Shown here piece by piece: positions 1 through 58,956 of a stretch of DNA of 58,956 nucleotides. The stretch's first letter is position 1. Each line of letters starts with the position of its first letter. The notes beneath the pieces are model-generated. The model was not told the origin of the DNA and searched no databases. It saw nothing but the letters and a program-made list of their open reading frames with translations. Made by a program: the position numbers and the translations under genes. This DNA comes from Candidatus Gastranaerophilales bacterium. Lineage in GTDB: Bacteria > Cyanobacteriota > Vampirovibrionia > Gastranaerophilales > Gastranaerophilaceae. The DNA lies in contig CALUVN010000005.1 in assembly GCA_944324235.1 (NCBI GenBank), positions 1 through 58,956 of the forward strand. The letters are read 5' to 3'.

Positions 1-143
1 TTACGTTTTCTTTTAACGCTTGGTTTTTCGTATCTTTCACGTTTTTTAACTTCTGAAAGAATACCGGCTTTTTGAATTTTTTTCTTGAAACGACGCAATG
101 CGCTTTCAATTGATTCGTTTTCGCCGACTTTAACTTCTGCCAT
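1..143 (-). CDS. rpsU: 30S ribosomal protein S21 (3' end cut by window)
   Basis: Small-subunit ribosomal protein S21. The visible 47 codons begin [19 protein letters not shown] and continue into a very basic stretch rich in Lys and Arg, as in the whole family. The start is fixed by a strong Shine-Dalgarno sequence (AAAGGTGGTG) shortly upstream of the ATG. The frame is still open at base 1, so the C-terminus lies outside the window; S21 is normally about 55-70 residues, so little is missing. A -10/-35 promoter lies about 50 bases upstream. The family assignment is firm. Confidence 0.93.
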
Positions 144-190
144 TATATTTTCACCACCTTTATAATTCTTGTAACTAGTGCTGTATATTG

Positions 191-219
191 ATTATAAACT
201 AAAAAATATTAATATTCAA
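191..219 (-). promoter_or_regulatory. rpsU promoter
   Basis: On the minus strand TTGAAT (219-214) and TATAAT (196-191) are separated by exactly 17 bases. This is a near-consensus housekeeping sigma-70 promoter that would give rpsU a leader of about 40 nt carrying its Shine-Dalgarno. Confidence 0.6.
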
Positions 220-358
220 GTCCTGTACGTTTTTTGAATAATCCTATTAGTCTAAATGCAGTAGATAACCGTGTCAAAACGTATAAAAAGTTGATGTAAT
301 TTTCTTTACATTTTGAAATAATATACTGGTCGGATAGATTAGCAAGGTGATATTGATA

Positions 359-526
359 ATGAATTTACACGAACAATGCTTATTGAGATACCTCAAAAAC
401 CCTGATGAGTTAGCATATTCAACAGATGTTCTTAAACTTAATAATTTTATACTCGAAAAGCATTTTGTGATGAAAAATTTTATTGCCAAATCCGCCCTGT
501 TCAACTATACTGAAATAACAAAGTAA
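359..526 (+). CDS. hypothetical 55-aa protein upstream of diguanylate cyclase
   Basis: Unrecognised small protein starting MNLHEQCLLRYLKNPDELAY. It has an AAGGTGA ribosome binding site (344-350) 8 bases before the ATG and ends 27 bases before the diguanylate cyclase start, so the two may be co-transcribed. It has no membrane segment or signal peptide. A competing 76-codon minus-strand frame covers the same bases but lacks comparable initiation signals. Existence is supported by the ribosome binding site and position only; function is unknown. Confidence 0.5.
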   Translation: MNLHEQCLLRYLKNPDELAYSTDVLKLNNFILEKHFVMKNFIAKSALFNYTEITK

Positions 527-553
527 TTTCGTATTTTTACAAAGAGAGAGGAT

Positions 554-2338
554 ATGTTAAAAAAATTTTTATATATTATCGGTTTATTACTGATATTAGT
601 CTTATTGTTGCTGGGATTTAAGAAAACAAATTTAAGTTCATTTATAGATATAGTAGAGAGCAGAACTTTTGACTTAAGACAAAGCATTATGATTAATGCA
701 AATGCCAAAAAGGTCAATGACAATATAGTAATTGTAGCGATAGACGACGCAAGCTACGAATATATTCTTGATAATTACGGAGAATGGCCGCTTACGCGTG
801 ACATTTATGCTCAGATGATTGAATATCTGGAACAGCAGCAGCCTAAAATTATTGCATTTGACCTTATGTTTGTAAAATCATTAAAAAGCAAGCCTAATGC
901 AGACAAAGCACTTGTAGATGCGATGAAAAAATACAATAATGTCTACACAGCAATGAATTTTGACAATCAACCGGAAGAACTCAGAACACCGGTTAAACTG
1001 CCTGACAATCTGGCCGTTGACGTTGAAATCCAATCCGATAATATAAATCTTGACAGTATCACATTTTCAAATTGCAGAGCAATATTATCAGATATATTAA
1101 ACTCAACATCAAATGTCGGAATAATAAATGTCTCCCGCGCAGATGACGGGATTTTAAGAAAAATGCCAATGTTTGCACGGTATCAGAACAAATTTTACCC
1201 GCACCTCGGTTTGAAAGTCGGGCTTGATTACCTGAAAACAACTGAAAATCAAACTATAAATAAATTTATAGTGGATAAAAATTCAGATTTAATTCTCGGC
1301 AGCAGAAAAGTTTATCTTGATACTGACGGCAGTGCAATCCTTAACTGGTATGGCCCGAGCGGGACTTACACACATATTCCGATGTACAAATTAATCAAAA
1401 AAATAAAAGGCGAACCTACTGACTTAAATTATTCGTTTAAAAATAAAATAATCTACTTCGGAACAACAGCTGCAAGCCTTTTTGACATAAAAACAGTACC
1501 TGCGGGAAAAATTTATCCGGGCGTAGAAGTTCAGGCAACGTACGTAAACAACCTTATAGACAACAACTTTATAACAAAAGCCGGAAAACTTTACACAGTA
1601 ATTGCCAGCGTAATTCTTGCTCTGGTTACGATTTTACTTGTAATGAAACTTTCTTCGGCAGTCATTGCGTCAATAAGCGTGGTTGGTATCTATATGGCTT
1701 ATGTAATCGCATCGTACTACGCAATGAAATTATCAAACCTGTGGATTGAACTTGTTTATCCGCTTTTAGCCGCAATTCTGGCATTTATAACCGCACTCAT
1801 CATAAAATACCTGATTAAATCCAGAGATTTCGAACAACAATATAAACTGGCAACGACGGACGGTCTAACCGATTTATATAACCACAGATACTTTCAGGAT
1901 CAGATGAAAATGAATGTAGAACACTCCAAACGTTATGAAACAAACTTTTCTCTGATAATAATAGATATAGATTTCTTTAAAAAATTCAATGACACCTACG
2001 GACATCAATCAGGAGATGCAGTATTAAGACAGGTTGCACAAATACTGAAACGCAATGTACGTGCGACAGACATAGTTTGCCGCTACGGCGGAGAAGAAAT
2101 GAGCATCATTCTTCCTAATACAGGAAAAGATGAAGCACAAATGACAGCAGAAAAAATTTGTAAAATAGTCTCTGAAAAACAATTCAAACTAAATAATGAC
2201 AAAGAAACACATGTTACAATCAGTCTTGGAGTTTCAACCTATCCGTTTGACGGAGAAACCCCGACTAACTTAATTGACGCAGCAGACAAACGGCTGTATA
2301 ACGCAAAAAACAATGGCAGAAATCAGGTCGGACAATGA
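554..2338 (+). CDS. CHASE2-domain membrane diguanylate cyclase (GGDEF)
   Basis: Predicted membrane enzyme making cyclic di-GMP from two GTP. Residues 5-22 form an N-terminal membrane anchor. The extracytoplasmic part (about 25-340) is a CHASE2 sensor, with the typical VIVAIDDASYEYI and the GEWPLTRDIYAQMI and IIAFDLMF motifs. Hydrophobic segments at about 345-420 return the chain to the cytoplasm, followed by a C-terminal GGDEF domain. The active-site motif is GGEEM (about 512-516), a Met replacing the usual Phe. Five residues upstream lies RATD, an RxxD inhibitory (I) site, so product feedback is likely. The start is supported by an AGAGAGAGGAT ribosome binding site. The sensed ligand is unknown. 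Confidence 0.9.
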   Translation: MLKKFLYIIGLLLILVLLLLGFKKTNLSSFIDIVESRTFDLRQSIMINANAKKVNDNIVIVAIDDASYEYILDNYGEWPLTRDIYAQMIEYLEQQQPKIIAFDLMFVKSLKSKPNADKALVDAMKKYNNVYTAMNFDNQPEELRTPVKLPDNLAVDVEIQSDNINLDSITFSNCRAILSDILNSTSNVGIINVSRADDGILRKMPMFARYQNKFYPHLGLKVGLDYLKTTENQTINKFIVDKNSDLILGSRKVYLDTDGSAILNWYGPSGTYTHIPMYKLIKKIKGEPTDLNYSFKNKIIYFGTTAASLFDIKTVPAGKIYPGVEVQATYVNNLIDNNFITKAGKLYTVIASVILALVTILLVMKLSSAVIASISVVGIYMAYVIASYYAMKLSNLWIELVYPLLAAILAFITALIIKYLIKSRDFEQQYKLATTDGLTDLYNHRYFQDQMKMNVEHSKRYETNFSLIIIDIDFFKKFNDTYGHQSGDAVLRQVAQILKRNVRATDIVCRYGGEEMSIILPNTGKDEAQMTAEKICKIVSEKQFKLNNDKETHVTISLGVSTYPFDGETPTNLIDAADKRLYNAKNNGRNQVGQ

Positions 2339-2343
2339 TACAC

Positions 2344-2593
2344 TTATGCTATAATTAAATCCTTATAAGGTGAATTAGATTTTACCAGAAGCGGATAAAT
2401 ATTTTTGTAATATAAAGCTTTTTGTTCAACCGTCAAATTTTTTAAATCTGCAGGTTTATAAGGAACTTTTCTGTCAAAATGAAACCAGATTTAATGAAGG
2501 TTTATTTTTATACTTAAAATAACGCTTAGAAAATAAATATAAACTTAGTTTATTATAAAATATACCGGGCCAAAATTTGTTCCAGAATTTCAT
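2344..2593 (-). pseudogene. frameshifted remnant of a small gene
   Basis: Two minus-strand reading frames read as one broken protein. The first (2593-2474) encodes 39 residues starting MKFWNKFWPGIFYNK and stops at TGA. Dropping one T from the TTTT run before that stop continues, in the next frame, into DRKVPYKPADLKNLTVEQKA and on to a stop at 2344-2346. The total span is 250 bases, one more than a multiple of three, consistent with a single-base insertion. No strong ribosome binding site is visible. I do not recognise the family. It could instead be an intact 39-aa ORF, or a sequencing error in the homopolymer. Confidence 0.42.
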
Positions 2594-2651
2594 AAATCTA
2601 AGTTTTTTATAATAGAAAAAATTTGCAATAGTCACATTTGTTCAGACATAG

Positions 2652-3326
2652 TTAAATTACAGGAACATCAATCGGTTCAACAAGGATAACATTCATAATT
2701 TCACCGGCAGGAAGAGATACATCTTCGCCTTTTCTAATCATATCAGCGATACTGTCGTAAACAAAGTAAGCTCCACCACCGATACCGCCGCCGATAGCAC
2801 TCAGAGTAACCATCGTATATCTTGCTGCAGCATTATCGAAAGTATAATCAGCCCAGTCGATTGCATTTTTAGTAATTTCTTTGGTTTTACGACCGTTTGC
2901 TTTAACTGCGTCCCAGTACCCGCGTGTAGTCGTAATTCCGCCATCTGTAGTTAAATCAGTTCTGCCTACAACAGCCATGGATAAAGGAACCTGTCTGCCG
3001 TTAGGAGTAACAACATGGTCAAAATCAAGATAAACAATCGGACCTTTAGAAAATCTCTTGGCCGGTACAATTCTGCCAATTGCACCGCGAACAACAGAAC
3101 CGGACGGAAGAATTACGTCAGTTTCAGCAGTTTGATCCGTGAGCATAATAGCAGAAAAATCAGCCTTAACACCGCCTGCAGATGTAATCGGATTTAAGAA
3201 TTTTAAAGTAAATTTTGTACCTGCAGGAATTCTCTTCGTTCTGGCATCAGCCTGAAACGGAGTGGCAAAAACACCTTGAACAGATAACATCACCATTAAT
3301 ATCAAAGAAATAATTTTAAACTTCAT
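2652..3326 (-). CDS. secreted hypothetical protein with glycine-zipper-like segment
   Basis: 224-residue predicted exported protein of unknown function. The start at MKFKIISLILMVMLSVQG was chosen over upstream alternatives because it gives a classic signal peptide (cleavage near VFATPF) and has AGGAGAG just before it. The mature part is beta-rich: RIPAGTKFTLKF, then ILPSGSVVRGAIGRI, reminiscent of the short beta-barrel repeats of TrbI/VirB10-like envelope proteins, although the match is weak. A Gly-rich hydrophobic stretch (AIGGGIGGGAYFVYD) near the C-terminus could insert into membrane. It diverges from the TPR gene, sharing a 92-base intergenic region. Confidence 0.75.
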   Translation of the reverse strand: MKFKIISLILMVMLSVQGVFATPFQADARTKRIPAGTKFTLKFLNPITSAGGVKADFSAIMLTDQTAETDVILPSGSVVRGAIGRIVPAKRFSKGPIVYLDFDHVVTPNGRQVPLSMAVVGRTDLTTDGGITTTRGYWDAVKANGRKTKEITKNAIDWADYTFDNAAARYTMVTLSAIGGGIGGGAYFVYDSIADMIRKGEDVSLPAGEIMNVILVEPIDVPVI

Positions 3327-3383
3327 AACACTCTCCTCTTTATTCAGTAATTTTAAACTATTCCTGATAAAAAAGCAACATAT

Positions 3384-3412
3384 TTGCACATAAACGAAAA
3401 TACTGATATGAT
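3384..3412 (+). promoter_or_regulatory. promoter of TPR gene, predicted leaderless
   Basis: TTGCAC (3384-3389) and TATGAT (3407-3412) are spaced by 17 bases. The -10 ends only 6 bases before the ATG at 3419 and no Shine-Dalgarno is present, so transcription is predicted to start at or next to the start codon. Confidence 0.6.
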
Positions 3413-3418
3413 ACAAAT

Positions 3419-4357
3419 ATGTCTAATCTTGATAAAATAGAAGAACTGCAAAATATTTTAAAAGAAGATGCGTCAAACTTTCAGGCAAGAAGACAACTTG
3501 CTGTACTTCTTCTGGACAGCGGATTTCCGGAAGAAGCGCTGCAGCATTTTTTATACCTTGCCAAAATATTTCCGTCAGATAGCGGAATCTTCTACAATCT
3601 TGGAATTGTATATGAAAAGCTCAAAAACTTCGATAAAGCAGAATACTTCTACCTTAAAGCCATTGAAACAGCACCGGAAGAAATGGATGCCTACTACAAT
3701 TTAGGACTTGTATACACAGAGAAAAAAGAGTTTGATAAAGCAATAGAATGCTTTGACAAAGTTCTACAAACAGATTCTGACGACTCAAATTCATATTTTA
3801 ACCTCGGCATCTGCTACTTGAAAAAAGGAGACAATACAAATGCCCTGATGAATTTTCAAAAGACAGCAGACCTTAATGAGGAGGATATATACGCACAATT
3901 TTATATCGGAAATATCCTGAAAGATATTGGAGATTACGAAGGTGCAACGAAAAAATTCTATAAAGTCCTCGAACTTTCTCCGGAATACAGCTGGGCATAC
4001 TATAACCTTGCAGTAATAGACTACGAAAACGGGAATTTTGATGATGCAATAAAAAAACTTAATAAAACAATAGAACTGAATCCGAAAGATATTGACGCAT
4101 ACGAAATATATTCAAAACTTCTGGCTAAATCAGGAAACCTCACCGAAGCTGCAGATGTAATTCAAACTGCAATACAAAATTGCGGAGAAAACGGCGATTT
4201 ATATTACATTCAGGCGCAAATAGCCAAGAAAAACAACGACAGCGCGACTTATTCCGCAGCAATGAACAATTCTCTGGCAAACCACCAGACTCTTTCGGTT
4301 AACCCTAAACTTGTAAAACTTGAATACGACAAATTTTTGGCTGAAAATCCACAATAA
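3419..4357 (+). CDS. tetratricopeptide repeat protein
   Basis: 312-residue soluble protein built almost entirely of about eight TPR units, the helix-turn-helix repeats used for protein-protein contacts. Typical units are YYNLGLVYTEKKEFDKAIEC and YFNLGICYLKKGDNTNALMN, with the conserved small and aromatic positions in register every 34 residues. There is no signal peptide, so it is probably cytoplasmic. It has no Shine-Dalgarno; a -10 hexamer directly precedes the ATG. The partner protein is unknown and TPR content alone does not give a function. Confidence 0.88.
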   Translation: MSNLDKIEELQNILKEDASNFQARRQLAVLLLDSGFPEEALQHFLYLAKIFPSDSGIFYNLGIVYEKLKNFDKAEYFYLKAIETAPEEMDAYYNLGLVYTEKKEFDKAIECFDKVLQTDSDDSNSYFNLGICYLKKGDNTNALMNFQKTADLNEEDIYAQFYIGNILKDIGDYEGATKKFYKVLELSPEYSWAYYNLAVIDYENGNFDDAIKKLNKTIELNPKDIDAYEIYSKLLAKSGNLTEAADVIQTAIQNCGENGDLYYIQAQIAKKNNDSATYSAAMNNSLANHQTLSVNPKLVKLEYDKFLAENPQ

Positions 4358-4485
4358 AAAAATACTCAATAAAAATACAATTAACGCATCCGTAAATCAA
4401 TTTTAGTGAGACAAAATAATTATGCATAATATTTTTGAGCATGGTAAAATAATGCTATAAAAAAGAATTAAGAGGATGTATTACT

Positions 4486-6225
4486 ATGAAAATGTCAAAA
4501 TTATTTGTACAAACCCTGAGAGAGTTTCCATCGGATGCGGAAGTTATTTCTCATAAAATGCTTGCACGGGCAGGATATATAAGAAAGCTCACATCAGGTG
4601 TTTATAACTATTTGCCCCTTATGTGGAGAGTATTAAAAAAAGTTGAAAATATAGTCAGAGAAGAAATGGACAGAGCAGGTGCGCAGGAACTGCTTATGCC
4701 GTTTGTACAGCCGAAAGAGCTCTGGGAAGAATCAGGCCGCTGGGATGTTTACGGTAAAGAATTAATGAGAATGAAAGATCGCCACGACAGAATAATGTGT
4801 CTTGGTCCTACGCACGAAGAAGTTATAACATCAATCGCCCGTGACGGCTTAAAATCTTACAAGCAATTACCGGTTAATTTATATCAAATCCAATCAAAAT
4901 TCCGTGATGAAGTAAGACCGAGATACGGACTTTTGAGAGGCCGTGAATTCATTATGAAAGACGCATATAGCTTTGATATTGACGAAGCAGGTCTTGATAA
5001 AGAATATGAAAATATGGCACGCGCCTACAAAAGAATTTTTGAAAGATGCGGACTGGACACTAAAATGGTTCAATCTGATTCAGGCGCAATAGGCGGCAGC
5101 GTAAGCCACGAATTTATGGTAATCACTGACACTGACGCAGGCGAAAACGACGTATTCTACTGTAATGACTGTGACTACTCAGCAAATTCAAACCACGCAA
5201 TCTCTAAACTTCCGCCTGCAGTAGTCGACGGAAAAGATTACTTCAATGAAACAAAAGTAATCGACACTCCAAACACACATTCAATTGAAGAATTAAGCAA
5301 ATTTTTAAACATACCTGATACACTGATTTTAAAAACACTTGTTTACATCGTAGACAAAAAGCCTGTGCTTGCGCTCATCAGAGCTGATAAAGCCGTAGAA
5401 GAAACTAAATTAATGAACGCAGCAGGCGGAATTGATATCAGAATAGCATCATCCGCTGAAATTGCTGAACTTATGACAGAAAAAGGCTTTGATGCCGTTC
5501 CTGGTTTTATAGGCCCTAAAGGAATGGATGGTATTAAAATTATCGCGGATGAAACCGTAAAAGATATGAAAAACTTTGTTGTCGGCATTAATGAAACCGA
5601 CAAACATTTGGTTGGTGCGAATATATCAGACTTAAATTTACCTTCTGATGTTCAATACACTGATATCAGACTTGTACAAGCCGGCGAACTTTGCCCGCAA
5701 TGCGGAAAACCGCTTTTTGTAACAAAAGGAATTGAAGTCGGTAATATATTTAAACTGGGTACTAAATATTCAAAACCGATGAATGCAGTCTACCTTGATA
5801 AAAACGGCAAATCACACCCATACGTAATGGGTTGTTACGGTATAGGAATTTCAAGAACCGCAGCCGCAGCAGTTGAAGCTCACTACGATGAACACGGTAT
5901 AAAATGGCCTATATCAATTGCACCTTATCACGTTGTAATTGTACCTGTAAATATTCAGGACGAATTACAGATGAAAACAGCAGAAAAAATGTATGAAGAA
6001 CTGCTTAAGGCAGGAGTGGAAGTTGTTCTAGACGACCGTGATGAACGTGCAGGCGTAAAATTCAAAGATGCGGACCTTATCGGATTTCCATACAGAGTTA
6101 CCGTCGGAAAAACAATCACAGAAGGTCTTGTAGAATACAAAACAAGAGCAACCGGAGAAGTTGAAACCGTTACTCCGGAAACTGCAGTTGAACATCTGAT
6201 TGAAATAGTTAAAAATATAAAATAA
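4486..6225 (+). CDS. proS: prolyl-tRNA synthetase
   Basis: Class II aminoacyl-tRNA synthetase charging tRNA-Pro. At 579 residues it is the long bacterial (ProS1) form. Motif 1 lies around GVYNYLPLMWRVLKKVENIV, motif 2 around FRDEVRPRYGLLRGREFIMK, and motif 3 around MGCYGIGISRTAAAAVE. Between motifs 2 and 3 (about 225-390) is the editing insertion domain (YbaK-like), which removes mischarged Ala. A C-terminal anticodon-binding domain begins near ISIAPYHVVIVPVN. The ribosome binding site is AAGAGGATG; ATG at 4486 or the one two codons later could be used. An extended -10 (TGCTATAAA) lies upstream, and a strong terminator follows the gene. Confidence 0.97.
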   Translation: MKMSKLFVQTLREFPSDAEVISHKMLARAGYIRKLTSGVYNYLPLMWRVLKKVENIVREEMDRAGAQELLMPFVQPKELWEESGRWDVYGKELMRMKDRHDRIMCLGPTHEEVITSIARDGLKSYKQLPVNLYQIQSKFRDEVRPRYGLLRGREFIMKDAYSFDIDEAGLDKEYENMARAYKRIFERCGLDTKMVQSDSGAIGGSVSHEFMVITDTDAGENDVFYCNDCDYSANSNHAISKLPPAVVDGKDYFNETKVIDTPNTHSIEELSKFLNIPDTLILKTLVYIVDKKPVLALIRADKAVEETKLMNAAGGIDIRIASSAEIAELMTEKGFDAVPGFIGPKGMDGIKIIADETVKDMKNFVVGINETDKHLVGANISDLNLPSDVQYTDIRLVQAGELCPQCGKPLFVTKGIEVGNIFKLGTKYSKPMNAVYLDKNGKSHPYVMGCYGIGISRTAAAAVEAHYDEHGIKWPISIAPYHVVIVPVNIQDELQMKTAEKMYEELLKAGVEVVLDDRDERAGVKFKDADLIGFPYRVTVGKTITEGLVEYKTRATGEVETVTPETAVEHLIEIVKNIK

Positions 6226-6245
6226 AAAATAAAGTAAAAATAAAA

Positions 6246-6279
6246 TAAAAAAAGCGGTTTTCTAAAACCGCTTTTTTTA
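6246..6279. terminator. bidirectional rho-independent terminator
   Basis: AGCGGTTT and AAACCGCT pair around a TCTA loop and are flanked by A and T runs on both sides. It sits between the convergent proS and the LPG-synthase-like gene, so it can serve both. Confidence 0.88.
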
Positions 6280-6289
6280 ATGAAAAATT

Positions 6290-7288
6290 TTATTCGGTTG
6301 CCTTTTCAATATCTTTTAATGAAATATTAAATTTCAAAAGATAATATCCGCCAAGAACCGTTAATATAATCATATAAATAGCCTGATGTATAGCAGAAAC
6401 TGCTAAAGCTGTCGACTTTTCTATACCGAAAATTCCGAGTGCCAGAATATAAGCATACTGATAAGGTCCGAGAAAAACAGACGTTGAAGGAATCATCGTA
6501 GAAAATGAAGTAAGACTAATAACAAATAATGCCGCAGCAAATCTTAAACCTAAGTCAAAACTATCAACAATAAGAAATGCTACATAAGCCTCAAGTCCCC
6601 ATATTACGAAACTAGCAGATATTGATATTAAAGTATATGAGAGATTGTCAAGTACCTGAAACCCTTGCATAAATGACTTCATATAATTTCTGACTTTGTC
6701 AGTAAAACTTAAAAGCGGATTAGAAAATTTTACAGGCAAAGGCTTAAACAATTTAGAAATTTGAGCAAAAATCCAATCAATTTTATCAAATTTAAAAATT
6801 AAATAAAATACGAGAAGAGAGCCGATAAACAATGCACCTATTCCGTATGCGAGATGAAAAATCCAGGCCTGTCTGCAGTACATCATCACAGCAAACAGTA
6901 AAATTAAAAACACGCAAATTCCGTCAAAAATCCGCTCCAAAATAATAGAGCCGAGAACTTTCATCTTACTTTCCTGCTTAACCGAACCGAGATAATATGC
7001 ACGATAAACATCACCAGCACGAGCCGGTAAAAATATATTCAGCATACTGCCGACAGTAAAAATTTCAGCAAGACTCAAAGACGAATATTTGGGATTATTC
7101 AGCAAAAGAACCTTCCACCTGATACCGCGGACAAACATTGTCAGCACGTACAAAATAATAATCCATACCAAATTTTTACAGTCAAAATTTTGAAAAGTAT
7201 GTATAAGTTCAGATAAATCAATCTTATAAAAAATCAATACAATAAATGCTAAACTTATTAATAATGCAAAAATATTTCTCTTCTTCAT
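6290..7288 (-). CDS. LPG-synthase-TM / flippase-like integral membrane protein
   Basis: 332-residue polytopic membrane protein of the UPF0104/AglD-like family, the membrane half found in lysylphosphatidylglycerol synthases (LPG_synthase_TM). It has about eight hydrophobic segments. Family marks include FVRGIRWKVLLLN after the second segment and ARAGDVYRAYYLG in the middle. No cytoplasmic aminoacyl-transferase domain is attached, so it cannot by itself be called MprF; stand-alone members are usually proposed to move or modify lipid-linked substrates. A -10 (TATTAT at 7300-7295) ends 6 bases before the ATG, with no ribosome binding site. Confidence 0.8.
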   Translation of the reverse strand: MKKRNIFALLISLAFIVLIFYKIDLSELIHTFQNFDCKNLVWIIILYVLTMFVRGIRWKVLLLNNPKYSSLSLAEIFTVGSMLNIFLPARAGDVYRAYYLGSVKQESKMKVLGSIILERIFDGICVFLILLFAVMMYCRQAWIFHLAYGIGALFIGSLLVFYLIFKFDKIDWIFAQISKLFKPLPVKFSNPLLSFTDKVRNYMKSFMQGFQVLDNLSYTLISISASFVIWGLEAYVAFLIVDSFDLGLRFAAALFVISLTSFSTMIPSTSVFLGPYQYAYILALGIFGIEKSTALAVSAIHQAIYMIILTVLGGYYLLKFNISLKDIEKATE

Positions 7289-7294
7289 ACAAAT

Positions 7295-7300
7295 ATAATA
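7295..7300 (-). promoter_or_regulatory. -10 element of flippase-like gene, predicted leaderless
   Basis: Minus-strand TATTAT with 6 bases to the ATG at 7288. The -35 is weak (TTAAAT-like). It lies just after the gatD stop, suggesting this gene has its own promoter as well as possible read-through. Confidence 0.42.
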
Positions 7301-7318
7301 TCATGAAAATGTTAGGAT

Positions 7319-8056
7319 TTAATAAGCTTTTCCAACAAGAGAAAGATGTGTTTTTAACTCCAAATCATCATCAAGTTTATCAAGCTGAATTTTTTCGCCG
7401 TAGCGTTTTTCCAGAGCAAGCTCGATTAAATAATCAGCAAAATGAGGATTTTTAGGAAGAAAAGACCCGTGCAGATATGTACCGAAAACATTCATATAGC
7501 GAGCACCTTCAGTCATATCCGTACCGTTATTACCATTTCCGACAACAACAGAGGCTAGAGGTTTTGTATCTCCCTGCAGGTAAGTAAGTCCGCTGTGATT
7601 TTCAAACCCGACAAGCGTGTCAGGAGTCAAATAGTCTACTTTAGCAGTAACATTACCGATAAATCTTTTTTTACCGGCAACAGTATAAGCATCCAGAAGA
7701 GAAATTCCCTCTAATTTATCACCGTTGTGAGGCTGATAATAGTGTCCAAAAAGCTGATACCCGCCGCAAATACCCAGAAATACCGCACCATTATCACGCT
7801 GGTGAGTCAGGAAATCTTTATTTTTTTTCAATTCCTCTGCAACATCAATCTGTTGTTTATCCTGCCCGCCGCCGATAAAATAAATATCAGACTCAGGAAT
7901 ACTTTTACCGGGATTAACCTCAAAAAATTCAACGGAAATTCCGCGCCACTCACAGCGCTTTTTTAATGTAATAATATTTCCTATATCGCCATATAAATTC
8001 AATAGTTTAGGATACAAATGCGTAATTGAAATTTTTAAATCACTCTTCTTTTCCAT
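7319..8056 (-). CDS. gatD: lipid II isoglutaminyl synthase, glutaminase subunit GatD
   Basis: CobB/CobQ-like class I glutamine amidotransferase of the GatD type. GatD supplies ammonia from glutamine to MurT, which amidates the D-Glu of lipid II peptidoglycan precursor. The nucleophile is Cys97 in FLGICGGYQLFG and the catalytic His is His196 in YLHGSFLPKNP. The opening ITHLYPKLLNLYGDIGN is typical of GatD. The 245-residue start (MEKKSDLKIS) was chosen because a TATAAT ends 6 bases before it and the family begins here. No murT is adjacent, although the two are usually neighbours. A cobyric-acid-synthase-like role is the alternative. Confidence 0.86.
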   Translation of the reverse strand: MEKKSDLKISITHLYPKLLNLYGDIGNIITLKKRCEWRGISVEFFEVNPGKSIPESDIYFIGGGQDKQQIDVAEELKKNKDFLTHQRDNGAVFLGICGGYQLFGHYYQPHNGDKLEGISLLDAYTVAGKKRFIGNVTAKVDYLTPDTLVGFENHSGLTYLQGDTKPLASVVVGNGNNGTDMTEGARYMNVFGTYLHGSFLPKNPHFADYLIELALEKRYGEKIQLDKLDDDLELKTHLSLVGKAY

Positions 8057-8062
8057 ATACAA

Positions 8063-8102
8063 ATTATAACATATTTTTAGAGAAATTTGTACGTGATATA
8101 AT
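8063..8102. promoter_or_regulatory. divergent promoters of gatD and tatD, both predicted leaderless
   Basis: The 52-base region between the two start codons carries a minus-strand TATAAT (8068-8063) ending 6 bases before the gatD ATG and a plus-strand TATAAT (8097-8102) ending 6 bases before the tatD ATG. Neither gene has a Shine-Dalgarno. The -35 regions must overlap in the middle and are weak. Confidence 0.6.
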
Positions 8103-8108
8103 AAATTT

Positions 8109-8876
8109 ATGAATAAATATCTCATTGATACTCATACCCATATTGATATGATTGAAAGCCACACCGCTGACGAAATCATACAGCTGGCGGCTGAAAATAA
8201 CGTAAAAAAAATGATAATCCCCGGAGTTACACCGGATTCTGACAATGTAATTTTCCCGCTCATAGAAAAATACGAAAATTGTTTCGGTATGCTCGGTGTA
8301 CACCCTTCAGAAGCTAAATTGTACAATGAGGAAGCAGAAGAACATATAGAAAAAATGTTACAACACGATAAAATAACAGCAATCGGAGAAATAGGGCTGG
8401 ATTATTACTGGGATAAGACATTTAACGACATACAGCAGGAAGTTTTTATAAAACAGATAAAACTCGCCAATAAACATAATCTTCCGATTTGCGTACACGA
8501 CAGAGAAGCGCATAAAGATACATTTGATATTCTGAAAGAATACAATAAAGGCTCTGATGTTGTACTGCACTGCTACTCAGGCAGCGTTGAATTTGCAAAA
8601 GAATGCATCAAAGAAGGCTGGTATTTAGGTCTTGGCGGGGTCGTAACATTCAAAAACGCAGTTAAAATGAAAGAAACGGCGAAGGAAATCCCGCTTGAAA
8701 AAATAGTTCTTGAAACAGATGCACCTTATCTGACACCAGTACCTTTCAGAGGCAAAGAAAATCAGCCTGCTTATGTAAAATATGTTGCAGAAGAAATTTC
8801 ATATATAAAAGGCATTCCGCTTGATGAAGTTGCGGAAATAACATCCCAAAACGCTGAAAGGATTTATCGGATATGA
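8109..8876 (+). CDS. tatD: TatD family metal-dependent DNase
   Basis: 255-residue TIM-barrel hydrolase of the TatD family (3'-5' exonuclease/DNA repair type). Metal and catalytic motifs are in order: THTHID near residues 8-13, GVHPSEA, GEIGLDYYWD, CVHDREAH, VLHCYSGS and ETDAPYLTPVP. The length is normal for the family. The start is predicted leaderless. The stop overlaps the start of the next gene by 4 bases (ATGA), so the two are translationally coupled. Substrate preference cannot be read from sequence. Confidence 0.94.
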   Translation: MNKYLIDTHTHIDMIESHTADEIIQLAAENNVKKMIIPGVTPDSDNVIFPLIEKYENCFGMLGVHPSEAKLYNEEAEEHIEKMLQHDKITAIGEIGLDYYWDKTFNDIQQEVFIKQIKLANKHNLPICVHDREAHKDTFDILKEYNKGSDVVLHCYSGSVEFAKECIKEGWYLGLGGVVTFKNAVKMKETAKEIPLEKIVLETDAPYLTPVPFRGKENQPAYVKYVAEEISYIKGIPLDEVAEITSQNAERIYRI

Positions 8877-9688
8877 AAAAAGAAAGATTAGATAAATACC
8901 TTACGGACTTGGGATATTTTGAGACAAAAAGCAAGGCTTCAGCTGCAATTCTTGCAGGACATGTCAAAATTAATGATGAATACATAACAAAATCAGGATT
9001 TCAAATCTCACCTGAAAAAGAATATGACATTCAGGTTAAATCAATGCCTTATGTTTCACGCGGAGGATTTAAACTGAAGAAAGCACTCGACACATTTCCT
9101 GTCAAAGTACAGGATAGAATTTGCTTTGATGCAGGCGCATCAACAGGCGGATTTACCGATTGTCTGCTGCAAAACGGGGCTAAATTTGTTTACGCGGCAG
9201 ATGTCGGTTACGGACAGTTAGACTGGAAAATACGCTCATCTGAAAAAGTTAAAACAATTGAAAGAACAAACTTAAAGCTGTGCGCCTATACTGATATTTA
9301 TGCTGAAAACGAACCGGTTGCTGATTTACTCGTAAGTGATTTATCGTTTATATCACTCACCAAGGTGCTCGAAAATTTAAAAAAATTATTAAACCAAGAC
9401 TATCACGAAATGATATGCCTTATAAAACCACAATTTGAAGCGGGAAAAGAAAATGTGGAAAAGGGCGGAGTTGTCAGAGACAAAAAAATTCACGCAGAAG
9501 TAATAAAAAACGTCTTGGAATTTGCTCAAAATATCGGCTACAAAGTCAAAGGGCTTACTTATTCGTCCATAAAAGGACCTTCCGGCAACATTGAATATCT
9601 TGTATGGCTGGAATTCGGAGGCACTGAAGAATATCAGACTGCGGATATAACAAATATAGTTGAGGAGGCTTTTACAAACCTGAATTAA
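8873..9688 (+). CDS. tlyA: TlyA family rRNA 2'-O-methyltransferase / hemolysin-like
   Basis: 271-residue TlyA family protein: an N-terminal S4 RNA-binding domain (about 3-60; KERLDKYLTDLGYFETKSKA) and an FtsJ-type SAM methyltransferase domain with CFDAGASTGGFTDCLLQ as the SAM-binding loop and KPQFEAGKENVEKGGVVRD near the end. Characterised members 2'-O-methylate 16S and/or 23S rRNA; the old name hemolysin is historical. It is coupled to tatD by a 4-base overlap. The 3' end is convergent with the next minus-strand gene after 6 bases. Confidence 0.92.
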   Translation: MKKERLDKYLTDLGYFETKSKASAAILAGHVKINDEYITKSGFQISPEKEYDIQVKSMPYVSRGGFKLKKALDTFPVKVQDRICFDAGASTGGFTDCLLQNGAKFVYAADVGYGQLDWKIRSSEKVKTIERTNLKLCAYTDIYAENEPVADLLVSDLSFISLTKVLENLKKLLNQDYHEMICLIKPQFEAGKENVEKGGVVRDKKIHAEVIKNVLEFAQNIGYKVKGLTYSSIKGPSGNIEYLVWLEFGGTEEYQTADITNIVEEAFTNLN

Positions 9689-9694
9689 AAAAAT

Positions 9695-10114
9695 TTAAAT
9701 CTTTTTCAATTCAACAGTCTGCAAATCCGTATTAAGCTCAATATACTTAAAAAGATTCACAACAATCCCGAGCGGGAAATAATAAATATTGTTTGCCGGA
9801 GTGACTTTCAACAGTGAACGTTTGGAGTCCAATTCCGATATATTTGCAAGAAACTGTTTATTTGCTGCAGTAAAAAGAATATACCCGGATTTTGTCTGAA
9901 TTTCATCTATTCTGAATTTATTTGCATTGATACTTGCTATTGTAAGATAGAACAATCTTTCGGAATTTACGTTGAAAATTTTATTACAATATTCAAAGTC
10001 TACATTCTGCGGAGTAACAAGAGATTGCACCGTCATAACAGTTTCAGCAGCTGCAGGCAGAGCGCCTGAAACAACCATCAATAAACCTATCATTATAATT
10101 ATAATTCTTGCCAT
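9695..10114 (-). CDS. secreted hypothetical protein
   Basis: 139-residue protein of unknown function with a clear signal peptide (IIIIMIGLLMVVSGALPAAAE, cleavage after about residue 23). The mature part is about 115 residues with alternating hydrophobic positions, suggesting beta structure. I see no known motif. It overlaps the polA stop by 16 bases and so is the last gene of the tig-clpP-clpX-polA transcript. Confidence 0.7.
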   Translation of the reverse strand: MARIIIIMIGLLMVVSGALPAAAETVMTVQSLVTPQNVDFEYCNKIFNVNSERLFYLTIASINANKFRIDEIQTKSGYILFTAANKQFLANISELDSKRSLLKVTPANNIYYFPLGIVVNLFKYIELNTDLQTVELKKI

Positions 10115-12957
10115 GTTCCCCCCACTGAAATGTCTACTACAAGAGGAACTCTCAGAGGTTGATTAAGTTCCATAGCTTCCTTAATTAATAATTTCACCTG
10201 CTCAAGTTCATCTTTTTCTACTTCTACAACAAGTTCGTCATGCACCTGCATAATTAATTTTGATTTTAAATTGTTATCTTTTAATTTTTTAGAAAATTCT
10301 ATCATCGCTATTTTAATTAAATCCGCAGCAGAACCTTGCATCGGCTGGTTTATAGCAGCACGTTTTGCAAATTCACGAATCATATTATTTGAACTTGACA
10401 ATTCTGTCAAAAGATAACGCTTACGACCGTACATAGTTTCCACAAAACCGTGTTCTTCCGCCATTTTTACTGTTGCTTCCATATATGCTTTTACTCGCGG
10501 ATAAGTTGCAAAATATTTTTCAATAAATAATTCCGCATCGGAATTTGATATTCCTAGTGACTTGGCCAAACCGTATTTGCTCTGTCCGTATACAATACCG
10601 AAATTAACAGCCTTAGCCTTATACCGCATTTCTTTGGTAACTTCCTCTATAGGTACATCAAAAACTTTTGAAGCCGTCAGTGTATGAACATCCACACCGG
10701 AATTAAAGGCATAAATCAGATTTATATCTTCTGATATGTGTGCAAGAAGCCGCAACTCAATCTGAGAATAATCCGCAGAAAGAATAACCGCTTTTTTCTT
10801 ATCCTTAGGAACAAAAGCCTTTCTTATCTTGTTACCTTCATCAGTCCTTATAGGAATATTTTGCAAATTAGGATTTGATGAAGAAAGTCTTCCGGTCGCA
10901 GTAATAGTCTGGTTATAAGTTGTATGGATTCTGCCGTCAAGCGGACTTATTAATTGAGGAAGGGCATCCGTATAATTTGAACGCAACTTCGCATACTTGC
11001 GGAATTTCAAAATCAAATCAGCAATTTCATACTCCTGAGCAAGCTCTTCCAAAACATCAGCACTGGTTGAATATTGTGCCTTACCGCGGCGTTTCTTTGA
11101 TTTTAGCTGAAGCTTATTAAACAAAATGTCCCCGACCTGTTTTGGAGAATTAATGTTAAAGCCTTCGCCTGCAATATCATAAATTCGACGTTCAATACGC
11201 TTTTGCAGTGTTTCAAAAGACAAAGATAACTTTGAAAGATAATCTACATCAATAGAAACCCCGTCATATTCCATATCTGCAAGAACCTTAGCAAGCGGAA
11301 TTTCCATGTTTAGTAAAATATTTAATTCATCAGAATCTAAATTTTTACTCCAAAAGTCCACAAGTCCGAAAATAGTATCAATAATATCAGACTCATAATC
11401 CAAAACATTTGTAATTATTGCATCCTGAATTTTTACTCTGTTTTTTTTGACAGCCTCATACTGCGCGAATTCACTCATAGCATGCTCAAGATGCTCAATT
11501 GACTGAACATCAATTTCATGACTTCTTGCAGGATTTTTGATATAGCTTGCAAGCATCGTATCAAATATAACCCCCCGAAGATTAATCCCGTTATTGCGCA
11601 AAATACTATATTCCGTTTTATAATCATGAGTTACTTTTTTAATATTTTCGTCTTCAAAAATATTTTTTAATTCAGGTAACACATTCTCAGCCAAAAGCTG
11701 ATTTTCAAGGCTATGCTCAAGAGGAATATAGAAAACAGAAGTGGAAAGCTTTGCATCCTGAATATCCATAGAATCATTCTGCCAGGTAAAATTATCATTA
11801 AAGCCGATACTGATACCAATCAAATTTGAAGATACAGCATTAACAAAATCGGCTTCAAGCTTGAAAGCTATGACGGATTTAGTTTTCAACACGTCAAGCA
11901 TAGACGCAAAATCAGCAGAATCAGTAACCAGAGTGCCAACAGATGAGGGTTCTGATTTATTAATTTGAGACTTTACTGCCTCAGAAAAAAAGCCAAGCTG
12001 TAGCGGCGAATCAGTGGTGCTCAAAACCGTTTTTTCATCAGAACACTCTACAGAATTTTTATTAAATGATTGGAGAATAGGATTTATATTTTTTATAAAA
12101 CTATAAAACTGCATGCGTTTTAAAAAATCCGTAACATCAGAAAGTACAGGCAAATTAATTTTTGCAGCATCGAAATCAAAATCAATATCCACATCTCGGA
12201 TAATAGTCGCAAGAAATTGGCTTAACTTTGCCTGTTCAATACCTGCACAAATTTTTTCTTTAACAGCCTTTTCAGGAATATTTTCGCAATCGGCAAGCAC
12301 GGCATCGAGAGTACCATATCTTGCGAGTAGCTTCTGTGCAGTCTTTTCTCCTATACCGCGCACTCCCGGAATATTATCTGATAAATCCCCTCTCAAGCCT
12401 TTATAATCAATAACTTGATTAGGATAAACACCTAATTTATCATAAACAGCCTGCCAGTCATACTCTTTCAACTCACCCTTAGACGGGATAATAACTTTGA
12501 CGCAGCCATCTTTGTCTATTAGTTGAAAAGCATCCTGATCGCCTGTCAAAATCAAAATTTTATGCCCCAGCTCGCAGGCCTTTTTAGATATAGTACCTAT
12601 AACGTCATCAGCCTCATAACCTTCTTTAGAATACACAGGTATATTAAAAGCCTTTAATCCCTCAGCAATTAATCCCATTTGCACCCGCATCGGATCAGGC
12701 ATTGCTTCACGATTAGCTTTATAGTCTGAATACTTTTCAGTTCTAAAAGTCCTGTGGCTTACATCAAATGTAACAGCAATTGCGTCAGGGCAAATAGAGT
12801 TATTTTTTAATAAATCAAATATAGCCTTGAAAAAACCGTAAACAGCCCACGTAGGTGTGCCGTCAGTCGTTTTCATATTAGTACGCTCAAGAGCAAAATA
12901 CTGTCTGAAAGCCAATGCATGACCATCTATTAAAATAAGTGTTTTGCTTTTTTCCAT
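10099..12957 (-). CDS. polA: DNA polymerase I
   Basis: 952-residue repair/Okazaki-processing polymerase. The N-terminal 5'-3' exonuclease (1 to about 290) carries LILIDGHALAFRQYFA and IDYKGLRGDLSDNIPGVRGI. The C-terminal polymerase domain has motif A (LSADYSQIELRLLAHIS), the O-helix KAVNFGIVYGQSKYGLA and motif C (MQVHDELVVEV). In the central 3'-5' exonuclease region the catalytic acids look replaced: the usual DxE is FKLEAD, and the later aspartates align with Glu, so proofreading is probably lost. The start MEKSKTLILIDG has GGGGAT upstream. It lies 25 bases after clpX. Confidence 0.96.
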   Translation of the reverse strand: MEKSKTLILIDGHALAFRQYFALERTNMKTTDGTPTWAVYGFFKAIFDLLKNNSICPDAIAVTFDVSHRTFRTEKYSDYKANREAMPDPMRVQMGLIAEGLKAFNIPVYSKEGYEADDVIGTISKKACELGHKILILTGDQDAFQLIDKDGCVKVIIPSKGELKEYDWQAVYDKLGVYPNQVIDYKGLRGDLSDNIPGVRGIGEKTAQKLLARYGTLDAVLADCENIPEKAVKEKICAGIEQAKLSQFLATIIRDVDIDFDFDAAKINLPVLSDVTDFLKRMQFYSFIKNINPILQSFNKNSVECSDEKTVLSTTDSPLQLGFFSEAVKSQINKSEPSSVGTLVTDSADFASMLDVLKTKSVIAFKLEADFVNAVSSNLIGISIGFNDNFTWQNDSMDIQDAKLSTSVFYIPLEHSLENQLLAENVLPELKNIFEDENIKKVTHDYKTEYSILRNNGINLRGVIFDTMLASYIKNPARSHEIDVQSIEHLEHAMSEFAQYEAVKKNRVKIQDAIITNVLDYESDIIDTIFGLVDFWSKNLDSDELNILLNMEIPLAKVLADMEYDGVSIDVDYLSKLSLSFETLQKRIERRIYDIAGEGFNINSPKQVGDILFNKLQLKSKKRRGKAQYSTSADVLEELAQEYEIADLILKFRKYAKLRSNYTDALPQLISPLDGRIHTTYNQTITATGRLSSSNPNLQNIPIRTDEGNKIRKAFVPKDKKKAVILSADYSQIELRLLAHISEDINLIYAFNSGVDVHTLTASKVFDVPIEEVTKEMRYKAKAVNFGIVYGQSKYGLAKSLGISNSDAELFIEKYFATYPRVKAYMEATVKMAEEHGFVETMYGRKRYLLTELSSSNNMIREFAKRAAINQPMQGSAADLIKIAMIEFSKKLKDNNLKSKLIMQVHDELVVEVEKDELEQVKLLIKEAMELNQPLRVPLVVDISVGGTWQEL

Positions 12958-12982
12958 TAATATCCCCGAGACTGCATAAAAA

Positions 12983-14290
12983 TTATGCAATTATTTCTTT
13001 TTCAGATTCATGCTTTGTAGGAAGTTTGATTAGCTCTGCATTTTTACGATTTTTTACCATATCAGCAGTTACAACAAACTTCTCAATATCACTTTTAGAC
13101 GGAACATCATACATAACGTCAAGCATAATTTCTTCAACAATAGCTCTTAAGGCACGAGCACCGGTTTTACGTTTCATTGCTTCCTGAGCAATCAAATCAA
13201 CAGCCTCAGGCTCAAATTCCAAATCAACACCGTCCATATCCAACAGACATTTATATTGTTTAAGAACAGCATTTTTCGGTTCTGTCAAAATCATCTTCAA
13301 AGTTTTTTCATTGAGCTGATCTAAAACAGCGTAAGTCGGAATACGACCGATAAATTCAGGAATCAAACCGAATTTAAGCAAATCTTCCGGCTGAAGTTTT
13401 TTGAGCATTTTAACAGCATTAGCTTCTTTTTCTGCTTGAGATAACGGAGCTTTTGCGCCAAAACCAATAGATGAACCTTCAGCAGAACGATGTTCAATAA
13501 TTTTTTCCAATCCGACAAACGCACCGCCGACAATAAACAGAATATTGCTTGTGTCAATCTCAATAAATTCTTGATGAGGGTGCTTTCTGCCGCCTTGAGG
13601 CGGAACATGAGCAACCGTACCTTCAATCATTTTTAACAGTGCCTGCTGAACACCTTCACCTGAAACGTCTCTTGTGATAGAAGTATTTTCAGATTTACGT
13701 GCAATTTTATCAATTTCATCAATATAGATAATACCGCGTTCAGCTTTTGCTGAATCAAATTCAGCATTCTGATATAGACGAAGAAGAATATTTTCAACGT
13801 CATCACCGACATATCCGGCTTCCGTAAGTGTTGTAGCGTCGGCCACAGCAAAAGGCACATCAAGCATTTTAGCAAGTGTTTGTGCAAGCAATGTTTTACC
13901 GCTGCCTGTCGGACCGACAAGAAGAATATTTGATTTTTGAATTTCAACGTTATTCTTCAAATCAGTTGACTTGTTGTGTTTTAAACGCTTGTAATGGTTG
14001 TACACGGCAACAGCAAGAACTTTTTTGGCGTCATCCTGACCGACAATGTATTCGTCAAGATAAGCCTTAATTTCATGTGGTTTCGGAATCGGCTTTTCAG
14101 AAAATTCAGGATTTTCAATATCACCCTCTTTTTCTTTGTTATCAAAAAATTCTTCATCAAGAATTTCATTACAAAGCTCGACGCACTCATCGCAGATGTA
14201 AACCTCCGGACCGGCAATCAGTTTTTTAACCTGATCCTGAGATTTACCGCAAAATGAACATTTTAATCTGCTGTCATCATGTTTAGGCAT
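12983..14290 (-). CDS. clpX: ATP-dependent Clp protease ATPase subunit ClpX
   Basis: AAA+ unfoldase that feeds substrates to ClpP. At 435 residues it is of standard length. The N-terminal zinc-binding domain has CSFCGKSQ and ICDECVELC. It has Walker [17 protein letters not shown], Walker [11 protein letters not shown], the pore loop GYVGDDV, and the ClpP-docking IGFGAK loop. Sensor-2 region: [13 protein letters not shown]. It lies between clpP (24 bases upstream) and polA (25 bases downstream) in one operon. Confidence 0.98.
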
Positions 14291-14314
14291 TACATTTTAC
14301 CTTTCAATACTTTA

Positions 14315-14908
14315 TTAATTTTTAATAATATCTCTTGAAATAACTTTGTCAATCATACCATATTCAAGTGCTTCAGCAGGAGTCATGATATAATCTCTGT
14401 CAGTATCTTTTTCGATTTTTTTAAGAGACTGACCTGTATTAGAAGCCAAAATTTCATTTAAAGTTTTCTTTAATCTTATAATTTCGGCAGCTTGAATTTC
14501 AATATCGGTAGCCTGACCTTGAGCACCGCCAAGAGGTTGGTGAATCAAAACTCTTGAATGAGGTAAAGCCATTCTCTTACCTTTAGCACCGGAAGAAAGG
14601 AGGAATGCACCCATAGATGCAGCCTGTCCCAAACAAATAGTAGAGACATCTGCTCTAATGTGCTGCATTGTATCATAAATTGCTAAACCGGCAGTAACAC
14701 TTCCGCCAGGGCTGTTAATGTATAACATGATATCTTTTTCAGGATTTTCACTATCAAGCAATAATAATTGTGCAACGATAAGGTTTGCTACCATATCATC
14801 AATTGCTGTTCCGAGAAAAATAATTCTTTCTCTCAACAATCTTGAAAAAATATCGAACGAACGTTCTCCTCTGCTGGATTGTTCAATTACTACAGGTACA
14901 AAACTCAT
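14315..14908 (-). CDS. clpP: ATP-dependent Clp protease proteolytic subunit
   Basis: Serine protease forming the tetradecameric barrel that works with ClpX. The catalytic triad is visible: Ser98 in [11 protein letters not shown], His123 in LIHQPLGG and Asp172 in DTDRDYIMT. At 197 residues it is of typical length. A short N-terminus before [20 protein letters not shown] leaves little or no propeptide. The gene lies 36 bases after tig and 24 before clpX, the widely conserved tig-clpP-clpX order. Confidence 0.98.
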
Positions 14909-14944
14909 GATTATTCCCTTTCTTATTTATATGATATCAACTTT

Positions 14945-16282
14945 TTATTTAGATTCAACTTTTTCTTTTTTAGCTTTTGGTTTAACAAATTCCACTTTAT
15001 TGTTAGCCATCAATAAATCTCTAACCTTGTCATTAAGAACTTGTTGAGATAAAGATGCAACAAATTCAGGATTTTTACCGAACTGTTTCAACACATCAGT
15101 CGGAGTCATTCTGTAAGCAGAGGCGATTTCATTAATTTTAGTTTCAATATCGCCTCTTTCAATTTTAATATTTTCTTCTTTAGCTATTTTATCTATAACC
15201 AGAGAATTTTTAATTCTTAAAACTGCATCTTCAGAAATAGTTTTAAGCAATTCGGATTCATTTTGAGATTTTGTAATAATATCCCATGTAAGACCTTGAG
15301 CAGCAAGTCTCTGTTCGTAATCAGCTCTTAAAGAAGCAGCTTCTCTGTCAATCATAGACTGAGGAATATCAACTTTAGCAGAATCAACTACAGTTTTGAA
15401 CACTTCATTTTCAGCTGAATGTTTATCTCTAGTTTCTTTTTGAGATTTAAGGAAAGATTCAACATCAGCTTTTAGTTCGTCAACTGTTTTAAAAGCTGAG
15501 ACCTTTTGAACAAATTCATCATTTAATTCAGGTATAACTCTTTCTTTAATTTCATTAATTTTGATTTTGAAAACAGCATCTTTACCTTGAAGCTTTTCAT
15601 CATGGTAGTCAGCAGGGAAAGTAACTTTAATTTCAAACTCATCATTAAGTTTTTTGCCTACGATTTGTTCTGCAAACCCCGGGATAAAATTAGAATGAGC
15701 TAAATCTAGCGGATAATTTTTACCTTCGCCGCCTTTAATTTTTTCACCGGCAGCAGAGCCTACAAAGCCTTCAAAATCAATAACTGTAATATCAGTATCT
15801 TTTGCAGCTCTATCAACAACAAGCTCTAAAGTAGAGTGTTGGTTCAACAGATTATCAATAGAATGTTGAACAGCGTCAGCAGGAATTTCATTTTCCTGAA
15901 CTTTAACTGTAAGACCTTTATAATCACCCATAGTAACTTCAGGTCTTGTTTCAACTTTTGCAACAACCTGCATATCAGCACCTACATCAAATTTGAAAGA
16001 TGTAACATAAGGCTGTGTGATAATATCCAGTTTATTTTCATCTATAGCTTTTGTAAGAACAGCAGGAAGAACAGCATCAAGCGCTTCTTGTTTAATTCTG
16101 TCGATGCCGACATGGCGTTCAACGACGGCACGAGGAGCTTTACCTCTTCTGAAACCGTCTACGTTAATATATTGAGAAATTCTTTTTACTGCATTATTAT
16201 AAGCTTCAGCAGCATCTTTTGCAGGAATAGTTATATCCAATCTAACAACATTGTCTTTTTCGTTTTCTAGTGTAATTTTCAT
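14945..16282 (-). CDS. tig: trigger factor
   Basis: Ribosome-associated chaperone with peptidyl-prolyl isomerase activity, 445 residues. The N-terminal ribosome-binding domain has the signature GFRRGKAPRAVVERHVG. The FKBP-like middle domain spans about 150-250 (VIDFEGFVGS, FIPGFAEQIVGKKLND). A helical chaperone domain follows and the protein ends in a lysine-rich tail (PKAKKEKVESK). It is the first gene of the clpP-clpX-polA transcript, with its own promoter upstream and the ribosome binding site GAGGAAATT. Confidence 0.97.
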   Translation of the reverse strand: MKITLENEKDNVVRLDITIPAKDAAEAYNNAVKRISQYINVDGFRRGKAPRAVVERHVGIDRIKQEALDAVLPAVLTKAIDENKLDIITQPYVTSFKFDVGADMQVVAKVETRPEVTMGDYKGLTVKVQENEIPADAVQHSIDNLLNQHSTLELVVDRAAKDTDITVIDFEGFVGSAAGEKIKGGEGKNYPLDLAHSNFIPGFAEQIVGKKLNDEFEIKVTFPADYHDEKLQGKDAVFKIKINEIKERVIPELNDEFVQKVSAFKTVDELKADVESFLKSQKETRDKHSAENEVFKTVVDSAKVDIPQSMIDREAASLRADYEQRLAAQGLTWDIITKSQNESELLKTISEDAVLRIKNSLVIDKIAKEENIKIERGDIETKINEIASAYRMTPTDVLKQFGKNPEFVASLSQQVLNDKVRDLLMANNKVEFVKPKAKKEKVESK

Positions 16283-16317
16283 ATCAATTTCCTCTAATTA
16301 TACATGTATCTTTCTGA

Positions 16318-16345
16318 ATTATACCTTAAAAAACTTTTTGTGCAA
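16318..16345 (-). promoter_or_regulatory. tig operon promoter
   Basis: Minus strand: TTGCAC (16345-16340), 16-base spacer, TATAAT (16323-16318), about 35 bases ahead of the tig ATG, with GAGGAAA between. This is a standard housekeeping promoter with an ordinary leader, in contrast to the divergent leaderless promoter next to it. Confidence 0.6.
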
Positions 16346-16373
16346 GTCCACAGGATATATGATATTGCAGGAA

Positions 16374-16402
16374 TTATACATGCCAAAAGTTTATGTTATA
16401 AT
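16374..16402 (+). promoter_or_regulatory. promoter of acyltransferase gene, predicted leaderless
   Basis: TTATAC (16374-16379), 17-base spacer, TATAAT (16397-16402), then 7 bases to the ATG at 16410. No Shine-Dalgarno lies between, so transcription should begin at the start codon. Confidence 0.6.
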
Positions 16403-16409
16403 AGAATTT

Positions 16410-17105
16410 ATGGTAAGATTGTCAAATAATGAAAATATAAAACGCCTGTCGGATATAGCTTGGTCAGTTATGCATTTACAGGAATTTTTTACCCATATTG
16501 TTGAAATTAACAATAAGGAATTAAAACCATGCATTTATGCCATGTGGCACATGCACCAGTTCTGCATATATGGAATTGAAGATAAAGCAAATCTTAATGT
16601 TATGATAAGCAACTCGGATGATGGCGAAATAATCGCCCGCGTTGTAGAAAAAATGGGATTTAAAACAGTCCGCGGCTCTTCAAACAGAAAAGGATGCATC
16701 AGCGGTACAATCCAAATGGTAGAACGCTTAAAGGAAGGGGAATGCGGTGCAATAATGGTCGACGGTCCACGCGGACCTTTAAGAAAGGTAAAAAACGGCA
16801 TTATTAAAATTGCAAGACTGGCAAATGTTCCGATTGTTCCTGTCGTATGGCATTCACCGCAATTCAATTTTGTAAAACTTCCGAGCTGGGATAGAATGAG
16901 TACGCCAATAGGAGATTGCAATATAGTAAATCTTTACGGAGAACCAATATATGTAGACCCGAACAGAGATGATGAAGAATATAACAATGAGTTGAAAAAT
17001 CAAATTCGTTCATCTTTAATAGATTTAGAAAACAGAATACCTGAAGTCTACAAAGAGGCTAAAAAGAATAAATTATGGAAGAAGCAGAAAAAAAACAAAA
17101 AATAA
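16410..17105 (+). CDS. lysophospholipid acyltransferase-like protein (DUF374)
   Basis: 231-residue member of the DUF374 branch of the LPLAT acyltransferase superfamily, expected to transfer an acyl chain to a lipid acceptor at the inner membrane. The key motifs are AMWHMHQF (His in place of the HX4D entry seen in related families), SNSDDGEIIARVVEKMGF, MVDGPRGPLRKVKNGI and IVPVVWHSP. The start MVRLSNNENIKRL was preferred over much longer upstream options because it matches the family start and directly follows a -10 box. Its last 31 bases overlap the next gene. The substrate (lipid A precursor or glycerolipid) is not decidable here. Confidence 0.85.
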   Translation: MVRLSNNENIKRLSDIAWSVMHLQEFFTHIVEINNKELKPCIYAMWHMHQFCIYGIEDKANLNVMISNSDDGEIIARVVEKMGFKTVRGSSNRKGCISGTIQMVERLKEGECGAIMVDGPRGPLRKVKNGIIKIARLANVPIVPVVWHSPQFNFVKLPSWDRMSTPIGDCNIVNLYGEPIYVDPNRDDEEYNNELKNQIRSSLIDLENRIPEVYKEAKKNKLWKKQKKNKK

Positions 17106-17914
17106 AAATCGCAGCACTCCAAATGAATTCTGTGATAGGGGATATACAAAAAAACTGTGAAAAAATTAAGGCAATTATACAATCGGAATTAACTTCCGAT
17201 ACTGATATTTTAATTCTGCCTGAAGTTTGGTCGTGCGGCTGGCATTGTCCTGTTTTTCCGCAATGCGCCGAAGAAATTGATGGCTCAACTTCAATAAAAT
17301 TACTCAAAAATATCGCCAAAGAATACAATGTAAATATTTTAGGCGGGAGCATTATACTTAAACAAAAAAACAACTGCTACAACGCCTGTCCTGTGATTGA
17401 CCGCAGCGGAAACCTTGTTGCAACTTATGAAAAAAATCACCTTTTTTCTTATTACGGAAGCGATGAGGGGAAATACGTACAAGCCGGCAATAATCCTGTT
17501 ATGGTGACGCTCGACGGAATAAATATAGGCTTAACAATTTGTTTTGACATAAGATTTCCTGAAATTTACAGAGCCTACAGAAAAGCCGGAGCTGATTTAC
17601 TTGTAAATATGGCAGCGTGGGGCTCTAACAAGCCTATACCCTGGGAGGTTATGACACGCTCGCGCGCAGTGGAAAATCAGACTTTTATGGTTGCTTTGAC
17701 ACAATGCGGTCCAATTGCTAACGGAGAATTTAATATAGGACATTCAAGAATTATAGATTACAACGGGAATGTAATTTCTGAAATTAAAGACCAAAAAGAA
17801 GGTATAATGTACGCAGAATTAGATTTACGCGAAATGTATGATTTCAGAGAAAAATGTACAATCCTTAATGATATAAAAGAAAAGTATGAGGTAAAAAGCT
17901 TATGCGTAAAATAG
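17075..17914 (+). CDS. carbon-nitrogen hydrolase (nitrilase superfamily, omega-amidase-like)
   Basis: 279-residue member of the nitrilase superfamily, closest in look to Nit2/omega-amidases. The catalytic triad is Glu50 (ILPEVWSCGW), Lys120 (ATYEKNHLFSYYG) and Cys156 (LTICFDIRFPEIYRAYRK). The region around GADLLVNMAAWG and TRSRAVENQTFMV is typical. Probable role: hydrolysis of an omega-amide such as alpha-ketoglutaramate, by family knowledge only. The start overlaps the acyltransferase by 31 bases, and the end overlaps dacB by 13 bases, so the three genes are tightly coupled. Confidence 0.88.
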   Translation: MEEAEKKQKIKIAALQMNSVIGDIQKNCEKIKAIIQSELTSDTDILILPEVWSCGWHCPVFPQCAEEIDGSTSIKLLKNIAKEYNVNILGGSIILKQKNNCYNACPVIDRSGNLVATYEKNHLFSYYGSDEGKYVQAGNNPVMVTLDGINIGLTICFDIRFPEIYRAYRKAGADLLVNMAAWGSNKPIPWEVMTRSRAVENQTFMVALTQCGPIANGEFNIGHSRIIDYNGNVISEIKDQKEGIMYAELDLREMYDFREKCTILNDIKEKYEVKSLCVK

Positions 17915-19254
17915 TTATTTCAATTTTACTTTTTATGACGATGATTTTTTCAGGAGCTGCTAACGCCGATTCGATAAATAAAGCAATATCAGACTCCGGA
18001 ATAAATAAAAGTGCAATTTCGATTTCAATAAAAGATATTAAAACAGGGGCATCCGTTTATGAATTAAATTCAAAAACACCGACGCCGCCTGCCTCTACTC
18101 TTAAATTAGTTACATTCCTATCTGCGCTGAATACTCTCGGCGAAAATTATGAATTTGTCACAGGTCTTTATCAGAGTCCGAATAAAGAATTATACCTAAA
18201 ATTAGGAGCTGACCCGTTTTTAACATCTAAAGAACTTGAAAAACTGTTTGAAAGCGCCAGACTCAAAAATCTTACAGAGCCGAAAGCAATTTACATAGAC
18301 GATATGGCAGTAGACACCAATGAATGGGGCGAAGGCTGGCAATGGGATGATGACCTGAATCCTCTTATGCCTAAATTCAGCTCCTATAATCTTGATTCCA
18401 ACCTGCTTGATGTTGTAATAACACCGACGACATTGAATGAACCTGCGCAAATTACAATGAAAGTTTTCTACCCGACAACTTTTATGAACTACGCAACAAC
18501 AGGTAATGCAAATAATATAAAACTGTCCAGAAAAAACTATATATCACCAGATATAATAACAGTAGAAGGAACTGTAAAATCTCAGGTTACGAAAAAAATT
18601 CCGGTAAATTACCCTAAAAGATATTTCGGAATGAGATTGGAAAATGCACTTCGCAGTGAAAAAATAGATTACTATGATGCTATAAACCAGAGACGCGTCC
18701 CGACAAGAGATATCACACCTGTTGAAGAAATTAAGCACCCTATAACACAAGCACAAACTGCCGTTTTAAAAAACAGTAATAATATGGTTGCAGAAACAGT
18801 ATTCAAACTTGCAGGCGGAAAATACACCGGCACAAGCGGTTCCGTTGAAAGCGCTATACAGATGTTTAAAGCATACTGCAACGCAAACGGGCTTAACCCT
18901 TCTGATATTAAAATTGCAGATGGAAGCGGAGTTTCTAAAAACAACCTGATGACGTCTGATTTTATGACGTCATTCCTCGTAAAACTTGCCTCAAAACCAA
19001 ATTTTGAAAGCTATAAGTCCTCTCTTCCAACCTCTAATGAAGGTACTCTTGCAAACAGAATGCTCTATTTTAAAGATAACCTCAGAGCCAAGACTGGAAC
19101 TCTTTCAGATATCAGCGCAATTACAGGTTATTTAACCGCAAAATCCGGCAAAACGTATGCCTTTAATATTATGATTAATGACCCTAAATCAAAATCTTCC
19201 GATAAAAAAATGCTGGAAGAATATATTCTCAGGGCATTGTATAATAACTATTAA
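17902..19254 (+). CDS. dacB: D-alanyl-D-alanine carboxypeptidase/endopeptidase, PBP4 class (S13)
   Basis: Exported peptidoglycan peptidase trimming or cutting cross-links. It has a signal peptide (ISILLFMTMIFSGAANAD). The three penicillin-binding motifs are Ser65-x-x-Lys68 (PASTLKLVTF), SNN (LKNSNNMVAETVF) and KTG (LRAKTGTLSDISAITGY). At 450 residues it is in the S13 range, with the usual insertion between the first two motifs. It overlaps the nitrilase gene by 13 bases. A strong promoter for the following glycosyltransferase overlaps its stop region. Confidence 0.94.
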   Translation: MRKIVISILLFMTMIFSGAANADSINKAISDSGINKSAISISIKDIKTGASVYELNSKTPTPPASTLKLVTFLSALNTLGENYEFVTGLYQSPNKELYLKLGADPFLTSKELEKLFESARLKNLTEPKAIYIDDMAVDTNEWGEGWQWDDDLNPLMPKFSSYNLDSNLLDVVITPTTLNEPAQITMKVFYPTTFMNYATTGNANNIKLSRKNYISPDIITVEGTVKSQVTKKIPVNYPKRYFGMRLENALRSEKIDYYDAINQRRVPTRDITPVEEIKHPITQAQTAVLKNSNNMVAETVFKLAGGKYTGTSGSVESAIQMFKAYCNANGLNPSDIKIADGSGVSKNNLMTSDFMTSFLVKLASKPNFESYKSSLPTSNEGTLANRMLYFKDNLRAKTGTLSDISAITGYLTAKSGKTYAFNIMINDPKSKSSDKKMLEEYILRALYNNY

Positions 19255-19265
19255 TATGCTATAAT
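19237..19265 (+). promoter_or_regulatory. promoter of glycosyltransferase gene
   Basis: TTGTAT (19237-19242), 17-base spacer, TATAAT (19260-19265) with an extended TGC just before the -10. The ATG at 19286 follows after 20 bases containing CGGAGAAG as the ribosome binding site. Confidence 0.68.
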
Positions 19266-19285
19266 CAAGAAAAATCGGAGAAGAT

Positions 19286-20164
19286 ATGGCTGACGAACCT
19301 TTAGTTACGGTAATAACACCGGTTAAAAATTTAGTTGAAAATGAGAAGATAGATGATTTTAATCTGCTGCTTTCTCTGCTGGAACTGCAAACCTACCCGA
19401 ATATTGAATTTCTGGTAATAGACGGCGGTTCTACGGATGACACTGCAGAACTTTTAAAAGATTTGAAAAATAAAGATTACCTGACATTCTATTCAGAAAA
19501 AGATACAGGCAAATATAATGCTCTTAATAAAGGCATAATGAGAGCAAAAGGGAAATACGTAACATTTCTCAGCTGCGACGATTTTATTCACGACATTACG
19601 GCAATTTACGATATCGTGAATATTCTGGAAGCAGAAAATGCCGACTTTACCTTTGCACCTGCGTACTGCAGACACCCTGAAGGTTTTACATTCCTTTTTG
19701 TACCGTCAATGTTCAACTGTTTTCAGGTAATGCCGTGCGCAAGACAGGCTATGTTTTTCAGAAAATCTATGCTTGAAAAAGAAAACTACTTTGACGAAAA
19801 ATATAAAATCATGGCTGATTTTGATTTGGTCATTAAAATTATGCTGAAAAAATATAAAGGTATCTACTTTGACACCAATTACGTAACATACAAACTCAGC
19901 GATAAAAGTTTTCAATACCCTAAACGCGTCGAAGAAGAAACAAAACTTCTTTACTTCAAAAATTACAGAAATCTTTATCCGCTGAATGAACAAACTCTGA
20001 CTAAAATGGTTACAGAATCTCTCTTTCCAAAAGAATTGCTGGATAAACTCGCTACACGCTTTTCACCTGAAGATGCGCAGCTTTTCTACCAAAAATGCGA
20101 ACAAATGCACAGACTCAGAGTACAGGCTATCCAGATGGAAGCAGAGAAAAACGCAAACAGCTGA
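19286..20164 (+). CDS. family 2 glycosyltransferase
   Basis: 292-residue GT-A fold glycosyltransferase. The N-terminal nucleotide-binding strand is PLVTVITPVKNL, followed by FLVIDGGSTDDTAELL and the metal-binding SCDDFIHD region. No membrane segment, so probably a cytoplasmic enzyme acting at the inner membrane on surface polysaccharide or lipid-linked sugar. Donor and acceptor are unknown. It is transcribed from its own promoter; the next gene also has a promoter. Confidence 0.92.
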   Translation: MADEPLVTVITPVKNLVENEKIDDFNLLLSLLELQTYPNIEFLVIDGGSTDDTAELLKDLKNKDYLTFYSEKDTGKYNALNKGIMRAKGKYVTFLSCDDFIHDITAIYDIVNILEAENADFTFAPAYCRHPEGFTFLFVPSMFNCFQVMPCARQAMFFRKSMLEKENYFDEKYKIMADFDLVIKIMLKKYKGIYFDTNYVTYKLSDKSFQYPKRVEEETKLLYFKNYRNLYPLNEQTLTKMVTESLFPKELLDKLATRFSPEDAQLFYQKCEQMHRLRVQAIQMEAEKNANS

Positions 20165-20190
20165 CATATTGTAAAAAGTTATTTATAAAC

Positions 20191-20220
20191 TTGCAATCAT
20201 CAAATTTTGCGTAATATAAT
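20191..20220 (+). promoter_or_regulatory. promoter of Gfo/Idh oxidoreductase gene
   Basis: TTGCAA (20191-20196), 18-base spacer, TATAAT (20215-20220), then a 33-base leader carrying AAAGGGA as the ribosome binding site. Confidence 0.58.
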
Positions 20221-20253
20221 GTTATTGATAATTACATAAATAAAGGGATAGAC

Positions 20254-21252
20254 ATGAGTCACGAAAGAATAGCTGTAATAGGCTGCGGCGTATGGGGCAG
20301 AAATATAGTCCGCAACTTTTATAACCTTAATGTTTTAGATACTGTCTGCGATATTGATGAAGAAAATTTGAAAAAAGTAACTGAACAATATCAAAATGTA
20401 AAAGTTACAAGAGATTACAATGATATCATTAACAATAAAGAAATAACTGCAGTTGCTGTAGTAACACCGAGCCACACGCATTTTAAGATGGTAAAAGCTA
20501 TGCTTGAAGCAGGAAAACACGTATATGTTGAAAAACCGATTTCAACAGTAGCAAACGAAGCTAAAGCTTTAAAAGAACTTGCAGACAGTAAAGGGCTTGT
20601 CCTGATGGTAGGACACCTGTTGTTATACCACCCTGCGGTGAATAGATTAAAAATGCTTGTTGAAGAAGGCGCGCTGGGTGACATCGTTTACGCACAAAGC
20701 GACAGATTAAACGTTAATTACTTCAAAAATGACAGAAGCGTAATGTGGGATTTAGCTCCGCATGATGTCTCAATGATTAGCTACGTTACAGGAAAAGAAC
20801 CTGTCCGAATAATTTCGGCAATCGGATGTTCTTCGGAACGTAATGACATTATGGATATAACCCACCTCGGAATTTTATTTGAAGACGGCGTAATCGGCCA
20901 CATTTCAGACAGCTGGATTACTCCGAAAAAACACGTAACCCTTCTTGTCAGAGGAACGAAAGCAACCGCTATCCTTGATGACACAGTTGCAGAAAACAAA
21001 CTTGTTATTTTTGATAACTTTGTTAAAGACAATACTCAAAATATCAAACTTGATTATCTTGAAATAGAACCGCTTAAACTTGAATGCCAGCACTTTATAA
21101 GCTGCTGTGAAACAGGCAAAAAAGCACGTTCTGACGGCGATAACGGATTTATGGTAACACATATTCTGGAAGAAGCCGAAAAAATAATGATGGGTGACAG
21201 AGTTAAAAAACTTGATGAAGTTAACTTTGCACTATCCAGACTGAAAAAGTGA
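20254..21252 (+). CDS. Gfo/Idh/MocA family NAD(P)-dependent oxidoreductase
   Basis: 332-residue sugar-type dehydrogenase. The N-terminal Rossmann fold begins IAVIGCGVWGRNIVRNFY; VVTPSHTHFKMV and the family-defining VEKPIS (catalytic Lys) follow. The C-terminal alpha/beta domain includes WDLAPHDVSMI, which supplies the active-site His. Enzymes of this type oxidise or reduce nucleotide sugars or free sugars; the neighbouring glycosyltransferase suggests surface-sugar synthesis. The exact substrate is unknown. Confidence 0.9.
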   Translation: MSHERIAVIGCGVWGRNIVRNFYNLNVLDTVCDIDEENLKKVTEQYQNVKVTRDYNDIINNKEITAVAVVTPSHTHFKMVKAMLEAGKHVYVEKPISTVANEAKALKELADSKGLVLMVGHLLLYHPAVNRLKMLVEEGALGDIVYAQSDRLNVNYFKNDRSVMWDLAPHDVSMISYVTGKEPVRIISAIGCSSERNDIMDITHLGILFEDGVIGHISDSWITPKKHVTLLVRGTKATAILDDTVAENKLVIFDNFVKDNTQNIKLDYLEIEPLKLECQHFISCCETGKKARSDGDNGFMVTHILEEAEKIMMGDRVKKLDEVNFALSRLKK

Positions 21253-21273
21253 TGTGATTATAAAGGGGAATTT

Positions 21274-21888
21274 ATGGCTAATTTTATTTCTATATTCAGA
21301 ATTTTTGTGGCATTTCTTGCAATCTATCTTTTGTTCTGGCAGACAACACTTGCGTACGGGCTTGCTTTAATACTCACGGCAATAGCATTTGCGCTTGACG
21401 GACTGGACGGTTATATAGCAAGAAAATTTAACGAATCTTCTGATTTGGGTTCTGTGCTTGATATTATGGGCGACAGAATTGTAGAAGCCTCATACTGGAT
21501 TGTATTTGCAGTTTTAGGCTGGATAAATATATTATTCCCGCTTATATGTGTAACAAGAGCTTTTGTGACAGACAGCCTCAGAAGTGTTGCACTTGCTCAA
21601 GGATATACTGCATTTGGCGCTAAGAGCATGCAGAGCAGCAAATTAGGACAGATTATTTGCTCTTCAAGATTCACAAGAATAAGCTATGCGGTTGCAAAAG
21701 TTGCAGCATTTATATTATTAATCGCTGCCAACACACCCGGAATTGAAATATTTGAACATTACGAAACCGTAAACACTGTTGCAATCATACTCGCATGGAT
21801 TGCGATTATATTCTGTGTGGTAAGGGGACTGCCTGTAGTGTTTGAAAGCGGCAAACTATTTGAGAACGCAAAAAATGGCAAAGCTTAA
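21274..21888 (+). CDS. CDP-alcohol phosphatidyltransferase
   Basis: 204-residue membrane enzyme of phospholipid synthesis that replaces CMP of CDP-diacylglycerol by an alcohol. The full catalytic signature is present: DGLDGYIAR, then 8 residues, G, and the two aspartates of LDIMGD (residues about 42-71). Four to six hydrophobic segments surround it. It is most similar in size to PgsA (phosphatidylglycerophosphate synthase), but the acceptor cannot be proved from the motif. Its 3' end overlaps trmL by 14 bases. Confidence 0.88.
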   Translation: MANFISIFRIFVAFLAIYLLFWQTTLAYGLALILTAIAFALDGLDGYIARKFNESSDLGSVLDIMGDRIVEASYWIVFAVLGWINILFPLICVTRAFVTDSLRSVALAQGYTAFGAKSMQSSKLGQIICSSRFTRISYAVAKVAAFILLIAANTPGIEIFEHYETVNTVAIILAWIAIIFCVVRGLPVVFESGKLFENAKNGKA

Positions 21889-22324
21889 TATAGTACTTTA
21901 CGAACCTGAAATTCCGCAGAATACCGGAAATATCGCAAGACTATGCGCCTGTACAGGAGCAAGTTTATATCTGGTAGGGAAATTGGGTTTTTCACTTTCT
22001 AGCAAATATACAAAACGTGCAGGCCTAGACTACTGGGACAGTGTTGATTTGCATAAAATTGATACAATGGACGAATTGCTTGAAGCTAACAAGTCTGCTA
22101 ATTTTTATTACCTGACAACAAAAACAAAACGTAAATATACTGATGTAAAATTTAAAGACGGAGATTTTCTGGTGTTCGGCCCTGAAACAAGAGGCCTGCC
22201 GCAGGAATATGTAGAGAAAGAAACTGCGCTTACAATTCCGATGAAAGAAGGTCAGAGAAGTCTTAATCTTTCAAATTCGGTTGCGATTGTTGCTTATGAG
22301 GTAATACGACAAAATGGACTTTAA
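21875..22324 (+). CDS. trmL: tRNA (cytidine/uridine-34 2'-O)-methyltransferase TrmL
   Basis: 149-residue SPOUT-class methyltransferase modifying the wobble base of certain leucine tRNAs. Family motifs: IVLYEPEIPQNTGNIARLC, VFGPETRGLP and RSLNLSNSVAIVAYE, which form the trefoil-knot SAM site. The start MAKLNIVLYEPE was chosen over one 11 codons upstream because the family begins here. It overlaps the genes on both sides by 14 and 11 bases. Confidence 0.93.
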   Translation: MAKLNIVLYEPEIPQNTGNIARLCACTGASLYLVGKLGFSLSSKYTKRAGLDYWDSVDLHKIDTMDELLEANKSANFYYLTTKTKRKYTDVKFKDGDFLVFGPETRGLPQEYVEKETALTIPMKEGQRSLNLSNSVAIVAYEVIRQNGL

Positions 22325-23120
22325 ACTTCCGCCAAGAATACAAAATTCTAATAAAGGAACATACGGAAAAGTTTTGAACATTGCAGGTTCAAGATATATG
22401 TCAGGAGCCGCCTGCTTATCGTCACTTGCGGCACTTAGAAGCGGATGCGGATATGTACAGCTTTTGAGTGAAGATACTGTTCTTCGTGCAGTTGCAAGAC
22501 TTGCTCCGGAAGTCATCTTTGCCCCTGTTGAAGAACTTGAAAACGTGATAAAAACAGCTGATGTTTTGGCGATAGGCTGCGGAATGTCGACTTCTGATAA
22601 TGCAGCTGAATTATTCCAAAAAGCAATTCCACTTTCAACAATTCCGACAATAATTGACGCTGACGGGCTTAATATTTTGTCAAAACTTGAAAATATAAAA
22701 TTACCAGAAACCGTGATATTGACACCGCACCCGAAAGAAGCCTCACGGCTTTTGAATACAACTCTTGAAAATGTTTTAAATAACATGGAAGAAAGCGCAA
22801 AAGAGATTACCGGAAAATACAACTGCATCACAGTGCTTAAATCACACAGAACTATCGTATGCAGTACAAATAACGAAATTTATTACAATACAACAGGCAA
22901 TAGCGCACTTGCAAAATCCGGCAGCGGAGATGTTTTAACCGGCATAATTTCAGCATTACTGGCACAAAAAATGCAAGCTTATGAAGCTGCTTGCCTTGGA
23001 GTATATATTCACGGTTTAACCGGAGACATTGCAAAAAATGACCTGACCGAGTACGGAGTTTTGGCTTCCGACCAGATCAGGTACATTCCTTATGCATTTA
23101 AAAGTTTGATTAAAGATTAA
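22314..23120 (+). CDS. nnrD: ADP/ATP-dependent NAD(P)H-hydrate dehydratase
   Basis: 268-residue ribokinase-fold repair enzyme that dehydrates damaged NADHX/NADPHX back to NAD(P)H (YjeF C-terminal domain). Motifs: KGTYGKVLNIAGSRYMSGAA, LAIGCGMSTSD, IIDADGLNIL, LTPHPKEASRLL and the nucleotide-binding AKSGSGDVLTGIISALL. The partner epimerase domain (YjeF N-terminal), often fused, is absent from this protein. It overlaps trmL by 11 bases and meets the next minus-strand gene tail to tail with a 4-base overlap. Confidence 0.92.
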   Translation: MDFKLPPRIQNSNKGTYGKVLNIAGSRYMSGAACLSSLAALRSGCGYVQLLSEDTVLRAVARLAPEVIFAPVEELENVIKTADVLAIGCGMSTSDNAAELFQKAIPLSTIPTIIDADGLNILSKLENIKLPETVILTPHPKEASRLLNTTLENVLNNMEESAKEITGKYNCITVLKSHRTIVCSTNNEIYYNTTGNSALAKSGSGDVLTGIISALLAQKMQAYEAACLGVYIHGLTGDIAKNDLTEYGVLASDQIRYIPYAFKSLIKD

Positions 23121-23392
23121 CCAAACATGTGTCCTTCAACGATATCTAATTTTTGTCCTACAACAGCTTTGTCTACTGTTTCATGTGCTACAGAATTAGA
23201 AACACTATCAATAAGAGCACGTGGGCTGAAATATTCAGCAACTTTTACAGATTCAGGTCTCATAGATTTTTGAGCTAATTCAGTAGCTTCTTGAATTTCT
23301 TTTGCAGAGAAAACATGATCAGGACCAAGATATTGATATGCTTTTTTTGCAGCGTTTGTAACTTGTGGTTGAATTTTTTGAATCATTGACAT
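23117..23392 (-). CDS. small hypothetical protein with KLDIV C-terminal tail
   Basis: 91-residue protein of unknown function, predicted helical, without signal peptide or membrane segment. A strong ribosome binding site (AAAGGAG) precedes the ATG. Its last residues, VVGQKLDIVEGHMFG, closely match the end of the adjacent small protein (VGEKLDIVSDQHFWG), while the bodies are not obviously alike. The stop overlaps the nnrD stop on the other strand. It may be a lineage-specific protein; the tail looks like a sorting or docking signal, which is only inference. Confidence 0.72.
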   Translation of the reverse strand: MSMIQKIQPQVTNAAKKAYQYLGPDHVFSAKEIQEATELAQKSMRPESVKVAEYFSPRALIDSVSNSVAHETVDKAVVGQKLDIVEGHMFG

Positions 23393-23511
23393 TTTTTATC
23401 TCCTTTGTTAGTTGTCAGTTACATTAAAGTTGGAAAAAAATAAATTTTGCTAGTTGCAGAAAAAAAAATTTTTTCAAATTAATATAACTGGGACTATATA
23501 CTAACACAAAT

Positions 23512-23564
23512 AAAAAAAATAGCCAACCCTTTTTAGAAAAATTATCCTCAAGGATTAGACTATT
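23512..23564 (-). terminator. probable rho-independent terminator
   Basis: Minus strand: AATAGTCTAATCC pairs with GGGTTGGCTATT (one bulge, two G-U pairs) around a long A/T-rich loop, followed by eight T residues. It lies just after the 106-aa gene. Confidence 0.48.
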
Positions 23565-23586
23565 TTTTATAAAAATATTATAATTA

Positions 23587-23907
23587 TTAGCCCCAGAAAT
23601 GTTGATCACTCACAATATCTAATTTTTCACCGACACTCACTCCCGCGTTTTTAGTAGTAGCCGGATTTATAGTCTGATTGAAAGAATCAAGAGCAGACAT
23701 ATCCATATATTTACGTTTAGCATTATTAAGGTCTTGCTGAAATTGAGGGCTTGTAAGCATAAATTTATCTTGTGGAATATAACTTTCTTGTACGCCGTCC
23801 GGAAACATTTTTTCATTTGAAACAGCTTTTTGCATTTTTTTAATTGCATTTTTAGCAAGCATCTGTCCATCCATAATAAATTCATTTGAAACTGTTGGTT
23901 TAATCAT
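23587..23907 (-). CDS. small hypothetical protein with KLDIV C-terminal tail
   Basis: 106-residue protein of unknown function, no signal peptide, rich in Met, Lys and Gln. The ribosome binding site AAGGAGTT is clear. The C-terminus GVSVGEKLDIVSDQHFWG is shared with the neighbouring 91-aa protein. The body (IMDGQMLAKNAIKKMQKAV) is probably helical. The two genes lie in tandem, separated by about 195 bases with a possible terminator. Confidence 0.72.
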   Translation of the reverse strand: MIKPTVSNEFIMDGQMLAKNAIKKMQKAVSNEKMFPDGVQESYIPQDKFMLTSPQFQQDLNNAKRKYMDMSALDSFNQTINPATTKNAGVSVGEKLDIVSDQHFWG

Positions 23908-23999
23908 TAAAATTTAACTCCTTATTTTGATTTTTACAACAAATATGAAATATGTAAATAATATAAATTGCCTCCGGAAACAATATCCGTTAATAAAAC

Positions 24000-25136
24000 T
24001 TAATAAAGCGAGGTAAGCTTACCCATAACAACACGTTTTTCTGCGCCTGTACAGCAAGGAAGGTTATTAGGGATATGATAATATGTACAGTATCCCAGAA
24101 GTGCAAAAGCCATGACTTCTTTGAAGTTATTGGAAATTCCATAGTCTTCATGAGTCTTAAGGAGAACAGTATCTGGAAGATACGATTTCAAAAACTTCAT
24201 TAAAACCGGATTGTAAGCCCCGCCGCCGCCTACGATAACCTCATCAATCGGAGCTACAGGATAGATAAATCTTTCATAAGCAGACGCGATAGTTTTTGCT
24301 GTTAAGGCAGTGACTGTAGCAATAATATCAGCCTTATTATCGGGAGCAAACTTTAAAGCATTTTCAATATAACGCGGAGAAAAATATTCTCTCCCTGTAG
24401 TTTTTGGAGGGGCTTTAAAATAATATTCATCCTGCAATAAACAATCAAGCCAGCTTTCGACGACATTACCGGATTTAGCAACTTCACCGTCCTTGTCATA
24501 AGGCTTTGAGAAGAATTTATTCATACAGTAGTCAATCATGATATTTCCAAGTCCTGTATCGAACCCGAAAGTATCAAAATTTTTACCTAACACAGTAACA
24601 TTAGAAATTCCGCCGATATTTTGCACAGCAACATTTTTATCAGTCGTCTTGAACCATTTTTCATCTGCAAAACAGACAAGAGGAGCACCTTCACCACCCG
24701 CTGCAATATCTGCTTCTCTGAAATTTGAAATCACATCACAACCGGTTTCTTTTGATATAACTGAACTTTCACCGATTTGGAATGTACTTTTTAAGGATAC
24801 ACCGTCTAACTTTTCATCAAAAGGGAAATGATAAACAGTCTGACCATGGCTTGAAATAAAATCAGGTTTTCCATGCTCTGATATCAAAATATTACAGGCA
24901 TCTGCAAAACATTTTCCGACAGCAAAATTCATCTGGCATAAATCTTTAACGGATGCTTCCCCTCTAAAAATTTGAAAAAGTTTTGCTCTGATATGCTCAG
25001 GATACTTATAGTTAATCCCCTGCACAAGCTCGCAGCTTAAATCAGGATGGACAACGCATAATCCTGCGTCAATACTGTCACAGGAAGTTCCTGACATCAA
25101 ACCTATAATTTTTTTGCTCTCAAGTTCGCCATGCAT
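24000..25136 (-). CDS. anmK: anhydro-N-acetylmuramic acid kinase
   Basis: Peptidoglycan-recycling kinase converting 1,6-anhydroMurNAc plus ATP to MurNAc-6-phosphate. The N-terminal phosphate loop is KIIGLMSGTSCDSIDAGL; downstream are FISSHGQTVYHFP, NIGGISNVTVLGKNF, FDTGLGNIMIDY and EVIVGGGGAYNPVL, all family marks. I chose the ATG at 25136 (378 residues), which matches the usual length. A TTG at 25214 would add 26 residues with no good ribosome binding site. Its presence implies recycling of muropeptides released by cell-wall turnover, which fits the nearby dacB and gatD. Confidence 0.93.
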   Translation of the reverse strand: MHGELESKKIIGLMSGTSCDSIDAGLCVVHPDLSCELVQGINYKYPEHIRAKLFQIFRGEASVKDLCQMNFAVGKCFADACNILISEHGKPDFISSHGQTVYHFPFDEKLDGVSLKSTFQIGESSVISKETGCDVISNFREADIAAGGEGAPLVCFADEKWFKTTDKNVAVQNIGGISNVTVLGKNFDTFGFDTGLGNIMIDYCMNKFFSKPYDKDGEVAKSGNVVESWLDCLLQDEYYFKAPPKTTGREYFSPRYIENALKFAPDNKADIIATVTALTAKTIASAYERFIYPVAPIDEVIVGGGGAYNPVLMKFLKSYLPDTVLLKTHEDYGISNNFKEVMAFALLGYCTYYHIPNNLPCCTGAEKRVVMGKLTSLY

Positions 25137-25777
25137 AGCCCAATGATACAAAAAAGCCCGCTCAATAGCAAGGCTTTTAATAAAAGTTAGTAACTGTGTT
25201 TTTTCGTATCCCAAAATCGAGGACTATATCCTCTTGCATCTCCCAATAAAAATATCCCTAATCTACTCACACCTCATGCAGTTCTAACTGTTTTGTTAAT
25301 TTTAATAATCTGTATTCTATCTCTTATTTCTAATCTTCCTCTCCGAACACGGACTTGTTTAAGCCATCACCTCTTTTTCTTTCGTCCAAATTTTCTTATA
25401 TAGTAACGTATCTTTCCGGCAGCCATTCTTTTACAATGCTAAACCTTTTTTATAAGGAATCTGATTTATTCAACCTCGCGTTTTCCTTATGTAATTAATG
25501 TAAACCTAAGTAACAGGTTTGACAAGTAAAAAAAAATTAATTATTATTTACAATTGACCATGCCCCGCAGTTTAATCGCAAAAAATTCAAGTTCTTAAAT
25601 CTTAATGAAGTTTTTTTAATGAAATTAAGTAAAAAATCCTGAAAATTTAATTGACAAGAAATATTTATTGAAACAAAAAAAAGCATGCAGGGGAAAGTTT
25701 TGCAAACAGTGAATTTCGCTTAACAATTCCACATCCGGAAATGATTTATAGTATGATAAAAAAAGAAAGGGATGAGC
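25137..25777. other. long intergenic region, no recognised gene
   Basis: About 640 bases between anmK and the WYL regulators. The first part could be an anmK N-terminal extension (TTG at 25214). It also holds a small hairpin (GAGGA-CTATA-TCCTC, 25219-25233) and a weak Arg/Lys-rich minus-strand reading frame (25426-25274) interrupted by TGA at codon 20. From about 25500 it is very AT-rich. I see no tRNA, terminator with T-run, repeat or riboswitch that I can name. Confidence 0.4.
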
Positions 25778-26719
25778 ATGAAAGAATTTCTTAAAACCAA
25801 GACAGTAACTTATAATCTGATGTCTTTTACCGGATTTAAAGCGCTTTTGCTGTTTTCATTGCTCGCGGAATCACCAAAAACATTTACGGAAATAAACGAA
25901 CATTTTATAAATCACCCATATTTACATGAGGCGATTTCTATTGATACACTAAGAGTTTACATAAATTCTCTCGAACGCATCGGCTGCATAATAGAAAGAA
26001 CTAAAAAGTCAGAAGGCTCAAAATATGTACTTAAAAGCAGTCCTTTTGACCTGAAAATCACTGACGATCAAATTAACAGCGTTGTAAAGGTTTACAAATC
26101 AATTTCGAAAAATATCAGCGTTGAAGATTTGATATACCTTGAAAAATTTTTCTTCAAACTTGCGGGAATTATAAAAAACGAAAAATATACACAGGCGCTG
26201 AATGATGTTTCGCTCTTGAGTAACACTGACAAAAATTTAATAGAAGATTTAATGCAAGCTTGCAGACACAAACATACTATCATTATTAAATATAATTCGC
26301 CGAGTTCTACAGTTAAAAATATTGAAGTCAAAGCTGACAAATTAGAGTTTACAAATTCAAAATTATACCTGTACGGCACAAGCTACGAATATAACAAATA
26401 CACAAGCTACCTTGTATCAAGAATTCTGGAAATATCAGCTACTGAAATAAATGCCCAAATAGATGCACCGGAAGAAATTGAAGTCATATACCGAACTAAC
26501 ATTTCTCAAGATGAACTGTTTATACAGGAAAATGAAGAAATCCTCTCTCAAGATGAAGAATACACTACAATAAAAATTAAAAATTCAAATAAATTTTTCA
26601 TAACGCAAAGAATTCTGTCATACGGCGACAAATGCGAAATACTTGAACCTTCCGAATACAGAGATGAAATTATAAATACGCTGAAACAAATGCAGGAGAT
26701 ATACGCAGATGAAAAATAA
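25778..26719 (+). CDS. WYL-domain transcriptional regulator (first of a pair)
   Basis: 313-residue predicted DNA-binding regulator. The N-terminal 80 residues form a winged helix-turn-helix (ALLLFSLLAESPKTFTEINEHF and SIDTLRVYINSLERIGCII). The C-terminal part resembles the WYL ligand-sensing module (KHTIIIKYNSPSS, then EVKADKLEFTNSKLYLYGTS) and the WCX extension. The ATG at 25778 has AAAGG 7 bases upstream, which is better placed than the ATG two codons earlier. It overlaps the next, related gene by 11 bases. The ligand and targets are unknown. Confidence 0.74.
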   Translation: MKEFLKTKTVTYNLMSFTGFKALLLFSLLAESPKTFTEINEHFINHPYLHEAISIDTLRVYINSLERIGCIIERTKKSEGSKYVLKSSPFDLKITDDQINSVVKVYKSISKNISVEDLIYLEKFFFKLAGIIKNEKYTQALNDVSLLSNTDKNLIEDLMQACRHKHTIIIKYNSPSSTVKNIEVKADKLEFTNSKLYLYGTSYEYNKYTSYLVSRILEISATEINAQIDAPEEIEVIYRTNISQDELFIQENEEILSQDEEYTTIKIKNSNKFFITQRILSYGDKCEILEPSEYRDEIINTLKQMQEIYADEK

Positions 26720-27638
26720 ACTTCCTGAAAAATACAATGACTCATGCGTAAAAATGTTTCAATTTTTGCAGCTTTTGACAGAAGATGAAGCTGATTATGA
26801 AAAAGTAATTGAACTGTTTTCCAGCACAAAAGAAGCCAAAAATAACACAAACGTAACTCTTAACAAATATCTTAACACTCTGAAAATATTCGGAATAAAA
26901 GTAAAAAAATTCAACAAAAAATTTCACATTTTGAATTCGCCTTACACAATAGACCTATCATCCGAAGAACTTGAGACAATGAAACTTTTATCAGCTTTTA
27001 TTGATGCATATCCTGATGAAAAAAATAAAAAAATTTTTCTGGAATTTCTAAAACAAATTGATATAAGGCTAACGGAATCATGCAGAAGTCATATTAAAAG
27101 TCAAACGGAAGCAAATACAAAATTTAAACTCTACTTTTCCGAATACAAAAATTTGATAGAAGAATGTGAACGATACTGCACAGATAAATTTAAACTTAAA
27201 CTAACATACATAAATGAAGAAAATAAAGAAGAAACAATCAATGCCATACCGCAAGAAGTAAAATATTACAAAAGAAAAATCTGTTTTTCGGTATATAACA
27301 CAGGCACGGCAGAGATATGCGATATTCCGTTGAATGACATTACAAACATAAAAGAATTGCCTACAAAATCGGCGGAAACCTGCTTAAGCATGACTGTTGT
27401 ATACAAAGTAAAATCACGACTTGCAAAAAGCTACAAACTTAAAGAGGGTGAAAGCACTCAAGGATACGACGAAAACGGACATCTCATTATTATAAACAAA
27501 AACGAAGACCACAATCAGCTTCTAAAACGACTTATGAGATACGGCTGCGAATGCGAAGTAATTTCGCCAAAATCCTTCAAAAATAAAATGAAACAGCTTA
27601 TAGAAAGCACCCTTACTAACTACCAAAAGAATACTTAA
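26709..27638 (+). CDS. WYL-domain-like regulator (second of a pair)
   Basis: 309-residue protein with the same layout as its upstream neighbour: an N-terminal helix-turn-helix (VTLNKYLNTLKIFGIKVKK), then a WYL-like beta domain (KFKLKLTYINEENKEETINA, VKYYKRKICFSVYNTG) and a C-terminal segment with LLKRLMRYGCECEVISP, close to the neighbour's RILSYGDKCEILEP. The pair probably arose by duplication and, like PafB/PafC, may act as a heterodimer; that is inference. Translational coupling by an 11-base overlap supports a shared function. Confidence 0.7.
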   Translation: MKNKLPEKYNDSCVKMFQFLQLLTEDEADYEKVIELFSSTKEAKNNTNVTLNKYLNTLKIFGIKVKKFNKKFHILNSPYTIDLSSEELETMKLLSAFIDAYPDEKNKKIFLEFLKQIDIRLTESCRSHIKSQTEANTKFKLYFSEYKNLIEECERYCTDKFKLKLTYINEENKEETINAIPQEVKYYKRKICFSVYNTGTAEICDIPLNDITNIKELPTKSAETCLSMTVVYKVKSRLAKSYKLKEGESTQGYDENGHLIIINKNEDHNQLLKRLMRYGCECEVISPKSFKNKMKQLIESTLTNYQKNT

Positions 27639-27645
27639 AATATAC

Positions 27646-27673
27646 AAAAAAGGAACCGCACATTTGCAGTCCC
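27646..27673 (-). terminator. terminator of flagellar operon
   Basis: Minus strand GGGACTGC pairs with GCGGTTCC (two G-U pairs) around a 6-base loop, followed by six T residues, about 50 bases after the hook/basal-body gene stop. Confidence 0.68.
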
Positions 27674-27724
27674 TTGCGTAAAATGGAGTTTAAAATTGTT
27701 AATATAATATCTGTTGTATAATTC

Positions 27725-28561
27725 CTAGTTCCCTACCAATCTCAGAGCTTCTTCAAGCAATTCTTTGTTAGAAGAAATCAATTTGTTGGTAATCTCCATT
27801 TGAAGTTTTGCCATTTGATAGTATGAAATATTTCCCTTAAAATCAGCGTTTGATAATTCTAACAAGCCCGAACGGATTTCACCCGTACCGAGAACAGGTT
27901 TACCTGATTCTTCAGTTTCCAGATAATATCCCTCTTTAAATTCGTAAAGGGCTGCAGCATTATGGAAGTTCCTTGTTGTAATTCTGTACAGAGGTACAAC
28001 ACGCTTGCCGCCGTCAGCTTTACCGTATATAGTCCCGTCGGTTTTAATTTCATAATCATCATATTTGCCGAGATATTTACCGTTATTCGGGTCAATCCAC
28101 ATTTTGATGTTAGTCGTAGGAATATCAAGAGAACCGCCCTTGAGTGCAGTTTGTTGATACAAATCAGCACTTATAGGTTTTGTCCCCTGCATAATCTCGC
28201 CTTTATCATTGAGAATATATCCCTGCACTGTATTTCCGTTTTTGGCTTTATAAACCCCGTCTTTATCAAAAGTAAATTCACCGAGACGGGTGTAAACACT
28301 CTTGCCTTCCGGAGTTTTAGTCAGGAAGAACCCTTTTCCTTCCAGAAACAGGTTATCATTGGAAGTACCGGGAGTAGATTTACCCTGACTCATCTTTTTA
28401 TCATAATCATCAGCAATTGCACCGCCGAGAAATGTTTTGAAATTGACCTGCTTTTCCTTAAATCCCGGAGTATAAACATTGGTCATGTTATAAGCAATTG
28501 CATCCATCCAGTTCTGCGTTGCTTTTTGAGTATTCAACGCGGTGATAAATGAATCATTCAT
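27725..28561 (-). CDS. flagellar hook-basal body protein (FlgE/FlgF/FlgG family)
   Basis: 278-residue axial flagellar protein. The N-terminus has the rod/hook helix (ALNTQKATQNWMDAIAYNMTNVYTPGFKEK), followed by the FlgE/F/G core LFLEGKGFFLT and YTRLGEFTFDKDGVYKAKNG. The C-terminal helix (YYQMAKLQMEITNKLISS) corresponds to the usual D0 helix. Length is between FlgF and FlgG, so the exact paralogue is undecided. I chose the second of two close ATGs, which has AAGGAG at 8 bases and overlaps the fliK stop by 8 bases. It is the last gene of a fliJ-fliK-flg transcript. Confidence 0.85.
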   Translation of the reverse strand: MNDSFITALNTQKATQNWMDAIAYNMTNVYTPGFKEKQVNFKTFLGGAIADDYDKKMSQGKSTPGTSNDNLFLEGKGFFLTKTPEGKSVYTRLGEFTFDKDGVYKAKNGNTVQGYILNDKGEIMQGTKPISADLYQQTALKGGSLDIPTTNIKMWIDPNNGKYLGKYDDYEIKTDGTIYGKADGGKRVVPLYRITTRNFHNAAALYEFKEGYYLETEESGKPVLGTGEIRSGLLELSNADFKGNISYYQMAKLQMEITNKLISSNKELLEEALRLVGN

Positions 28562-29432
28562 GATCATTCTCCTTATTGTTACGTCTGTTTCCTTCCTGTT
28601 GATCACGTTTTGAACGGCTGTAAGAAAGGTCGGAATACGGTAATTCCTGCTGATCAAAACGTTGTCTTAGTGTAGAAATATTCATTTTCAAATACTCTTC
28701 CACAGCTTTATCACCCGGGATAAAGTTTGCGGCAATAGTGCCATCCTTATTAATCTTTATAATGACAGAAATATCTTTGTCAAAATTTATTCTGAATGGC
28801 TGGTTAGTTTTTAAACCTTCACTCAAAGCATTCATCAATGTAGCGGAGACATTTGCGGTTTTCTGCGCCTGCTGAGTATTGTTTTCAGCAAGATTTGCGA
28901 TTTCAGCCGCTACACTTTTCATTGACATATCTGTATTTTGCGCAAGATTTGAGAAAAACAATGCATCATTTACGTCCATATCAATAGTTGAATAGTCAAT
29001 TTGAGCAGTCAAAGTTTGTGACAATTCGGAAAAATTTGCAATATTTAATCTTTGATACTGTGTTTGAGAAGTCAATCCACGGTTATTCATCATAGCCTGA
29101 ATATTTTGCGCAAGAAGTTCTTCGCTTGTCAACAAATCGTTCTTTGAAACTTCGCCTTTCAACTGAGTATTATCTTCTTTATTTTTATCATCGGAAGATT
29201 GCTCATCTTTCTTTTGAGTTTTATTATCCTCTGAATTCTTTTCGGTTTTAGAGGCATTTTCGGCATCTGAAGAATTTTCTGTTTCCTGAGTTTCTTCCGA
29301 ATTGGAAACATTTTTCAATTCTTCATCAAATGAAGTCGATGAACTGCTTTTTGAAGAAGACGTTTTAGAAGAAGTTGTTGAACTTCCCGAACCTGATACC
29401 GCTGTAGTTCCTGATGAACTGCTTATATTCAT
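28554..29432 (-). CDS. fliK: flagellar hook-length control protein FliK-like
   Basis: 292-residue protein. The first 100 residues are low-complexity Ser/Thr, then Asp/Glu/Lys-rich (for example SSSGTTAVSGSGSSTTSSKT), like the disordered ruler part of FliK. The C-terminal region (about 205-265) resembles the FliK substrate-switch domain: PFRINFDKDISVIIKINKDG, then FIPGDKAVEEYLKMNISTLRQ. It would control export switching at the flagellar export gate. Position between fliJ (1 base gap) and a hook-type gene (8-base overlap) supports the call; similarity alone is moderate. Confidence 0.75.
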   Translation of the reverse strand: MNISSSSGTTAVSGSGSSTTSSKTSSSKSSSSTSFDEELKNVSNSEETQETENSSDAENASKTEKNSEDNKTQKKDEQSSDDKNKEDNTQLKGEVSKNDLLTSEELLAQNIQAMMNNRGLTSQTQYQRLNIANFSELSQTLTAQIDYSTIDMDVNDALFFSNLAQNTDMSMKSVAAEIANLAENNTQQAQKTANVSATLMNALSEGLKTNQPFRINFDKDISVIIKINKDGTIAANFIPGDKAVEEYLKMNISTLRQRFDQQELPYSDLSYSRSKRDQQEGNRRNNKENDHE

Positions 29433-29433
29433 T

Positions 29434-29925
29434 TTAGATGTTACCCTCCAATTCTTCCAATTGCTTTAGTATTTCTCTTTCCTCTTCTTCGTGTCTTTCC
29501 TGCGATTGAGCAAAAAATCTTGTGACACCGAGTTCGGAAAATTGTTTTAATTCTGCAGCTTTTTCTTCTGCTATGTAGGCTTCTCTGTTTTTTTCCTTGT
29601 GTTTTTCAAGTACTTTAACCGCCTGTTCCAGTTTTACAAGTTTTTGTTTTTCTTCATCCAGTTTCCTCTGGGCTTCGGCGCGAATTTCTTCAAGCTTTAC
29701 GCCCTTGTCGTACAGATGCGAAAGATATTTGTCATAGGTTTCATACATCATCGGATCTGCTTTTCGCATATTTATTTTTGTGTCCTGAATTTCCTGATTA
29801 TTCTTCCTGATATTTTCTTCTGCTATAAAAACTGCCTGCTGTGCCTTTTGCACAACCATAAGCTGTTCTTCTTTTTTGCGGATTCTGAACTCCAGAACTT
29901 TCTGTAACCTGTATCGAAAAGGCAT
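29434..29925 (-). CDS. fliJ: flagellar export chaperone FliJ-like
   Basis: 163-residue coiled-coil protein. It opens FRYRLQKVLEFRIRKKEEQL, the characteristic FliJ start, and continues as a long charged helical hairpin (IRAEAQRKLDEEKQKLVKLE). FliJ is the central stalk of the flagellar export ATPase and an escort for chaperones. It is directly followed by fliK. No export ATPase gene lies in the window upstream. Confidence 0.8.
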   Translation of the reverse strand: MPFRYRLQKVLEFRIRKKEEQLMVVQKAQQAVFIAEENIRKNNQEIQDTKINMRKADPMMYETYDKYLSHLYDKGVKLEEIRAEAQRKLDEEKQKLVKLEQAVKVLEKHKEKNREAYIAEEKAAELKQFSELGVTRFFAQSQERHEEEEREILKQLEELEGNI

Positions 29926-30028
29926 TTGTTTAGACTACACTTTCTTAACAGAATTATCCATGATTTATGTTTAGAGACAAACATCTAAACGTATGATATT
30001 GATTTAATGAAAATATTTAAAAAGTCAA

Positions 30029-30667
30029 CTAATCCAGAATAGTAACACCTGTACTCCCGCCGGTTCTGGTATTGCTGTAACCGTAACCCCTGTTGCTTGT
30101 AAACCCTCTGGAATAGCCGCTTGAACCTGTATAAAAGTCATCATCAAACCAATCATCCGAATAAGACGGATAAACTTGCGGAGTCATGCCGGTTGCTGTA
30201 CCGCCGAGCATGAAATTACCGAGAGAATTAAGAGCTCCTCTAAGCCCTCCGCCGCTTCTTATAATAGGAGTTGAATACCCGTATTGCGGATTATAAGGCA
30301 TATAACCGTAAGCGCCGTTATAGGGATTAGGCGGACACTGGGTTACGTTGCGTCTGTAACCGTTATAACCTGCACGTAAATTATCAAACCGTCGGTTTAA
30401 ATCCCCGCTCTGATTTGCACCGAACATTTCCCGCTCCAGCCTTGAAACCCGCTGGGCTTGAGAATCATTGGTAAAACTTCTGCCAAACATGTTTTTCTCC
30501 ATTCTGGATAATTCTCTCATGCCTGCTTTGTTCGGGTACGTTGAGTATGATTTAATATTATTTGAAGGGGACGTAACTCTGTAATTATTAGCCGCAATGG
30601 CACTCTGCGTTGTCATCAAAAAAGCAATTAAAATTATTATTTTTGTCATTACAAGTAAATTAAACAT
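30029..30667 (-). CDS. secreted MFG-repeat protein
   Basis: 212-residue predicted exported protein. The start MFNLLVMTKIIILIAFLMTT has TTGAGGTG 6 bases upstream and gives a signal peptide ending near AIAANN. The mature N-terminus holds two copies of a repeat (LSRMEKNMFGRSFTNDSQAQ and VSRLEREMFGANQSGDLNRR), also present in the 42-kb protein. The C-terminal half is Gly/Tyr/Asn/Pro-rich and probably disordered or adhesive (YNGAYGYMPYNPQYGYST). Function unknown; probably a cell-envelope protein. Confidence 0.74.
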   Translation of the reverse strand: MFNLLVMTKIIILIAFLMTTQSAIAANNYRVTSPSNNIKSYSTYPNKAGMRELSRMEKNMFGRSFTNDSQAQRVSRLEREMFGANQSGDLNRRFDNLRAGYNGYRRNVTQCPPNPYNGAYGYMPYNPQYGYSTPIIRSGGGLRGALNSLGNFMLGGTATGMTPQVYPSYSDDWFDDDFYTGSSGYSRGFTSNRGYGYSNTRTGGSTGVTILD

Positions 30668-30761
30668 ATAACACCTCAACTTTTCATATAAAGTTTCAGA
30701 GAAGATAAGAAAAAATACATTCACCAAAAGGACATTAATACTATGGAGCGTTCTTAATATT

Positions 30762-30791
30762 TTGCCCGAAAGCGCTATGGTGTGCTAAAGT
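30762..30791 (+). promoter_or_regulatory. promoter of alpha-mannosidase gene, predicted leaderless
   Basis: TTGCCC (30762-30767), 18-base spacer, then an extended -10 TGCTAAAGT (hexamer 30786-30791), followed by 6 bases and the ATG at 30798. No Shine-Dalgarno is present. Confidence 0.5.
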
Positions 30792-30797
30792 TTATCT

Positions 30798-32801
30798 ATG
30801 AAGAAAAAAGTTATTGCATACGTTCATACTCACTGGGATAGAGAATGGTACAGAGAATTTGAGGTTTTCCGTCTGAGACTTATCAGAGTATTTGACAATG
30901 TACTAAACATGTTGGAAGACGGTTCACTTCCGTCATTCTATTTTGACGGACAGGTTGCAGCGCTGCTTGACTATCTGAAATTACGTCCGGAGAACGAAAC
31001 GCGTGTGAGAAACTTAATCAAATCAAAGAAACTTTTTATCGGGCCGTTTTACTGTCTGGTCGATGAGTTCTTAACCGATAAAATTGTTTTTGAGAAGAAT
31101 CTTGAAATTGGGATGAAAATTTCAAAAGATTTCGGATGTGAGGACTTTATAGGCTACTTAGCTGACACATTCGGACACAGCCAGAATGTATGCAATGCCT
31201 TTAAAAATTCGGGAATCGACAAATGCATGGTATGGCGCGGATGCGGTGATTTACCTGCAGAATTCCGTTTCAACGGAATAAACACCGTTAATCTTTTACG
31301 CGGATACTTTATGGATATCTTTTCTGCAAACATAAGTATTAAGCAAAAAGCAAATTTCCTGAAACGAAATCTTGATATGATTGCAGAAAAATCATCGGAT
31401 ACGCTGCTTCTGCCGATAGGAGCAGACCATCTGGGCGTGGAAACCAATTTATCCGAACAGATTGCCGGTGTTAATAATTTACTTGACGATTATGAAATCG
31501 TTTTAGGCTCACCGTTTGACTACTTTGACGCTGTAAAAAATAATTTCAACACAGAATATACAGGAGAGCTGAGAGATAATTCCAAGACATTTATTCTCCC
31601 CGGTGCATACTCTGCAAGAATGGACTTGAAACAATATAATCTAAAATCATCATTTTTACTTGAGACTGCCGACAAAGTACAGAAATATTTCGGCAGTGAA
31701 TACGACAGCGTAATAGAATACGCTTACAAACTACTATTAAAAAATCAGGCACACGACGGAATATGCGGATGCTCAACAGATTTGGTACACAGAGAAAATA
31801 TTACCCGCTACGAAAAAATCATCCAGATTGCAAGAACAGTCCTGCGCGAAATAAAATTCAAACAAAAAATAAAAAGTCCTGAATTTGAACTTAAAATCGC
31901 AGAAATCTTGGATACACCCATTTCTGTTGTCGAATTTGAAAGTACAGAACAACCGGCAGACTGTCAGGTTATATCGTCCCGCAAAGGCTTTGAAGAAAAT
32001 TTACTCTATGATACTCAAAGAATTCCTGTAACAGAAGACTACACTGATATCTACAGACTTATTAAACCTATCGGAGAATCCCAACAGACTGAATTTAAAA
32101 TATTTTTAAAAGAAAATAAACTCTATATAAACGACATTTCAGTTGAATTTGTAAGGTACAAAGATAACGGCGACACTTATAATTTCGGGCCTGAAAAAGA
32201 GGATTCGGGAGAATACGCAAAAGCCAAAAGCCTATCTTTCAAACCAGGAACAATACGTGACGTCTGGGAACTCAAGACGGACTTCTTTGATGTAAATATC
32301 GCATACGATAAAGGTACAGAGTTTTTAAAATTTAAAATTCAATGGAATAATAAACTTAAAAACCGACTCTGGCAGGTAAAATTCAATCTTAAAGAGCCTG
32401 TTACGCACACTCTGTCAGAAGATATGAATACATTAATAGAACGCACATTTGAACCGACCTATGACATTCGAAAAAACTTACCCGAAAAACGAGGTATAGA
32501 AGCTAAAACAAATACAGCACCGATGCAGCGTCTAGTTTCCTCACAAGGGTTCTCTATTATGACAAAAGGACTTACAGAATACGAAGTATGCGGCAAATCA
32601 CTTCTTTTAACATTGATGAGAAGTGTCGGAGTTATTTCTAACCCTAAAAATTCATCGCGTTCAACACCTGCAGGCCCTCCGCTTGAACTAAAAGATGCAC
32701 AGCTAATCGGAGAATATTGTGCTGAGTTTGCAGTCGGATTTTTCGATGTAAAAACTTACGACAAATACATTAATCAATATTTTCTGACTGAGATTTTATA
32801 A
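30798..32801 (+). CDS. glycoside hydrolase family 38 alpha-mannosidase-like
   Basis: 667-residue enzyme expected to release alpha-mannose from glycans or mannosylglycerate. The N-terminal catalytic barrel starts AYVHTHWDREWYREFEVF (zinc ligands His10 and Asp14 region), and the nucleophile region is YLADTFGHSQN. Further metal-site and linker regions are QAHDGICGCSTD and ISKDFGCEDFIG. It is shorter than most GH38 enzymes (about 850-1000 residues), with a reduced C-terminal beta region. There is no signal peptide, so it is cytoplasmic. The 3' end overlaps the convergent usp gene by 32 bases. Confidence 0.9.
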   Translation: MKKKVIAYVHTHWDREWYREFEVFRLRLIRVFDNVLNMLEDGSLPSFYFDGQVAALLDYLKLRPENETRVRNLIKSKKLFIGPFYCLVDEFLTDKIVFEKNLEIGMKISKDFGCEDFIGYLADTFGHSQNVCNAFKNSGIDKCMVWRGCGDLPAEFRFNGINTVNLLRGYFMDIFSANISIKQKANFLKRNLDMIAEKSSDTLLLPIGADHLGVETNLSEQIAGVNNLLDDYEIVLGSPFDYFDAVKNNFNTEYTGELRDNSKTFILPGAYSARMDLKQYNLKSSFLLETADKVQKYFGSEYDSVIEYAYKLLLKNQAHDGICGCSTDLVHRENITRYEKIIQIARTVLREIKFKQKIKSPEFELKIAEILDTPISVVEFESTEQPADCQVISSRKGFEENLLYDTQRIPVTEDYTDIYRLIKPIGESQQTEFKIFLKENKLYINDISVEFVRYKDNGDTYNFGPEKEDSGEYAKAKSLSFKPGTIRDVWELKTDFFDVNIAYDKGTEFLKFKIQWNNKLKNRLWQVKFNLKEPVTHTLSEDMNTLIERTFEPTYDIRKNLPEKRGIEAKTNTAPMQRLVSSQGFSIMTKGLTEYEVCGKSLLLTLMRSVGVISNPKNSSRSTPAGPPLELKDAQLIGEYCAEFAVGFFDVKTYDKYINQYFLTEIL

Positions 32802-33642
32802 TCATAACATCAGCCTTTGTATTCTCAAGAATTCTCTCATTCACCGAATTTCTCAGAAAAGTATGCTTTGCCTTTAATCTTCCGCCAAGCACTATCAAAT
32901 CAATATTTTCTTTAGCAGAATAATCAATTATAGCCTGTGCCGGTTGACCTGTTAGAACAGCCTTGGCTGCCAATTTAAGACCGCTTTCTGTGATAATTGA
33001 CTCAGCCCTGTTAAGTGTTTTGAGCGCAAATATCTTCTGACGTTTTTGAATTTCCAAAAGCCAATTTGCATCAAGGCTGCCCTCTAAAAACAACAAATCA
33101 GGATCTTCATTCACTGTGCAAAGATAAACCTCTTTATTCTCAAAATTAAAATTATTTATAGTTTTCTTTATCGCATGAATAGCCTGATCGCTCCCGTCAG
33201 TAGTAAAAAGAATCTTTTGAGCAATATTATGCTCCTTTGATATATAACCGGAGGTAGAGGTATTTATTATAATTTCTCTTGAAACAGACCCCAGCCACTT
33301 TTGAATCCCCTTCTTACCATGAGACCCTAAAAGGACAAGATCATAATGACCGGTTTCGAGCTGTTCTGCAATACTGTCTGATGCACTGCCGCAAACCCTG
33401 AATGCATCATTTAAGTTCATACCTGAATTTTTAACTCTATCCTTTGCCCTTTCAAGAATTGAGCATGCTATGTTTGCACAGGAATTTGCAAACCCGCTTT
33501 CTTCTATATAAACTTCGTCAGGTAAAAAGCTCCAGTCAATTACGCAAATTATATCTACAACGGCAGATTTGTGCCATCTGGAAAAATTATCAAGCGCATC
33601 AAAACTAATCTTTGACCCGTCTGTACAAAATAAAATCTTCAT
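32770..33642 (-). CDS. tandem universal stress protein
   Basis: 290-residue protein with two UspA domains. The first starts MKILFCTDGSKISFDALDNF and has an ATP-type loop (LLGSHGKKGIQKWLGSVSRE). The second begins KILFTTDGSDQAIHAIKKTI and ends LIVLGGRLKAKHTFLRNSVN, where the glycine loop is degenerate, so only the first domain may bind nucleotide. The start at MKILFCTDG was preferred to the ATG three codons earlier because of spacing from AAGGAG. It is probably stress- or anaerobiosis-related. Its end overlaps the convergent mannosidase gene. Confidence 0.88.
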   Translation of the reverse strand: MKILFCTDGSKISFDALDNFSRWHKSAVVDIICVIDWSFLPDEVYIEESGFANSCANIACSILERAKDRVKNSGMNLNDAFRVCGSASDSIAEQLETGHYDLVLLGSHGKKGIQKWLGSVSREIIINTSTSGYISKEHNIAQKILFTTDGSDQAIHAIKKTINNFNFENKEVYLCTVNEDPDLLFLEGSLDANWLLEIQKRQKIFALKTLNRAESIITESGLKLAAKAVLTGQPAQAIIDYSAKENIDLIVLGGRLKAKHTFLRNSVNERILENTKADVMIIKSQSENID

Positions 33643-33776
33643 ATAATACATTCTCCTTTTTAAGCTATCTATAACTTATGTTAAGAGAAATTACATTGTC
33701 TGGTATTCTATATATTTTTTTGTTATTATATTATTGAGGTAAATTTCTTTTATTTAAAGGTTAAAAAGTATAAATC

Positions 33777-34385
33777 ATGCCGGCTAATCAAAAGGTTAAT
33801 CTAAGGGAATATAAAGATTTAGTTGAAACTATAGCAAAAATTGAGTATCAGAAGTTTTCGGCATCACATCTTGTTGAACTTTCTGAACTCATAAATATTG
33901 CTAATCATACCCTTTACATACTTTTTAAAAACAATTCACCGGATAAATTCAATAATACATACCTGTCAACAGCCATAAAATGGGCTATCAGAAACGAAGT
34001 AAGACGGCGTTACAAATGGTACAGCCTTAAAAATAAAAAACAACAAATAGCGGATGATCAGGAAGAAAACCTGAGAGTTGAAGTATATAAAACAATTCTT
34101 TCTATTGATGAAATGCAGGATTCCGATGTCCCGACGCAAATCAAGGCAGAAGAACAAACCCCTGAAGAATCCGTGGAGTTTATGGAGCTGAAACACGAAA
34201 TTCTGCAAGCTATGAAGAAATTACCTGCAAGGGAGAGAGAACTCATTGAATACAAGTTTTTTAAAGAAAAAAAACTTAGAGAAATTGCAGATGAATTTAA
34301 TATATCGCAATCAAGAATTTCTCGTATAATACAATCAGGCTTGGATAAAATCAAAAAAGAACTTCAAAAACAGGGGATAATCTAG
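33777..34385 (+). CDS. small sigma-70 family RNA polymerase sigma factor
   Basis: 202-residue alternative sigma factor. Region 2 is near YLSTAIKWAIRNEVRRRYKWYSL, and region 4 at LPARERELIEYKFFKEKKL and REIADEFNISQSRISRIIQS. The region 4 helix-turn-helix ending SRISRI resembles FliA/SigB-type sigmas more than ECF sigmas. Between them is an acidic linker instead of a clear region 3. The ribosome binding site is poor. The stop codon touches the gcvPB start, so the two are co-transcribed. It might direct flagellar or stress genes; neither is shown by the sequence. Confidence 0.83.
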   Translation: MPANQKVNLREYKDLVETIAKIEYQKFSASHLVELSELINIANHTLYILFKNNSPDKFNNTYLSTAIKWAIRNEVRRRYKWYSLKNKKQQIADDQEENLRVEVYKTILSIDEMQDSDVPTQIKAEEQTPEESVEFMELKHEILQAMKKLPARERELIEYKFFKEKKLREIADEFNISQSRISRIIQSGLDKIKKELQKQGII

Positions 34386-35807
34386 ATGAAAACAATTTTT
34401 GAAAAAAGTAATAACGTTGACGGTATTACTTTAACTGACGAACCGGCTAACGTAACATTTATTGATAAAAGTTTTCTCAGAAATAATCCCGCCGGTATTC
34501 CGCAACTTGGCGAACTTGAAGTCCTGCGCCACTATAAAGAGCTCTCAGATAAAAATTTTTGCATTGAAAAAGGTTTTTATCCATTAGGCTCTTGCACCAT
34601 GAAATACAACCCTAAAGTTAACGAACTTTTAGCCTCGCTCGAAGGATTTGCATCGCTTCACCCGCTTACTGAAGATGAAGACGCTCAAGGCGCTCTGGAA
34701 CTGATGTTTAATCTGCAGGAAACTTTGAAAGTATTGACAGGAATGGATGCAGTAACTCTACAACCTGCAGCAGGTGCTCACGGGGAACTCACAGGCATGA
34801 TGATTATCAAAGCATACTTTGATTCAATCGGCGATAACAGAAAAAAAGTAATCATTCCTGACTCTGCACACGGCACAAATCCTGCAAGCGCCAAAATTTG
34901 TGACTTTGAAATTGTACAAATTGCCTCAAACGAAAAAGGACAGGTTGATATTAATGCATTAAAATCAGTTCTTGATAAAGATGTTGCGGCTATTATGCTC
35001 ACAAATCCAAATACACTCGGAATTTATGAAGAAAATGTACTTGAAATTTCCAAATTAATGCATGACAACGGCTCACTTTTATACTATGACGGAGCAAATT
35101 TTAATGCCATTATGGGACATACAAACCCTAAACTTATGGGCTTTGACGTTGTGCATTTAAATCTGCATAAAACCTTCTCAACTCCGCACGGAGGAGGAGG
35201 CCCCGGAGCCGGTCCTGTTGCCGTAACTGAAAAATTAAAAGATTTTTTACCTGTACCGGTTGTCTCTTTTGACGGCGAAAAATACTTTAGAAATTATAAT
35301 ATCAAAAATTCCATTGGTGCGGTAAAAAGTTTCTACGGGAACTTTGGAGTGCTTGTTAAAGCTTATGCCTATATACTAATGATGGGTAAAAACCTCAAAG
35401 AAGCCAGCGAAAATGCTGTTTTAAACGCTAATTACCTGAAAGAAAAACTTAAACAGGCATTCGATTTACCTTATGATGTTCCTTGCATGCACGAATTTGT
35501 ACTCTCCGGAGACAGGCAAAAACAGTTCGGAGTGTCAACGCTAAATATTGCAAAGAGCCTGATGGATGAAAATACTCACCCGCCGACAGTTTACTTTCCG
35601 CTCATCGTTCACGAAGCAATTATGATTGAACCGACGGAATCCGAAAATAAAGAAAAACTTGATGAGTTTGTTAATGTTATGCTTAAAATAGCAAAAGAGG
35701 CTGAACTTAATCCGGAAAAATTAACTTCCGCCCCGCATACAACTCCTGTTAAACGTGTTGATGAAACACAGGCTGCACGCCACCCTGATTTGAAATTTAC
35801 CGAATAA
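34386..35807 (+). CDS. gcvPB: glycine dehydrogenase (decarboxylating) subunit 2
   Basis: 473-residue PLP-binding half of the two-subunit P-protein of the glycine cleavage system, which decarboxylates glycine and passes aminomethyl to the H-protein. The PLP lysine lies in LNLHKTFSTPHGGGGPGAGP; other marks are CTMKYNPKVNE, LQPAAGAHGELTGMMI and DSAHGTNPASA. The start is adjacent to the sigma-factor stop. gcvPA, gcvH and gcvT are not in the window, so the gene is separated from its pathway partners. Confidence 0.96.
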   Translation: MKTIFEKSNNVDGITLTDEPANVTFIDKSFLRNNPAGIPQLGELEVLRHYKELSDKNFCIEKGFYPLGSCTMKYNPKVNELLASLEGFASLHPLTEDEDAQGALELMFNLQETLKVLTGMDAVTLQPAAGAHGELTGMMIIKAYFDSIGDNRKKVIIPDSAHGTNPASAKICDFEIVQIASNEKGQVDINALKSVLDKDVAAIMLTNPNTLGIYEENVLEISKLMHDNGSLLYYDGANFNAIMGHTNPKLMGFDVVHLNLHKTFSTPHGGGGPGAGPVAVTEKLKDFLPVPVVSFDGEKYFRNYNIKNSIGAVKSFYGNFGVLVKAYAYILMMGKNLKEASENAVLNANYLKEKLKQAFDLPYDVPCMHEFVLSGDRQKQFGVSTLNIAKSLMDENTHPPTVYFPLIVHEAIMIEPTESENKEKLDEFVNVMLKIAKEAELNPEKLTSAPHTTPVKRVDETQAARHPDLKFTE

Positions 35808-35823
35808 AAGAAAGACCTTAATT

Positions 35824-36963
35824 ATGACAGACGAAAAGAAAAAAATTAAAGTAGCATTTCCTCATATGGGGATTATATATATAGCCTGGGCAGCGGCCCT
35901 GAGAAAAGTTGGCTGTGAAGCTTTTATTCCGCCATATACAAGTAAAAAAACCTTGTCACTCGGAACAAAATACTCACCGGAAGCCATTTGCCTCCCTTAT
36001 AAATTAATTCTGGGTAATTTTATAGAAGCAATTGAAGGCGGTGCCGACTACGTTGCAATGATTTCGTCGCCGGGATGCTGCAGGCTTGGCGAATACGGCA
36101 ACTGCATCAAAAATGCACTTGATGATTTGGGATATAAAGCTAATTACATTGAGCTAACGCTTTATGACGGAATTAAGGGGATGTATGATTTTCTGAAAAA
36201 AATCAGCGGGAAAAATGATCCTGTCCTCTTCTTACGTGCTATTTTAATTGCAATAAGAAAAGTATTCATCTGTGACGAACTTGAACGAAAACTCGCTTAC
36301 TACGCAGCACGTGAAGTGCATCAGGGAGATGCCGAAAAACACTTTTTAAAAGCCTTGAAAATGATTGATGAGGCAAATTCTACAAAAAAACTACTGAAAG
36401 CTGCAAAGCAAGCTTATGCAGAAATAGAAAAAACAGAAATTGATAAAAACAGAGAAATTCTGAACGTTGATATTACAGGAGAAATCTATCTTGTATGCGA
36501 CAGCTTTTCTAATCAAAACCTTGCAAAAGAGCTTGCCAAAATGGGCGTTGAAACAAGAAAAAGTCTTACTGTAAGCGGATTTTTAAAAGATGCAATTATT
36601 CCTAAAATTTTCCGTAAAGGCGAAACACACCTACAAAGAGCATTCCGTATGGCAAAACCATATCTTAGCCGCGATATAGGCGGTGATGCTCTGGAATGTG
36701 TATCTGATGTAGCTTATGCCAATGAAAGAGGTATTGACGGAATTATTCACATAAGTCCGTTTACCTGCATGCCGGAAATTATGTCACAGAATATATTTCC
36801 GGCAATGAGAGAGAACTGCGATATTCCGATTTTGCCTTTAATTATGGATGAACAAACCGGTAAAGCAGGGTATTTGACACGTTTGGAAGCCTTTGTAGAT
36901 TTGATGAAAAGACGCAAACGTAAAAATGCAATCAATAAAAAACAGGCTGAAATTATTAAGTAA
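35824..36963 (+). CDS. CoA-substrate-specific enzyme activase-related protein (2-hydroxyacyl-CoA dehydratase-like)
   Basis: 379-residue protein of the COG3580/DUF2229-like group related to 2-hydroxyglutaryl-CoA dehydratase subunits and activases. The start KIKVAFPHMGIIYIAWAAAL and the cysteine-rich stretches AICLPYKLILGNF, SPGCCRLGEYGNC and SPFTCMPEI suggest an oxygen-sensitive Fe-S site. The ASKHA-type activase ATPase domain is absent, so it cannot act as a complete activase. Role unknown; stand-alone relatives are common in anaerobes. It follows gcvPB by 16 bases. Confidence 0.8.
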   Translation: MTDEKKKIKVAFPHMGIIYIAWAAALRKVGCEAFIPPYTSKKTLSLGTKYSPEAICLPYKLILGNFIEAIEGGADYVAMISSPGCCRLGEYGNCIKNALDDLGYKANYIELTLYDGIKGMYDFLKKISGKNDPVLFLRAILIAIRKVFICDELERKLAYYAAREVHQGDAEKHFLKALKMIDEANSTKKLLKAAKQAYAEIEKTEIDKNREILNVDITGEIYLVCDSFSNQNLAKELAKMGVETRKSLTVSGFLKDAIIPKIFRKGETHLQRAFRMAKPYLSRDIGGDALECVSDVAYANERGIDGIIHISPFTCMPEIMSQNIFPAMRENCDIPILPLIMDEQTGKAGYLTRLEAFVDLMKRRKRKNAINKKQAEIIK

Positions 36964-37007
36964 ATAAGCTTATTCAAATTCAATAATAAATGGAGTATAA
37001 ATAATAT

Positions 37008-37844
37008 ATGATAAAACTATTTAAAACAGCTTTTGGTATAACATATTATAATATCATACTGGCGACACCCCTGGTTTTATTCTTGGTTATAATCAGCATG
37101 TATATGGGATTTTCAAAATCGACAGTTGATACATTACCGGAAATGCTTTTATCAGGTTTTACATTATGGTTTATGTTCGGGGCTTTCTTTGCCGCGTGGT
37201 TCTACATGATAAAAAAAGCAGTAGAAGGTTCAAAATCTATCTATATATTGGACGAAGATCAGGCAAAAGATTCATTCAAATTATTAAAAGAAATTCCGAC
37301 AGGTATTGGTAGTTATTTTCTTTCCTTTTTAGGAGGGATTATTTTGTTTGTAATTATTCTGGTAGCGTGGGGAGGTTTGATTTATAATGTTGGTCAGGCT
37401 GTGATTGGAGGCCTTAACCTTGATCCTGCACAATTAAAAGAACCTTTATCTTCTATTCAGGAACTCAGTATCTTTATAGAAAATCTTTCTCCTGAACAAC
37501 TGATTAAATTGAGTCACTGGAGTTTCTTAATTTTTGTATCAAATGCTATCTTTTCTTTTATATTGATGCTTTGGGCTCCGGAAATATTATTCAATGATAA
37601 AAACCCGCTGACGGCTCTTTTTAAATCGATAAAAAAAATTTTTATAAAATTCGGGCATTCACTTAAATTATTCATTTACGTTATGTTTTTGAACTTTATA
37701 TTATCGTTTTTGAATACATTTGCAATCGTAAATCCGGTGACATACTTCATTATGATGCTAGTGTATTTCTATTTTCTTGTATATCTTGTTGTGCTGGTAT
37801 TTTTATATTATGAGCGTGAATTCTGTCAGGAAAACAAAGAATAA
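37008..37844 (+). CDS. multi-pass membrane protein of unknown function
   Basis: 278-residue integral membrane protein with about six hydrophobic segments (for example YNIILATPLVLFLVIISMYM, LWFMFGAFFAAWFYM and LGGIILFVIILVAWGGLIYN). No family motif recognised. A TATAAA ends 6 bases before the ATG, which may make this transcript leaderless, although TGGAG lies further upstream. It overlaps miaA by 35 bases. Confidence 0.72.
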   Translation: MIKLFKTAFGITYYNIILATPLVLFLVIISMYMGFSKSTVDTLPEMLLSGFTLWFMFGAFFAAWFYMIKKAVEGSKSIYILDEDQAKDSFKLLKEIPTGIGSYFLSFLGGIILFVIILVAWGGLIYNVGQAVIGGLNLDPAQLKEPLSSIQELSIFIENLSPEQLIKLSHWSFLIFVSNAIFSFILMLWAPEILFNDKNPLTALFKSIKKIFIKFGHSLKLFIYVMFLNFILSFLNTFAIVNPVTYFIMMLVYFYFLVYLVVLVFLYYEREFCQENKE

Positions 37845-38697
37845 AGTTATAGCAGTAGTCGGGCCAACAGCCTCAGGTAAAACAGCCTATGCAATAAATC
37901 TGGCAAAAGAAATTAACGGCGAAATTGTTTCTGCGGATTCAAGACTGGTATATAAAGGGCTTGATATAGGTACAGCAAAGCCTGATATGACAGAGCGTTC
38001 CGGAATTCCTCACTATATGATAGATATTGTAGAACCTGAAGTTGAATACTCCGCAGGCTTGTATGCAAATGCGGCTAAACAATGTATTGATGATATTTTA
38101 TCAAGAGGAAAAACACCTATAGTTGCCGGCGGAACAGGATTATATTTCAGAATTTTACTTGAAAGTTATGACCTGCCGCAAGTTCCGCCGGATTATGAAT
38201 TAAGAAAAGAATTATCGCAACTAACTAGCGAAGAACTGCACGATATACTAAGAAAACTAGATAGAGACGCAGCCGAAAAAATTTATCAAAACGACAAAAA
38301 AAAACTTATCAGACATATTGAAATAATAAAAAAAACAGGCAAAAAAATTAACGAAACCAGAGGTGTATCAAATCCTGAATATGATGTTGAATGGCACGGC
38401 TGCAATTTCCCAAGAGATATCCTGTACGAACGAATTAATAAACGCGTCGATATGATGATTGAAGCCGGACTTATAGAAGAAACAAAAAAGCTTCTGGAAA
38501 AGCACGGCAGGATTAACAATCTTTTGTACACAATAGGGTATCAGGAAATTATTTCGTATCTTGACGGGAAATCGACACTTGACGATGCTCTTAATCTGTT
38601 GAAACAGAATACCCGACGCTACGCAAAACGGCAGCTGACATGGTTTCGAAAAAATGAAGCTATCAAGTGGAACTGTTATCCTGAAAGGCTATCTTAA
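37810..38697 (+). CDS. miaA: tRNA dimethylallyltransferase
   Basis: Adds a dimethylallyl group to A37 of tRNAs reading UNN codons. The 295-residue form starts MSVNSVRKTKNKVIAVVGPT; the longer upstream frame is unlikely. Motifs: P-loop VVGPTASGKTAYAINLA, VSADSRLVYKGLDIGTAKP, IVAGGTGLYFRILLE and the C-terminal YAKRQLTWFRKNE. It overlaps the preceding membrane gene by 35 bases. Confidence 0.97.
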   Translation: MSVNSVRKTKNKVIAVVGPTASGKTAYAINLAKEINGEIVSADSRLVYKGLDIGTAKPDMTERSGIPHYMIDIVEPEVEYSAGLYANAAKQCIDDILSRGKTPIVAGGTGLYFRILLESYDLPQVPPDYELRKELSQLTSEELHDILRKLDRDAAEKIYQNDKKKLIRHIEIIKKTGKKINETRGVSNPEYDVEWHGCNFPRDILYERINKRVDMMIEAGLIEETKKLLEKHGRINNLLYTIGYQEIISYLDGKSTLDDALNLLKQNTRRYAKRQLTWFRKNEAIKWNCYPERLS

Positions 38698-38749
38698 CAT
38701 ATTGATAAATTTATGATAAAATATATACGGTAATAGAGGATGTGTGAAA

Positions 38750-41700
38750 ATGAATAAAAAAGCTTTGAAAAAAGTTTCTGTAATTACAGGTTCTATACTG
38801 GGATGTATATATTTACTGTTTTTAATTACACCTTTTATAGTAAACCCGTTTATAAATACATATTGCGATGAAATATCCAAACTTGTAAAAGATTCTGTAG
38901 GCCTGAACCTAACATTGAAAAAAATAGGTATAGTTACTACTCCAAAACTCACAGCAGGTATTAAAGCAGATTCTATAAACGTAAAATTTCCGACAGGCGA
39001 AGAACTTGTCGCAGCAAACAAAGTAAAATTTAAACTTTCACTGCTGCCGCTCATTATAAAACGCATTGAAGCAGACTCTGTATCTGCAAACTCGCTAAAT
39101 ATAACACTGAATGTTAATGCTGACGGTAAATTTCAGATTGAAGACTTTCTTTCAGAGCTAAACTCACAATCTTCAGATACTGATAATAATACGACACAAA
39201 ACGCACAGCTTTTGCCGTTCGGGCTTAAGCTTTCAAATAAGCTTCCTGACATTAAAATAAATGAGTATAATTTTAAAATTGTAAATACAGATAATTCAAA
39301 AGAATGTTTAATTTCCGGAGAAAAATTTACGATAAAAGATTTTATTTTAAACAAAAAAATAAAACTGAGCACAAACGGCGAAATAAGATTTCTGGACAGA
39401 AAACAGATAACTTATGACATAGATATCTTCAATAAAATCATGCCAGACATCGACTTAAACGATATGCTTGTGACTTCTCCGGCAGAAACGTCTATTGCTG
39501 AAGTTTCAACAGCAAATACAACAAATTCCAAAACTGTTTCCGCACTTAATATAATAGATATTATAGACGGGCTTTCAAAATTAAATTTTACATCAGATAT
39601 TACAGCACATCTTGATATTAATGGAGCACCAGACAATGTAAAACTTAACGGAATATTTAATGTAGATAATTTTACATTAACAACAAGACGTAAAATGCTC
39701 CCTAAAGGTCATTTACACCTTAAATTTAAGAATAAAGACATAGTTGCAGACTCAAATTTGTATGTCAGAGAGGAAGAAAAAACAGAATTCAGCGGCAATA
39801 TAAACTACGGACGAAAACCTCTTGTTGATTTACAATGCAAGTCAAATTTAAATTTTGCCCACCTGCTGGCATTGTTTAACCACGTTCTTGAGTCCTTCAA
39901 TATTGCAAGCTTAAACTCAATATCAGCAGACGGAATATTTAATGCGGATTTCAGGATTAAATCTGATATGAAATCCGTTCTTTCAGACGGACATATAAAT
40001 ATTTCAGAAACAACACCTGCATTTATCAAATTTAATGATTACAATATTTCAATTGAAAATATATTTGCAGATGTAGATTTATCAGATAATATGTTGAACG
40101 TAAAAAATGCAGGTTTCAGCGTTGCAGGACATCCGCTGAAAATATTCGGAACTGTGAAAAACGATTCAACTGTAGATATGCATCTGACCGCATCCGATAT
40201 ATTATTCAAATCACTTGTGGCACTGGCAGGACAAACAGGACTGCTTAAAGATAATCAGATAAAAAGCGGTCTTATTTCAGTAGATGCATCACTGAGCGGT
40301 AAATTAAACAAACTAATTCCGGTTGCAGATGTAAACCTGAGTAATCTTGAAATACTAAATACACCTTCTGCAACAACCTTACAACTTCCTAAAACGAATC
40401 TGTCCATTCTTTCAAACGGCAATTCATTTGAAGGGCTGATTAATATTAACGGACTCAGAATAGTTAATCCTCTTGCAGTTATCAGCATGAGTGATTCAAA
40501 AATTGAAATTGATGCTGATAATATTAATATATTAACTACATACATACTTTTGAACAATTCATCAATGAATTTTTCAGGCACAATAACGGACTATATGACC
40601 AATAAGCTGGCAATGAATATCACCGGCTCAGGAAATTTTGTATCAAATGATATTAAAAACTTTTTCCCTGCAGATATAAAAAAAGATATTCCGGCAGCAG
40701 GCAGCATTCCGATATCTCTTGTAGTATCCGGAAACTCAAAAGTTCAGGATATCAGCTTAAAGATGACGGCAACACCGCAAAATTATGCAGCTATCCTTGA
40801 CGTTGATGCATTAAAAGGGAAAAATACCGTCATAAATTCCCTGCTCCGAATTGCCGATGATAATATTAAACTTATGGAAACCGGCATATTTGCGGACAGT
40901 TTAAGCACTCCTGTTCTTACTGTTGCCGGAAACATCTCTCATATTTCATCCGAGCCAAAATTGAATCTTAATATCCAGCTGCCTAAATTAATTACATCAA
41001 ATATTCCAGGATTTACCGGCTCTAAATTTAGTGCAAAAGGAGATTTACAACTTTTAGGAACGTTAAACAATCCTATACTGAAAGGCGATGTTGTAATTCC
41101 TGTAATAAACATACCTGATATGGACTTCACGGCTGAAGACCTTGTAACTGATATTAACGGCCCTATACTTTCAGGATACGGCACAATGAAAAAACTGAAA
41201 TCAGGCGGCATTATTGCGGAAAACCTTGCTGCGGACTTCGGATTAAAAAATTATGATATATTCTATCTGAAAAATATAACAGGTGATGCATTTGACGGCA
41301 CAATCAATGGAGCACTTGCCTACAGCATCTTAAGCGGTAAAACGGCTCTTGATATCACCGGAAAAGCTCTGGATGCAGAAAAAGCAATACAAGGTGCTGC
41401 AGGTATTAAAAATGCACTCAGCGGCAACCTTGATTTCAATGCAAAACTCGTACTTTTGCTACTGGATTACGAAGAAATGATGAAATCGCTGACCGGAAAT
41501 TTAACTTTCAATGTCGGCAACGGTACTTTCGGAAATATCGGACGTTTTGATACTTTTATCGGAGCTCAAAACGTTACCTCAAACAAAGTTTTATCCGGTG
41601 CCGTTGAATCTGCAAGCCGCAGCGAAACAATCAAACAAACTGCAAAATTTGAAAGTATAAAAGGCGAAATGACCTTTAAAAACGGCTGGGCAGATATTTC

Positions 41701-42202
41701 TTCAATAACAGTAAATGGTCCATATACGTCATACTATGTTCACGGAAGATATAATCTTTTAAACGGAACGACTAACGTGATTATACTTGGAAGACTTGCT
41801 TCAAATGTTGTAGCACTCCTAGGACCTCTCGGAGAACTTTCTGTCGATAAACTTACATCGTACCTTCCAAAATTCGGAATGCTGACATCTTCAATAATCA
41901 GAGCGATGACAACTAATCCTGAAACTGAAAATGTTGCAATGATTCCGCCTTTAACAATAGCAGATGAAAATTATAAAGATTTTAAAGTTGAATTCAACGG
42001 AGGTATAGACAGCTCATCATCGGTTAAGTCTTTCAAATGGCTTGCCAAAGGCGACACGTCCGCACTCAATACAGTTGACATCAAACAAACCGCAACTGAC
42101 GTTAAAAACCAATTAACTGAAACTAAAGATGCAATTGTTGATGATGTCAAAGAACAATTTGACAATGCAAAAGAAGGGTTGAAAAAGCTTTTCCGCTTTT
42201 AA
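38750..42202 (+). CDS. large AsmA/TamB-like envelope protein
   Basis: About 1150 residues. One N-terminal membrane helix (VITGSILGCIYLLFLITPFI) is followed by a long, repetitive beta-rich chain with AsmA features such as VGLNLTLKKIGIVTTPKLTA. The AsmA-like C-terminal region (GNGTFGNIGRFDTFIGAQNV, then GWADISSITVNGPYTSYYVH) carries the self-assembly-type signature. Such proteins bridge the inner and outer membrane for lipid transport in diderms. The C-terminal tail is charged (QFDNAKEGLKKLFRF). GAGGAT serves both ATG 38750 and a GTG two codons earlier. Confidence 0.82.
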   Translation: MNKKALKKVSVITGSILGCIYLLFLITPFIVNPFINTYCDEISKLVKDSVGLNLTLKKIGIVTTPKLTAGIKADSINVKFPTGEELVAANKVKFKLSLLPLIIKRIEADSVSANSLNITLNVNADGKFQIEDFLSELNSQSSDTDNNTTQNAQLLPFGLKLSNKLPDIKINEYNFKIVNTDNSKECLISGEKFTIKDFILNKKIKLSTNGEIRFLDRKQITYDIDIFNKIMPDIDLNDMLVTSPAETSIAEVSTANTTNSKTVSALNIIDIIDGLSKLNFTSDITAHLDINGAPDNVKLNGIFNVDNFTLTTRRKMLPKGHLHLKFKNKDIVADSNLYVREEEKTEFSGNINYGRKPLVDLQCKSNLNFAHLLALFNHVLESFNIASLNSISADGIFNADFRIKSDMKSVLSDGHINISETTPAFIKFNDYNISIENIFADVDLSDNMLNVKNAGFSVAGHPLKIFGTVKNDSTVDMHLTASDILFKSLVALAGQTGLLKDNQIKSGLISVDASLSGKLNKLIPVADVNLSNLEILNTPSATTLQLPKTNLSILSNGNSFEGLININGLRIVNPLAVISMSDSKIEIDADNINILTTYILLNNSSMNFSGTITDYMTNKLAMNITGSGNFVSNDIKNFFPADIKKDIPAAGSIPISLVVSGNSKVQDISLKMTATPQNYAAILDVDALKGKNTVINSLLRIADDNIKLMETGIFADSLSTPVLTVAGNISHISSEPKLNLNIQLPKLITSNIPGFTGSKFSAKGDLQLLGTLNNPILKGDVVIPVINIPDMDFTAEDLVTDINGPILSGYGTMKKLKSGGIIAENLAADFGLKNYDIFYLKNITGDAFDGTINGALAYSILSGKTALDITGKALDAEKAIQGAAGIKNALSGNLDFNAKLVLLLLDYEEMMKSLTGNLTFNVGNGTFGNIGRFDTFIGAQNVTSNKVLSGAVESASRSETIKQTAKFESIKGEMTFKNGWADISSITVNGPYTSYYVHGRYNLLNGTTNVIILGRLASNVVALLGPLGELSVDKLTSYLPKFGMLTSSIIRAMTTNPETENVAMIPPLTIADENYKDFKVEFNGGIDSSSSVKSFKWLAKGDTSALNTVDIKQTATDVKNQLTETKDAIVDDVKEQFDNAKEGLKKLFRF

Positions 42203-42209
42203 AACCTGA

Positions 42210-43136
42210 TTAAAGGATACATGCCAGCACCATAAGCAAAATTGTACCTATTTGCATGGCTGTTGCCATATTTTGTGAAAACTTGTTTGAGTCATACCGA
42301 GTAGCGGTTTTTTGGGCTTTATAAGCACTGGAAAGCCGTTTCAGGCGTTCTTCCTGCTCATCGCTGCTAAAAATAGTACCGAACATTTGCGACTCAAGCC
42401 TTGATAATCTGGTATCAGTACTATCGTTTGGATAAGAGCGGCTTAAAACAGCATTTTCCATTGCGGAAAGATTCATCTTTCGGCTGCTGCGAGCAAAAGG
42501 GAACGTATTATTTCTTGCGTTGTAATCCTCGTAACTAAATTTTGACGGAGGGTTGTACTCAGATAATTTGTAATTTTCGTCCAAATGTACAACTTCATCG
42601 TCATAATAATCATTTGAAGATTGTGCAATAGCATTATCCATAAGCGAACGAGGCTTAATCTCTGCCTTCAGCCTGTCCACTCTTGTGCTGAAATCATCGG
42701 AATAAGTTTTACCGAATGTTTTCTGCTCCAATGCTGCAAGCCTTTCTTTCAGGTCTTTGTCTCTGAATTCCTGTTTAAAAACATGCTGCTCAAGTTCATT
42801 AACAGCCGGATAATTGATATTGGCACCGTGCGCAGCCATTTCTTCAACCACTTCGTCTGATTCGGCAAAAGTATCTTCAACAGGGGCTATTTCCTGTCCG
42901 ATTAAATTTGCAGACATATCCTTTTCCAGTTTTGCAATACGCTGGGCAGTATTGCCACCGTTCACCTGTCCGTATACAGATTCTTCAATTCTGTTCAGGC
43001 GTTCGGTATCGCTCTGCCCTGTGTATTGAAATCCGTACAGCGAATCTTCGATTTTATCAAGTGTACTGTTTTGGGCGTAAGCATACTGGATATTAAAACA
43101 TAATACTATTGCTGATATTACAATTAATTTATTCAT
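42210..43136 (-). CDS. secreted MFG-repeat protein with C-terminal membrane anchor
   Basis: 308-residue exported protein: signal peptide (LIVISAIVLCFNIQYAYAQ), then about five copies of a repeat of the form LxxxE-xxx-[FY]G followed by a DxxxxRLxxLE segment (LDKIEDSLYGFQYTGQSDTE, LEQHVFKQEFRDKDLKERLA, LESQMFGTIFSSDEQEERLK). The C-terminal MATAMQIGTILLMVLACIL is a membrane anchor. The repeat is shared with the protein at 30 kb. Function unknown; probably envelope-associated. A strong ribosome binding site (AAAGGAG) precedes the ATG. Confidence 0.78.
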   Translation of the reverse strand: MNKLIVISAIVLCFNIQYAYAQNSTLDKIEDSLYGFQYTGQSDTERLNRIEESVYGQVNGGNTAQRIAKLEKDMSANLIGQEIAPVEDTFAESDEVVEEMAAHGANINYPAVNELEQHVFKQEFRDKDLKERLAALEQKTFGKTYSDDFSTRVDRLKAEIKPRSLMDNAIAQSSNDYYDDEVVHLDENYKLSEYNPPSKFSYEDYNARNNTFPFARSSRKMNLSAMENAVLSRSYPNDSTDTRLSRLESQMFGTIFSSDEQEERLKRLSSAYKAQKTATRYDSNKFSQNMATAMQIGTILLMVLACIL

Positions 43137-43212
43137 AACAACTCCTTTGCTATAGAATAAATTTGAAAATTATCAAAAACTATTCTACGGAATTGTTATT
43201 TAGCAACATAAC

Positions 43213-43250
43213 AAAATAAGCACAAATCTGTAAGTATTTGTGCTTATTTT
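43213..43250 (-). terminator. terminator of nifUS operon
   Basis: A perfect 15-base-pair stem (AAAATAAGCACAAAT with its complement) around an 8-base loop, 22 bases after the nifS stop. It is A/T-rich on both sides and may work in both directions. Confidence 0.78.
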
Positions 43251-43272
43251 ATAAAAAACATAGGACTAAAGT

Positions 43273-44484
43273 CTAACCGTTAACGGCAGCTTTCATTTTT
43301 TTCAAAGCTTCGAGTTCATCCTGAAACGGTGACAAATTACGCAATTTATCAATAATTCCCGGCAATACATCACATACGTAATCAACTTCTTTTTCTGTGG
43401 TGTATTTGCTTAAAGAGAATCTTATACTGCCATGTATCGCTGTAAATGGAACATTCATAGCCCGAAGAACATGGCTTGGTTCAAGAGAACCTGAGGTGCA
43501 GGCACTTCCCGAACTTGCACATATACCCAAATCGCTGAGGTGCAACAGTATAAGCTCGCCTTCAATATATTCAAATCCGATGTTCGCAGTATTAGGAACT
43601 CTGTTTGTCACTTTTGTATTAAGTCTTGCATTAAATATATTTTTCAAAATATTAGTTTCAAGCTTATCTCTGAGACGTTTAACCTCAGTCATTTCATATT
43701 TAAGATTATCCTGAGCTTCCATAGCAGCCTGACCGAGTCCTACAATATACGGAACATTTTCTGTACCTGCACGTTTGCCGCGTTCCTGATGTCCGCCGAC
43801 AATGAGCGGAGTTATCATAGTTTTGGAATTTACATACAGAGCCCCGACACCCTTTGGCGCGTGGAATTTATGTCCGGAAATACCAAGCATATCAACACCG
43901 AGAGCCTGAACATCAATAGGAATCTTTCCTGCTGCCTGTACAGCATCAACAAAGAATTTTGTTTCTTTGTTTTTGGATTTAATAATTTCAGAAATCTTTT
44001 CAATCGGATAAATTACCCCCGTCTCGTTGTTTGCATACATAACAGAAACAAGAGCCGTATCATAATTAATAGCTGCTTCCAATTGTTCAAGATTAAGCTC
44101 ACCGTTGGAATTCACATCAATATAGTCAACATTGTACCCTTGTTTTTCAAGTGTATTATACAAATTTAACACACACGGGTGCTCTACTTTTGTTGTTATA
44201 ATATGACGTTTATTTTTATTTACTTCCAAAACCCCTTTTATCGCAGTGTTAGCACTTTCAGAACCGCAGGAGGTAAAGATTATTTCTTTCTCGTTTTCTG
44301 CGTTAAGAAAATCTTTAATCTGTCCGCGAGCCTCTTTTACTGCATAGTTTGCCTTTTTGGCAAACTCATATATACTCGAAGGATTTCCGTATTCTTCTTT
44401 GAAGTAAGGAAGCATAGCTTCAAAAACTTTATCGTCAACCTTTGTAGTTGCGTTGTTGTCAAGATATATAAGTTTTTTATCCAT
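43273..44484 (-). CDS. nifS: cysteine desulfurase NifS
   Basis: 403-residue PLP enzyme taking sulfur from cysteine for Fe-S cluster assembly. The PLP lysine is Lys206 (ISGHKFHAPKGVGALYV); the active-site cysteine is Cys329 (CASSGSACTSGSLEPSHVL). The start KLIYLDNNATTKVD is canonical. Class and context (directly after nifU, with start/stop overlap of one base, TAATG) make NifS the best name. No nitrogenase genes are nearby, so it probably serves general Fe-S assembly. Confidence 0.96.
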   Translation of the reverse strand: MDKKLIYLDNNATTKVDDKVFEAMLPYFKEEYGNPSSIYEFAKKANYAVKEARGQIKDFLNAENEKEIIFTSCGSESANTAIKGVLEVNKNKRHIITTKVEHPCVLNLYNTLEKQGYNVDYIDVNSNGELNLEQLEAAINYDTALVSVMYANNETGVIYPIEKISEIIKSKNKETKFFVDAVQAAGKIPIDVQALGVDMLGISGHKFHAPKGVGALYVNSKTMITPLIVGGHQERGKRAGTENVPYIVGLGQAAMEAQDNLKYEMTEVKRLRDKLETNILKNIFNARLNTKVTNRVPNTANIGFEYIEGELILLHLSDLGICASSGSACTSGSLEPSHVLRAMNVPFTAIHGSIRFSLSKYTTEKEVDYVCDVLPGIIDKLRNLSPFQDELEALKKMKAAVNG

Positions 44485-45320
44485 TATTCCACCTCTACAA
44501 CTTCAATATTTTTATCAACAGTATCCTTTAAGGTAGTTTCTACAAAGGATTTGAGGGTATGAATTGAATTTTTGCAGCCGGAGCACTTACCGCGCAGTTT
44601 CACCATAACCTTATTTCCTTCAATATCAACGAGAGTAATGTCCCCGCCGTCTTTTTGAAGTTCCGGTGAAATTGTTTTTTCGATAATGTTATTAATTCTT
44701 ATAATTTTTTGTGCGGCAGTCATTTGCACAGGTTTTTCTTCCTTGTGATAATAAGTATCAATTATATCTTGAATTAATGCTTTACATTTGCCGCAAGCAC
44801 CGCCTGCTTTTGTATAGTTTGTAATCTCTTCGACGGTTTTAAGTCCGTTTTGTTTAATAGCATCCCAGATAAGATTTTCCGTAACATTAAAGCAGGTGCA
44901 GACAATCTTTTCTTTAACCGGCTCTTCTCTCAAATCATCCAAATCAACCATATCATCATGTCCGTAATTTTTCAGGGCATCTTCGAGAGCTTCGTAACCC
45001 ATAACAGAGCAGTGCATTTTTTCAGGAGGAAGTCCGCCGAGTTTGTCCGCGATATCTTTGTTAGTGATTTTCTTCACTTCGTCGACAGTTTTTCCGATAA
45101 TCATTTCCGTAAGTATGCTTGAGCTTGCAACAGCAGAGCCGCAGCCGAAAGTTTGGAATTTTGCATCTGTTACAATGCCATCCTTTATTTTTAAATATAT
45201 TTTTAACTGGTCACCGCAAGACAGAGAACCTGCAATACCTATTGCATCAGCGTCGTCAATTTTTCCGACATTTCTGGGGTTTCTGTAGTGATCCATTACT
45301 GTTTCAGAGTAATCCCACAT
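44484..45320 (-). CDS. nifU: Fe-S cluster scaffold NifU (three-domain)
   Basis: 278 residues. The N-terminal IscU-like scaffold has Cys35, Cys60 and Cys104. The central [2Fe-2S] BFD-like domain has Cys141, Cys143, Cys176 and Cys179 (VCTCFNVTENL, GACGKCKALIQ). The C-terminal Nfu domain has Cys246-x-x-Cys249 (LRGKCSGCKNSIHTL). The complete three-domain layout is typical of NifU in nitrogen fixers and some anaerobes such as Helicobacter. It overlaps nifS. Confidence 0.97.
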   Translation of the reverse strand: MWDYSETVMDHYRNPRNVGKIDDADAIGIAGSLSCGDQLKIYLKIKDGIVTDAKFQTFGCGSAVASSSILTEMIIGKTVDEVKKITNKDIADKLGGLPPEKMHCSVMGYEALEDALKNYGHDDMVDLDDLREEPVKEKIVCTCFNVTENLIWDAIKQNGLKTVEEITNYTKAGGACGKCKALIQDIIDTYYHKEEKPVQMTAAQKIIRINNIIEKTISPELQKDGGDITLVDIEGNKVMVKLRGKCSGCKNSIHTLKSFVETTLKDTVDKNIEVVEVE

Positions 45321-45454
45321 GTTTTTTTCCTTTTATTATCTAACCATAATTACATTTTAACTCAAAAATTTTGCTCTCCTATGTTTATTAATTTATTTTT
45401 AATTATTTATAATTTTACGGCATACCTCATTGCATAAATCAAAATACTAAAAAG

Positions 45455-45484
45455 AAAAGGCTGATAAAATATCAGCCTTTTTTT
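45455..45484 (-). terminator. terminator after Gly-rich protein gene
   Basis: AAAAGGCTGAT and ATCAGCCTTTT form an 11-base-pair stem with a small A/T loop. T runs occur on both strands; on the minus strand it ends the 45.5-46.4 kb gene, about 45 bases after its stop. Confidence 0.82.
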
Positions 45485-45529
45485 ACATTCCATACACACA
45501 CATTTCACACGATTTACACACACAATTTA

Positions 45530-46441
45530 TTATTTATATTTTTTAGAACCGACTTCTGCAGCATAAATTGAACCTGCCACAGCACCGATTATTGCACCCG
45601 CTATTGCAAGCGGCTTAGCTTTGCTTTTTTGGAGCATTTGAGCTGCATTTTGCGGATTTTGAACTGTCTTTTTGAAGAAACTTCCGATAATTCCGCCGCC
45701 AAGAGCACCGAATACACCGCCCGGAATTGTACCGCCCATTGCGTGACCTGCAATTTTCTTATCTCTTTGGGCTCTGCCTGTCGGCTGACCTGTAATTTGA
45801 GATACATTGTATTCTGCTGAAGTATCATCAACACCTATTCCGCCTGATGTACTTTGCAAAAATGCCTGTTCAAAAGCACCTTTTCCGTTATTTCTTATAT
45901 CTTCAGTCAAAGATACATCATAGGCTTGTTCATAAATTGTTCTTGCACGGGCTGAAACCTGTTCATCTGTTCCGCCGTACATTGCCTTGACTGCATCTTT
46001 AAACTCATTGTACGCACCGAGAATTTGATCCTGGTTATTTGTTTGAACTTTTTCTCTAAGTTCACTCATTTTTAATTTTACATCTTCGTACGGAGCGTTA
46101 TACTGCAGTTCAGTGTTTCTCTGACGTTCATTATTTTTAATCTGGTTATTTGTGAATGCCTGATTGTACTCATTCATCATATCCCAGTAATTTTGATAGT
46201 TACCGCCCATTCCTCCAAACAGCGGGAAAGCTCCGAATCCACCCATAAAGCTCGGCATTCCCATAAATCCGAATGAATCAAATCCATGGCCTCCGCCAAG
46301 GTCAAAACCAAAGCCTGACATATTATACGGAACTTCCATTTCCCATATTGAATGATTCATTCCTGTATGTGCTGATGTCGATGCTGATGCAAACGGGTTG
46401 TATGCTTCCCTTGGAATTGATGTTACAGCACTAACTGTCAT
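45530..46441 (-). CDS. hypothetical Gly/Met-rich protein with glycine-zipper C-terminus
   Basis: 303-residue protein of unknown function without a signal peptide. Residues about 43-85 are Gly/Phe/Met-rich (FGFDLGGGHGFDSFGFMGMP). The middle is helical and charged (YEDVKLKMSELREKVQTNNQ). The C-terminal 75 residues have two glycine-zipper segments (GGTIPGGVFGALGGGIIGSF and PLAIAGAIIGAVAGSIYAA) that could insert in membranes or oligomerise. TGGAGG is a good ribosome binding site. A weak YGGTDEQV stretch faintly recalls the annexin-like protein at 51 kb, but this is not convincing. Confidence 0.72.
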   Translation of the reverse strand: MTVSAVTSIPREAYNPFASASTSAHTGMNHSIWEMEVPYNMSGFGFDLGGGHGFDSFGFMGMPSFMGGFGAFPLFGGMGGNYQNYWDMMNEYNQAFTNNQIKNNERQRNTELQYNAPYEDVKLKMSELREKVQTNNQDQILGAYNEFKDAVKAMYGGTDEQVSARARTIYEQAYDVSLTEDIRNNGKGAFEQAFLQSTSGGIGVDDTSAEYNVSQITGQPTGRAQRDKKIAGHAMGGTIPGGVFGALGGGIIGSFFKKTVQNPQNAAQMLQKSKAKPLAIAGAIIGAVAGSIYAAEVGSKKYK

Positions 46442-46605
46442 AACCTAACCTCCAAAATTGAATTTTCTACCTACCTTACTTATATAAAAACTTTTTCTGA
46501 ATACAAATTGCCTGAATTCAATTATTTTATTAACATTTCTTTACATTTTAAATACAATATTAATTTCCAAAAGATAAAACAAGTCTGCTGCAAGCGTTTT
46601 AAGGC

Positions 46606-46633
46606 AAAAAAAAAGACCTTGGTATTCAAGGCC
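46606..46633 (-). terminator. terminator of thioredoxin-like gene
   Basis: Minus strand GGCCTTG pairs with CAAGGTC (one G-U) around AATAC, followed by a run of nine T residues, about 90 bases after the gene stop. Confidence 0.78.
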
Positions 46634-46725
46634 TATCCGTTTAAATAAGAAGAGAGAGCTTTATATTTATATAAAGTCATCTCATTCCAAAAAATTGCTA
46701 GTTTTGCTTAAAATATTAAGAAATA

Positions 46726-47208
46726 TTAAGAATTTTTATCCAACAAATTCCTGATTCTTAAGTATCTGTCGAACTCTACGCGTAATTTCATTAAATCACC
46801 ATAGATGCCGTTTGTAATATGAATTTTGTTATCATATTTCGGATCCAGAATGTACATTGTAGGATAACCGGTTAATGCGGCATCTTCAACGACTTTTTTC
46901 ATTTCAGGATTTTCAGCATTTATCATAACTATGTTGTATTTGTCTTTGTAAATTTTTTCGATGGTCTTGTATTTTGGCATAAATCTCATACAATAACCGC
47001 ACCAGTCAACATAAAACAATGCAATAACCGGCTTGTCACTTTTTAAAGCATCATTATAGCTTATCCCGATTTTATAATCTGACGGAACTTTTTTCTTATC
47101 CATTAATCCGCCTGCATAAGAATATGTTGCCGCAACCCCACCAAGTAATATCAAAACTGACAGAATTGATATGATGATTTTCTTACTAAATTTAAAATTT
47201 ATTTTCAT
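46726..47208 (-). CDS. membrane-anchored thioredoxin-like protein
   Basis: 160 residues: an N-terminal anchor or signal (IIISILSVLILLGGVAATYS) and a thioredoxin fold with redox motif Cys70-Gly-Tyr-Cys73 (FYVDWCGYCMRFMPKY) and the cis-Pro region TGYPTMYILDP. Active site faces the periplasm. Probable role: thiol-disulfide exchange, perhaps reducing or heme-maturation type; partner unknown. The start at MKINFKFSKK has AAGGGAG upstream and was preferred over a start 11 codons earlier. Confidence 0.85.
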   Translation of the reverse strand: MKINFKFSKKIIISILSVLILLGGVAATYSYAGGLMDKKKVPSDYKIGISYNDALKSDKPVIALFYVDWCGYCMRFMPKYKTIEKIYKDKYNIVMINAENPEMKKVVEDAALTGYPTMYILDPKYDNKIHITNGIYGDLMKLRVEFDRYLRIRNLLDKNS

Positions 47209-47370
47209 GTCTTTTACTCCCTTATAGTCTTGATTATACACTAAATTTTCGTATTTTTAAAATTAATATTTCTTAATATTTAGTTACAAACACTTGAAAA
47301 AGTATATATTATAGTATATACTATGTATATATCTGTTTTGTATAAGTCCCCACTTAAAAACTATTTTTAG

Positions 47371-47465
47371 ATGAGAGAGTCTGAGAATGGTAAATTAAGT
47401 CTGAGCTGCAGCGGCAGACCAAACAGGCTGATGTTGTAATGCTCAAAAAGAAAAAAAACGTGTAA
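47371..47465 (+). promoter_or_regulatory. leader with two coupled mini-ORFs before sigma factor gene
   Basis: Between an AT-rich promoter region and the sigma-factor ribosome binding site lies a locally GC-richer leader. It contains a 22-codon frame (MRESENGKLSLSCSGRPNRL, 47371-47439) whose TAA overlaps the ATG of an 8-codon frame (MLKKKKNV, 47439-47465). GTCTG...CAGAC (47399-47419) can pair inside the first frame. It may be a translational control region, or a structured RNA with chance frames. Confidence 0.35.
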
Positions 47466-47488
47466 GTAATAGAAGGAGTTTAAGATTT

Positions 47489-48403
47489 ATGGAAAAAAAT
47501 GCCCCGATTAAAATGAAAAAGGCATCAACAAAATCAAATCCGTCAAAGTACGAGGTACTAACGGACGCCAACGATAGTGTACTGACCGCATATTTACGCG
47601 AAATAGCAAATTACCCTTCTCTCAGCGCGGAAGAAGAAAAAGCCGTAGCAAAACTTGCAAAAGAAGGAGATGAAGAAGCAAAAAAACGTCTGATACAGGC
47701 AAACTTAAAACTGGTAGTAACTATTTCTAAAAAAGCAATCCACATGTCAGCACTGCCGCTAATTGATTTGATTCAAGAAGGTAATCTTGGTTTGATGATT
47801 GCTGCCGAAAAATTCAACTACAAGTTAGGTTACAAATTTTCTACTTACGCAGGCTGGTGGATTAAACAGTCAATGTTCAAGGCAATTTCAGAACAATCAC
47901 ACTGCATGAAAATTCCTGTATACATTCAGGAAACTCTCTCTAAGTTCTCGAAAGTAAAATCAGAAATGGAGAAGCAGTATGGATGTCAAGTCAAAAATTC
48001 TGATGTCGCTAAAAAAATGGATGTTTCCGCTGATAAAATTGAAACTTTTCTTTCTGCTTACACGAAAACTATCTCAATCGAAAGCGGCATTGAACGAGCA
48101 AACGGAGACGAGCTCAATGTAGCCGATATTTTAGAGGACACCAGAGCCTCAGTCACGGATGCAGTAGAATATGACAGCTTAAAAAATGATATTGAAATGG
48201 TAGTTTCAACCCTTAAAGAAAGAGAGCAAGAAGTTGTCAAAATGCGTTACGGGCTGGGGGATACAACCAGACACACTCTAGAGGAAATCGGAAATATTTA
48301 CGGTGTAACAAAAGAGTGTATAAGACAGACCGAACTGAGAGCATTGAAAAAAATCAGAACGTCTGCATTGGGACAGGAAATTCTATCCTGCTATATAGGT
48401 TAG
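47489..48403 (+). CDS. group-2-like RpoD-family sigma factor
   Basis: 304-residue sigma-70 factor with regions 1.2 (DSVLTAYLREIANYPSLSAE), 2 (LIDLIQEGNLGLMIAAEKFN, FSTYAGWWIKQSMFKAISE), 3, and 4 (MRYGLGDTTRHTLEEIGNIY, TKECIRQTELRALKKIR). It lacks region 1.1, and its conservation is like that of group 2 sigmas of Cyanobacteria, which recognise near-consensus promoters in stress or stationary phase; RpoD itself would be longer. GAAGGAG precedes the ATG. The leader of about 120 nt is unusual, and a terminator follows. Confidence 0.9.
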   Translation: MEKNAPIKMKKASTKSNPSKYEVLTDANDSVLTAYLREIANYPSLSAEEEKAVAKLAKEGDEEAKKRLIQANLKLVVTISKKAIHMSALPLIDLIQEGNLGLMIAAEKFNYKLGYKFSTYAGWWIKQSMFKAISEQSHCMKIPVYIQETLSKFSKVKSEMEKQYGCQVKNSDVAKKMDVSADKIETFLSAYTKTISIESGIERANGDELNVADILEDTRASVTDAVEYDSLKNDIEMVVSTLKEREQEVVKMRYGLGDTTRHTLEEIGNIYGVTKECIRQTELRALKKIRTSALGQEILSCYIG

Positions 48404-48447
48404 AAAGTAAGTTTCTCGTGTGAAATTATCTCGTTATGTGTTTATTT

Positions 48448-48483
48448 AATCGTCACCAAATCTCGCTGTGGCGATTTTATTTT
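48448..48483 (+). terminator. terminator of sigma factor gene
   Basis: AATCGTCAC pairs with GTGGCGATT (one G-U) around an 11-base loop, followed by TTATTTT, 45 bases after the stop codon. Confidence 0.68.
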
Positions 48484-48501
48484 GCCTACAGTAAATGTAT
48501 G

Positions 48502-48529
48502 TTTACTTTTCTCATAAAAACATTATGAT
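48502..48529 (+). promoter_or_regulatory. promoter of secreted protein gene, predicted leaderless
   Basis: TTTACT (48502-48507), 16-base spacer, TATGAT (48524-48529), then 6 bases to the ATG at 48536. No ribosome binding site. Confidence 0.5.
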
Positions 48530-48535
48530 AAGTAT

Positions 48536-49072
48536 ATGAAGAAAATATTGATGCTGTTATTATTTATTTTAATCATAATGCCGCAGCAAAGCGTTTTTGC
48601 TGAAGCAGAAGATATGTGGGACTATTTTGGCGATCAAAATGTCTACGGTCAGAAACCTGTTTCAGACAAAGAATTTGAAGAAACTGTAAAAAGACTTGAA
48701 GAGAAAAAAAATAAAACCAAAAAGATGAAAGGTGAAAACATTCATCAGGGTAATGAAACAGAATTTCTGACAAAAATGCCTGCAGAATTGCCGATTTTAA
48801 GCATTCCGGTAGTACTAAAACTGACACCTGATATTCAACTTCCAATGGGACACTATCAGGTAGAAGGTTCAAAAAAAGACGGCAAAGTAACATTAAAATT
48901 ATATCAAGCACATTATCTTATTGCGGAAATTCCTGCTAAAGAAACAAATGACGATTTTGGTGAAAATGCTGTAAATTTTGTAAAACTGGACTCAATTAAT
49001 GATAATCAGATTATCATTGAATACGGCTCTGTAGATTTTAATGCATATGCTGTTATGAATGTAGTTCAATAA
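48536..49072 (+). CDS. secreted hypothetical protein
   Basis: 178-residue exported protein: signal peptide (ILMLLLFILIIMPQQSVFAE), a charged helical linker (KEFEETVKRLEEKKNKTKKM), then a beta-rich domain of about 100 residues (PILSIPVVLKLTPDIQLPMG). No known family. A -10 box directly precedes the ATG, so the mRNA is probably leaderless. It is followed by deoB after about 55 bases. Confidence 0.72.
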   Translation: MKKILMLLLFILIIMPQQSVFAEAEDMWDYFGDQNVYGQKPVSDKEFEETVKRLEEKKNKTKKMKGENIHQGNETEFLTKMPAELPILSIPVVLKLTPDIQLPMGHYQVEGSKKDGKVTLKLYQAHYLIAEIPAKETNDDFGENAVNFVKLDSINDNQIIIEYGSVDFNAYAVMNVVQ

Positions 49073-49126
49073 TATTTTTTATGATAGTATTTTGGATGAG
49101 GGGTACTATTTAGAAGGAATTATAAA

Positions 49127-50299
49127 GTGAAAAGAGCTGTAATTATAGTAATAGATTCTTGCGGAATAGGCGCAATGGATGATTGCCGCGAATACAAAGA
49201 TATTCCGGAATGTAATACTTTACGAAATGTCTGTGAATATAATAATGGGTTAAATTTACCGAATTTAGCCAGATTAGGTTTGGGCAAAATTCAAAATTTT
49301 AAAGGAATTGAAGATGTACCAAATCCTATTGGACAATACGGTACTCTAATTGAAAAATCCAAAGGCAAAGATACAACAACAGGACACTGGGAAATTATGG
49401 GACAGGTTTTAGAAAAGCCATTTGCAACATTTCCGGACGGATTTCCCGATGAATTGATAGAAAAATTTGTAAAAGAAACAGGCTGCGGCGGAGTACTGGC
49501 AAATTGTCCGGCAAGCGGCACTGCGATTATCGAGAAATTAAATGATGAACACCACGCAACAAAATTTCCAATAGTGTACACTTCTGCTGACAGCGTTTTC
49601 CAAATAGCACTGGATACGGATATGATTCCGCTGGCAACACTTTATAAATGGTGCGAAATTGCCAGAAAAATTCTTGATGAAGGCGATTACAATGTGTCAC
49701 GCGTAATTGCCAGACCTTATAAAATTATTGACGGCAAACCGACCAGAATATCAAAAGACAGACGGGATTACTCAATGAAGCCGAAACACACACTCCTTAA
49801 TGACGTAAAAGACAGAGGAGGCAGAGTCATCGGTATAGGAAAAATTGAAGATATATTCTCAAAATCAGGTATTACGCATGCTGTCCATACAGGCTCTAAC
49901 AAAGAAGGGCTTGAATTAACCCTCAAAGCCATTCGCAACGAGCTTCCGCTTGATGATATCGCATACGAACATAATAAAAAATACGCTGATTTTGATATAA
50001 TTTTCACTAATCTGGTTGATACTGACATGTTATTCGGACACAGAAACGACGCCAGAGGTTACGGTATGGCACTCGAAGAAATTGACCGATATATGGCAGA
50101 GATTCTGAAGTCGCTAAACGAAGACGATTTACTCATAGTCACAGCAGACCATGGCTGCGATCCGACAGTCGAGGGTACCGACCATACCAGAGAAAAAGTT
50201 TTTCTTTTAATGTACCATAAGAATATTCAGCCGAAAGCTCTCGGAACTCTTGTTGGGTTTGACAATATATCAAACTTCACAAAAGACTGGATATTTTAA
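49127..50299 (+). CDS. deoB: phosphopentomutase
   Basis: Interconverts (deoxy)ribose-1-phosphate and 5-phosphate in nucleoside salvage. At 390 residues it is of full length. Alkaline-phosphatase-fold metal sites are visible: VIDSCGIGAMDD, KDTTTGHWEIMGQV (phosphothreonine loop), VDTDMLFGHRNDARGYG and TADHGCDPTVEGTDHTREK. The start codon is GTG, supported by AGAAGGAA at good spacing. No other nucleoside-catabolism genes (deoA, deoC, cdd) are adjacent. Confidence 0.96.
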   Translation: MKRAVIIVIDSCGIGAMDDCREYKDIPECNTLRNVCEYNNGLNLPNLARLGLGKIQNFKGIEDVPNPIGQYGTLIEKSKGKDTTTGHWEIMGQVLEKPFATFPDGFPDELIEKFVKETGCGGVLANCPASGTAIIEKLNDEHHATKFPIVYTSADSVFQIALDTDMIPLATLYKWCEIARKILDEGDYNVSRVIARPYKIIDGKPTRISKDRRDYSMKPKHTLLNDVKDRGGRVIGIGKIEDIFSKSGITHAVHTGSNKEGLELTLKAIRNELPLDDIAYEHNKKYADFDIIFTNLVDTDMLFGHRNDARGYGMALEEIDRYMAEILKSLNEDDLLIVTADHGCDPTVEGTDHTREKVFLLMYHKNIQPKALGTLVGFDNISNFTKDWIF

Positions 50300-50310
50300 A
50301 ATGTTTGTTA

Positions 50311-50316
50311 TATAAT
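50311..50316 (+). promoter_or_regulatory. -10 element of ferredoxin gene
   Basis: TATAAT with a TGGATA 17 bases upstream (50288-50293) as the -35. The following leader of about 50 bases contains an imperfect inverted repeat (GTGTGAAAT and TTTTCACT) and ends in AAGGAG. Confidence 0.5.
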
Positions 50317-50367
50317 CAGCGTGTGAAATTTATTTTCACTAAGTAGACAAAAATAAGGAGAAATGAA

Positions 50368-50544
50368 ATGGCAGTAAAAATTAATGATGGTTGCATTGCA
50401 TGCGGCGCTTGCGAATCAATTTGCGATGCTGTATTTAAAGTTGAAGATGTAGCTACAGTTAATCAAGCAGCAGTTGCTGATAATATGGATTGTGTAAAAG
50501 AAGCAGCTGATTCTTGCCCTGTTGGCGTTATCGAAATTGAATAG
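50368..50544 (+). CDS. ferredoxin (4Fe-4S, single-cluster type)
   Basis: 58-residue electron carrier starting MAVKINDGCIACGACESICD. Cys9, Cys12 and Cys15 with a later Cys followed by Pro (EAADSCPVGVIEIE) bind one cluster, while Cys19 and the DCVKEA cysteine are placed like the disulfide pair of Desulfovibrio gigas ferredoxin, which it closely resembles. It is acidic and soluble. TAAGGAG precedes the ATG; a terminator follows directly. It would serve low-potential redox in an anaerobe. Confidence 0.92.
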   Translation: MAVKINDGCIACGACESICDAVFKVEDVATVNQAAVADNMDCVKEAADSCPVGVIEIE

Positions 50545-50567
50545 TTAAAATAATTCAAATAAATTAT

Positions 50568-50602
50568 AAAAAGCCTGTCTTAATAGTTAAGATAGGCTTT
50601 TT
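50568..50602 (+). terminator. ferredoxin terminator
   Basis: AAAAAGCCTGTCTTAA and TTAAGATAGGCTTTTT pair (one G-U) around a TAG loop, 23 bases after the ferredoxin stop. Confidence 0.88.
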
Positions 50603-50786
50603 AATATACACTTAATAAATTGTTACAATAAATGTTAGTACTTATATAATAAGCGTTTCTGACTAATCTCCATAAGCTTCAATGTTCATTACAAGCAATT
50701 TTTAATTTAGCCTCGCATTTATATATACATAAGATATAACACATATTAAAACATGTAGTGATGCACAAATTAAGAAAGGAGCACTT

Positions 50787-51650
50787 ATGTCAGGTGAGAG
50801 AATTGATCCTATCACGACGTCGACACAGAACACACAAAATAGCACTGTGACTCGACACTCTGAAGAGAGAATTAACTCGGTAATAACAGAATCTAAAAAG
50901 TCCGGCGAAAAACCTGTAGCCGCAGATACTACGAAAACACCAGTAATTGAATATGATACCATTTATGTTGATAAAGTTGTAAATGATACTATATATATAT
51001 CTAAGGAAGAACAACTTGCAGCCCAACGGCGGGAGCAAATCAAAAAAGTTGCCAACAACATAGTCAGCCAATTATATAAATCAATTGATGGACTCGGAAC
51101 AGATGATGAATTATTTGAAAAAACTTTAAATCGCATTAACAAAGATAATATTCTTGAAGTAATAGAAGAATGGGACAGAACCTGCGGCAAAGAATACGGA
51201 GAAAGCTTCTTTGAATCATTCTTAGGAGATGCAGATCCAGCACAACGCAAAAAATACGGCGAACAACTTATGAATGCGCTTGTTGAAAGAGCAAATGAAA
51301 TCGGACGGAATGATAACGGAATAGAAATCAGATTACCCGAGTATAAGAAAGAACTTAATTCGAAATTCTTTGTCAACAATTCCAAATTGGCAGCAATTTT
51401 CAATACAATTGCCGATGAAACTAAATTATTTCAGCAAGGTGCTGATGCAGTTAAACACATCGAAATGACACTTGACGAGCCGATAATTTTTGATACAGGA
51501 AAAGCCGAGCTGCACGAACAAACAGGCTTTGATGAAAACGGCAATCCTGTATATGAGGTAACGAATCTGCAAAGACTTGACCCCGGAGAATACACCAGTG
51601 AACCGGTTTATCTACTGGGTGGCGAACTATATAGAAAAGTTGAAGAATAA
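50787..51650 (+). CDS. hypothetical protein with annexin-like repeat
   Basis: 287-residue protein without signal peptide. Residues about 88-168 look like an annexin repeat: VSQLYKSIDGLGTDDELFEK, followed by helices up to LEVIEEWDRTCGKEYGESFF and LGDADPAQRKKYGEQLMNAL. The GLGTDD loop is the type II calcium-binding loop of annexins. The first 75 residues are Thr/Ser-rich and disordered; after the repeat there is a beta-rich C-terminal region. Annexins bind membrane phospholipid with calcium, but most need four repeats, so a scaffolding role is possible. The ribosome binding site AAAGGAG is strong. Confidence 0.72.
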   Translation: MSGERIDPITTSTQNTQNSTVTRHSEERINSVITESKKSGEKPVAADTTKTPVIEYDTIYVDKVVNDTIYISKEEQLAAQRREQIKKVANNIVSQLYKSIDGLGTDDELFEKTLNRINKDNILEVIEEWDRTCGKEYGESFFESFLGDADPAQRKKYGEQLMNALVERANEIGRNDNGIEIRLPEYKKELNSKFFVNNSKLAAIFNTIADETKLFQQGADAVKHIEMTLDEPIIFDTGKAELHEQTGFDENGNPVYEVTNLQRLDPGEYTSEPVYLLGGELYRKVEE

Positions 51651-51658
51651 TATCCTAC

Positions 51659-51698
51659 AAAAAAAAACGACTCAGGTCAACAGACTTGAGTCGCTTTT
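51659..51698. terminator. bidirectional terminator
   Basis: CGACTCAGGTC and GACTTGAGTCG pair (one G-U) around AACA, with A and T runs on both sides, between the convergent annexin-like gene and pckA. Confidence 0.86.
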
Positions 51699-51718
51699 TA
51701 TTAATTAAATAATCTAAA

Positions 51719-53380
51719 CTACACACCTGCAAGGGCTGTTGCTTCTTTAACAACAGATTCAAGAGCAGTAAGTGCATCCGCCGGTAATTTATCAATACCG
51801 GCTTTTTCAGTTTCTCTTGATTTAACGAAGTTAATTCTATCTTGCATACGTGCAACGAATTGAGCTGCATACTCTTTATTAGAGAATGAAGCGTCAAATC
51901 CGTCGATATCCATAATTTCAATATCAGAGAAGTTTTCCCATTTATGGAACTTAGCAGAACCTTCAACAATAGCTTCAATAATACCCAAAGTATGTTTAGG
52001 TTGAACTTTAGTACCCATAAATTCACCTGTATTGAGGATATAGCAATCAACTCCGTCTTCGATTAATTTTTTGAATCTTGTGTAATCCATTTCAAGCGGA
52101 TAAACTCTGAACGGATTAGCATAAGGTTCAACAACCAGCGCGTTAGGGTCAACACCTGCAGCAAGTCTTTCAGCTGATGTACGTTTTGTAGCAAGAGTTG
52201 CACCCATTGCAGATCCTAAAGAAGCTCCTGACAACTTAAGAACCGGCGGAATTGTAGGGTCTTTCATTAACCAGAAAATAGCATTAATAGGTTCATCAAT
52301 TCTGTCAACTCTGTTTGGTGACCACAATTTAGATTTAACAGCACGACCGTTACCGTTTCTGATATCTTCAGTAACAGAAACTACTTTACCGTCTGCAAGC
52401 TGTATAGCACCTGCGTTTTGCTGAGTTAAAATGTATTTGTTATCATCGCATCCGATAGGATAATCTGCTGTTTTATCAAAATAAGCAGGTTCAAGCGCGA
52501 TAGTATATTTATCGTGAATATTAATAACAAATGCATCATCGTGAAGAACTGTGATATTGTATTTATTATTATGTTTAGCGTGAGTAATAGTAGATTTACC
52601 TGATCCAGAGAGCCCAAATACAGCAACCTGGAATGATTTACCGTTATCAAGGTTATAACGTTTCATACCGCCGTGGCAAGAAGCATATCCGTTACGTGCT
52701 GCACAACCCCAGGCAAGAGTCAATGTACCTTTTTTGTGTTCACCAAAGTATCTCATACCAAGAATACAAGCGCAGTTATGTTCAGGATCAAAGAAAGTCA
52801 AACCATACGGGAAGTCAGGGTGAGTCCAGTCAGGATCAGAAAATACAAAGATATCGCCATCTGGCAATTCTCTTGAATCCGCGTACATATTAGCGTATTC
52901 TTCATTAATGTATTGGAAATTCAACATCCAAGAATACATAATATTTTCAAAGCCTTCAGGAATCATTAAGTGAGCCTTAACCATAAAGTCTTTATCTAAA
53001 CCAACCACAACCTCAGTTTTGTACATTAATTTATCGCGTGTACCATAAATTGCTTCACGGATAATTGGTAATAAATATTTCAAATCACAATTTGGTTCAC
53101 CAACAATTTTTCTGGCAGCAGCGCAACGGCCGACAACAGTACCATCGTTAAATAAAAGCTGATTTGCACCTTGCGGCAAACCTAATTTTTCCGGTTTATA
53201 AACCGGCATGCCAGTTAATTCTATAGTTCCCGGACTTGATTTTGCTAATTTGTACGCTTCTGAAACTGTTTTAATTTCTTCTACGTTATTGCCAAAGAAT
53301 GGTGCAGTAATAGTTGCACGAGCAGCTGACATTAGCTTTTTTAATTCTTCTGAATTTGTAAAAAATTCCTTTGTAGCCAT
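51719..53380 (-). CDS. pckA: phosphoenolpyruvate carboxykinase (ATP), divergent
   Basis: 553-residue enzyme interconverting oxaloacetate and PEP with ATP/ADP. The P-loop is VFGLSGSGKSTITHAK, replacing the more common GLSGTGKTTLS; VLHDDAFVINIHDKYTIALE matches the metal-binding DD segment, and CYILNTGEFMGTKVQPKH the adenine-binding region. The divergence from E. coli PckA is visible, with unusual insertions in the first 200 residues, but the order of motifs is kept. In an anaerobe it may run in the fermentative direction, making oxaloacetate for succinate. AAGGAG precedes the ATG. Confidence 0.85.
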   Translation of the reverse strand: MATKEFFTNSEELKKLMSAARATITAPFFGNNVEEIKTVSEAYKLAKSSPGTIELTGMPVYKPEKLGLPQGANQLLFNDGTVVGRCAAARKIVGEPNCDLKYLLPIIREAIYGTRDKLMYKTEVVVGLDKDFMVKAHLMIPEGFENIMYSWMLNFQYINEEYANMYADSRELPDGDIFVFSDPDWTHPDFPYGLTFFDPEHNCACILGMRYFGEHKKGTLTLAWGCAARNGYASCHGGMKRYNLDNGKSFQVAVFGLSGSGKSTITHAKHNNKYNITVLHDDAFVINIHDKYTIALEPAYFDKTADYPIGCDDNKYILTQQNAGAIQLADGKVVSVTEDIRNGNGRAVKSKLWSPNRVDRIDEPINAIFWLMKDPTIPPVLKLSGASLGSAMGATLATKRTSAERLAAGVDPNALVVEPYANPFRVYPLEMDYTRFKKLIEDGVDCYILNTGEFMGTKVQPKHTLGIIEAIVEGSAKFHKWENFSDIEIMDIDGFDASFSNKEYAAQFVARMQDRINFVKSRETEKAGIDKLPADALTALESVVKEATALAGV

Positions 53381-53570
53381 AATTTTCTCCTTTTTTTTTA
53401 GCTGATAAAGAGTTATGGAAAACTTACTTTACATATTAATAATAGCATAAAATTAACTTGCTTACAAGCAGAAGCACCCATATAAATAAGTATAGCCTAA
53501 TCAGGTAATATGATTTCGTAAATTTATGCAGTATGCTCTGTTGTACAAACAAAAGAAAGGATGTATCTTC

Positions 53571-54035
53571 ATGTATAAAAAAGCAGGCATAACACTGGCA
53601 ATTATAAGCGCAATGGTAATCGGATTTTCACTGAACAACATCGCGATATCAGATACGACCGATTTTCGCGTTGCGGTTGTAGACATAAAGGAACTGGTAT
53701 CCAAATCTCAAGAAATTAAAAAATTAAAGACAGACCAAGAAAATAAAATCAATCAAATGCAACAAACCGTAGAAAAAGCCAGAACAGAAATAGCAAAAGA
53801 AACTGATCCTGCAAAAATTGCCGCATTAGAGGAAAAATACAGAAAAGAAGTTAACGCACAAAAATTGACTCTCGACAGCGAATACAACAGTAAACTTACC
53901 AAAATTGACAATAATATTAAGACAATAGTTATAGAAAAAGCCCGCAGTATGAACTATAATCTGGTATTACCGAAAAATTTTGTACTATATGGCGGGGATG
54001 ATATAACGGCAGAAGTTGCTAAATCAATTAAATAG
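53571..54035 (+). CDS. OmpH/Skp-like periplasmic chaperone
   Basis: 154 residues: a signal or anchor sequence (ITLAIISAMVIGFSLN), then a beta strand with VAVVDIKELVSKSQEIKKLK and a long helical tentacle (QMQQTVEKARTEIAKETDPA), ending in VLPKNFVLYGGDDITAEVAK. This is the layout of Skp (OmpH), a trimeric chaperone carrying outer-membrane proteins. It supports a diderm envelope. The start at MYKKAGITLA is preferred, with AAAGGATG upstream. No bamA or lpx genes are adjacent. Confidence 0.85.
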   Translation: MYKKAGITLAIISAMVIGFSLNNIAISDTTDFRVAVVDIKELVSKSQEIKKLKTDQENKINQMQQTVEKARTEIAKETDPAKIAALEEKYRKEVNAQKLTLDSEYNSKLTKIDNNIKTIVIEKARSMNYNLVLPKNFVLYGGDDITAEVAKSIK

Positions 54036-54040
54036 AAATA

Positions 54041-54072
54041 AAAAAACGGATTTCAATGATTTGAAATCCGTT
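54041..54072. terminator. bidirectional terminator
   Basis: AACGGATTTCAA and TTGAAATCCGTT form a perfect 12-base-pair stem with a TGAT loop, with T-rich tracts on both sides, between the convergent skp-like gene and speE. Confidence 0.88.
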
Positions 54073-54094
54073 TGTAGTTTTTTACAACAGCAAG

Positions 54095-54946
54095 CTAGAG
54101 CAATTCTTTCAAATAATTTGGAAGAGCAAATCTAGCGTTGTGGTATTCTTTATTATAAATTTTGCAGGACTTAGTAATTTCATCACATCTGTCGTCAGCA
54201 AAGTAAGAAAGCGGTTCAACAGTTTCCGAACAAAATGCCCAGGCCCAGTATCCGCCGGGATATGTCGGAATGTTTGACGTAAATGTTGAACAAATTGGAA
54301 ATACTTTTTTCAAAAGATTATACATTTTTTTAATTTCTTCTTTGTTAACAAACGGTGACTCTGATTGAGCAGAAACAATACCGCCTTTCTTAAGAGAATT
54401 TTTCACATTTGTATAGAATTCTTCCGTGAACAAACCTTCTCCGGGGCCCAGAGGATCGGTTGAGTCAATAAGTACTATATCAAACTCGTTCTTTTTATCT
54501 TTAATATATTCAATAGCATCCTGAACAAGAATTTCTACTTTCGGGTTATCAAGCTCGCAAGAAATTGTCGGAAGATATTTTTTGCAAGCATCAATAACAA
54601 GACCGTCAATTTCACAAAGGACAACTCGTTTTACAGTTTTATGTTTAAGAACTTCTCTAACTGTACCACCGTCGCCTCCGCCGATTACAAGAACTGATTC
54701 AGGTGCTTTATGATGCATCATAGGGACATGGGCAATCATTTCATGATAATGATATTCATCACCTTCTGTCGTCATCATCAAGTCATCAATTGTTAAAACT
54801 CTGCCGAGCTGACTGTCTGTTTCAAATATTTCAACTTTTTGAAACGGAGACTGCTCGGAAATCAACACTTTACCGGCTTTGATTATGAGCCCGAAACCGC
54901 CGGGCGTAATTTCTCTATAAAAACCATCTTTAATTCCGTTAGTCAT
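54095..54946 (-). CDS. speE: polyamine aminopropyltransferase (spermidine synthase)
   Basis: 283-residue enzyme joining an aminopropyl group from decarboxylated SAM to putrescine. Motifs: YHYHEMIAHVPMMHH, the nucleotide-binding VLVIGGGDGGTVREVLKH, CEIDGLVIDACKKYLP and the catalytic IDSTDPLGPGEGLFTEEFY. No speD (SAM decarboxylase) lies in this window. It directly follows the HIT gene with no gap, so the two are one transcript. Confidence 0.95.
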   Translation of the reverse strand: MTNGIKDGFYREITPGGFGLIIKAGKVLISEQSPFQKVEIFETDSQLGRVLTIDDLMMTTEGDEYHYHEMIAHVPMMHHKAPESVLVIGGGDGGTVREVLKHKTVKRVVLCEIDGLVIDACKKYLPTISCELDNPKVEILVQDAIEYIKDKKNEFDIVLIDSTDPLGPGEGLFTEEFYTNVKNSLKKGGIVSAQSESPFVNKEEIKKMYNLLKKVFPICSTFTSNIPTYPGGYWAWAFCSETVEPLSYFADDRCDEITKSCKIYNKEYHNARFALPNYLKELL

Positions 54947-55273
54947 CTAAATATTCCCTTTCTTATTACCCAGAATGTGCAGATGCAGGTGAAAAACTTC
55001 CTGACCTGCTTCTTTACCTGTATTAATCTGTACCCTGTAAGCGCTTAAACCTGCTTTTTTCGCTGTTTCCTTGACAGCCATAAGCAGTTCGCCCATAAGA
55101 TTTTTGTCCTCAAGTTCATTCAACGATGCAACGTGAACCTTAGGAACTACAAGAATATGCACGGGAGCTTTAGGATTTATATCGTTAAAAGCCACGCAAT
55201 ATTCATTTTCATAGACAAATTCCGTACCGAAATCGCCGCTAATAATTTTACAAAAAATACAATCGTTACTCAT
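54947..55273 (-). CDS. HIT family nucleotide-binding protein
   Basis: 108-residue histidine-triad hydrolase/transferase of the HINT branch. The active-site motif is HLHLHILG near the C-terminus, and the N-terminal CIFCKIISGDFGTEFVYEN is family-typical. Likely hydrolyses purine phosphoramidates. The gene touches speE (stop of one, start of next adjacent). Confidence 0.94.
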   Translation of the reverse strand: MSNDCIFCKIISGDFGTEFVYENEYCVAFNDINPKAPVHILVVPKVHVASLNELEDKNLMGELLMAVKETAKKAGLSAYRVQINTGKEAGQEVFHLHLHILGNKKGNI

Positions 55274-55388
55274 ACCAGCACCCTCTTTTTTTTGAAATTG
55301 TATAACGATAAAAACACAATGTAAATAGTCCGTTAAAAAGTAAACATTTTATTTGTGATATGATAAAAGAAAAGCGGCGGAGGTATTT

Positions 55389-56183
55389 ATGAAAGACATT
55401 CAAAAACTAAACGATACAAGAAATGTTGATATACAAAAAGTAGGAATCAAACATCTTGACCTGCCGCTCATTATTCAACGCAAAAACAACTCAAATCAGG
55501 TTGTTTCAGCAAAAGCAAAAGTAAATGTGTCACTTCCGAGACACTACAAAGGAACGCATATGTCTCGTTTTGTGGAAGTGCTTACAGAATGGAAAAATAA
55601 AAACCTTCTCGGAGTCGATATAAAAGGTTGTATTGAAAAAATAATTAAACGACTTGATGCACAAAGCGGTGAACTTCAATTTAAATTCAAATATTTTATT
55701 GATAAAAAATCACCTGTTACGGGATTTTCATCCCCTATGGGATATGAATCAACATTTGAGGGAAAGCTTGAAAATGGCAGTTACCGGTTTATTTTAGGTG
55801 TCCAAGTTCCTGTAACCACGCTCTGTCCGTGCTCTAAAGAGATTTCAGACCACGGAGCACACAATCAGCGAGCTTTGATTACAGTCAAAGTTTCGTACGA
55901 TGAAACCGAACATATATGGATTGAAGACTTGATAGAGCTTGTAGAAAGCTGTTCATCCTGTCCTGTATATCCTCTTTTAAAACGAGAAGACGAAAAATTC
56001 GTAACTGAAAAAGCATACGAAAACCCTAAATTCGTGGAAGATGTACTGAGAGATGTTGTTGTAAAACTGCGTAATCACCCGATTGTAAACTGGTTTGAGG
56101 TAGAATGCGAAGCTCTGGAAAGCATCCACAACCACTCAGCCTGGGCATATCAGCAGGAAGACAAATCATCTAAAATTTCTTAG
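55389..56183 (+). CDS. folE2: GTP cyclohydrolase I, FolE2 (type IB)
   Basis: 264-residue enzyme making 7,8-dihydroneopterin triphosphate from GTP for folate. This is the zinc-independent or broad-metal type IB, unrelated in length to FolE. Key motifs: DLPLIIQRKNNSNQVVSAKA, VSLPRHYKGTHMSRFVEV, the active-site TLCPCSKEISDHGAHNQRAL and LVESCSSCPVYPLLKREDE. GGCGGAGG precedes the ATG. The 3' end overlaps the convergent gene by 14 bases. Confidence 0.95.
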   Translation: MKDIQKLNDTRNVDIQKVGIKHLDLPLIIQRKNNSNQVVSAKAKVNVSLPRHYKGTHMSRFVEVLTEWKNKNLLGVDIKGCIEKIIKRLDAQSGELQFKFKYFIDKKSPVTGFSSPMGYESTFEGKLENGSYRFILGVQVPVTTLCPCSKEISDHGAHNQRALITVKVSYDETEHIWIEDLIELVESCSSCPVYPLLKREDEKFVTEKAYENPKFVEDVLRDVVVKLRNHPIVNWFEVECEALESIHNHSAWAYQQEDKSSKIS

Positions 56184-56688
56184 ATATAATAAAATTCACA
56201 CCCCAGTTGCCATCGTTTTCATGAGGTTCTTGAATATTATAACGCTGGCCTTCCAATGAAACAGAGACGCCTTTTTTAAAATTTTGGGTAACACCCAGAA
56301 ATGCACCGACGCTTGTATCCCACTCTTTATTAGTATAATTATATTTTGCAACGCCGTGCGGGTTCAAATATACTGTTGTATTTTCAGCAACAGGAACATT
56401 TACAGTGCATGGCGAATATCTGAATTGAGTCGATACAGCCCCTTCTGAAAAATTGTTTCTTATACGCAAATTCTGACCGACTATGCCGTTTTTATCATAA
56501 TTGTATCCGGCTTTTAAATCTATCACCATTGCTCCGCCGCTTTTTGTATCAAGTGCAATTCCGTTAAAAATTGCGGCACTTAAGCGTTTTGAAGACAATT
56601 TACTTTCTAAACCGATTAATGTGGTATTAACACCGTTGTTATACCAGTAATTACTGCATGATGCGCTATAACCGATTCCGTCAGGCAT
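56170..56688 (-). CDS. hypothetical beta-strand-rich protein, possibly barrel-like
   Basis: 172-residue protein with alternating hydrophobic residues and aromatic ends, like short outer-membrane beta strands (GGAMVIDLKAGYNYDKNG, then VSLEGQRYNIQEPHENDGNW, ending GVNFIISKKF). It has no signal peptide at the chosen start, which has AAGGGGAAA upstream. That absence argues against simple export by Sec, so the barrel reading is only tentative. It may be the C-terminal part of something broken, but no upstream remnant was found. Confidence 0.6.
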   Translation of the reverse strand: MPDGIGYSASCSNYWYNNGVNTTLIGLESKLSSKRLSAAIFNGIALDTKSGGAMVIDLKAGYNYDKNGIVGQNLRIRNNFSEGAVSTQFRYSPCTVNVPVAENTTVYLNPHGVAKYNYTNKEWDTSVGAFLGVTQNFKKGVSVSLEGQRYNIQEPHENDGNWGVNFIISKKF

Positions 56689-56860
56689 AATTTTCCCCTT
56701 ATTATAAAATACCCTTGTATATATTTAAACAATTTTCCTCTCTGAAAATTGCCTGATTATAGCATTTTTTTATAAAATCTTAACTTGAAAATATTTTTTT
56801 ATAATGTACTATTAAAAGTGTAATATTTACACTACTGAAATATATAGGGAAATAAGAATT

Positions 56861-58660
56861 ATGGCTAATACAAACGAACATATACGCAACATTGCAATAA
56901 TTGCCCACGTTGACCATGGGAAAACAACTCTTGTTGACTGCCTTTTAAAACAGGCCGGTGCATTCAGGGCAAACCAGCAGGTGCAGGAACGCGTTTTAGA
57001 CAGTAATGACTTAGAAAAAGAACGCGGAATTACAATCCTTTCAAAAAATATTTCTATCAATTACAAAGGATGTAAAATCAATGTAGTAGATACCCCGGGG
57101 CACGCAGACTTCGGCGGAGAAGTTGAACGGGTTCTCGGAATGGTTGACGGAGCATTGCTAATTGTCGATGCGGCAGAAGGTCCGATGCCGCAAACAAGAT
57201 TTGTGTTATCAAAAGCACTTCAGCTCGGGTTAAAAATTATTGTTGTAATAAATAAAATTGACAAACCTGCAGCAGAACCGCTCAAGGCTCTGGATAAAGT
57301 TTTTGATTTATTTACGGAACTAACTGATAGAGAAGATTTGATTGATTTTCCGTTCATTTTTGCAAGCAGCTTGAACGGTTTTGCAATAAAAGAACTTAAC
57401 GACGAAAGAGTCGACATGGTGCCGCTTCTCGATTGCATTATGGAAAACATACAACCACCAACGGGAGATGCTTCAAAACCTCTGCAATTTCAGGCAACAA
57501 CTCTCGATTACAATGAATATGTCGGAAGAATTGTTATCGGAAGAATTGCAAACGGAAAAATTAAATCACAGGAACAAGTCTGCCTTGTACACGCTGACGG
57601 AACACAGGAACGCGGCAAGGTTACAAAACTTTTCGGATTTAAAGATTTAGGCAGAGTAGAAATAGAAGAAGCATCAGCCGGCGATATCGTAGGAGTTGCA
57701 GGATTTTCTGACATACAAATCGGCGAGACTATATGTTCGTTGAATGACCCGAATCCGCTTCCGCTGATTCACGTTGATGAACCTTCTTTGCAGATGAACT
57801 TTTCAGTAAATGACAGCCCGTTTGCAGGAACTGAAGGTAAGTTTGTAACATCACGCCAATTAAGAAAAAGACTTTACAACGAACTTGAAAAAAATGTGAG
57901 CCTGCGTGTCGAAGATACTGACAGCACAGATGTTTTCAGAGTATCAGGAAGAGGCGAACTCCACCTTGGTATTCTAATTGAAACAATGCGCCGTGAGGGA
58001 TACGAATTTCAAGTATCAAAACCGGAAGTTATCTATAAAGAGATTGACGGTGTAAAATGCGAACCTTACGAAAACCTGATTGTTGATGTTCCTGAAGATT
58101 ATGCAGGAAGCTGTATTGAAAGACTGGCAGGCCGCAAAGCAGAAATGCAGGAAATGAACAATTCCAAAGGCAGAACAACAATGGCATTCCACATTCCTGC
58201 AAGAGGATTGATAGGTTTTCGCAGTGAATTCATAAGAATGACCCGCGGTGAAGGGATAATGTACCACACATATCTTGAATACAGACCTTATGCGGGCGAT
58301 ATTCCAAGACAACGTAACGGTTCTATCATCGCAATCGAAGAGGGCGAAGCTATTCCTTACGCACTCGCACAGTTTGAAGACAGAGGGGTATTCTTTGTAA
58401 CACCGAAAACAAAAGTTTACCGCGGAATGATTATCGGTGAATGCAACAAACCGCAGGATATTGTCGTAAACATCTGCAAAACAAAAAAACTTACCAATAT
58501 GAGAAGCGCAACCGCAGATGTTATGGTAACCCTTCAGGCTCCGAAAATTCTGTCGCTTGAAGAATCTCTTGAATATATTGCAGACGACGAGCTTGTCGAA
58601 ATTACCCCCGAAAATATAAGAATCAGAAAAGCTGATTTAACAAGAAAGATTTACAACTAA
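56861..58660 (+). CDS. typA: translational GTPase TypA/BipA
   Basis: 599-residue ribosome-binding GTPase of the EF-G family active under stress and low temperature. G motifs: [20 protein letters not shown] (G1), [10 protein letters not shown] (switch I), [19 protein letters not shown] (G3) and [12 protein letters not shown] (G4). The EF-G-like domains and BipA-specific C-terminal domain follow (for example [20 protein letters not shown]). AGGGAAATAAG is a weak ribosome binding site. A strong terminator follows. Confidence 0.97.
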
Positions 58661-58679
58661 ATAACCTAGGAACATATAT

Positions 58680-58710
58680 AAAAACCTTCCTGATAAAAGG
58701 GAAGGTTTTT
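58680..58710. terminator. bidirectional terminator after typA
   Basis: AAAAACCTTCC and GGAAGGTTTTT form an 11-base-pair stem around a 9-base loop, 19 bases after the typA stop and facing the end of the EamA-like gene on the other strand. Confidence 0.88.
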
Positions 58711-58737
58711 ATTTTAAGAATTTTAAATTTTGGAGTT

Positions 58738-58956
58738 TTATTTCTTTGAGTTTTTACTTAAAGCAAGGATTTTTTTATACTTGCGGACTTTATTTCTGAC
58801 GTAAGACTGCCCGAATACGGAAAACAAAATAAGCGTCATTCCGATATAAAACGACGGGGTGAGAATGTGCGCTTCATTAAAAAACAGCATTGCAAAAAGA
58901 ATTCCGTAAACAGGCTCAAGGTTTCCTGCAAGGCTGACCGTAAAAGCTGAAAGCGT
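58738..58956 (-). CDS. EamA/DMT family transporter, C-terminal part (cut by window)
   Basis: The last 72 codons of a drug/metabolite transporter family membrane protein run off the window edge. Visible: LAGNLEPVYGILFAMLFFNE, a typical EamA segment before the last helix, then FYIGMTLILFSVFGQSYVRN and a basic tail. The N-terminal part and substrate are not visible. Confidence 0.8.
   Translation of the reverse strand, partial: TLSAFTVSLAGNLEPVYGILFAMLFFNEAHILTPSFYIGMTLILFSVFGQSYVRNKVRKYKKILALSKNSKK

What the first reader, a model, noticed from the sequence alone, without database searches (positions are those of the whole stretch)
50787..51650. Bacterial protein with an annexin-like repeat
Residues about 88-168 contain GLGTDD followed by helices spaced as in an annexin repeat, ending EYGESFFESFLGD. 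The GxGT-D/E loop is the hallmark type II calcium site. Annexins are rare in bacteria, and a protein with a single repeat, a Thr/Ser-rich N-terminal region and a beta-rich C-terminal region is uncommon. The family is recognised by me from motif spacing only.
Basis: partly seen in the sequence, partly recalled or inferred. Interest (0 to 1): 0.62.

Follow-up and report, generated by a model that had tools for sequence, protein, structure and literature searches.

The report
Divergent annexin domain in gut bacteria
This gut bacterium makes a small protein with one calcium-site-bearing unit of the annexin kind, known mainly from animal and plant membrane-binding proteins, and the unit turns out to be one copy of a large and apparently undescribed bacterial family.

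Summary
ORF 50787-51650 (287 aa) carries GLGTDD at residues 102-107 in a helical domain. The annexin reading is supported. A profile of 23 relatives finds annexins almost exclusively in the PDB (best E 1.5e-14). A 14-sequence AlphaFold2 model (pLDDT 91.9) gives the five annexin helices and matches annexins (Z 9.9, 1.8 A over 80 residues). A profile of tandem bacterial annexin repeats finds this ORF alone among 96 window ORFs (E 3e-11). The calcium-site residues G102, G104, T105 and D148 are present. The protein alone scores below Pfam's annexin cut-off, has one repeat instead of four, and carries two extra helices, so I call it a divergent annexin-repeat homologue, not a canonical annexin.

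The domain is in 136 of 191 sampled genomes of this Gastranaerophilales family, up to eight copies each, in many architectures (LysM-amidase-lysozyme, EF-hand, calpain-like). The site is kept in short proteins (55/63) and mostly lost in long ones (6/43). None of 107 has a signal-peptide-like N terminus. Best guess: an exported calcium-dependent membrane-binding adaptor; binding and export are untested. Single bacterial annexin repeats were already known: new variant of a known kind.

The parts
50787..51650 (+). CDS, 287 aa, single annexin-like repeat protein
   Evidence: ortholog in G003; dN/dS 0.23
50775..50781 (+). ribosome-binding site AAAGGAG
   Evidence: read directly from sequence
50787..51002 (+). 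residues 1-72: Ser/Thr/Asn/Gln-rich, no hydrophobic segment, DTIYVDK...DTIYIS motif
   Evidence: the motif recurs in another protein of the genome, L003
51003..51299 (+). residues 73-171: annexin-like repeat, helices A 73-100, B 107-114, C 122-131, D 141-148, E 151-171
   Evidence: AlphaFold2 model, pLDDT 91.9; VIA-align Z 9.9 to annexin A2
51090..51101 (+). G102-L103-G104-T105, A-B loop of the type II calcium site
   Evidence: sequence; G104 and T105 invariant in A3
51228..51230 (+). D148, acidic cap residue of the type II site (aligns with E72 of annexin A5)
   Evidence: invariant in A3; acidic in 103 of 106 family repeats; the A5 alignment was made by hand
51315..51473 (+). residues 177-229: family-specific C-terminal extension, helices F 177-190 and G 198-229
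51474..51647 (+). residues 230-287: C-terminal region of unknown fold, found only in this protein and its ortholog among the sequences collected
   Evidence: phmmer; low confidence
51668..51693 (+). terminator-like stem-loop followed by T run
50721..51660 (+). segment absent from sister species G001 (flanks collinear, 10 bases between them)

Best explanation
The gene encodes a divergent annexin-repeat homologue: one annexin-type five-helix repeat with an intact type II calcium site, extended by two helices, between a flexible Ser/Thr-rich N terminus and a small C-terminal region. Most likely it is exported without a Sec signal peptide and works as a calcium-switched adaptor. In the calcium-rich gut lumen, backbone carbonyls of the G102-T105 loop and the D148 carboxylate hold a calcium ion that bridges to an anionic phospholipid head group or glycan, tethering the protein, and whatever its flanking regions bind, to a membrane or envelope surface. 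Supported here by computation: fold, homology, site residues, purifying selection, family spread, lack of a signal peptide. Inferred: export, calcium binding, lipid binding, adaptor role. Identity as an annexin-repeat homologue is about 0.95 likely; the confidence below is for the full mechanism.
For: Family profile against PDB: annexins almost exclusively, E 1.5e-14. Five-helix annexin fold at pLDDT 91.9, pTM 0.85, Z 9.9 with 1.8 A over 80 residues to annexin A2. Site residues invariant among close relatives. The site stays intact across short relatives (55/63) while it is mostly lost in long ones (6/43), in clustered branches of the tree (6 changes against 33.6 in shuffles). 0 of 107 family proteins have a hydrophobic N terminus against 23% of control ORFs, although some carry peptidoglycan-hydrolase domains that act outside the cytoplasm. 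A divergent flagellum-type (type III) export gene set is in every genome tested, including those without flagellin, and could export them.
Against: No binding, export or localisation data. Eukaryotic annexins bind membranes with four repeats; one repeat is expected to bind weakly. The C-D loop is four residues longer than in annexin A5, so site geometry may differ, and I could not inspect model coordinates. The export route is circumstantial: no gene linkage between the annexin-like genes and the type III-type cluster was seen, and the protein could be cytoplasmic.
Confidence: 0.4

Rival explanations
1. The domain has the annexin fold but works as a protein-protein docking or structural module, not as a calcium-dependent membrane binder; the GxGT loop is kept for folding.
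For: In the long enzyme-bearing branch the GxGT loop is mostly lost while the domain persists, so the fold has a use without the site. The most conserved position, N121 at the start of helix C (107 of 118 letters), is not one of the calcium-site residues.
Against: In the branch holding the window protein both loop and acidic residue are kept in nearly every member.
Confidence: 0.35
2. It is a cytoplasmic protein that scaffolds the inner membrane or an internal structure, and the family is not exported at all.
For: No signal peptide in any member; no gene linkage to a secretion locus.
Against: Several relatives carry LysM, Amidase_3 and lysozyme domains, which act on cell wall outside the cytoplasm.
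Confidence: 0.15
3. It is an accessory domain of a delivered effector that helps cross or reach a target membrane, as proposed for single annexin domains in toxins delivered by phage-tail-like systems (PMC3482391).
For: A paralog in the same genome joins the domain to a metallopeptidase-like region with weak M90/M13 hits (L086), similar to the annexin plus metallopeptidase architecture described there.
Against: The window protein has no recognisable catalytic domain, and no contractile-sheath gene was found in its genome.
Confidence: 0.07
4. The resemblance is convergent: an unrelated helical bundle with a chance GLGTDD loop.
For: Single-sequence Pfam search ranks Annexin fourth at E 0.11, below three other weak hits.
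Against: Profile E 1.5e-14 to annexins almost exclusively, fold match, a single-repeat family member over Pfam's annexin cut-off (G033), 0 of 5000 shuffles as good.
Confidence: 0.03

Closest known systems
Bacterial annexins (Cytophaga hutchinsonii and others, 17 species, PMC3894181)
   Same: Single or few annexin repeats with the GxGTD loop in bacteria, some joined to enzymatic domains
   Different: None of the listed species is a Gastranaerophilales member; here the repeat has a two-helix extension, a longer C-D loop, family-wide multi-copy expansion, and partners (LysM, amidase, lysozyme, calpain-like) not listed in the parts of that paper I read
Single annexin domain in toxins of phage-tail-like delivery systems (Haliangium, Microscilla; PMC3482391)
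   Same: Single annexin domain as an accessory module; one paralog here also has a metallopeptidase-like region
   Different: No contractile sheath in this genome; the window protein has no recognisable toxin domain
Eukaryotic annexins A1, A2, A4, A5, A6 (PF00191)
   Same: Five-helix repeat, type II calcium loop and acidic cap
   Different: One repeat instead of four or eight, about 8-18% identity over the structural match, extra helices F and G
Astrotactin-2 and giardins (structural matches)
   Same: Annexin-type repeats outside the classical annexins
   Different: Eukaryotic, larger assemblies; no close sequence relation tested

Membership tests
Annexin (PF00191) | Homology to annexin repeats by sequence profile | tested here: met
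   A1 profile against PDB E 1.5e-14, hits almost exclusively annexins; profile of tandem bacterial annexin repeats finds the ORF at E 3e-11
Annexin (PF00191) | This protein alone passes Pfam's gathering score of 25 bits | tested here: not met
   13.1 bits whole protein, 15 bits domain alone; a relative, L067/L010, passes with 28.8
Annexin (PF00191) | Five-helix annexin fold, helices A-E | tested here: met
   AlphaFold2 pLDDT 91.9; VIA-align Z 9.9, 1.8 A over 80 residues. Predicted, not solved
Annexin (PF00191) | Type II calcium site residues GxGT plus distant acid | tested here: met
   G102, G104, T105, D148 by sequence; G104, T105 and D148 invariant in A3
Annexin (PF00191) | Four (or eight) repeats forming the annexin core | tested here: not met
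   One repeat plus two helices
Annexin (PF00191) | Calcium-dependent binding to anionic phospholipid | not testable with these tools
   Needs purified protein
Type III-type secretion substrate | No Sec signal, Ser/Thr/Asn-rich N terminus | tested here: met
   compatible, not diagnostic
Type III-type secretion substrate | Shown export through the apparatus | not testable with these tools
   Only presence of apparatus genes was shown
Phage-tail-like (contractile) injection cargo | Contractile sheath gene in the genome | tested here: not met
   PF04984: no match in G000-G005

The most novel reading that the evidence does not exclude
A lineage-wide expansion turned a single annexin repeat into the shared surface-targeting module of an exported repertoire (wall hydrolases, proteases, adaptors) in Gastranaerophilales, delivered without signal peptides by a flagellin-less, flagellum-type export apparatus.
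Probability: 0.15. Interest if true: 0.8.

Novelty: new variant of a known kind. Interest (0 to 1): 0.52.

Why it matters
A 2014 survey found bacterial annexin repeats patchily, in seventeen species. Here a divergent form is a common, multi-copy building block of one order of uncultured gut bacteria, including versions that kept the calcium site and versions that mostly lost it. That gives a natural series for asking what a single annexin repeat does, and for testing the idea that eukaryotic annexins descend from bacterial ones. If the proteins are exported, they would be an unrecognised class of calcium-responsive surface proteins in the gut.

Tried and rejected
Single-sequence searches of Pfam, PHROGs and NCBIfam gave only weak, mixed hits, so I relied on family profiles. 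Other weak Pfam hits (Lips, Phage_T7_Capsid, MG491_central) were dropped because the profile and fold point to annexins. Phage or viral origin: no match in phage records or viral contigs. Anti-phage defence: no PADLOC hit for this protein. Type IV secretion: no VirB4-family match in 13 genomes. RNA features: no Rfam match. The AlphaFold2 run without an alignment was uninformative (pLDDT 35.8). The first genome-contig scan, with the broad alignment, found no stretch conserved enough and was repeated with four closer sequences. Foldseek alone gave no E below 0.3, though its top rows are nearly all annexins or annexin A2 fusions.

Full report
Observation. The window ORF 50787-51650 (+) encodes 287 residues. 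The gene stands alone: a promoter-like match at 50622-50650 (within chance numbers), an AAAGGAG site, and a terminator-like hairpin at 51668-51693, followed by a convergent phosphoenolpyruvate carboxykinase gene (named by me from its sequence, 51719-53380). The sister species G003 has a 79% identical ortholog at the same place; dN/dS between them is 0.23, so it is a maintained protein-coding gene. In sister species G001 the flanks are collinear but the 940-base segment is missing, leaving 10 bases; in G002 the same place holds a two-gene pair that looks like a nucleotidyltransferase with a HEPN-type partner (my reading), and G003 has both. It is an accessory gene at a variable site.

Is it an annexin repeat? 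The protein alone gives Pfam Annexin at E 0.11, below the cut-off and behind three other weak hits, and PDB annexin A4 at E 3e-4. Family evidence is much stronger. A profile from 23 relatives (A1) run against the PDB lists annexins almost exclusively, best E 1.5e-14; among the 60 rows shown the only one that is not an annexin or annexin fusion is a designed helical repeat at E 0.02. Within the window, a profile built only from tandem annexin repeats of other order members (L021, L022, L062, L085) finds this ORF and none of the other 95, E 3e-11; a profile of 101 family domains without close relatives finds it at E 5.8e-38; none of 5000 shuffles reaches either score. One single-repeat family member, in G033, passes Pfam's annexin cut-off (28.8 bits). 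With an alignment of 14 sequences from the window and named genome contigs (A3), AlphaFold2 gives pLDDT 91.9 and pTM 0.85, helices A 73-100, B 107-114, C 122-131, D 141-148, E 151-171, then F 177-190 and G 198-229. VIA-align matches residues 80-166 to annexin A2 at Z 9.9, 1.8 A over 80 residues (rank 1, entry 7pc5, an annexin A2 fusion), and the listed rows are overwhelmingly annexins, annexin A2 fusions, giardins and astrotactin-2. The tool notes that helical bundles can reach such Z by chance; the agreement with independent sequence evidence is what makes it convincing.

Calcium site. Type II annexin sites use the GxGT loop and an acidic side chain about 40 residues on. Here the loop is G102-L103-G104-T105. 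Aligning to annexin A5 by hand (sequence from memory), with a four-residue longer C-D loop, D148 takes the place of E72. G104, T105 and D148 are invariant in A3; over 106 family repeats the acid is kept in 103, and G104, T105 and the acid together in 61. The site is complete in 55 of 63 repeats in proteins under 600 residues and 6 of 43 in longer ones. On a tree of 103 domains the two states are clustered (6 changes against 33.6 in shuffles), with the window protein well inside the intact branch. The proteins were not drawn at random, so the fractions are indicative.

Spread. The domain occurs in 136 of 191 genomes sampled from the window's family, one to eight matches each, and in 111 of 240 from the class, all positives in that same family; one match lies in another family of the order (G051, L016). 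Contig titles name most hosts as Candidatus Gastranaerophilales or Melainabacteria, several from chicken or ruminant guts. The window's own genome has four. Architectures among collected proteins: domain almost alone in about 150 residues (L116, L141); long N-terminal regions with a recurring WTSNYG-like start, then the domain; LysM-domain-Amidase_3-lysozyme (L087, own genome); LysM-two domains-Amidase_3 (L117); EF-hand plus domain plus weak calpain hit (L120); HD (L136) and FHA (L130) in very long proteins; and a weak M90/M13 metallopeptidase-like region (L086, own genome).

How it may work. Known from annexins: calcium in such a loop bridges to anionic head groups. Known from PMC3894181 and PMC3482391: single annexin repeats occur in bacteria, some in delivered toxins as accessory domains. 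Shown here by computation: fold, homology, site residues, selection. Inferred: that the window protein binds calcium and a membrane or envelope surface, and that it is exported. For export there are two circumstantial facts. None of 107 family proteins has a hydrophobic N-terminal segment, against 23% of control ORFs, yet some carry cell-wall hydrolases. And the 13 genomes examined all have FlhA/SctV-family and FliF/SctJ-family genes, also the seven genomes without flagellin, which hold only the divergent kind; in G002 it is a FliE-FliF-unnamed-FliH-FlhA cluster whose FliF, FliH and FlhA score below the curated cut-offs for FliF, FliH, FlhA and SctV. No linkage between that cluster and the annexin-like genes was seen.

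Novelty. I found no paper in the held library linking bacterial annexins to this order, which is not proof of absence. I rate it a new variant of a known kind: homologous to the annexin repeat, but failing two annexin features tested (cut-off for the single protein, four-repeat core).

Noticed in passing
L162 (G002:C5) 6329-12540; G000:C54 and C55 (L148): A divergent flagellum-type export cluster (FliE, FliF, unnamed 348-aa protein, FliH, FlhA) beside ATP synthase genes; FlhA/SctV-family and FliF/SctJ-family genes are in all 13 genomes tested, including seven without flagellin.
   Followed up: partly
L149 11076-12560 (G000:C20): A 494-aa protein matching only the C-terminal cytosolic part of FlhA/SctV; similar short FHIPEP matches occur in many relatives.
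   Followed up: no
L168 961-1676 (G002) and L169 1583-2298 (G003): A nucleotidyltransferase-like and HEPN-like gene pair sits at the same variable site that holds the annexin-like gene; G001 has neither.
   Followed up: partly
L022, L021, L085, L062: Proteins with up to four tandem, clearly annexin-type repeats; L022 also has an EF-hand-like DSNGDGKLD motif by eye.
   Followed up: partly
window 50787-51002 and L003 931-2400: The DTIYVDK-type motif of the N terminus is repeated many times in a 489-aa protein elsewhere in the genome.
   Followed up: no
window 50787-51470 against L004: Synonymous divergence from the ortholog is much higher in residues 1-72 (dS 2.4) than in the domain (dS 0.29), hinting at recombination or poor alignment of the N terminus.
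   Followed up: no
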